Below, in pieces: positions 1 to 29,123 of a stretch of DNA of 29,123 bases. Below the pieces are notes generated by a model. The model worked only from the letters and a program-made list of their open reading frames with translations. It had not been told where the DNA came from and did no database searches. Each line of letters begins with the position of its first letter. Positions within the stretch are counted from its first letter, which is position 1. The position numbers and the translations under genes are program-made. The stretch is from a virus. The stretch spans positions 1,708 to 30,830 of IMG/VR virus record IMGVR_UViG_3300001450_000148; one strand, written 5' to 3'.

Positions 1-243
1 GACGAGGCTGAAGCTTCGCTTGCGCACGACTTATTTCAATTTGAGCAATCAATACTCAAGATGGTTGATGTTCCTCTCAAGCAAAACGAGTTTGATGCGC
101 TCATTTCTTGGATATACAATTTGGGTGCAACTAACTTTTCTGAATCTACTTTGCTTCGTCGTATTAATGACAATAATGACAGCAGTCGTGCTGATATACC
201 TTATCAGATAAGGCGTGGAACAGGGCTGGAGGCAAGGTGTTAG
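1..243 (+). CDS. Lysozyme-type endolysin, 5'-partial, C-terminus frameshifted
   Basis: The readable frame runs from the window edge to TAG at 241-243, so the N-terminus with the catalytic glutamate is outside the window. The residues VPLKQNEFDALISWIYNLG, followed by STLLRRIND, match the central part of phage GH24 (T4/P21/lambdoid-type) lysozymes, which cut the glycan strands of peptidoglycan to release progeny. The expected ending (WNxAGGK, then GLVRRRxAE) is missing in this frame but is present in the +3 frame from about 210 (see next entry). The last 11 or so residues here are therefore out-of-frame sequence. Its place directly before terminase is plausible for a lysis gene; no holin or spanin is visible. 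Family call is firm; whether the protein works is unknown. Confidence 0.8.
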   Translation, partial: DEAEASLAHDLFQFEQSILKMVDVPLKQNEFDALISWIYNLGATNFSESTLLRRINDNNDSSRADIPYQIRRGTGLEARC

Positions 244-311
244 ACGGGTTAGTTAGACGCAGAGAAGCGGAAGCTTTGTTGTGGCAGGGAAAAGAGTGGA
301 TAAATGTCTAA
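195..311 (+). pseudogene. Displaced C-terminal part of the lysozyme (frame +3)
   Basis: Reading frame +3 from about 210 gives KAWNRAGGKVLDGLVRRR followed by EAEALLWQGKEWINV and TAA at 309-311. This is the canonical GH24 lysozyme C-terminus, but it lies one frame away from the upstream part. Adding one A to the AA at 210-211 (cagataaggcg to cagataaaggcg) would join the halves as QIKAWNRAGG without gap or excess. The restored gene would overlap the terminase start (304) by 8 nt, the usual spacing in this genome. The cause may be a homopolymer sequencing or assembly error, a real inactivating deletion, or less likely recoding, since no standard slippery heptamer is seen. Confidence 0.75.
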
Positions 312-1791
312 AGAACTGGCCTTTAAAGACTTTGATGTCTTGTCAGAGCAAGAGCAAATTGAAGCAAAATCTTTGCTTAACCGTTACAAAAGCCTCGAAA
401 AACAAGAAGAGTGCCAAGGCGACTTCATAAAATTCGTCAAGCATATGTGGCCTGAGTTTGTTGAGGGGCGGCACCACAAAATTATTGGCGAAAAATTTAA
501 TCGTATAGCCCAAGGCAAGCTCAAAAGATTGATAGTATGCCTTCCGCCCAGACACTCCAAATCTGAATTTGCATCTACATTCTTCCCAGCGTGGATGATG
601 GGATTGCGCGGCAACTTAAAAATCATTCAAACAACGCACACCGCTGAGCTTGCTGTGCGTTTTGGCCGTAAGGTGAGAAACATAATTGATGGCGAAGACT
701 ATCAAGGCATTTTTCCAGAGCTAAAGCTCCAAGCCGACAACAAAAGCGCTGGGCGATGGACAACTAATCAAGACGGCGAAAGCTTTTATGCGGGCGTAGG
801 TGGCGCCATCACAGGTCGCGGCGCCGACCTTTTGATTATTGATGACCCACATTCTGAGCAAGACGCCATGTCTCCGAGCGCCATGGATGCCGCTTACGAG
901 TGGTATACGTCTGGGCCACGGCAGAGATTACAGCCCGGCGGGATCATCATAATTGTAATGACCCGATGGAGCACCAAAGATCTTGTTGGCAAGGTTCTAA
1001 AGCGTCAGGGCGAAGACCACGCAGATCAATGGGATGTTGTGGAGTTTCCTGCGATTATGCCAGAAACTGACGAGCCACTGTGGCCCCAGTTTTGGAAAAA
1101 AGAAGAATTATTGTCGGTCAAGGCTTCTTTGCCACTTTCAAAGTGGAATGCGCAGTGGATGCAAAACCCCACCGCCGCGTCAGGCGCCATTGTAAAAAGA
1201 GAGTGGTGGAACATATACGAATCAGAAATTGTGCCAGCATACTCTTATATCATTCAAAGTTACGATACCGCTTTTAGTAAAAAAGAGACGGCAGATTATT
1301 CCGCCATTACAACTTGGGCGGTTTTCGAGCCAGAAGCAGAGGCGGGAGATCAGATAATACTTCTCGACGCCAAGCGTGTGAGGCTGGACTTTCCAGAATT
1401 AAAGAAATTAGCGTATGATGAGTACAAGTATTGGGAGCCTGATTGCATATTGATTGAAGCAAAAGCCTCTGGCACCCCATTAACTCAAGAGTTAAGACGA
1501 ATGGGTATTCCTGTTACGGCTTATACGCCCAGCCGAGGGCAGGACAAAATAGCTAGAATGAACAGCGTGGCGCCAATCTTTGAAAGCGGCATGGTATGGG
1601 CCCCAGACGAAGGATTTGCCGAGGAAGTAATCGACGAGATGGCAAGCTTTCCATTTGCCGAGCATGACGATTATACTGACAGCGCTACCATGGCGTTGAT
1701 GCGATTCCGCCAAGGCGGATTTTTAAATTTAGATAGCGATTATCTTGACGAAGTTAAATTGCTACCACAAAACAGAACGGTGTATTACTGA
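304..1791 (+). CDS. terL: Terminase large subunit (ATPase and nuclease)
   Basis: This is the motor that packages DNA into the prohead and cuts the concatemer. The 495-residue length is normal for the family. Visible motifs are a Walker A variant CLPPRHSKSE (residues 79-88), Walker B ADLLIIDDPH (174-183), and a coupling-motif candidate VMTRWS (218-223). The RNase H-like nuclease follows, with candidate metal ligands D321 (QSYDTAFS), E385 (ILIEAKASG) and D459 (DDYTDSATM). The ATG is preceded by a purine-rich GGGAAAAGAG. Its stop overlaps the portal start in a TGATG-type junction, suggesting translational coupling. No small terminase is recognisable; it may lie left of the window. Confidence 0.95.
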   Translation: MSKELAFKDFDVLSEQEQIEAKSLLNRYKSLEKQEECQGDFIKFVKHMWPEFVEGRHHKIIGEKFNRIAQGKLKRLIVCLPPRHSKSEFASTFFPAWMMGLRGNLKIIQTTHTAELAVRFGRKVRNIIDGEDYQGIFPELKLQADNKSAGRWTTNQDGESFYAGVGGAITGRGADLLIIDDPHSEQDAMSPSAMDAAYEWYTSGPRQRLQPGGIIIIVMTRWSTKDLVGKVLKRQGEDHADQWDVVEFPAIMPETDEPLWPQFWKKEELLSVKASLPLSKWNAQWMQNPTAASGAIVKREWWNIYESEIVPAYSYIIQSYDTAFSKKETADYSAITTWAVFEPEAEAGDQIILLDAKRVRLDFPELKKLAYDEYKYWEPDCILIEAKASGTPLTQELRRMGIPVTAYTPSRGQDKIARMNSVAPIFESGMVWAPDEGFAEEVIDEMASFPFAEHDDYTDSATMALMRFRQGGFLNLDSDYLDEVKLLPQNRTVYY

Positions 1792-4289
1792 TGGTTATTG
1801 AGCGAAGAGATCTAGGCACGCCAGAGGTTCCTGATATTGGAAATTCAGTTGAAATCTTTCAGGAGCCAGACCGATCTGAAATGATTAGAAACGCGGCCCA
1901 AATCCTAGTCACCGAGCAAGACATCCTCGTTGACGAAGAAATGAACGCAATGGATGAAGTTATTCAGACCGACTTCAACGCAAACTTGGTGGACTTCTTA
2001 GACTCTTCGGAGCTCTCTGGCTTAGCGGGCGATGTTTTGTCGTCAATTCAAGCCGACATAGAATCTCGCTCAGAGTGGGAAAAGACTTACACGGACGGCC
2101 TAAAATATCTTGGCATGAAGTTTGATGAAACTCGAAGCACCCCGTTTCAGGGTAGCTCGGGCGTAATTCATCCCATCTTGGCGGAGGCAGTAACTCAGTT
2201 TCAAGCGCAGGCATACAAGGAGCTTCTCCCAGCGAAGGGGCCAGTAAAGACTGAGATCGTAGGAACGCGAAACTCTGATGTCGAGATGCAGGCGGAGCGC
2301 GTTCAAGAGTTTATGAATTTTTACATTATGAACATCATGGAAGAGTACGACCCAGAGCTAGATATGCTGTTGTTCTACCTTCCTTTGGCTGGATCCGCGT
2401 TCAAAAAAGTCTATTACGATACGGTTAGAGATCGAGCCCTTTCAAAGTTTATTGCCCCAGAAAACTTGGTTGTGCCTTATGAGGCGACAGACTTGTCCTC
2501 GGCGGAGAGGGTTACTCACGTTTTAAAGATGAGCCAAAACGAAATTAAGAAACAACAGCTTTCTGGATTTTATGCTGACATTGAACTGTCAGGCGGCGGC
2601 ACATCCTTTACCGAAAGCGACATTAAAAAAGAAATTAACGAAATCGAAGGAATGTCGCCCAGTTATCAAGAAGACCGAGACAACACGGTTTTTGAGACGC
2701 ACACGGTTCTTGACTTGCCCGGTTTTGAAGACCTTGGCGAAGATGGCGAGCCCACTGGATTAAAGCTCCCTTACATCGTTACCATTGATGAGGATTCTCA
2801 ACAGATTCTATCAATTAGAAGAAATTATCTCGAAGGAGATATAAAGAAAAATAAGATTAATTTCTTTGTGCAATATAAGTTTTTACCGGGCCTTGGCTTT
2901 TACGGCCTTGGTCTAAGCCACATGATTGGCGGAATATCTAAGTCAGCAACCAGCATACTGCGACAGCTTATTGACGCGGGAACCTTGGCAAACCTTCCTG
3001 CTGGATTTAAGGCGCGAGGAATGCGCATTCGAGACGAGGATGAGCCGCTCCAGCCGGGTGAATTCAGGGACATCGACACTACTGGCGCGTCTCTTCGAGA
3101 GAATTTAATCCCGCTCCCAATTAAAGAGCCGTCAAATGTCCTAGTACAAATGCTGGGGCTGTTGGTTGACAGCGGCAAACGCTTTGCAAGTATTGGCGAT
3201 ATGAACATTGGCGACGCGGCGCAAAATATGCCAGTCGGCACTACCGTGGCTCTTTTGGAGCGCGGCACAAAGGTAATGAGCGCAATCCATAAGCGCCTGC
3301 ACTATTCACAGCGCCTTGAGTTTAAGTTGTTGGCAAAAGTGTTTGGAGAATATTTGCCGCCGTCTTACCCATACAACACAGGCAGTGGCGCACAAGAGAT
3401 TAAAGGTCAAGACTTTGACGGCAGAGTTGACGTCATACCCGTCAGCGATCCAAATATATTCTCGCAGTCGCAGAGAATTACTATGGCGCAAGAGTTGTTG
3501 ACGATGGTTCAGTCTAACCCTCAAATACATGGGCCAGAAGGAATTTATGAGGCTTATCGGCGTATGTATGCGGCGCTTGGAGTTGACGATGTTGACTCTC
3601 TAATACAGCCGCCGCCACCACCTCCGCCACCACCAATGCCAATTGACGCGGGAATTGAAAACTCTGGGTTTATGATGGGCAGTCAAGCGCAGGCGTTTGA
3701 GGGGCAAAATCATCAAGCCCACATTGACGCGCACAGATCTTTGTTTTTAACAGAGGTGGTTAAGACTACGCCACCGCTACAGAGTGTAATCATTGCGCAC
3801 ATGATGCAACATTTGCAGTTTTTATCTGTTGAGCTCTCTGCCGAGCAAATGCCTCCAGAGGTAACTCAGCAAATAGAGCAGGCAAATCAAATGATGCAGG
3901 CTCAGCAAATACCCCAAGAGCAAATTCCGCAGATGCAGGCGGACATTCAAATGATGAAAGAGCGATTTAGCTCTCCGATTCTGGCGCAGTTAACTCAAGA
4001 GTTGATGGCAAGTATTGGGCAAGGCGATGAAAACGATCCTCTGGTTCAAATTAGAGAGCAAGAGCTTGCTCTCAGAGACAAAGAAATCGATCAAGATTCC
4101 CAACAGTTTTCTGAAAAGCAAGCGGCTAAGCAGAGCGAAAAACTTCTGGAAGCCGAAATTGCCAAGCAAAGAATTGGAGTTCAAAAGCAAGTGGCTGATG
4201 ACAAGTTAGACTTGGGTCTTCAGCGTCTTGAACAACAAAACAACTTAAAGCTTATGGAAATGGGCGCAAAATTTGGGGGCAGACAATGA
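1791..4289 (+). CDS. Portal protein
   Basis: This is the dodecameric ring at the capsid vertex through which DNA enters and leaves, inferred from size (832 aa), position directly after terminase and family resemblance. The region around residues 96-152 (WEKTYTDGLKYLGM, SGVIHPIL, KELLPAKGPV) matches the P22-like large portals of marine podoviruses. A run of nine prolines sits at residues 607-615. The C-terminal third is rich in Gln, Met and Glu and predicted helical, with a long charged segment after about residue 740, as expected for an extended C-terminal barrel or coiled coil. It overlaps both neighbours by 1-4 nt. Portal is the best call; the exact subfamily is from memory. Confidence 0.87.
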   Translation: MVIERRDLGTPEVPDIGNSVEIFQEPDRSEMIRNAAQILVTEQDILVDEEMNAMDEVIQTDFNANLVDFLDSSELSGLAGDVLSSIQADIESRSEWEKTYTDGLKYLGMKFDETRSTPFQGSSGVIHPILAEAVTQFQAQAYKELLPAKGPVKTEIVGTRNSDVEMQAERVQEFMNFYIMNIMEEYDPELDMLLFYLPLAGSAFKKVYYDTVRDRALSKFIAPENLVVPYEATDLSSAERVTHVLKMSQNEIKKQQLSGFYADIELSGGGTSFTESDIKKEINEIEGMSPSYQEDRDNTVFETHTVLDLPGFEDLGEDGEPTGLKLPYIVTIDEDSQQILSIRRNYLEGDIKKNKINFFVQYKFLPGLGFYGLGLSHMIGGISKSATSILRQLIDAGTLANLPAGFKARGMRIRDEDEPLQPGEFRDIDTTGASLRENLIPLPIKEPSNVLVQMLGLLVDSGKRFASIGDMNIGDAAQNMPVGTTVALLERGTKVMSAIHKRLHYSQRLEFKLLAKVFGEYLPPSYPYNTGSGAQEIKGQDFDGRVDVIPVSDPNIFSQSQRITMAQELLTMVQSNPQIHGPEGIYEAYRRMYAALGVDDVDSLIQPPPPPPPPPMPIDAGIENSGFMMGSQAQAFEGQNHQAHIDAHRSLFLTEVVKTTPPLQSVIIAHMMQHLQFLSVELSAEQMPPEVTQQIEQANQMMQAQQIPQEQIPQMQADIQMMKERFSSPILAQLTQELMASIGQGDENDPLVQIREQELALRDKEIDQDSQQFSEKQAAKQSEKLLEAEIAKQRIGVQKQVADDKLDLGLQRLEQQNNLKLMEMGAKFGGRQ

Positions 4290-4609
4290 CAACTGACTAT
4301 ATATTGCAACAACAAGAAGACCTTCGGAAGATGAAAAAACTAGAGCGGCAGGCGGAAAGATTAAAAGCCGCTTGGAACGCCAAAGAAGCTCTGGATGAAG
4401 AGAACGCTTCAAAAGCCCGAATTGCGGCAAAAGAAGCTAGGATGCGAGGCGAGAAACCTGTTGCAATTAAAGCACCAGAAAAACCAGTGATTGAGTCCGC
4501 CGTTGCTCCAACAGTGGGAATTGTTGTTGAGCAAAAAACACCCAAGGCAAAGGTTACCGCTAAAAAGAAATCAGCGCCAAAAAAGAAACCCACTAGGAGT
4601 AAAAAATAA
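4286..4609 (+). CDS. Small Lys/Ala-rich charged protein
   Basis: The function of this 107-residue protein is not recognised. Residues 5-60 are highly charged and helical (many Lys, Arg, Glu, Ala), compatible with a short coiled coil. Residues 88-107 are a strongly basic tail with repeated KKK clusters. It overlaps the portal stop by 4 nt (ATGA) and ends in TAATG shared with the next gene, so it is translated as part of the head operon. A role in head assembly or DNA binding is inference from position and charge only. Confidence 0.7.
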   Translation: MTTDYILQQQEDLRKMKKLERQAERLKAAWNAKEALDEENASKARIAAKEARMRGEKPVAIKAPEKPVIESAVAPTVGIVVEQKTPKAKVTAKKKSAPKKKPTRSKK

Positions 4610-4806
4610 TGCCATTAGCAAAAGGTAAGAAATCAATCAGCAAAAACATAAAGACTCTTCGTGACGAAGGCAAGCCCCAAGCTCAGGCTGTTGCAATTGC
4701 AATGAAGACTGCCAAAGGAATGAAGATGGGTGGCGAGGTTAAGCGCATGAAGACTAGGGGAACAGGCGCCGCGACTAAGGGTCTTTTCTATTACGAGAGA
4801 ACGTAA
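4609..4806 (+). CDS. Small basic Gly/Met/Lys-rich protein
   Basis: A 65-residue basic protein preceded by a good Shine-Dalgarno (AGGAG, 4595-4599). It contains SKNIKTLRDEGKPQAQAVAI, a module I recall from small conserved proteins of marine phages, then KGMKMGGEVKRM and RGTGAATKG. The MGG-x-x-x-K-x-M pattern recurs in the basic protein at 12403-12642. It starts in the stop of the previous gene and ends in the start of the next one. Function unknown; a basic virion or DNA-associated protein is possible. Confidence 0.72.
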   Translation: MPLAKGKKSISKNIKTLRDEGKPQAQAVAIAMKTAKGMKMGGEVKRMKTRGTGAATKGLFYYERT

Positions 4807-4994
4807 TGGATGACTTAGGTCTTTCTTCGGCCCTCAAAAAGACAATTCGTGAAAGGCGGGAATCGATTCAGAACTTACTAATGGATGGTATGCTCAAAGA
4901 TATAGAACATTATAAAAGTTTGCAAGGACAGCTAGAAGTGCTAAACTTAGTAGAATACAGCATTTCTGACTTTTATAAGGAAAATAAGTTTTGA
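4806..4994 (+). CDS. Small hypothetical protein
   Basis: A 62-residue mixed-charge, mainly helical protein with no motif I recognise. It starts in TAATG at the end of the upstream gene and its TGA stop (4992-4994) overlaps the TTG start of the co-chaperonin gene. This tight packing on both sides is the main evidence that it is real. Confidence 0.65.
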   Translation: MDDLGLSSALKKTIRERRESIQNLLMDGMLKDIEHYKSLQGQLEVLNLVEYSISDFYKENKF

Positions 4995-5437
4995 CCGATC
5001 TGAGTAAAAAACCCCCCGCCAAAAAATCAAATATTGATAGCGCATATGTTGAGGGCGACGAAAGGACATTGCGCCCAGAGCTTCTGGATTTAAGTCTTGT
5101 AGAAAGAATGCCAAGCCCAACTGGTTGGAGAATGCTGGTTCTTCCATATACTGGTCAAGGCATGACCTCTGGAGGAATTGCGCTAACGAAAGAAACGCTC
5201 GATAGAGAAGCTTTGGCTACTGTGGTGGCATACGTGGTTAAAGTTGGCCCTCTCTGCTATAGCGATAAGGAAAAGTACGGCGAAACTCCTTGGTGCAAAG
5301 CTAAAGACTGGGTGTTGATCGGAAGATATTCTGGTGCCAGATTTAAGCTTGAGGACGGCGCCGAAGTTAGAATGATCAATGACGACGAAGTTATTGGCAC
5401 AATTCTTAACCCTGACGACATAGTGAGCTTTCGATAA
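4991..5437 (+). CDS. GroES-like co-chaperonin (Cpn10 fold)
   Basis: Residues about 40-148 read as a GroES/Cpn10 beta-barrel. The strand GWRMLVLPY is followed by a mobile-loop-like segment TGQGMTSGGIALTKETLDRE (55-73), in which GGIAL corresponds to the GroES GGIVL that contacts GroEL. The barrel returns with VVAYVVKVGP, KDWVLIGRY and DDEVIGTILNPDDI. A 39-residue charged N-terminal extension precedes the fold. The start is TTG at 4991, supported by AAGGA at 4977-4981 and a 4-nt overlap with the upstream stop; an internal ATG at 5108 would give a fold-only protein. Lying just before scaffold and capsid genes, it probably redirects host GroEL to fold capsid protein, as T4 gp31 does. That function is inference. 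Confidence 0.82.
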   Translation: MTDLSKKPPAKKSNIDSAYVEGDERTLRPELLDLSLVERMPSPTGWRMLVLPYTGQGMTSGGIALTKETLDREALATVVAYVVKVGPLCYSDKEKYGETPWCKAKDWVLIGRYSGARFKLEDGAEVRMINDDEVIGTILNPDDIVSFR

Positions 5438-6378
5438 TGATTAATGCTGATCAAGAAGAATTAAACTCTGAAGAAATTGAAATTGAAATCGTTGCTGATT
5501 CTCCAGAAGAATCTGGGGCGCCAGTAAGCCCAGAGGATGAGCTAGAGAATTACACAAAGTCGGTTAGTAAACGAATAAATAAGCTAAACGCAAAAAACAA
5601 AGAGACTGAGCAACGCGCCGCGCAACTTGAACAAATTGCGATGCAAAAAGAGCAAGAGCTACAGCAATACCGAGCTCTGACGAGCCAGCAAAGCAATACG
5701 GTTTTAGCTAAAGAAGCCGAAGCCGTTAAAGCAAAGACCGCCCAAATTGACGAGGTTTATCGTCAAGCCGTGCGATCTGGCGATGCCGATCTTATGTCAA
5801 AAGCAACTGATCTCAAAAATGAGATTGCTATTCAGCAAGAGCGACTGCGCGTAGCCCAAGCAAGACAGCCGCAACAGCAACAAGCTCCGCAGGCAGACTC
5901 AGGGCAGTACCAGACTTATCAACAACAACCGCAGGCGCCGCAACAACAGCAAGAAGTTACTCCAACAACGGAGGCTCTTTCTTGGCATGATAGAAATTCT
6001 TGGTACGGCGATAAGGAAAACGAGGAGAATTTGCAGGCGACTCAGTTTGCTTACTTTACTCACTTCAATCTCTTAAACGAAGGATTTGAGGCCGATAGTG
6101 ATGAATATTACGGCGCACTAGATAATCGAGTTAAAAAAGTATATCCTAACCTCGTTGGAAACGCCGAAACAACTGGACAGAAGCCCGCCGTGCAAAGAGT
6201 TTCGTCCTCCACTGCACCCAGTGGTCGGCAACAAACACGAAAAAATAGTGGAGTGACTTTTAGCAACTCAGAAGTTGAAAGGCTTGCTGGTCTAAAGCCT
6301 GCGAATATGACTATGGATGTGTGGTTAAAACACGTAGCCAAAGAAAAGCAGAAAATATCAGCTAAGGAGAATCGATAA
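5437..6378 (+). CDS. Capsid scaffolding protein
   Basis: Scaffold proteins template the prohead shell and then leave. This 313-residue protein has the expected form: an acidic N-terminus (1-40), a long coiled coil (about 45-145, KRINKLNAKNKETEQ onward), a Gln/Pro-rich linker (about 145-180), and a conserved block beginning WHDRNSWYGDKENEENLQ (about 184) with DEYYGALDNRVKKVYPNL (about 222-239). That block resembles phage capsid-assembly proteins, whose C-terminal capsid-binding end is also basic, as here (residues 270-313). Position between portal and major capsid gene agrees. It starts in TAATG overlapping the previous stop and is followed by AAGGAG for the next gene. Confidence 0.83.
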   Translation: MINADQEELNSEEIEIEIVADSPEESGAPVSPEDELENYTKSVSKRINKLNAKNKETEQRAAQLEQIAMQKEQELQQYRALTSQQSNTVLAKEAEAVKAKTAQIDEVYRQAVRSGDADLMSKATDLKNEIAIQQERLRVAQARQPQQQQAPQADSGQYQTYQQQPQAPQQQQEVTPTTEALSWHDRNSWYGDKENEENLQATQFAYFTHFNLLNEGFEADSDEYYGALDNRVKKVYPNLVGNAETTGQKPAVQRVSSSTAPSGRQQTRKNSGVTFSNSEVERLAGLKPANMTMDVWLKHVAKEKQKISAKENR

Positions 6379-6851
6379 TGACAGCTAAGAGCTCAAACCG
6401 CACAACCCGTGAGAGTGCGACGCACGATAATCAGACTCGCCGTAAACCGTGGCGACCAGTAAGAAAGCTTGATACCCCAGAGCCACCACCGGGTTATACC
6501 TATCGGTGGATCAGGGAATCCATGCTAGGAGCGGAAGACAGAAGTAACGTCTCTCGCAGAGTTCGAGAAGGTTGGGAGTTGGTTCGTGGTACGGATCTTC
6601 CTCCTGAGTGGGCAGAAACTCTCCCGACAATGGATAATGGCAGACACGCTGGCGTCATATATAACGAAGGACTTCTTCTTGCGAAGATGCCTAATGAAAC
6701 GATAGCTGAGCGAAAAGAATATTATGAAGGCAAGACCAGTGAAGCAAATCAGGCTCTTGACAACACAATGTTTGGCGATGCCGCGAAAGACTCTCGTTAC
6801 GTTAAGTATGATCCGCAGAGGAGCTCCCAAGTAACTTTCGGAAGACGATAA
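6378..6851 (+). CDS. Conserved head-module protein, unknown role
   Basis: A 157-residue, largely hydrophilic protein with strong AAGGAG upstream. The N-terminal 35 residues are basic and Thr/Arg-rich. The core PPPGYTYRWIRESMLGAEDR and VSRRVREGWELVRGTDLPPE resembles a family I recall between scaffold and capsid genes of marine podoviruses, but no function is assigned to it. The very basic N-terminus and position suggest a minor head protein or an assembly factor. That is inference. Confidence 0.72.
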   Translation: MTAKSSNRTTRESATHDNQTRRKPWRPVRKLDTPEPPPGYTYRWIRESMLGAEDRSNVSRRVREGWELVRGTDLPPEWAETLPTMDNGRHAGVIYNEGLLLAKMPNETIAERKEYYEGKTSEANQALDNTMFGDAAKDSRYVKYDPQRSSQVTFGRR

Positions 6852-6864
6852 CGGAGATAATAAC

Positions 6865-7452
6865 ATGGCTAATAAAGATGCCGCGTTTGGTTTGAAGCCC
6901 AGTCGTATGATGGGTGGTGCTCCCTATTCAGGTGGTCAGTCTCGCTATAGAATTGCGTCGGGTCTTAGTGGTGCAATTTTTCAGGGCGATTTAATTCAGC
7001 AACTTACAGGCGGAACAATTTCTCGCCTTGGCGCTGGAGACACTACACCCATAGTAGGGGTTTTTAATGGTTGTCAGTACACTGACCCAACATCCGGTGA
7101 GCAAGTATTTAGCAATTCGTATCCCGGTGGTATTACCGCCGCAGATATCATTGCTTTTGTAATTGACGATCCAAATGTTGTGTTTACTGTTCAGGCAAAT
7201 GCCGCTTTCCCAGTAGCTGATTTGTTTGGCAATTTTGATATTGTTGATCAAAGCCCAGTTGGTGACACCGCAAGTGGTCGTAGTAACGTAGAGCTTGCTG
7301 TTTCTACTGGCGCCACCGCAACAACTTTGCCCCTGAAATGTATTGACATAAGTCAGGATCCATCTAACAGCGATGTAGCCACCGCTAACACCAACGTATT
7401 GTGTGTGATTCAAAATCACATCATGGGTGTTAAAGGTGCAGGCTTAGCATAA
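6865..7452 (+). CDS. Putative head decoration or minor capsid protein
   Basis: A 195-residue protein, Gly/Ala/Thr/Val-rich and almost free of lysine, with the beta-rich look of virion surface proteins. GGAG precedes the ATG. The start MANKDAAFGLKPSRMMGGAP and the late NTNVLCVIQNHIMG are typical of a conserved protein placed directly before the major capsid gene in marine phages. Decoration or capsid-stabilising function is inferred from position, composition and that family memory; no catalytic motif is present. Confidence 0.72.
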   Translation: MANKDAAFGLKPSRMMGGAPYSGGQSRYRIASGLSGAIFQGDLIQQLTGGTISRLGAGDTTPIVGVFNGCQYTDPTSGEQVFSNSYPGGITAADIIAFVIDDPNVVFTVQANAAFPVADLFGNFDIVDQSPVGDTASGRSNVELAVSTGATATTLPLKCIDISQDPSNSDVATANTNVLCVIQNHIMGVKGAGLA

Positions 7453-7465
7453 AGGAGATTGACGA

Positions 7466-8383
7466 ATGGCTATTTCAAGAGCGCAATTAGCAAAAGAGTT
7501 AGAGCCCGGTTTAAACAGCTTGTTTGGACTGAGCTACGACAGCTACGAAAAAGAGTACGAAGAGATTTTTGCTATTGAAGATTCTCAACGTGCATTCGAG
7601 GAAGAAGTCTTAATTACTGGCTTCGGAGCCGCACCAACTAAAACAGAAGGTCAGGGCGTTGTTTTCGACACAGCTTCAGAGTCTTACTCTGCCAGATATG
7701 TCGCTCAAACAATTTCTCTCGCTTTTTCGCTTACCGATGAGGCAGTCGAGGACAATTTATATGACTCGCTAGGCAAGCGTTATACAAAAGCTTTGGCTCG
7801 ATCAATGGCTAACACGAAAGAAGTTAAGGGTGCGGATATTCTAAACAACGCATTCAATGCTAATTTCACTGGCGGCGACGGTGTATCAATGATTAACACC
7901 GCTCACCCATTAGCTGGCGGCGGAGTTGCGGCTAACCGTGCAACCACAATGGCGGACTTGAACGAGACGTCTTTGGAAGATGCGCTGATTGATATCAGCA
8001 CGTTTACCGATGACAAGGGATTAACCATCTCGGTTCAGGCGACTAAGCTTGTTGTACCACCACAGTTAGTATTTGTGGCTGATCGCATTCTTAATTCTAC
8101 ACTGCGATCTGGTACTGCTGACAACGACATCAATGCCATCAAGAACACAGGCGTTTTACCAGCGGGATACACAGTTAATCACTATCTGACTGACCCCGAT
8201 GCCTTCTTCTTGTTGACATCTGTCACCGACAGCGGCGAAGGTCTGAAAATGTTCCAGCGTACTCCAATGGAGACTTCGATGGAGCCAGACTTCACCACGG
8301 GCAACATTCGCTATAAAGCCCGCGAGCGTTATAGCTTCGGTTTCTCGGACTGGCGCGGAATTTACGGTTCTCAGGGAGCTTAA
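7466..8383 (+). CDS. Major capsid protein
   Basis: A 305-residue protein of the kind that forms HK97-fold shells. The N-terminus is helical (residues 1-45, FGLSYDSYEKEYEEIF), followed by a long segment like an E-loop (about 58-85), an alpha/beta core and the C-terminal KARERYSFGFSDWRGIYGSQ. The phrases FSLTDEAVEDNLYDSLGKRY and MINTAHPLAGG are typical of this capsid family. It has a strong AAGGAG ribosome site, is the last gene of the head block and is followed by a terminator, as expected for the most abundant protein. No separate protease gene is seen, so maturation may not need cleavage. Confidence 0.88.
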   Translation: MAISRAQLAKELEPGLNSLFGLSYDSYEKEYEEIFAIEDSQRAFEEEVLITGFGAAPTKTEGQGVVFDTASESYSARYVAQTISLAFSLTDEAVEDNLYDSLGKRYTKALARSMANTKEVKGADILNNAFNANFTGGDGVSMINTAHPLAGGGVAANRATTMADLNETSLEDALIDISTFTDDKGLTISVQATKLVVPPQLVFVADRILNSTLRSGTADNDINAIKNTGVLPAGYTVNHYLTDPDAFFLLTSVTDSGEGLKMFQRTPMETSMEPDFTTGNIRYKARERYSFGFSDWRGIYGSQGA

Positions 8384-8402
8384 TCCCAAAGGCTGTAAAT
8401 CG

Positions 8403-8431
8403 AAAAAGGGAGCTTATGGCTCCCTTTTTTT
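8403..8431. terminator. Intrinsic terminator, probably bidirectional
   Basis: A perfect 6-bp GGGAGC/GCTCCC stem (8408-8413 with 8419-8424), loop TTATG, extended by an A-tract (8403-8407) pairing with a T-tract (8425-8431). The T-run ends rightward transcription after the capsid gene. On the other strand the A-tract supplies the U-run for the leftward genes ending at 8437. Confidence 0.9.
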
Positions 8432-8436
8432 ATGCC

Positions 8437-8739
8437 TTAATTGCAGGCCGCGTCAATTTTTTCGTTGATTTCTTCCTGATCAAAGTCAAGATCGGCAATC
8501 TCTTCGAGCAAACAAATTGCTTCTTGAAGATTCTCAACGGCTTCATTTGCAGTTTCTGCTTTTTCTGAATCTTGAAGATTCTCGGGCATATTGTCGAGGT
8601 ACTCTTGTTCCTCTTCCATTACTTCGTTTAAATCGTCGAGCATCTCCTGCGCTTGCTCTTTTAGCGCATCTAATGACTGCTCAATCTGCCCCAAGCTACC
8701 CTGTATTTTGGCAATTTTTTTGCGTCTTTCTCTGTTCAT
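8437..8739 (-). CDS. Small acidic coiled-coil protein
   Basis: A 100-residue very acidic helical protein (MNRERRKKIAKIQ start, later MEEEQEYLDNMPENLQDSEK, which I recall from small proteins in many phages and some bacteria). Function unknown. The start at 8739 is chosen over an upstream in-frame ATG at 8811 because AGGAGA (8746-8751) lies at good distance before it, and the upstream choice would overlap the neighbouring gene. It is the last gene of the leftward three-gene cassette and ends at the bidirectional terminator. A small GC hairpin stands just upstream of its ribosome site. Confidence 0.8.
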   Translation of the reverse strand: MNRERRKKIAKIQGSLGQIEQSLDALKEQAQEMLDDLNEVMEEEQEYLDNMPENLQDSEKAETANEAVENLQEAICLLEEIADLDFDQEEINEKIDAACN

Positions 8740-8753
8740 TTTGTATCTCCTAT

Positions 8754-8769
8754 GCCCCCCGCAGGGGGC
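8754..8769 (-). promoter_or_regulatory. GC hairpin in the leader of the acidic small gene
   Basis: GCCCCC at 8754-8759 pairs with GGGGGC at 8764-8769 around a four-base loop. On the leftward transcript it lies two bases upstream of the AGGAGA ribosome site of the 8437-8739 gene and downstream of the previous stop. No U-tract follows, so it is not an obvious terminator. It could mark an RNA processing site or set relative expression. Confidence 0.4.
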
Positions 8770-8779
8770 GGTTAAATTA

Positions 8780-9049
8780 TCAATCCCAAGACGCCCTGCA
8801 CTCTGCGGCATAATCAGCGCGTATTGTCTTGACCCACTTGATTTTGGCTTTTAGGTCACGCCAAGTCATAGTTTCTCCTTCCTTCACTTCACCGCTAATG
8901 ACTTTTTCGTGATAATCTTCATACTTTGCTTCTTCAAGCCAATCAGCGTCGCTATAACACTCGACAAACTCGTCAAATCCATTTTCATAATTTGCTTCGC
9001 AAAATGCTTTTGCTTTAGCAATTACGGTTTCAGTTTTTTTATCAATCAT
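8780..9049 (-). CDS. Small acidic hypothetical protein
   Basis: An 89-residue acidic protein rich in Glu, Asp, Lys and aromatic residues (FDEFVECYSDADWLEEAKYE), predicted mostly helical and soluble. AGGAGA about 7 nt before the ATG supports the start. It is the middle gene of the leftward cassette, with short gaps on both sides. No family recognised. Small size, acidity and position in an isolated antisense cassette suit an accessory or host-directed protein, but this is inference. Confidence 0.75.
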   Translation of the reverse strand: MIDKKTETVIAKAKAFCEANYENGFDEFVECYSDADWLEEAKYEDYHEKVISGEVKEGETMTWRDLKAKIKWVKTIRADYAAECRASWD

Positions 9050-9060
9050 CTTACGTTCTC

Positions 9061-9456
9061 CTATTTTCGGTTAAAGAGGTCAACATTAATTTCTGCTGGC
9101 GTTAGATCAAGCTCCTCAAATCCGCAACCAGCCACTTTGTAAACAACACCGTTTAAAATCATTCGATCTTCAACTGAAGTTGATCTGGCGCCAAGCCCAT
9201 CTTCTAGGATGGCCAATGAAGTAACATCTTTGTTGTAATCCCCGTTGGCCTCTGTCACAGAGTCACCGTATTCATTCATGTAAGATATCACCTCTTCTTT
9301 TGACCAAGATCCGTTGACGTTGTTAGTCCAACGAAAGGCATACTCAAGGCAATCCATGGGATCTTTGTCTTCAGGAACCGCTACTTTTGCTACCAGAGAA
9401 AAGCCACTATCTGGACGCCCAAACATTGCACTGTGATATACCTTAACTTCATTCAT
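9061..9456 (-). CDS. Small hypothetical protein, first gene of leftward cassette
   Basis: A 131-residue soluble protein of mixed alpha/beta appearance (start MNEVKVYHSAMFGRPDSGFS; WTNNVNGSWSKEEV near residues 43-56). AAGGAG (complement of 9465-9470) lies 8 nt before the ATG. It is first downstream of the promoter region at 9493-9540 and heads a three-gene leftward unit. No motif is recognised and no function is offered. Confidence 0.75.
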   Translation of the reverse strand: MNEVKVYHSAMFGRPDSGFSLVAKVAVPEDKDPMDCLEYAFRWTNNVNGSWSKEEVISYMNEYGDSVTEANGDYNKDVTSLAILEDGLGARSTSVEDRMILNGVVYKVAGCGFEELDLTPAEINVDLFNRK

Positions 9457-9492
9457 TTTTCTTTCTCCTTTCTGCCGTTGATTGACTACACA

Positions 9493-9540
9493 GCTATAGT
9501 CTCACATATCGTGTCGTTGTGCAAGTGTTTGTACAAATAA
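9493..9540 (-). promoter_or_regulatory. Leftward promoter region with 19-nt shared element (copy 1)
   Basis: On the minus strand the element TTGCACAACGACACGATAT (complement of 9506-9524) matches the copy at 29074-29092 with one mismatch. TTATTTGTAC (complement of 9531-9540) upstream of it also recurs exactly at the right edge. Read as sigma70, TTGCAC at 9519-9524 would be the -35 with GACTAT 17 nt further (9496-9501), or TATAGC at 9493-9498 with a 20-nt spacer. The core GACACGATAT also resembles phage-polymerase promoters of the SP6 type. It would drive the 8437-9456 cassette. Confidence 0.6.
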
Positions 9541-9547
9541 AATAAAC

Positions 9548-9591
9548 TATTTTTGTTAAAAACTGTGCGGTATACTTGGGACTCACTGTAG
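9548..9591 (+). promoter_or_regulatory. Rightward promoter candidate for the tail module
   Basis: Two readings overlap. TATTTT (9548-9553), a 17-nt spacer and TATACT (9571-9576) form a sigma70-like promoter with a good -10 and weak -35. Alternatively GACTCACTGTAG (9580-9591) matches the T7 promoter core GACTCACTATAG at 11 of 12 positions and would start RNA near 9591. Transcription must restart about here because the terminator at 8403-8431 closes the capsid unit. Confidence 0.5.
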
Positions 9592-9633
9592 CTAATGGCG
9601 CAATTACGCGCTGGTTTTCTAGGAGAAACTGTT

Positions 9634-10344
9634 ATGCCTACTCACTTTAAAAACGGCGTGTCCAATCAACAAGTTGGCGACCCACTGTATGATTACCCTT
9701 ACTTGGATCCTTTCAAGTACGCGACTTACGCGAACGACTTCTTTACTTACACTGCGGCTGACTGGACGATCACAACTACCGAAGCTGGCGGCGGAGATGC
9801 TACCGAGGGCTTAGTATCTGGCTCTGGCGGTCTTTTGCAGATCCTCAATGACGCGGGCGACGACGATCTCGACTTCTTGCAGTTGAAGGGCGAAGGTTTC
9901 CGATATGTTGCCAACAAGAATCTTTTCTTCAAAGCTCGGTTTAAAGTCAGTGACGCTACCCAGTCAGACTTCGTGATGGGTCTTGGAATCACCGACACTA
10001 CACCTCTTGATACTACCGATGGCCTCTATTTCATCAAAGTTGACGGCGGCACTGGTCTTGATTTCAACATCGAAAAGAATAACGCGGTTACGGCAAACGA
10101 AGACATTCATGTAATGGTAGACGATACTTTTATCACTGTTGCTTTCCACTACGATCCAAACGGCGGTCAAGACGGAGCGGGTGCGTTCAAGATCTTTGTT
10201 GATGATGTACACGTTGCTTCTCAAGCTACGCTGACAAATGTTACAGACGACGAAGATTTAACCGTTTCGTTTGGCATTCAGAATGGTGCGGCGGCGGCTA
10301 AGAGCATGACATTGGATTATGTGATCGCCTCAATCGAACGATAA
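9634..10344 (+). CDS. Putative virion protein, lectin/LamG-like beta fold
   Basis: A beta-rich 236-residue protein, low in cysteine and rich in Asp, Gly and Thr. Alternating strands such as NLFFKARFKVSD, GLYFIKVDG, ITVAFHYDPNG and FKIFVDDVHVAS resemble concanavalin A/LamG-like modules used in phage surface proteins. The start at 9634 is preferred over an in-frame ATG at 9595 because AGGAG (9621-9625) stands before it and the predicted RNA starts nearly at 9595. It is the first gene after the promoter region. A head-surface or fibre role is inferred; the fold call is by eye. Confidence 0.68.
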   Translation: MPTHFKNGVSNQQVGDPLYDYPYLDPFKYATYANDFFTYTAADWTITTTEAGGGDATEGLVSGSGGLLQILNDAGDDDLDFLQLKGEGFRYVANKNLFFKARFKVSDATQSDFVMGLGITDTTPLDTTDGLYFIKVDGGTGLDFNIEKNNAVTANEDIHVMVDDTFITVAFHYDPNGGQDGAGAFKIFVDDVHVASQATLTNVTDDEDLTVSFGIQNGAAAAKSMTLDYVIASIER

Positions 10345-10359
10345 CCAAGGAGAAGCGAC

Positions 10360-10986
10360 ATGGGCTCAAGATTTACTGGCTCTGACGCTTCTGCGATTTT
10401 CGTAGAGGCGGATACAAATGCGGCTGACGTTGCATCGATTGCCGCCAACCAACGTCCAACGAGCGCCTTCACTATTAACGGCACTGACGCCGATGGTGGT
10501 GCGGTAGTTTTTGCTAGTGCCCGTAAAGTTTCGGTTACGACGACAAGTACGAACGACGCTGGCAAGAAAGCAACCATCACGGGTACAGACATTAACGGTG
10601 CGGCTCAGTCTGAAGAGCTTACGATGCTCGGAAGCGCGGCCACAGTTGTTGGTTCTTTGTATTTTAAAACTATAAGTGGGGCGGTTGTTAGCGCTCAGCC
10701 AGCACAAAATGTAAGCCTCGGAATGTCCGATGCGGTGGCTGTGAACATTTATGGCGGAAGAGCTCGATTGCAAGGCACGTTTATTGTGTGCAGTACAAGC
10801 GCTGGCATCTTAAACTTTGTCACCACAGGCGTCACAGGCGCGTCTCAATTAAAATTGGGAACGGTTGCTTCTGCTACTGTGAGCAGGGATGTGACTATTC
10901 CTGACGAGGGTATTTTGTTCACGGACGGAATATTTTTGCTCTATGATGTAGCTGACTTCGCCAACATGACCGTCTTCCACGCCTAG
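10360..10986 (+). CDS. Putative virion structural protein
   Basis: A 208-residue Ala/Thr/Ser/Gly/Val-rich protein with strand-turn character throughout (VVFASARKVSVTTTSTND, ATITGTDINGAAQSEELTM). No catalytic motif, signal or membrane segment is seen. AAGGAG precedes the ATG, and it follows the lectin-like gene by 15 nt, suggesting co-expression. Composition and position point to a virion component; the specific part is unknown. Confidence 0.68.
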   Translation: MGSRFTGSDASAIFVEADTNAADVASIAANQRPTSAFTINGTDADGGAVVFASARKVSVTTTSTNDAGKKATITGTDINGAAQSEELTMLGSAATVVGSLYFKTISGAVVSAQPAQNVSLGMSDAVAVNIYGGRARLQGTFIVCSTSAGILNFVTTGVTGASQLKLGTVASATVSRDVTIPDEGILFTDGIFLLYDVADFANMTVFHA

Positions 10987-10987
10987 A

Positions 10988-11281
10988 ATGGCTACGACGA
11001 AAGACGTCACAAGAAGCAAATCGGGAAGGCTCACCTATAGGGGTGAGTCTTTTCCTGCTTACAATAAGCAGGTAAGAACTTCTGGTGGAAAGAAAAAGTT
11101 TAAAGTTTTGGCAAAAAAGGGCGACCAAATCAAGTTGGTTAGATATGGCGACCCGAACATGAAAATAAAAGTTAATCAACCAGAAAGGCGTAAGTCCTTT
11201 CGGGCTAGGCACAATTGCGACTCGGTGCAGAAGAAGAAAGATGTATTTGCCCCAAGCTATTGGTCTTGCAAAAATTGGTAA
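10988..11281 (+). CDS. Conserved FRARHxCD / YWSCxxW protein
   Basis: A 97-residue basic protein with a distinctive conserved end: RYGDPNMKIKVNQPERRKSF, then RARHNCDS and SYWSCKNW. I recall this module from head-region proteins of cyanophages and other marine phages, where it occurs alone or fused to larger structural proteins; its function is unknown to me. The two conserved cysteines (one in RHNC, one in WSC) plus histidine could bind metal, but this is speculation. It begins 2 nt after the previous stop. Confidence 0.75.
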   Translation: MATTKDVTRSKSGRLTYRGESFPAYNKQVRTSGGKKKFKVLAKKGDQIKLVRYGDPNMKIKVNQPERRKSFRARHNCDSVQKKKDVFAPSYWSCKNW

Positions 11282-11287
11282 TCTATT

Positions 11288-12403
11288 ATGATACAAGCAC
11301 CTAATGCCCAAAGAAAACTGTTCGATTTGATCCCTGCGGGTCGGCAGGCGCCCCTTCCGCAAAAGCCCAGAATACCCATCGGAAGTTTTCCTCCAATGAG
11401 AATGCCGATGCCAATGCCTCCGCAGGCGCCCCTTCCGCAACAGCCCCGAGCACAAGCGGGCGGGATTGCGGATTTGTTTGCGGCGCTACAAGGCGGCGGA
11501 AATAGCCCTCTTTATGATCAGATAGCTCCACCTCAAGCCGAAGCAGGGCCGTCACCTTATGCGGACTTTCAGTATCTTTTGGACACTCCCGCTAGTGAAC
11601 GCGGCTATGGTTTTGTACCACCGCCTGTAGATGAGGCTTACGGAGTTGATCTTGGGCCAATAGATCCCAGCGACATTGACACCAGAACTCCTGAAGAGCT
11701 CAACGAACCAATGGACGTTTTTGACGAGCCCATCATTAATTCCGCGCCTAGGCCGGAAATAATGCCTGATATTCGTTTTCCTCCAGAAGTTACGGCCCCA
11801 GAGCCCATCATTAATTCCGCGCCTAGGCCGGAAATAATGCCTGATATTCGTTTTCCTACAGAATTTACGGCCCCAGAGACAATTGTGCCAGACCCAGTGA
11901 TGGAGGATGTGACGGCAGATCCCGCAGGCACAAGAATATCCTTACCGGGCGGCGGCTCCTTCTTGCTAACCCCAGATATGCAGGCCCGCATTGATGAAAT
12001 GCAGGCAAAGGTAGCGGCTAATCAAGCGGCCCCTGCCGCAAATCCTGCGATGACGATGAGCCCAGAAGAACTGGCGGCTTTGCGAGAGCGACTGGGCAAC
12101 ATGAATTTCGGTGGCTTTGGAGGCAACTTCAACATCCCAACACAGGCAGTGGCGCCAGAGGCGGCACCTGCGACGACACCGGAATCTTTGATGGCGCAAA
12201 TTCCCAACAATTCTTTTATGGGCGGGGCTTTTGATAGAGAAGCACTAATGGCTAGAATTAAAGCCATGCAAGCGCAGAACGCTGTAAACCCAGTTAAAAT
12301 GGATGGCCCAAGAACAATCAGCGGCGGCGGTAGCACCGTAAAGACTGGCGCTCCAAGACCAATGATGATGGGCAGAAACCCAATGTTCCGAGGAGGACGA
12401 TAA
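11288..12403 (+). CDS. Pro/Ala-rich disordered protein with internal duplication
   Basis: A 371-residue protein dominated by Pro, Ala, Met and Gly, mostly predicted disordered. It contains the paired phrase QAPLPQ (residues 20-25 and again about 46-51) and a perfect-length 25-residue tandem duplication (EPIINSAPRPEIMPDIRFP, residues 147-196). A short helical part lies at residues 224-275 (DMQARIDEMQAKVAANQ). The family is not recognised. Its place among connector genes suggests a virion or assembly-linked protein. The next start lies in its stop (TAATG) behind a strong AGGAGG. Confidence 0.65.
   Translation: MIQAPNAQRKLFDLIPAGRQAPLPQKPRIPIGSFPPMRMPMPMPPQAPLPQQPRAQAGGIADLFAALQGGGNSPLYDQIAPPQAEAGPSPYADFQYLLDTPASERGYGFVPPPVDEAYGVDLGPIDPSDIDTRTPEELNEPMDVFDEPIINSAPRPEIMPDIRFPPEVTAPEPIINSAPRPEIMPDIRFPTEFTAPETIVPDPVMEDVTADPAGTRISLPGGGSFLLTPDMQARIDEMQAKVAANQAAPAANPAMTMSPEELAALRERLGNMNFGGFGGNFNIPTQAVAPEAAPATTPESLMAQIPNNSFMGGAFDREALMARIKAMQAQNAVNPVKMDGPRTISGGGSTVKTGAPRPMMMGRNPMFRGGR
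11726..11875 (+). repeat. Tandem duplication, 2 x 75 nt
   Basis: Positions 11726-11800 and 11801-11875 are direct copies of 75 nt (25 codons) differing at two bases (CCTCCAGAAGTT versus CCTACAGAATTT). The near identity at synonymous sites indicates a recent duplication inside the Pro-rich gene. Confidence 0.93.
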
Positions 12404-12642
12404 TGCCAAACGTAGACGGTAAAAAGTTTCCATACACAACCGCTGGAAAGAAGGCGGCAAAGAAAGCTATGGGTATGAACATGGGCGGCGCCGCCAACAA
12501 AAAAATGCGTCCACCATCAAACATGAACTGCGGTTTGTTCGGCAGGACTCAAAACAAGATGGGCGGCGGCAAAATGAAGCCTGTTGGAATGAAGGGCGGC
12601 GGTATGCCCAATATTGGTAAAAATAATTTACGGCGACCATAA
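12403..12642 (+). CDS. Small basic Met/Gly/Lys-rich protein
   Basis: A 79-residue very basic protein beginning MPNVDGKKFPYTTAGKKAAK, an opening I recall from small phage proteins of unknown function. It then becomes Met/Gly-rich (MGMNMGGAANKKM, KMGGGKMKPVGMKGGGM). The MGG-Lys-Met pattern is shared with the small protein at 4609-4806. Strong AGGAGG and TAATG overlaps on both sides show coupled translation. Function unknown. Confidence 0.72.
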   Translation: MPNVDGKKFPYTTAGKKAAKKAMGMNMGGAANKKMRPPSNMNCGLFGRTQNKMGGGKMKPVGMKGGGMPNIGKNNLRRP

Positions 12643-13334
12643 TGGCTGTAAGCGGAACCAAAACATTTGAGTTAGACGTTGCTGATTACGTCGAAGAAGC
12701 ATTCGAGCGCTGTGGCTTGGAGCTACGAACTGGTTACGACTTAAAATCGGCCAATCGAAGCTTGAACCTTATGCTGTCAGAGTGGGCGAATCGCGGTTTA
12801 AACCAATGGACGATCAGTCAAAAAGTTTTGCCGATGGTAGAGGGCACGGCTGTTTATACGATAGATGCCGCCAACCCCACCGCGACGATTGACGTTTTGG
12901 ATGTTTTTGTGCGCGAGACAATTGGATCTCAGGTGACTGACGTACCAATGACTCGCATGAGCCGATCCGAGTATGGAAATCTTTCGACCAAGAGCACGAC
13001 TGGTAAGCCAAACCAGTATTTTGTGGACAAGCAAATTACCCCCACAATCACGGTGTGGCCTGTACCAAGCTCAACCAGCTACTCTCTATACATTAATGCC
13101 CTGACAAGAATGGATGATGCCGATGTTGGCGCCAATACCCTGCAAATGCCTTTTCGCTTTTATCCGTGCCTTGCCGCTGGGTTGGCTTACTATATTGCCT
13201 TAAAGCGTGCGCCAGAAAAAGTATCTATGCTCAAGCAACTTTACGAAGAAGAGTTTGAGCGTGCTTTGTCTCAAGATCAAGATAGAGTATCTTTCAGGGT
13301 AGCCCCAGACTTGCGCGGCTATAATCTTAGCTAA
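12642..13334 (+). CDS. Head-tail connector, P22 gp4-like
   Basis: A 230-residue protein in which SANRSLNLMLSEWANRGLNQ (residues 35-54), a TIDVLDVFVRE strand, GKPNQYFVDKQITPTITVWP (122-141) and the late helix ALKRAPEKVSMLKQLYEEEF (180-199) match a family of podovirus connector proteins like the P22 tail accessory factor gp4. Such proteins bind below the portal and extend the channel. It starts in the previous stop (TAATG) and ends in the next start. The family match is from memory of conserved positions; the role as connector is well supported by position next to the adaptor gene. Confidence 0.75.
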   Translation: MAVSGTKTFELDVADYVEEAFERCGLELRTGYDLKSANRSLNLMLSEWANRGLNQWTISQKVLPMVEGTAVYTIDAANPTATIDVLDVFVRETIGSQVTDVPMTRMSRSEYGNLSTKSTTGKPNQYFVDKQITPTITVWPVPSSTSYSLYINALTRMDDADVGANTLQMPFRFYPCLAAGLAYYIALKRAPEKVSMLKQLYEEEFERALSQDQDRVSFRVAPDLRGYNLS

Positions 13335-13660
13335 TGGCTTACGCATCCGACAGGTTGGCATACGGGATTTGCGATATCACTGGATTTCGCTATCGCCTGA
13401 GAGATATGCGAAAGACTTGGGATGGCTTGTTGGTTGGGCCAGATCAATGGTCGCCCAAAGAGCCGCAGTTAATGCCCAAGCCTACGGCGGTAGATCCGCA
13501 GGCGCTTAAAGACCCAAGACCAGACCCATCGTCGAATGGCAACGATTTTTACGCAAACTTTTTAGTATACACAAATTACAAAGATGGAATGTTAGGCACA
13601 AAGTTGCAAACTTTTGCAATGAGTGCTAATGTTGGCACAGTGGGAGTTACGATAACATGA
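13334..13660 (+). CDS. Small connector-region protein, cysteine-poor zinc-ribbon relative
   Basis: A 108-residue protein with GICDITGFRYRLRDMRKTWD and GLLVGPDQWSPKEPQLMPKP (residues 11-50). This layout matches small phage proteins that, as I recall, often carry two CxxC pairs of a zinc ribbon at the positions of CDIT and VGPD. Only the first cysteine (C13) remains here, so metal binding is probably lost. The C-terminal 40 residues look beta-structured. It overlaps its neighbours by 1 and 4 nt and lies between the connector and adaptor genes. Function unknown. Confidence 0.68.
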   Translation: MAYASDRLAYGICDITGFRYRLRDMRKTWDGLLVGPDQWSPKEPQLMPKPTAVDPQALKDPRPDPSSNGNDFYANFLVYTNYKDGMLGTKLQTFAMSANVGTVGVTIT

Positions 13661-14307
13661 GTTTCACGCTTGGAACACTGAAAACTGCTGTGCAGAATTA
13701 TATGCAAGTTGACGAGACGACGTTCAACGACAATCTCGATGAGTTTATTAGAGAGAGCGAGGACAGAATATTTTCGTTGGTTCAGCTTCCAGAGCAGAGA
13801 AAAAACGTCGCTGGTTTGTTGTCGCAAAACAATAGGTTTTTGGCAACGCCAACAGATTTTTACGCGCCCTTTTCTCTGGCTGTAATTGATTCAAATAAGT
13901 ATCATTATTTGATTTATAAGCACCCAAGCTTTTTAAAAGAATATAGTCCAGATACTACTGTGACAGGGCGCCCGAAATATTACAGTCTATTTGATCAGGC
14001 GTCTTTTGCATTGGCGCCAGTCCCGAGCGCACAGTACGACGTAGAGTTGCACTATCTGTACAAACCCAACAGCATCACGCTGGGTAATGACGACTCAACC
14101 AGTACGCTGTTATCCACAGAGTATTCGGATGCGCTGTTGTACGGCACCTTAGCAGAGGCCGCTATATTCCTAAAAGAAACCCCCGACGTCGTAGCTTCCA
14201 TCGAGACTCGGTTCAACCAAGCGGTAGCTAGAATGAAGAACTCTAGCGAAGGCAGGGCGAGCCGAGATGAATATCGATATGATCTACTTCGCACGGGCGT
14301 TACTTGA
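13657..14307 (+). CDS. Tail adaptor protein, SU10-type
   Basis: A 216-residue protein matching the adaptor family of SU10-like and marine podoviruses. Matching parts are the N-terminal helices (LGTLKTAVQNYMQVDETTF, EFIRESEDRIFSLVQLPEQR), then FLATPTDFYAPFSLAVID, GRPKYYSLFDQASFALAP, VELHYLYKPNSI, and the late helices with DALLYGTLAEAAIFLKETPD. Adaptors form the ring between portal and nozzle. It overlaps the upstream gene by 4 nt, and the next gene begins in its TGA stop. This is one of the clearer family matches in the tail module. Confidence 0.82.
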   Translation: MSFTLGTLKTAVQNYMQVDETTFNDNLDEFIRESEDRIFSLVQLPEQRKNVAGLLSQNNRFLATPTDFYAPFSLAVIDSNKYHYLIYKHPSFLKEYSPDTTVTGRPKYYSLFDQASFALAPVPSAQYDVELHYLYKPNSITLGNDDSTSTLLSTEYSDALLYGTLAEAAIFLKETPDVVASIETRFNQAVARMKNSSEGRASRDEYRYDLLRTGVT

Positions 14308-15029
14308 TGAAGAAACCAAAAGAACTCAAAGGTAAGAAAATAGCAATAATCGGGCTTGGCGCCTCTCAGATCGATTTTATAATCGGTCTGGAAAACTCTA
14401 AACAATGGGATGAGGTCTGGGTAATCAACTCTGCGGTAGCCGCTTACGACTACGACAGAGTATTTATGATGGATCCAGCAAGCCGTTATCTTGACACGGA
14501 AGATGCTGGCAACCAAACCGAAGTCATGCGAAGACTGTTACCAAACGTAACAAAACCTATTTATTCATGCGAGAAAGACGACCGCGTGCCAGCGATTGTT
14601 GAGTATCCACTTGCCGAAGTGTGTACCGAAGGCAAATGCGCCTATTTAAATACCACTGCGGCGTACAGCATAGCCTTTGGTTTGTGGGCAGAAGTTGCCG
14701 AGATGGATCTTTTTGGCATGGACTTTAGCTATAAAGAGAATATTCACTTTGCCGAGGCTGGCAGAGCTTGCCTAGAGTTTTGGATTTCCAAGTGCATTGA
14801 CGCTAAAATTAAGATTGGCGTATCTCCTAGATCGACGTTGCTCGATTCAAACGTGCCAGTTACTGAGCGCCTGTATGGCTATCACAGACTTGCCGACCCG
14901 CTTGTCGCCATGGCTAGTCCAGAAGGCGATTGGATACTTTGCCCAAGATCTCAACTCTCAACGATGGTTCAGAAACACAATCTTGAAACCATCAAGATGC
15001 CCACATCACCGGAGCCATACAAAGGATGA
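14307..15029 (+). CDS. Rossmann-fold protein, DUF115/MptE-like
   Basis: A 240-residue protein with a nucleotide-binding style start (KKIAIIGLGASQIDFIIGLE, residues about 9-28), a second strand DEVWVINSAVAAYDYDRVFM, and NTTAAYSIAFGLWAEVAEMD and LFGMDFSYKENIHFAEAGRA further on. The layout resembles DUF115/MptE-like domains, some of which act with nucleotides or in sugar transfer. I recall the same protein in other marine phages, unannotated. ATG at 14307 overlaps the adaptor stop (TGATG); an in-frame TTG at 14304 is possible. No tail function is known. It may modify virion or host glycans, which is inference. Confidence 0.68.
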   Translation: MKKPKELKGKKIAIIGLGASQIDFIIGLENSKQWDEVWVINSAVAAYDYDRVFMMDPASRYLDTEDAGNQTEVMRRLLPNVTKPIYSCEKDDRVPAIVEYPLAEVCTEGKCAYLNTTAAYSIAFGLWAEVAEMDLFGMDFSYKENIHFAEAGRACLEFWISKCIDAKIKIGVSPRSTLLDSNVPVTERLYGYHRLADPLVAMASPEGDWILCPRSQLSTMVQKHNLETIKMPTSPEPYKG

Positions 15030-15316
15030 TTGATGATAATATCGGGTTTTCGATGGGAAAGCTTACCGTTGAAACCACGAACAATAAGGGCCACGACGTA
15101 GAGTTTTGGGCGGAAAAAACCACAAACAGGATTTGTGGAATTTCTGAGCAGGCGGCGCCTCACATAAAAGAGCAGGCGTTGGCTTTCCGTGGAGCCATTT
15201 ACGGTGTTATACTAAATGGGATGAAGAGTGCAATTGCCTCTGATCGCACTACGATGTCTAATAAGTTTAACAGCATTGGGCATTCAGAAATAGCAAAAAT
15301 TCTCAAGGAGATGTAA
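15026..15316 (+). CDS. Conserved small protein of marine phages
   Basis: A 96-residue helical protein. The segment EQAAPHIKEQALAFRGAIYG and the end SIGHSEIAKILKEM, with SDRTTMSNKF between, match a small conserved family I recall in marine phage tail modules; no function is known to me. ATGA overlaps the previous stop by 4 nt, and an internal ATG at 15053 is an alternative start. AAGGAG for the next gene lies at its end. Confidence 0.7.
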   Translation: MIDDNIGFSMGKLTVETTNNKGHDVEFWAEKTTNRICGISEQAAPHIKEQALAFRGAIYGVILNGMKSAIASDRTTMSNKFNSIGHSEIAKILKEM

Positions 15317-15742
15317 ATGGCTATAGCATCTGCAATCGCAGTATCCTTCAAGCAAGAGTTGCTTGTTGGAACGCATAATTTTACCAACGGCGCGAACTCT
15401 TTTAAGCTGGCGCTTTATACTAGTAGTGCCAACCTTGGTTCTGGCACAACGGCTTACGTTACGGCGGGGCAATCTTCTGGCACGAACTACACCGCTGGCG
15501 GAAATGCTTTGACTAACGTGACCCCGTTTGCCACAGGCACAACCGCTGTCTGCGACTTCTCAGACTTGACCTTCTCGAATGTAACGGTTACGGCTAGGGG
15601 TTGCTTGATTTACAACGATACGAATAGTGATAAGGCTGTTTGCTCGGTTGACTTTGGCGAAAATAAAACCTCGAACGCTGGAGACTTTACCGTGGTCTTC
15701 CCTAGCCCTACGGCGACTGGCGCTATTATTCGACTGGCTTAA
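15317..15742 (+). CDS. Conserved beta-rich tail/virion protein
   Basis: A 141-residue Thr/Ala/Gly/Asn-rich protein with a strong AAGGAG. SFKQELLVGTHNFTNGANSF, KLALYTSSANLGSGTTAY and VTARGCLIYNDTNSDKAVCS are highly typical of a small conserved protein found before the nozzle gene in marine podovirus genomes. The composition indicates an all-beta fold. It is probably a virion surface or tail part; the exact role is not established. Confidence 0.75.
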   Translation: MAIASAIAVSFKQELLVGTHNFTNGANSFKLALYTSSANLGSGTTAYVTAGQSSGTNYTAGGNALTNVTPFATGTTAVCDFSDLTFSNVTVTARGCLIYNDTNSDKAVCSVDFGENKTSNAGDFTVVFPSPTATGAIIRLA

Positions 15743-15748
15743 TGCTAT

Positions 15749-17638
15749 ATGCCGCTGTCAAAAGTAGAGTTTCAGCCGGGTATCAACAAAGAAGAGACTG
15801 ATTACTCCGCATCTGGGGGGTGGGTTGACGGTAACCTTATACGCTTCAGAAAGTCGAGAGCCGAGAAAATTGGCGGATGGGTTACGCTCGGCCAGAATAC
15901 TTTTCTGGGAATTGCGCGAGCTCTACACAGTTGGATAACCTTGGGCGGTACAAGGCTTTTAGGCACAGGCACAACTTTTAAGTATTACATCGAAAGCGGT
16001 GACATATATTATGACGTCACGCCAATTCGGTCTACCACCAGCGCTGGTGACGTTACATTTAGCGCCACAAACGGATCAACCACCTTAGCCGTAAATGACG
16101 TTAGCCATGGTGCTGTTACTGGGGATTTTGTTACTTTCGACGGCGCCGCGACTCTAGGCGGAGCAATCACTGCGGCTGTTTTAAATCAAGAGTATCAAAT
16201 ACTATTAGTCACTGGGGCGAACACTTACACAATTACTACTAAAGACACTAGCGGAAATGTTGTACAGGCGACCAGTGGTGATAGCGGTAACAGTGGGGGA
16301 AGCACCAGAGGCACTTATCAAATTAGTGTTGGGCTAGACAATTTTGTATCTGGCACTGGCTGGGGAGTAAACGCTTGGGGATCTGGCGCGTTTGGTTCAT
16401 CTTCCTCAATAGGATTCCTGAATCAGTTGCGTCTTTGGACGCACGACAATTACGGTGAGAACTTAATAATTAACCCTAGAGGCGGCTCCATTTACCGATG
16501 GGTCGAGAATAACGGGTTAGGCACTCGGGCGTTAGATTTGGCTACTGCCACTGGCGCCAACTTAGTTCCTACGGCGGCACTTCAGGTTATTACTTCCGAA
16601 ACCGACAGGCACTTGATAGTGCTTGGCGCCGATCCGATATCAGGCGGATCTAGGACTGGCACTCTTGACCCAATGTTGGTTGCGTTCTCTGACAGCGAAA
16701 ACGAATTAGAATTTGAGCCGCTTGCAACAAACAGCGCAGGTAGCGTCAGACTTTCCTCTGGATCACTAATCGTTGGTGGATTAAAATCACAGCAAGAAGT
16801 ATTGATCTGGACAGACACCGCTTTGTACAGTATGGCCTTTATTGGCCCACCGCTAACTTTTGCCATCAATTTAATTAATGAGGGCGCTGGTTTAATTGGC
16901 CCCAAGGCGGCAGTGGCCTCTTCGGCAGGCGTTTTCTTTGCAAGTAAGGCTGGGTTCTATCTTTATTCGGGAACTGTTACAAAGCTTCCTTGCTCTGTTC
17001 AGGAATACGTTTTCGAGGACATAGATCTAAGCCAAGCATTTAAATGTCATATGGGACTGAACAGTGAGTTTGGTGAGATGTGGTTCTTCTATCCGTCACT
17101 CACTGACGGCACCGAAGAGATATCTCGCTACGTTATTTTTAACTATGAAGAAAATACTTGGTCTATTGGATCTCTGATCAGGTACTCTTGGATAGATTCT
17201 GGCGTAGAGAATAACCCCATTGCTTCGGGCATAGAAGCTGGAAGCTATGTAAACTATTTGCAAGAAAGTGGATACGACGACAACGAATCCGCTATGGATG
17301 GCGTGTTTATTGAGTCAGCGGACATTGCCATTGGCGATGGCGATCAATTTGCTTTTGTTAAAAAAATTATTCCAGACTTGGCGTTTTTTACTCAAACGGG
17401 TGTAGGGACTACGCCCGCTATGAATCTTGTGTTAAAGCGCCGAGACTACAACAATGAAACTTTAACCACAGATTCAACGACTCAGGTTACTCAAAGCTCA
17501 AAGTTTAGTAACGTGAGAAGCAGGGCTAGGCAGATTGTCTTGCGGTTTGAGAGTGACGACGACGCCACACAACAGTTGGGCTACAAATGGCGGCTGGGAT
17601 CTACAAGGATTGACATTCAGCCTAGCGGAAGACGCTAA
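15749..17638 (+). CDS. Tail nozzle / DNA-stabilising tail hub protein
   Basis: A 629-residue protein beginning PLSKVEFQPGINKEETDYSA, GGWVDGNLIRFRKSRAEKIG, the hallmark of the family that forms the nozzle of SU10/T7-like tails (T7 gp12, P22 gp10 equivalents). A beta-propeller-like body follows with repeated strands (LRLWTHDNYGENLIINPRGG, ESEVLIWTDTALYSM-type phrases near residues 230-370). An inserted Ig-like or Thr/Ser-rich part lies near residues 95-190. The nozzle closes the portal-adaptor channel and retains DNA. It starts 7 nt after the previous stop and overlaps the next gene by one base. Confidence 0.8.
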   Translation: MPLSKVEFQPGINKEETDYSASGGWVDGNLIRFRKSRAEKIGGWVTLGQNTFLGIARALHSWITLGGTRLLGTGTTFKYYIESGDIYYDVTPIRSTTSAGDVTFSATNGSTTLAVNDVSHGAVTGDFVTFDGAATLGGAITAAVLNQEYQILLVTGANTYTITTKDTSGNVVQATSGDSGNSGGSTRGTYQISVGLDNFVSGTGWGVNAWGSGAFGSSSSIGFLNQLRLWTHDNYGENLIINPRGGSIYRWVENNGLGTRALDLATATGANLVPTAALQVITSETDRHLIVLGADPISGGSRTGTLDPMLVAFSDSENELEFEPLATNSAGSVRLSSGSLIVGGLKSQQEVLIWTDTALYSMAFIGPPLTFAINLINEGAGLIGPKAAVASSAGVFFASKAGFYLYSGTVTKLPCSVQEYVFEDIDLSQAFKCHMGLNSEFGEMWFFYPSLTDGTEEISRYVIFNYEENTWSIGSLIRYSWIDSGVENNPIASGIEAGSYVNYLQESGYDDNESAMDGVFIESADIAIGDGDQFAFVKKIIPDLAFFTQTGVGTTPAMNLVLKRRDYNNETLTTDSTTQVTQSSKFSNVRSRARQIVLRFESDDDATQQLGYKWRLGSTRIDIQPSGRR

Positions 17639-17949
17639 TGAGTCGGTTGCTACAAACTCGATTACCAGTTGCCGCTGGCGGTTCTGTTGACTCAGCAACC
17701 TTTAATCGCCTTGTCAGAATATTAGAAATAAACCTTGGCGCCGTCGATTTTACTATATCGCCGCATTTTAATTCAGACGAAGTGGCTAGTTTACAGTTTG
17801 CCACTGGTGCTATAATCTTTAACACGACTTTAGAGATTCATCAAGCCTTTGATGGGGTTGCACTTAGAGATCTTTACGGTCACCAAACTTACGTGCTGAA
17901 TAGTAGCGGCATTACTTCGGCGGTCGGCGCCTTGACAGTGAGCATTTAA
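17638..17949 (+). CDS. Small conserved protein after the nozzle gene
   Basis: A 103-residue protein with ATFNRLVRILEINLGAVDFT (residues 20-39) and GAIIFNTTLEIHQAFDGVAL (57-76), a pattern I recall from small tail-module proteins in related phages. It starts inside the nozzle stop (TAATG). Size and beta-rich C-terminus would suit a tail accessory or fibre-linked subunit, but there is no direct evidence. Confidence 0.68.
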   Translation: MSRLLQTRLPVAAGGSVDSATFNRLVRILEINLGAVDFTISPHFNSDEVASLQFATGAIIFNTTLEIHQAFDGVALRDLYGHQTYVLNSSGITSAVGALTVSI

Positions 17950-17952
17950 TCA

Positions 17953-19974
17953 ATGAATACAGAATTAGAAGATACGTTGATGGGAATAGTTACTGCGCAA
18001 TCAATGTCGTATGGCGGCAGTGTACAGCCTCGCAAAATGGCTGATGGGGGAAATGTTCCCAGCCAGAATCAAATGGATATGATGATGCAGGCGGAGCAAG
18101 CTGTTGCTGAAGCGCCAGCAGATCCGAATGTCGCAATCGCTCAAGCAATTGAAGAGCTAATGATGCAGTCGGGCATGACCGATGACCCCACAGAAAAGGC
18201 AAAGCTTGAGCATTTAGCCGAGGCCGCAATGGTTGGCTCTCAAGCTCCGATGGCTGAGCAAGCAATTCTTCTGGCGCAACAGGGGCGCGGTGACGACTCT
18301 GCGCTGGCGCATTTACGGCCCGGCGAAGTCGTACTACCACCAGAAGCTTTTGAAGACGAAGCCTTTGAGATGGCTGTGCAGAATAGATTTGCCGAGCTCG
18401 ACATAGATCCAATGCAAGCGGTTGTAGGTGTGGGCATTGCCTCCCTGAACCCAATTACTGGTTTGGAAGAGTTTGGATTTTTTAAGAAAATTGCAAAGGG
18501 CGTAAAAAAAGTAGTTAAGAAAGTAGTCAAACCCCTAGCCCAAGTTGCGCAGTTTATACCCGGCCCTTGGCAACCTATCGCCGCATTGGCGAACAAAGCG
18601 TTTACTGTTTACGACGTCGCGAAAGGCGGCAATCCTCTGGCTTTATTAACTGTAGCTGGGCCGCTTGCTACTGGCGGAAGTTTGACTGATAACATTTCTA
18701 ACATCTCCAAGGCAGGCAGTGGAAGTTTTATGTCTGGCCTAGGCAAGTCAATAACTGGATCATACGGTGAGCTTACATCTGGTATTGGCGGCTTGATGGC
18801 AGATCCTCTCGGAACTTTTACTGGCTCTGCGACTGGCGGAGGAATACCGGGCTTGCTACGAACCGCAACATACTCTGGTCAACCAATGCCAGCAGGCACT
18901 GTTGTTGGGGCTGGATCTACTGTCGCCAGTCCGGGAAGCTTATATGGCTCTCCACAAGGCGGATTTCAAAAAGTTGGTATGCAGTTGGCTGGCATGGGTG
19001 GCGGCGGTGGCGGTATGTCATTAAGCCAGCTATATCCCGGCGGTGGTATGCAAAGCGGCCAGACCCCAGAGGATTATGCGGCGGGGGTTTACCAAAGTTT
19101 AATGGATCAAGGGATGTCTCAAGACGATGCGGGGATTATGGCAGAGCAGGCGTATCAAGATGCCATGAATCAAAGTTACGCCGCAAGCCAAGGTTCAGGT
19201 GGGCTATCTTCTTTAAATCGAGCACTCAACCCATTCATTAGTGGTGGCGCCATAGACAACGCTTTCGACACGCCCCAGTGGATGAAAGACCTTGGCAAGA
19301 GCTTTGGCCTTGGTAGTAAAAATCCAACGCCTGACATGATTAAAGGCTTAACCAACCCCAACGTGCAAGGCGGATTTGCGGGCGGTTTAGGTGGCTTGCT
19401 TGGCGGTGGGGGTGGAATGGGCGGTCTAGGTCAATTGGCTACCGCAGGAATACCCGCTTACTTGCTGGGTAAGATGGCTTACGACGAAGCGAAGAAAGAT
19501 CGCGGGGTTGCGTTAACGCCTCTGACTACAATGAATGCCGCAGGCAGATACAACATTGAGGCCGAGATCGCTAGAAGAATGGGCGATAAAGCGCCGAACC
19601 CGACTGAATTTGGATTGTTGCCGAGCAACACGTTGCCGCAACTTGCGGGCGGCGCCCCTCAAAGCATGGCATACGGCGGGCCAGTAATGGCTTATGCAGA
19701 TGGCGGAAACGTCAGTATGCAAGAGTTTCAGAGAATGGTTGGCGATATTGAAGGCGAAGGCACAGAGATATCTGACGACATCCCAGCCATGCTTAGCGAT
19801 GGCGAGTTCGTGATGAACGGACAAGCGGTGCGTGGCGCTGGAGCGTTTACCATGAAGAAAGATGGCGGCATCATTACCTTAGAGGCTAACGGCAAGGAGT
19901 CGCGAGACAAGGGCACCGACCTTATGTATCAGATGATGGAGCTCTTTAAAGAGTTTGCAGGAGAGCCAGCATGA
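17953..19974 (+). CDS. Putative ejection protein with cationic amphipathic helix
   Basis: A 673-residue Gly/Met/Ala-rich protein. Near the N-terminus lie YGGSV (20-24), ADGGNV (30-35) and a helical Met/Gln/Glu-rich part (36-110) ending in LRPGEVVLP (121-129). At 175-195 comes FFKKIAKGVKKVVKKVVKPL, a strongly cationic amphipathic helix followed by a hydrophobic stretch, as in membrane-acting peptides. A long Gly-rich region (about 215-520) follows. The C-terminus repeats the opening motifs: YGGPV, ADGGNV (582-587), LSDGEFVM (614-621). It overlaps the giant repeat-protein gene by 4 nt. Packaging in the head and membrane insertion during DNA ejection are inferred. Confidence 0.7.
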   Translation: MNTELEDTLMGIVTAQSMSYGGSVQPRKMADGGNVPSQNQMDMMMQAEQAVAEAPADPNVAIAQAIEELMMQSGMTDDPTEKAKLEHLAEAAMVGSQAPMAEQAILLAQQGRGDDSALAHLRPGEVVLPPEAFEDEAFEMAVQNRFAELDIDPMQAVVGVGIASLNPITGLEEFGFFKKIAKGVKKVVKKVVKPLAQVAQFIPGPWQPIAALANKAFTVYDVAKGGNPLALLTVAGPLATGGSLTDNISNISKAGSGSFMSGLGKSITGSYGELTSGIGGLMADPLGTFTGSATGGGIPGLLRTATYSGQPMPAGTVVGAGSTVASPGSLYGSPQGGFQKVGMQLAGMGGGGGGMSLSQLYPGGGMQSGQTPEDYAAGVYQSLMDQGMSQDDAGIMAEQAYQDAMNQSYAASQGSGGLSSLNRALNPFISGGAIDNAFDTPQWMKDLGKSFGLGSKNPTPDMIKGLTNPNVQGGFAGGLGGLLGGGGGMGGLGQLATAGIPAYLLGKMAYDEAKKDRGVALTPLTTMNAAGRYNIEAEIARRMGDKAPNPTEFGLLPSNTLPQLAGGAPQSMAYGGPVMAYADGGNVSMQEFQRMVGDIEGEGTEISDDIPAMLSDGEFVMNGQAVRGAGAFTMKKDGGIITLEANGKESRDKGTDLMYQMMELFKEFAGEPA

Positions 19975-22900
19975 GTGTATTTTTTAGTACGGAAGCGGGC
20001 AACGCTACAGGAAGCGGTGACGTTGATGAGTTTGCTTTTGCATATAAGAATAAATTTGGGTCAGAGCCTGACGCCTCCATAATTCAACAGTTTCAAGCCG
20101 CGATGGCAGAATCAGGCAAGGCTCTCGACGACTACGGTTTTGAGGGCGACCTTAATTCTCGCCTGTCTCAAAAGAACGCCCTTCGGGATCAGTTGATGCA
20201 AAGTCAGCTTGACCAATACGGTTTAGAGAAAGACTCACCCATGATGGGCCCGAGTAATTTTCCTCAGACTCCAGATGTGATGGTTGGGGGGCCCGCCGCT
20301 CAAACAAATGAACAAATAACGCAGAGCCCTGAGTATCAGGACGCGCTACAAAGATTTCAGGATTCTCAAGGGCAAGATGCAGGGGCCAAAGCAACCCTTG
20401 ATGGCTTTCAGTCGCAGATGTCCGCTAATGCGGGAGATCAAGCGACTACATCAACGGGGCCAGCGCCAAGCGACAATCCATATGTCAGCGGCGTTACCTC
20501 CACGCAGACAACCATGGATCCGGTTACTCAGCAGTTGCTTTACGGTTTAGATGGGCAAGGCGGTTTTATACCCGGCGCGATGCGAGCCGCAAACCGCACG
20601 TTTTTTGATGCCGAAGGCAAGCCAATTGTAATACCGCAAGAAATTGCTGGCTTTAATCAAGACCAATTGGCGGCCATGAATTTGGCTAGAAGCAACACTG
20701 GCTCTCAACTTCCATTCCTTCAGCAGTCGGAAGCGGAAATGCGTGCTGGCCTTGGCGCACTTGATCGTGGTCAAGCTCAACAGTTGGGATCTCAGGGTCA
20801 GTCTTTGCGCTCTTTACAGAGCGGCGCTGGTCAATCTGACTTTCAATCTCGTCTTGGTCTTGGAGACGCTTTGCGTGGAAACAGGTTAAACGAATCTATT
20901 TCTAGGGGAGCCACTTCAAGCTTTGGGAGAAATTTAGGCGGATTAGATTCGCTCTCTCGCGGCGCTGTGGATCAGTTTGGAAATATGATCGGCGGAGCCA
21001 CAGGAAACTTACAGCGCGGTGTTTCAGATTTAGGCTTTGGGCTGGATCGATCTTTAGGTGCCGAGGCAGGATCATTCAACAACTTGAGGTCTGGATTGTC
21101 TGGCGCTTCTGATACTTTAGGTCGTGCGGGAACTTCTCTGGGCCAAGGATTGTCTCAAGCAACAGGTGCCATGGGATCTGCGGCGAGTGATTTGCGCAGT
21201 GGTCAGTTGGGTGCGTCAAACACATTGCGCCAAGCAGGGGACGTTTTAGGCGGCGGTTTATCAAGAGCGGAAAGCGCTCTTGGCTCTGCTGGCGGGCGTC
21301 TTGGAAGTGGGCTTTCTGCGGCAACGGGTGCATTGAGCAATGCCGAGCAAAGATTAGGCAACGAGCTTACTGCCGCGATTGGCGCAGAGCGTGGCGCTGT
21401 GGATCGATTTGGTCGAGAGTCGGCGCTTGCTACTGGCAGTCTTGCTGGTTCTGTGGATCGTTTTGGCAATAGACTTGATGACGTTGAGCGTTTGGGGATT
21501 GGCGCTCTCAGCGACTTTACTGACGACTTGGATGAGTCACAGCAACTATTGCGTGGGACAACCAACCAGTCGTTTGATCCCTCGTCGGTAAGCAATTTTT
21601 ATAATCCATACGAAGATGCGGTGGTGGTTCAACAGACAATCGACGATGCCACCAAAAACCTCTCTCAAGCCGATATGCAGGAGTTTGCCAGCAACATAGC
21701 TAGGGGCGGAGAGTCGGCCTTTGGTTCTCGCGCTCGGCTGGGAGCCTCAGAACGAGCAGAAGCCGTTGGTCGGGGTTTAGCAAAAGAAGTTGGCGGCATT
21801 CGTGCGGCTGGATTCCAGAATGCACAAACCGCCGCAATGAATGAGTTTCAGCGACAGCAAGATGCCCAAAGGCAAGGCGCTTCAGGATTGGCGTCACTGA
21901 GCAGTCAAGGTCTTGGCGCCTCGGAAAGATTTGCTGGGGCTCTCGGTTCTGGCGCCGGTCAACGCCTTGGTGCAGAGCAAAGCTTGTCTGGACAGTTGTC
22001 GTCAGACGCGGCACAGCGCTTGCAGGCAGAGCGAAGCATTGCAGATAGATTGTCAGCCGCAGGAAGCCAGCGCTTCGGCGCAGGGCAGTCTTTGGCGTCA
22101 ATGATGGGTAATCAGGCGTCTCAAGAGTTTGGCGCCGATCAGGCATTGGCTGGCATGATAGGCAGTAATGCGGCACAAAGATATGGGGCAGATCAAGGGC
22201 TATCGAGCCTAATGAACAGCCAAGCAAATGCCGCTTTGGCCGCAGATCAAGCAACCGCAAATATGAGAGCCAATCAAGCAACCCAGCAGTTTGGTGCAGA
22301 TCAATCTCTAGCCAATATGCTTGGCAATCAAGCGTCTCAGCTTGGGTCGGCAGGTCAATCTCTTGCTCGCAGAATCGGTGATGTTTCGCAGACAAACTTT
22401 GGTGCCAACCAAGCTCTAACAGGTCAGCAAATGGCTCAAGCTCAAGGTATGTTGGGCGCCAATCAAAACATGAACACGCAGTTGCGCAACAGCGCATCTC
22501 AAAACCTTGCGGCTCAGCAACAGTTAGGCAACACGATGGCTAACATGGGTCAGGCGTCAAGCAACGCAAGAAATATGTATGGTCAAAATACCATGGCTAA
22601 CGCGCAAGCAGTCTCGCAGGGTCAGGCTCAGCTAGGCAATGTGCAGAATCAAATTGGTCAACAGCAACTGCAAGCCCAGCAGGGATATGGAAACTTTCTC
22701 CAAGGTTTGGGTGGGCAGATCTCTAACGCCAATAGCCAAGATATGAACACGCTGATGAACATGGGCAATATGCAACAGGGTCTGTCACAACAGCAACTAG
22801 ATGCTCAAAGAGCGTCATTGTTGCAAGCCCAGCAGGCGCCGTTGGCTCAGTACCAATCCTTGATGCCATTTATGCAAATGGGCGTTGGTGCAGGCGGATC

Positions 22901-23045
22901 CTCTCAGATCAATACAAACTACGCCCCCACGCCAAGCGCATTGCAGGCTGGTTTAGCAACAGGTCTGGGAACCTTGGGCGCCGTTGGAAACTTTGTTGGG
23001 CAGACAAGCGGAAATAATCAGCCGTCACAATACTATTACCAGTAG
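19971..23045 (+). CDS. Giant internal virion protein with two 18-residue repeat arrays
   Basis: A 1024-residue Ala/Gly/Gln/Ser/Asn-rich protein, almost wholly helical in appearance. Order: N-terminal globular part (1-250); array A, twelve units of exactly 18 residues (306-521); a conserved linker with NPYEDAVVVQQTIDDATKNL and ESAFGSRARLGASERAEAVG (about 541-600), a pattern I recall from ejection proteins of marine phages; array B, twelve more 18-residue units (649-864); then a Gln/Asn/Met-rich tail with weaker continuation of the period. AGGAG precedes the ATG. An 18-residue period is five helix turns, suiting long straight helical bundles. A role as a DNA-ejection conduit is inference. Confidence 0.78.
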   Translation: MSVFFSTEAGNATGSGDVDEFAFAYKNKFGSEPDASIIQQFQAAMAESGKALDDYGFEGDLNSRLSQKNALRDQLMQSQLDQYGLEKDSPMMGPSNFPQTPDVMVGGPAAQTNEQITQSPEYQDALQRFQDSQGQDAGAKATLDGFQSQMSANAGDQATTSTGPAPSDNPYVSGVTSTQTTMDPVTQQLLYGLDGQGGFIPGAMRAANRTFFDAEGKPIVIPQEIAGFNQDQLAAMNLARSNTGSQLPFLQQSEAEMRAGLGALDRGQAQQLGSQGQSLRSLQSGAGQSDFQSRLGLGDALRGNRLNESISRGATSSFGRNLGGLDSLSRGAVDQFGNMIGGATGNLQRGVSDLGFGLDRSLGAEAGSFNNLRSGLSGASDTLGRAGTSLGQGLSQATGAMGSAASDLRSGQLGASNTLRQAGDVLGGGLSRAESALGSAGGRLGSGLSAATGALSNAEQRLGNELTAAIGAERGAVDRFGRESALATGSLAGSVDRFGNRLDDVERLGIGALSDFTDDLDESQQLLRGTTNQSFDPSSVSNFYNPYEDAVVVQQTIDDATKNLSQADMQEFASNIARGGESAFGSRARLGASERAEAVGRGLAKEVGGIRAAGFQNAQTAAMNEFQRQQDAQRQGASGLASLSSQGLGASERFAGALGSGAGQRLGAEQSLSGQLSSDAAQRLQAERSIADRLSAAGSQRFGAGQSLASMMGNQASQEFGADQALAGMIGSNAAQRYGADQGLSSLMNSQANAALAADQATANMRANQATQQFGADQSLANMLGNQASQLGSAGQSLARRIGDVSQTNFGANQALTGQQMAQAQGMLGANQNMNTQLRNSASQNLAAQQQLGNTMANMGQASSNARNMYGQNTMANAQAVSQGQAQLGNVQNQIGQQQLQAQQGYGNFLQGLGGQISNANSQDMNTLMNMGNMQQGLSQQQLDAQRASLLQAQQAPLAQYQSLMPFMQMGVGAGGSSQINTNYAPTPSALQAGLATGLGTLGAVGNFVGQTSGNNQPSQYYYQ
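20886..21533 (+). repeat. Array A: twelve 54-nt (18-codon) units
   Basis: Residues 306-521 divide without gaps into twelve 18-residue units, for example GATGNLQRGVSDLGFGLD, GASDTLGRAGTSLGQGLS, GASNTLRQAGDVLGGGLS and RAESALGSAGGRLGSGLS. Small or hydrophobic residues tend to fall at positions 2, 6, 9, 13 and 17. The DNA copies are diverged, so the array is old and kept at protein level. Confidence 0.85.
21915..22562 (+). repeat. Array B: twelve 54-nt (18-codon) units
   Basis: Residues 649-864 divide into twelve 18-residue units such as GAEQSLSGQLSSDAAQRL, GAGQSLASMMGNQASQEF, GADQALAGMIGSNAAQRY and GADQSLANMLGNQASQLG. Conserved positions are G/A1, A2, Q4, L6, L/M9-10, Q or A at 13-14, and often F or L at 18. 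Three or four weaker units may follow. No gaps are needed across 216 residues. Confidence 0.9.
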
Positions 23046-23053
23046 GTTAAAAT

Positions 23054-23800
23054 ATGGCAACGCCAAATCCAACAACTAGTTATTTTGATCAACTGACTGC
23101 GTTACAGAGAGATCAGGCTCCCCCAACGTATGCTGACATTAGTGAGCGTGCGAGAGAGCTTTCGATGCTTATGCCACAGCAACGCAAAGCCAACATCTAT
23201 GATCTTGCTACATCTTTGTCGCAGGGCTTAACTCAGCAGGCGGCAAGTGGGCGACCATCGTCTGTGGGCTATGGTTTGGCGGCAGGGTTTAATCTGTTTT
23301 CCGAAGCGGCACAAAAACGCCGAGCGGTTGCGGATGAAATGCAATCTAAGTTAATGCAGATGGCTTACTCTGATCTTGAGAAGAAAAAAGCCGACAGCCA
23401 GTTAATGCAAGAAAAGATGTTGGATTCTAATTTTAAATATGAACTAGAAATGCTCAAGCAGAACAATGGTTACTTTCAAGGCAAAAGCGTTGAGTCTGCC
23501 GCATTAAATATGATTATTGAGGGAGAAAAAAACCCAGAGCTTAAAAAAACAACAGAATACAAAATTGCTTTGGCATTAATCACTAAGCCGAGGCCGTCTA
23601 CCATTCAGACAGAAAGGGGAACCGAAAGCATTATGTTACCCGGCTTAAATCTGGATGACGTATTAAACAATTCTTCTTCGGCCCCTGCGGCTACCGTAAA
23701 TGCGCCAGCAGGATCTACTTTTACGGGACAATACAAAGACGGAAAGCCCATATTTAAAGACAACGACCCTAACGCTACAACAATATATTTTACGGAGTAA
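23054..23800 (+). CDS. Putative internal virion protein
   Basis: A 248-residue helical protein. Residues 20-140 are rich in Gln, Ala, Leu and Lys (ARELSMLMPQQRKANIYDLA, then SDLEKKKADSQLMQEKMLDS), suggesting a coiled coil, with a Gly/Ala-rich break GRPSSVGYGLAAGFNLFSEA at about 67-86. The C-terminal 60 residues are low-complexity and polar, ending in a YKDGKPIFKDNDPN turn. No family is recognised with certainty. Position between the giant repeat protein and two other putative ejection proteins supports a packaged internal protein. Confidence 0.65.
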   Translation: MATPNPTTSYFDQLTALQRDQAPPTYADISERARELSMLMPQQRKANIYDLATSLSQGLTQQAASGRPSSVGYGLAAGFNLFSEAAQKRRAVADEMQSKLMQMAYSDLEKKKADSQLMQEKMLDSNFKYELEMLKQNNGYFQGKSVESAALNMIIEGEKNPELKKTTEYKIALALITKPRPSTIQTERGTESIMLPGLNLDDVLNNSSSAPAATVNAPAGSTFTGQYKDGKPIFKDNDPNATTIYFTE

Positions 23801-23806
23801 TCGGGA

Positions 23807-24451
23807 ATGCCAAGAGAAGCTATAAGTATGGAAGAGTTTACGAATATTTCTTCTCGCCCAGCGTCTACCCCTTCACAAAAGATTGAAAGTTTTGGTGTAA
23901 TCGAAGGGACAGAAAAGAAAAAAGATCCTTTTGGTGAAGGCCAAAAAGAGGCGGCAACTTTTGCTGTAAGAATGAAAGAAGCAAATAAAAACATACAGCA
24001 ACTAATTGACTCTGGTTTTAACCCAATTAATTTTAAGGATGCTGTTTTAATAGACAAATCCCCCTTTATTCCAGATCTTGCAGAAAATTATTTGAAGTCT
24101 GGAAAAAGACAAGTTTTTGAAAATGCGGCTATGGATTTTGCTATGGCGGTTCTACGAAAAGAGTCGGGCGCCGCGATAACACCAACAGAGCAAGAAATGA
24201 TTCAAGTACAGTATATTCCACAACCGTTCGACAAAGCCGAAGTTTTAGCTCAAAAATCAAAAGCCAGAAAAATAGCAGTTTCTGGAATGATTTCTCAAGC
24301 GGGAAAAGCTTTTGATCAAGTAGAAGAAGGCATTGCAAAAGGCGAAACTGCTGGTCAAGCGCCAATTGAGGCTCTGGAAATTTTAAAGAAAAGAGCGCAA
24401 AATGACCCAGATTTAGCAAAAAAATTGCGGGATAGGGGTCTTATTAGATGA
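23807..24451 (+). CDS. Conserved ejection-module protein (LRKESGAAI family)
   Basis: A 214-residue helical protein. AMDFAMAVLRKESGAAITPT (residues about 107-126), with QYIPQPFDKAEVLAQKSKAR shortly after, matches a block I recall from many phage internal or tail-module proteins (pattern F-x-A-x-LR-x-ESGA-x-I, then a YxPxPxD turn). In others the block may be a domain of a larger protein. GGAG precedes the ATG, and its stop overlaps the next start (ATGA). No biochemical role is known to me. Confidence 0.7.
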   Translation: MPREAISMEEFTNISSRPASTPSQKIESFGVIEGTEKKKDPFGEGQKEAATFAVRMKEANKNIQQLIDSGFNPINFKDAVLIDKSPFIPDLAENYLKSGKRQVFENAAMDFAMAVLRKESGAAITPTEQEMIQVQYIPQPFDKAEVLAQKSKARKIAVSGMISQAGKAFDQVEEGIAKGETAGQAPIEALEILKKRAQNDPDLAKKLRDRGLIR

Positions 24452-26982
24452 GCGAAACTTCACTTGGTACTTTAAACGACGATCAGTTATTAAGTATGGT
24501 TGTTGATAGCGCCCCAAATCCAGACGTCCCCTCATACGACGACAATTTTTTAATGAATTTGGCGCAAGAAGATTTAAACAAATCTATTGATACAAAGTCG
24601 GGCGCCCCCGCAGGCATAAGAGCGCAGGTTGCCGCCGCCCAAAATACCGACGACAAGTTGGCTACAATTAAAAAGTTTTATCCAGACGCTATTCCTGTGG
24701 AAGTTTTTGACCCAGAAAGTGGAGCGGCTAATTTTGGGCGCGGAAATTTTATAATAACAAATCCAGAGACTGGCAAATTAAGTTTGTTTGATGAAGACAT
24801 ACGCCTGTTTGGTATACCAATCCCAACGCTTGGCGACTTTGCTGACGCAGGGCCAGAAATTGCAGAAATGACTGGCGCAATCGTTGGCGGAACCTTAGCC
24901 GCTGGTGCGGCGGCTACAGCAACTGCGCCCACAGTTATTGGAACGGTTCCTGCGGCAACTGCGGCATTTATTGCTGGCGAAGGTGTCGGAAGCGCGGCGG
25001 CAAGAGAAGCATATATTGGAATCTTAGATTACTTTGGGGAAACCGAAGATAATCGCGGGGCTGGGGACAGGCTTTCTGACTTTGCAACTACAGCAACTAT
25101 TAATGCGGCGGCTGGGCCAATTGCATCAAAGGTATTTCAGGGAGTAAAAGTTGTTGCTGGTGCTCCAGTAAGATTTGCCACGCGCACAATGTCGGCGCCC
25201 GCAAAAGAAGCTTTGACTAGAATGCAAAGTGCTGGAGTAACCAACCCAACAGCGGGTCAAATTACTGGTAGCCCCTTAGCGAATCTTTTTGAGCAATATT
25301 TATCTGCGGCTCCCCCATCTGTTGCGACAATGAAGCAAAACGCCGAACAGACTTTAGTTCAAATACAAGATTCTGCGGCAAAGCTTGCTCAACAATATGG
25401 CGGCGCAAGAACAACTTCGGATGCGGCATATAAAACAATGGACGCCGCACAAGCGGCAAGATCGCGTTACGACGAAAAAGTAAACGCAATGTATAACGAG
25501 GTTGGCGAATTAATTGGTGACGTTACTTCAAGCGGATCTGCAACAAAAACTTTTGTTGATAAATATATTGCTACAAGTAAAACAGCCACTGGGTCGGCAG
25601 ACGTTGACCCAGCATTGGAGCTTGCGGCAAAGGTTTTGCGTGACGCAGGAGAAGGGCTGTTAGATTACAATCAGCTTAAAAATTTCCGAAGTAGTTTAAT
25701 GGCTACAGTTAGAAAGTCAGAGTCCCAAGGGGCTTTAAATGCCTCGGACAGAAAAGTAAAAGAGTTGATCGGATATGTTTCTAGCGACTTAGATAATCTG
25801 GTTAAAAACGCATCCAGATCGCAGATGGATCTTTTGGGCGGTCAAGCTGGGCAGAAAAACGCCAAAGATGTATTGAAACTTTACAAAGAAGCCAACTCTT
25901 TTGTTGCTGACAATATGCGTAAGGGCGGTGACATTGCTTTTATTGACAAGGTTATTAAGTCTGGGGAGCAGGAGGCGACTGGAGCATTGCGGCTGGTTCT
26001 GGGCGGCAATAAAGAGGGCGCAGAGCGCCTAGAAAAAATGCGTCGGCAATTTACCTCGGAAGAATTTAATGTCTTGTCTGGTTATATGCTCGGAAGGATG
26101 GGGCTTCCAAATGCTGGGGCCGCTGGCGCCTCGGAGATGGGGGAGCAAGCCTTTAAAGAGGGCGCCGAGACAATATTAGACGCTGGATTTTCTCCTAACA
26201 CATTTATTCGCAATTGGAATAACACTTCAAAAGAAGCAAGGGAAGCGTTATTTGGCGGCACAGAATACGAGAAATTAGCTCCCGCGCTTGACGATTTGGT
26301 TTTTACAATAGATCGAGTTGGCAAGTCAGCGAGCGACATGGCAAACCCGTCTGGAACCGCAAGGTTGTTAGGTGCCATGGGAACTTTTGGCCCGTTAGCT
26401 GGAGAGGCAGGTAGGCTTATCGGAGGCGAGGGGTTTGAGTACGGTTTGAGCGGACTTATTGCTCCGTATGCCTCTGCAAAATTAATGACAAATCCAAATT
26501 TTGTTAAGTGGCTTACAGAGGGTGTGGAGAAGGCGGCATATAATCCGCAGTCTTTTGGTCAACACATCCGCAGACTTGCCCAGATATCTGAGTTAAACCC
26601 AGACATTCGAGACGAGGTTCGCGCAGTTGTTCAGGGGCTAACGCAAGAGTCTATTGAACCAATTGAATGGCAAGATACCGAAACTTTAAAAGGGTCAGTT
26701 ACTGAGGGAATTCCAGATAACAACGAGGTATCTTTTCGGCAAGCGGTTCCAAGCTCTGTAGCAGACAAGCTGTTGCCAACCAGAGAAGAGTTAATGTCTC
26801 AGATGTCGTCAATAGATGTTCCAGATGTTGGTGCTCCAATGTTTGAGCCCCTTCCGTCTATGGGATCTGGGTCTTTTTCAGGGCAGTCGAGTATGTCCCC
26901 AACGATCCTGCCTAATGACGCGGATAGAGAGTTGGCGGCTAGGCTCCAACAGCCAAGCGCTGGGATAGCTGGTTTAATCTAA
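24448..26982 (+). CDS. Large putative DNA-ejection protein with hydrophobic segments
   Basis: An 844-residue protein. Residues 45-120 hold a conserved opening (APAGIRAQVAAAQNTDDKLA, a YPDAIPVEVFD strand, ITNPETGKLSLFDEDIRLFG). Residues 137-188 are an Ala/Gly/Thr-rich hydrophobic stretch (AEMTGAIVGGTLAAGAAATA and on to FIAGEGVGSAAAREAYIG) that could enter membranes. Both parts recall large internal virion proteins of marine podoviruses. A long helical body follows (240-720), and the C-terminus is polar and Pro/Ser-rich. Last gene of the rightward tail module; it overlaps the convergent small gene by 9 nt. Transport of DNA across the envelope is inferred. Confidence 0.72.
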   Translation: MSETSLGTLNDDQLLSMVVDSAPNPDVPSYDDNFLMNLAQEDLNKSIDTKSGAPAGIRAQVAAAQNTDDKLATIKKFYPDAIPVEVFDPESGAANFGRGNFIITNPETGKLSLFDEDIRLFGIPIPTLGDFADAGPEIAEMTGAIVGGTLAAGAAATATAPTVIGTVPAATAAFIAGEGVGSAAAREAYIGILDYFGETEDNRGAGDRLSDFATTATINAAAGPIASKVFQGVKVVAGAPVRFATRTMSAPAKEALTRMQSAGVTNPTAGQITGSPLANLFEQYLSAAPPSVATMKQNAEQTLVQIQDSAAKLAQQYGGARTTSDAAYKTMDAAQAARSRYDEKVNAMYNEVGELIGDVTSSGSATKTFVDKYIATSKTATGSADVDPALELAAKVLRDAGEGLLDYNQLKNFRSSLMATVRKSESQGALNASDRKVKELIGYVSSDLDNLVKNASRSQMDLLGGQAGQKNAKDVLKLYKEANSFVADNMRKGGDIAFIDKVIKSGEQEATGALRLVLGGNKEGAERLEKMRRQFTSEEFNVLSGYMLGRMGLPNAGAAGASEMGEQAFKEGAETILDAGFSPNTFIRNWNNTSKEAREALFGGTEYEKLAPALDDLVFTIDRVGKSASDMANPSGTARLLGAMGTFGPLAGEAGRLIGGEGFEYGLSGLIAPYASAKLMTNPNFVKWLTEGVEKAAYNPQSFGQHIRRLAQISELNPDIRDEVRAVVQGLTQESIEPIEWQDTETLKGSVTEGIPDNNEVSFRQAVPSSVADKLLPTREELMSQMSSIDVPDVGAPMFEPLPSMGSGSFSGQSSMSPTILPNDADRELAARLQQPSAGIAGLI

Positions 26983-27213
26983 ATCTTCAGAAGATTCTGA
27001 GATAGAGATCACGGCGCCATCAACCTCATAATCGAATTCATAGCCCATATATTGCTCGCCGTTGACGTTGATCACGGTGTTTCTGCTAAGTAAACGCATT
27101 AACGCCGCTTGTTGATACAACGTGAGTCGAGCAAAAAGGTCTATGACTTCGCCGCCCTCAAGCACTGGCTTGTAAGATTGCGGAAGAGACTTTTTCTTTG
27201 CAAAGTTGATCAT
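26974..27213 (-). CDS. Small hypothetical protein
   Basis: A 79-residue protein, basic at the start and acidic at the end, with LFARLTLYQQAALMRLLSRN (26-45) forming a likely helix followed by strands (GYEFDYEVDGAVISI). Its start overlaps the stop of the upstream ribbon-helix-helix gene by 4 nt (ATGA on the minus strand), so the two are translated together. Its stop overlaps the end of the converging ejection-protein gene. Function unknown. Confidence 0.68.
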   Translation of the reverse strand: MINFAKKKSLPQSYKPVLEGGEVIDLFARLTLYQQAALMRLLSRNTVINVNGEQYMGYEFDYEVDGAVISISESSEDLD

Positions 27214-27398
27214 CTAGCCACGTTCCTAGGCAAAAACAATTTGTCATGTTCGTGCTCAATTAACATTTTAAGTTGATCAATTTTAGATCGGCGCTGATCG
27301 AAACAAATCTCCGCTAGAAGATCGTATGTATGTTGATCCACCGCCAAACTTTTGCGTTGCCTATCTTGCTGGCTTTTTTCCGTTATCACTGATTCCAT
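27210..27398 (-). CDS. Likely ribbon-helix-helix DNA-binding protein
   Basis: A 62-residue protein. RKSLAVDQHTYDLLAEICFD followed by QRRSKIDQLKMLIEHE has the layout of Arc/MetJ-type ribbon-helix-helix domains: a basic N-arm, strand (about 16-20), helix A (23-33), a short turn and helix B (37-51). Such dimers bind operators as repressors. The Shine-Dalgarno is weak. It is the first gene of a two-gene leftward unit with a good promoter 28 nt upstream (27433-27461) that overlaps the start region of the divergent oxygenase gene, so it may control both. Domain call is by eye; function is inferred. Confidence 0.62.
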   Translation of the reverse strand: MESVITEKSQQDRQRKSLAVDQHTYDLLAEICFDQRRSKIDQLKMLIEHEHDKLFLPRNVAR

Positions 27399-27432
27399 TT
27401 TTTAAGGCTCTTTATGCTATATAAGTTTGTAG

Positions 27433-27461
27433 ATTGTATAGATATGTGCAACAATTTACAA
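27433..27461 (-). promoter_or_regulatory. Leftward sigma70-type promoter in divergent region
   Basis: On the minus strand TTGTAA (complement of 27456-27461), a 17-nt spacer and TACAAT (complement of 27433-27438) form a good sigma70 promoter for the 27210-27398 gene. On the plus strand TATAGAT (27437-27443) overlaps it and could be the -10 of the oxygenase gene, which would then have a very short leader. Opposing use of one site is likely. Confidence 0.6.
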
Positions 27462-27463
27462 CT

Positions 27464-28177
27464 ATGAAATATACCCTAAAAAATTATTTGCTCGGCATGA
27501 AATCTAACTGGTTCATCAATCAGCCGTTGTATCAAGCCGTTGAAGAATCGATTCCAGTCATTGCAAAATATAGAGTAAGCGAGGGGAAGGAGAACCTAGA
27601 AAAAACCCCAGCGCAAAAAATGTGCAAGAATCCGTTTCCAGACATTTATACCGTGCCACTGTTTCGTAGGGCATGGTGCAAGATGATAGTGGAAGAGATA
27701 AAAGAGATGGAGAAGCACGTAGCCTTTAAGGTGAATGACGAAGAGGATGAGCTACGGCAGATACCCGAGATCGTTTTAAAAGATCATGTGCCACAGTTAT
27801 ATGAAAGGATGTGGTTTGTGGTGCAGACGATTTTAAATCCGTTGTTTTTGAGCCTTTATCAACGTGATTGCTTTGACATATCTGCAATACAAATTGCTAA
27901 TTACAATCCAAAGGACAAGAAGGCGGGGGCGTGGCACCACGACGAATCCTCAGATATATCGGTGGTTATTCCATTGAACACTGGGGATTACATAGGAGGG
28001 GGCACAGAATTCCATAATCATGGCGTTTTAAAGCCTTTACCGTCAGGCCATGCCCTGATATTCCCTTCATTCACAAACCTCCACAGGGGGCTTCCTGTGC
28101 AGTCTGGTGACCGATATCTTCTTGTGATGTGGTTGCACGACAAAAGCCGCGCAACTCACATGGTTGAAGATCTCTAG
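27464..28177 (+). CDS. 2OG-Fe(II) dioxygenase, lysyl-hydroxylase (PLOD)-like
   Basis: A 237-residue enzyme predicted to use 2-oxoglutarate, O2 and Fe(II) to hydroxylate a substrate. The C-terminal jelly-roll carries WHHDESSDISVVIPLN with H158 and D160 as iron ligands, YIGGGTEF (176-183), the distal ligand H207 in NLHRGLPV, and R217 in SGDRYLLVMW for 2-oxoglutarate binding. Order and spacing closely resemble the catalytic end of animal procollagen lysyl hydroxylase and its giant-virus relatives. The N-terminal 120 residues are helical and not recognised. ATG at 27464 is preferred over in-frame TTG at 27434; neither has a clear Shine-Dalgarno. Substrate unknown. Confidence 0.85.
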   Translation: MKYTLKNYLLGMKSNWFINQPLYQAVEESIPVIAKYRVSEGKENLEKTPAQKMCKNPFPDIYTVPLFRRAWCKMIVEEIKEMEKHVAFKVNDEEDELRQIPEIVLKDHVPQLYERMWFVVQTILNPLFLSLYQRDCFDISAIQIANYNPKDKKAGAWHHDESSDISVVIPLNTGDYIGGGTEFHNHGVLKPLPSGHALIFPSFTNLHRGLPVQSGDRYLLVMWLHDKSRATHMVEDL

Positions 28178-28752
28178 TGACCGTACCCCCAAGCGGTTTC
28201 ATATTTTGGTGTTCCGCTCCAAGGGTAAGCACTGCTGTATGAATTCATGGTGATGTTGCCGCTACCATTGAATCTTTTTTTGATGACTTCCTCGCCAATG
28301 TATGAGCCCTTCTTGGCACAAACATAATCGGCGCCACGCTCTGATCGATCCAATATCTTAGAGACTTTACGGATCTCGATGTTGACGCCCTTCTTGGCAA
28401 CTATCTCGTAAAAATCAATGTTGGTCTGATCGTAACCCCAAGAGCAGTAATAAATGTCACCAACAACCGCCTTGGCCATGGCCTCTTTCTTATCAGCCGC
28501 CCTCTTGGCTTTGTCCTCGGCTTTCTTATCTTCCCAAGCCTTGGCATTGGCAAGAGTATCTGCCACCCAAGTATCACGCTTTTCGACAGTGGCAAACCTA
28601 TATCTGTCGGTTGCCTTAGATTTCTTACCGTAAAAACTCATAGCGCATGGGGCGTCTTTGCCGCCAAGGTACGTGTAAACAACACAATTCGCGCCGTCAA
28701 GATTGACCTCTTCGGCGCCCTCTGGTATCCAAAATTCTCTTGGTATTTTCAT
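28174..28752 (-). CDS. Hypothetical protein with GDIxYxSWGYDQTN motif
   Basis: A 192-residue protein. Residues 1-60 form a mixed fold (MKIPREFWIPEGAEEV), residues about 70-95 a Lys/Ala/Glu-rich helix, and residues 98-125 hold VVGDIYYCSWGYDQTNIDFY, a motif I recall from small proteins in phages and bacteria with no known activity. The end is Ser/Tyr/Gly-rich (MNSYSSAYPWSGTPKYETAW). AAGGAG lies about 8 nt before the ATG. It converges on the oxygenase gene with a 4-nt overlap and is second in the leftward unit driven from the right edge. Confidence 0.75.
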   Translation of the reverse strand: MKIPREFWIPEGAEEVNLDGANCVVYTYLGGKDAPCAMSFYGKKSKATDRYRFATVEKRDTWVADTLANAKAWEDKKAEDKAKRAADKKEAMAKAVVGDIYYCSWGYDQTNIDFYEIVAKKGVNIEIRKVSKILDRSERGADYVCAKKGSYIGEEVIKKRFNGSGNITMNSYSSAYPWSGTPKYETAWGYGH

Positions 28753-28764
28753 ATCTCAGTCTCC

Positions 28765-29016
28765 TTAAAAGTTTGCTATACAAGCGGCAACGACATCTTC
28801 CAGAGTGTCAACAGCCAATTCAAAAATTGCCGCCCCAGTTGCCGCGCTAATCCAAAATGCGTTACTACAAATGTCGTAGTCAAATTTTGCAACAACGGCA
28901 CCGTCCTTGCCGACGACCTTGTGAAGATCAGTTTCTGGATTCTTCGCTCGGATAAAAGTAAGGTCGCCCGCAACAAGCATTCCTAAGTTTGCCCAGTCAT
29001 TTCCGTAATTGTTCAT
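28765..29016 (-). CDS. Small acidic hypothetical protein
   Basis: An 83-residue protein, first gene of the right-hand leftward unit. MNNYGNDWANLGMLVAGDLT is followed by a strand-rich middle (KVVGKDGAVVAKFDYDI) and a hydrophobic helical end (AATGAAIFELAVDTLEDVVA). GAGGTGAG just upstream is a strong ribosome site. No family recognised. Sharing an upstream 19-nt element with the 8437-9456 cassette suggests related timing. Confidence 0.7.
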   Translation of the reverse strand: MNNYGNDWANLGMLVAGDLTFIRAKNPETDLHKVVGKDGAVVAKFDYDICSNAFWISAATGAAIFELAVDTLEDVVAACIANF

Positions 29017-29063
29017 ATCGTCTCACCTCAAGTTATTAATCAAATTTCCCTCACCACAAGTAC

Positions 29064-29123
29064 ATAATAGGTTATATCGTGTCGGTGTGCAAATTTTAAC
29101 ACACTTTTATTTAGTACAAATAA
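29064..29123 (-). promoter_or_regulatory. Leftward promoter region with 19-nt shared element (copy 2)
   Basis: On the minus strand TTGCACACCGACACGATAT (complement of 29074-29092) repeats the element at 9506-9524 with one mismatch. TATTAT (complement of 29064-29069) lies 17 nt from TTGCAC, giving a good -10 at correct spacing. TTATTTGTAC (complement of 29114-29123) is identical to the sequence upstream of copy 1, though 15 nt further away. It drives the 28174-29016 unit. Confidence 0.7.

Follow-up and report, generated by a model that had tools for sequence, protein, structure and literature searches.

The window, i.e., the whole stretch of DNA analysed (29,123 nucleotides, positions 1,708 to 30,830 of the IMG/VR virus record IMGVR_UViG_3300001450_000148), came from a 31.5 kb virus record that carried a terminase, an SU10-type portal and a phrog_3287 structural protein. 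The following features were located in the window:

15749..17638, + strand: 629-aa virion structural protein (phrog_3287), called 'stabilization' or 'constituent' protein in relatives
17953..19974, + strand: 673-aa neighbour with a C-terminal motif common to tape-measure proteins (phrog_17300 and others, E 8.8e-06, residues 578-633)
19971..23045, + strand: gene of the putative hairpin ejection protein (1024 aa), whose start overlaps the stop of the preceding gene
20517..20720, + strand: N-terminal base region (residues 183-250), the DPxTxxLLxG...AGFNQDQLAAMNLAR block, conserved in relatives and used as N anchor
20646..21596, + strand: N-arm (residues 226-542), its length measured from AGF to NPY
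20886..21533, + strand: array A, twelve 18-residue units (residues 306-521, gap-free split)
21534..21914, + strand: conserved linker (residues 522-648), the putative hairpin tip
21597..21623, + strand: FYNPYEDAV motif (residues 543-551), nearly invariant
21705..21731, + strand: GGESAFGSR glycine turn (residues 579-587), the putative fold-back point, placed from the registry of indels, the midpoint of the arrays and a loop in the AF2 model of relative L022
21732..22835, + strand: C-arm (residues 588-955), its length measured in relatives; helical in AF2
21915..22562, + strand: array B, twelve 18-residue units (residues 649-864), facing array A
22836..23042, + strand: C-terminal base region (residues 956-1024), beginning with APLAQYQ and used as C anchor
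23054..26982, + strand: three further orfs (248, 214 and 844 aa), in a position that holds the rest of the ejection cassette in relatives

The nearest named relatives of the window's genes were found in Pelagibacter phages HTVC023P and HTVC027P, phage 023Pt_psg01, phage DSL-LC04 and Roseobacter phages CRP-901/902, a set that included podoviral pelagiphages. In the named genomes, the site after the phrog_3287 gene was occupied by a short protein with AGF..., NPY...GGxR and a C-terminal motif. The 673-aa neighbour is probably another protein of the ejection cassette, and the 844-aa orf matched phrog_36512. The end of the 673-aa orf displayed a SDDIPAMLSDGEFV...GAGAF motif, common to proteins annotated as tape measures and to the equivalent gene of many relatives. 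A DSL-LC04 protein annotated as tail tape measure protein (WJZ48115, L012:16132-18411) carried tandem units of ~17 residues (GPSYAGMDLSSAQGTLG type).

Two gap-free arrays of twelve 18-residue units each had been reported in a preliminary description of this DNA, and both split without any insertion, as listed above. Mean BLOSUM62 self-similarity at a lag of 18 residues exceeded that of 1000 shuffles by 10.3 SD in array A and by 13.6 SD in array B, the peak at 18 residues thus being present over shuffled controls in both arrays (z = 10 and 14). Other peaks were found at lags 36 and 54, and lag 7 was not raised. Register scores dropped steeply beyond both arrays, which makes twelve units each a fair count; the paired shaft exceeded the arrays and covered approximately residues 226-955, the AGF motif lying at residue 226. 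Units of array A did not score on the profile of array B, nor the reverse, so the two sets are distinct rather than copies of the same unit. Tandem Repeats Finder detected no DNA-level array at the repeats, and these are therefore old at the DNA level.

Hydrophobicity in array A displayed its maximum power at 18/5 = 3.6 residues (226 against a shuffled mean of 8; 0 of 1000 shuffles reached it). In array B the top peak was at 18/4 (167) and the 18/5 peak came second (61), far above shuffles. The clean 18/5 helical pattern put forward in the preliminary description was thus recovered by Fourier test for array A, whereas array B was mixed, with 18/4 strongest. AF2 monomer models of L022 and of the window protein both had helical arms, in agreement with the helical arms described earlier but at low confidence (mean pLDDT 51 and 56, pTM 0.25 and 0.24), so that hairpin packing was not directly visible in the models. 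Helices of the window protein covered residues 247-300, 334-410 and 415-502 of the N-arm (pLDDT about 74-82 at 370-450) and residues 592-644, 666-800 and 816-962 of the C-arm. The L022 model placed a loop at residues 235-242, the position of the Gly turn.

The Gly content of array A (20%) is unusual in long helices and counts against a helical hairpin. Gly-rich units and low AF2 confidence would also suit a beta-solenoid or a disordered spacer, a reading made very improbable by the 3.6-residue periodicity, by the helices in both AF2 models and by the steps in arm length among relatives (18, 11 and 4 residues, see below), each of which preserves helical register; the beta-solenoid was rejected on these three grounds. 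Foldseek searches with the low-confidence models gave no usable PDB match and only poor TM-scores in BFVD. Claudin-4, the sole sequence match to a solved structure (E = 0.09), was not credible.

The window protein (P0001) alone matched no PHROG, Pfam or NCBIfam family and fell below the phrog_4287 threshold. Searches of a phage collection returned no match for the whole protein (tblastn), weak kuravirus matches only for the AGF block (E about 4-10) and none for the linker, and the protein was therefore assigned to its family by profiles. Of 26 relatives of the window protein, six matched phrog_4287, 'DNA ejection protein', directly at E <= 0.01 (best 1.2e-11), as did the short named proteins, which had no match in Pfam. 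In hhalign, the profile of the relatives aligned with that of the short named ejection proteins at 99.3% (E = 2.6e-20), the alignment running from one terminal base to the other with surplus residues sitting in both arms; the profile of P0001's own clade aligned with the named proteins over the C-terminal 105 columns only. The gene order was that of the phrog_4287 family, the gene lying in a late cassette after that of the phrog_3287-type structural protein.

The short phrog_4287 relatives (HTVC023P gp81, HTVC027P gp83, DSL-LC04 WJZ48114, MinM2 WEV89210 and Bas87_0017/_0018) shared with the window protein the order of blocks (AGF, NPY/GGSR tip, C anchor), the cassette position and arms balanced about the tip. 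They differed in size, with 254-350 aa and short arms compared to 1024 aa, the extra length of the window protein being composed of the two repeat arrays and N-terminal sequence. In Bas87, a kuravirus-like coliphage, two adjacent phrog_4287 genes followed the transglycosylase gene, i.e., the place of gp21/gp22, and Bas87_0017/_0018 are by this analogy likely counterparts of SU10 gp21/gp22, with the numbering taken from gene order. SU10 gp20-24 are present in virions and gone after genome release, and the SU10 ejection proteins are not resolved in the virion map (PMC9509320). Homology to phrog_4287 and the SU10 data together support the ejection role proposed earlier, and the window protein is probably pushed into the host by this marine virus. 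A scan of genome contigs for bacterial carriers confirmed none.

A relative 71% identical to the window protein carried nine units per array compared to twelve, and arm lengths were therefore surveyed across relatives. The linker or other short segments of the protein served to retrieve contigs, arm length never being a criterion, and relatives were sampled from IMG/VR (80 kept of the 421-541 confirmed per scan). Three small HMMs placed the N anchor, the tip and the C anchor, the N-arm being taken from the AGF motif to NPY. Among 140 distinct sequences, the N-arm ranged from 40 to 552 residues and the C-arm equalled the N-arm plus a constant (r = 0.9998, slope 1.003), with the balance kept within ±3 residues in 139 of them. 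The number of units, equal on both sides in the preliminary description, was accordingly not fixed at twelve when homologues were compared, but its equality was kept. Arms of the main family measured 73 + 18n residues, with 11 or 15 added in some, to within one residue, and this odd residue fell in the linker; the lengths correspond to steps of 18 plus rare 11 and 4. A control stretch before the N anchor varied from 35 to 866 residues and was uncoupled (r = -0.26).

Changes in the two arms coincided on a tree built from non-arm columns, where parsimony counted 46 N-arm changes, 44 C-arm changes and one imbalance larger than 3 residues; a smaller tree with a mixture model gave 20, 20 and 2, respectively. 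These counts are approximate, as some branches were weakly supported. The rule was looser in 46 distant superfamily members (r = 0.977, slope 1.05), a set that includes the contig-end artefact L183, whose arm length was read from a cut contig end. L183, L212 and L219 were apparent outliers in this set, the last two having an N-arm insert of 60-70 residues that immediately precedes NPY and has no counterpart in the C-arm. Three other distant members (L177, L186, L229) possessed long arms of 424-459 residues with other repeat sequences, apparently independent expansions. An N-terminal extension ahead of the hairpin, with its own repeats (FDPSxLxxQIxxxxxxIPxFD type), was observed in L040 (4102 onward), and extensions of this kind varied freely in length. 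An otherwise 99% identical copy showed a frameshift near the C-terminus (L002:8763-8900), probably an assembly error.

The single exception among the 140 sequences, L100, had one extra C-arm unit (a duplicated DLLGRTGQQQLAAQQ) without N-arm partner. Its arms measured 163/273 residues, compared to 163/255 in L101, which had neither extra unit, and 181/273 in L095, which had both; either an intermediate in evolution or a mixed assembly could explain L100. The rule was also broken by CRP-902 gp34, from a Roseobacter phage (L013:18329-19771), as six 18-residue units (QARFGAEDVMRGQFMEDR type) were found in its C-arm only and its N-arm was built of 12-residue units, leaving the arms unequal.

Blocks gained or lost by the N-arm and by the C-arm lay level with each other. 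This was seen in 21 close pairs that differed in arm length: with the missing block placed by single-gap alignment of each arm separately, gap positions expressed as distance from the tip were correlated between N-arm and C-arm (r = 0.998, offset 19.5 residues, MAD 1.0). This was equalled by 0 of 20,000 draws under either of two nulls (P < 5e-5), the 21 pairs being not all independent and many of the blocks lying close to the tip. Several deep blocks fell on the same line (81/62, 106/85, 152/129, 174/156 and 212/192). The offset of 19.5 residues puts the axis of symmetry some 36 residues beyond NPY, within the GGESAFGSR turn (approximately residues 582-585 of the window protein, the midpoint between the arrays being residue 585), and gains and losses at matched levels thus point to a fold-back at this conserved Gly turn.

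Unit-similarity matrices of the N-arm and C-arm of the window protein correlated best at the mirror register (r = 0.55, P = 0.001), and the same optimum was found in L262 (r = 0.42, P = 0.0005), which had the longest arms found (552/644 residues). The mirror-register test gave no significant signal in some shorter members. Units 9-10 of L262 recurred as units 15-16 in the N-arm and the C-arm alike, a pattern resembling a same-level duplication of a six-unit block in each arm. The two-arm architecture suggested at first was supported family-wide, and more strongly than the preliminary description could foresee, by equal arms, steps of 18 residues and arrays facing each other about a Gly turn inside the linker.

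Equal arms could in principle be a mutational by-product, arrays expanding by slippage or recombination and matching by chance or shared ancestry. Tandem 18-residue units duplicate easily and the duplication in one arm of L100 shows such an event, but the 46 length changes on the tree left one imbalance, levels were matched, A and B units had no sequence likeness, and other variable stretches were uncoupled. The tree and level data refute this explanation unless the sampling is non-independent, and we regard it as extremely improbable.

The mirrored gains and losses imply two stretches lying side by side, antiparallel and level-matched, and we strongly infer that the arms are helical and pair in this way. 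One alpha-helical hairpin per chain, with conserved tip and base, is the simplest reading, because it accounts for the mirrored indels, the helical periodicity, the helical AF2 arms and the steps that keep register. The window protein is thus very probably a DNA-ejection protein of a short-tailed phage that forms a long antiparallel alpha-helical hairpin, intramolecular or domain-swapped. In the proposed fold, the N-arm would extend from a conserved base (AGF block), the chain would reverse at the GGESAFGSR glycine turn in the tip, and the C-arm would lead back to another conserved segment of the base (APLAQYQ block). With five turns and a length of about 27 A, each 18-residue unit would adjoin the unit at the same level of the other arm, so that a change in one arm would need a match in the other and the arrays would stay equal.

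All length and level data would fit equally well an oligomer in which the arms span the same distance between two fixed rings, each N-arm lying beside a neighbour's C-arm (a domain-swapped or alternating barrel). Ejection tunnels are oligomeric rings, a nonamer for DEV gp72:gp73 (PMC10925440). The tight conserved Gly turn at the symmetry axis and the AF2 loop favour a fold-back within one chain, and the oligomeric arrangement appears unlikely.

Several copies of the hairpin may exit the head and pack laterally into a rod or an alpha-helical tube, which would carry DNA across the envelope, arm length setting its reach. A conduit made of several hairpins is plausible by analogy with T7, DEV and N4. 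If straight, the shaft would measure ~54 nm in the window protein and up to ~88 nm in L262. Straight arms of 350-550 residues would measure 50-80 nm, longer than the periplasm and exceeding a podovirus head at the top end; the shaft may therefore bend, bundle or refold after ejection. More broadly, and tentatively, these proteins could possibly make up a very widespread ejection family, with a helical hairpin, freely adjustable in length (about 11 to 88 nm when straight) but strictly balanced, serving as an extendable conduit shaft, whose length evolves through mirrored duplications in the two arms and is tuned to the host envelope or injection geometry.

A role as ruler, the other function raised in the preliminary description, found no support, since the lengths of neighbouring proteins did not scale with arm length. 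A tape-measure-like protein, its arm length set by and setting the length of another virion or envelope structure, would agree with the quantised length (40 to 552 residues), with the 11- and 11-11-18-residue units of tape measure proteins (PMC3271669) and with several top BFVD fold matches to such proteins, at TM-scores that were meaninglessly low. The length of the upstream orf showed no relation to arm length (r = 0.04, n = 55) and the 620-629-aa structural protein kept its length, and no structure that the arms would measure was found; such a ruler seems unlikely.

Tape measure proteins resemble the window protein as long, unit-built, helical virion proteins used at DNA entry (PMC3271669), while they have W/F every 11 residues and no mirrored second arm has been described in them; the homologies of the window phage are to short-tailed phages. 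Membership among them was rejected on the strict 18-residue units without Trp marker, on the SU10-type portal and podoviral relatives, and since no tape measure profile matched the orf. SMC/Rad50 proteins offer a similar architecture, one chain folded at a hinge whose N- and C-terminal halves pair into a long antiparallel arm that is restricted in length (PMC5344682, PMC5526789), and the window family likewise had equal N and C halves about a central turn with gains and losses at matched levels. The length preference of SMC/Rad50 is about 100 residues with 7-residue coils, compared to 18 (11, 4) in the window family, and membership was rejected as neither ATPase head or halves nor a hinge was found and Pfam and NCBIfam gave no match. 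DEV gp72:gp73, N4 gp51/gp52 and T7 gp15 are helical ejection proteins forming a trans-envelope tube, for which the available excerpts of the sources (PMC10925440, PMC12633501, PMC8954989) describe no unit-built, length-variable hairpin; no sequence match to solved chains was obtained. Within the limited range of literature searched, no phage ejection protein was described as a length-balanced, unit-built hairpin.

Few structures of ejection proteins exist, and in this family the fold is supplied by evolution. Matched-level indels serve a protein hairpin as compensatory base changes serve an RNA stem, settling topology, register and turn before any structure is solved. Because the rule extends, in looser form, over a large superfamily of environmental phages, a single structure would account for many proteins that lack annotation. 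Unit deletions, in either arm alone or in the two together, make the need for balance separable from the need for length and protein length a testable, adjustable part of a DNA-injection machine; the matched-arm design would permit a test of whether short-tailed phages determine how far their injection tube reaches.

Two minor features were observed within the gene. At 21597-21623 the window read EDAVVVQQT where all close relatives had EDAVVQQT, a one-residue insertion seen in the window only. A 265-aa open frame on the minus strand (21700-22497), opposite array B, is probably a by-product of repeat composition.
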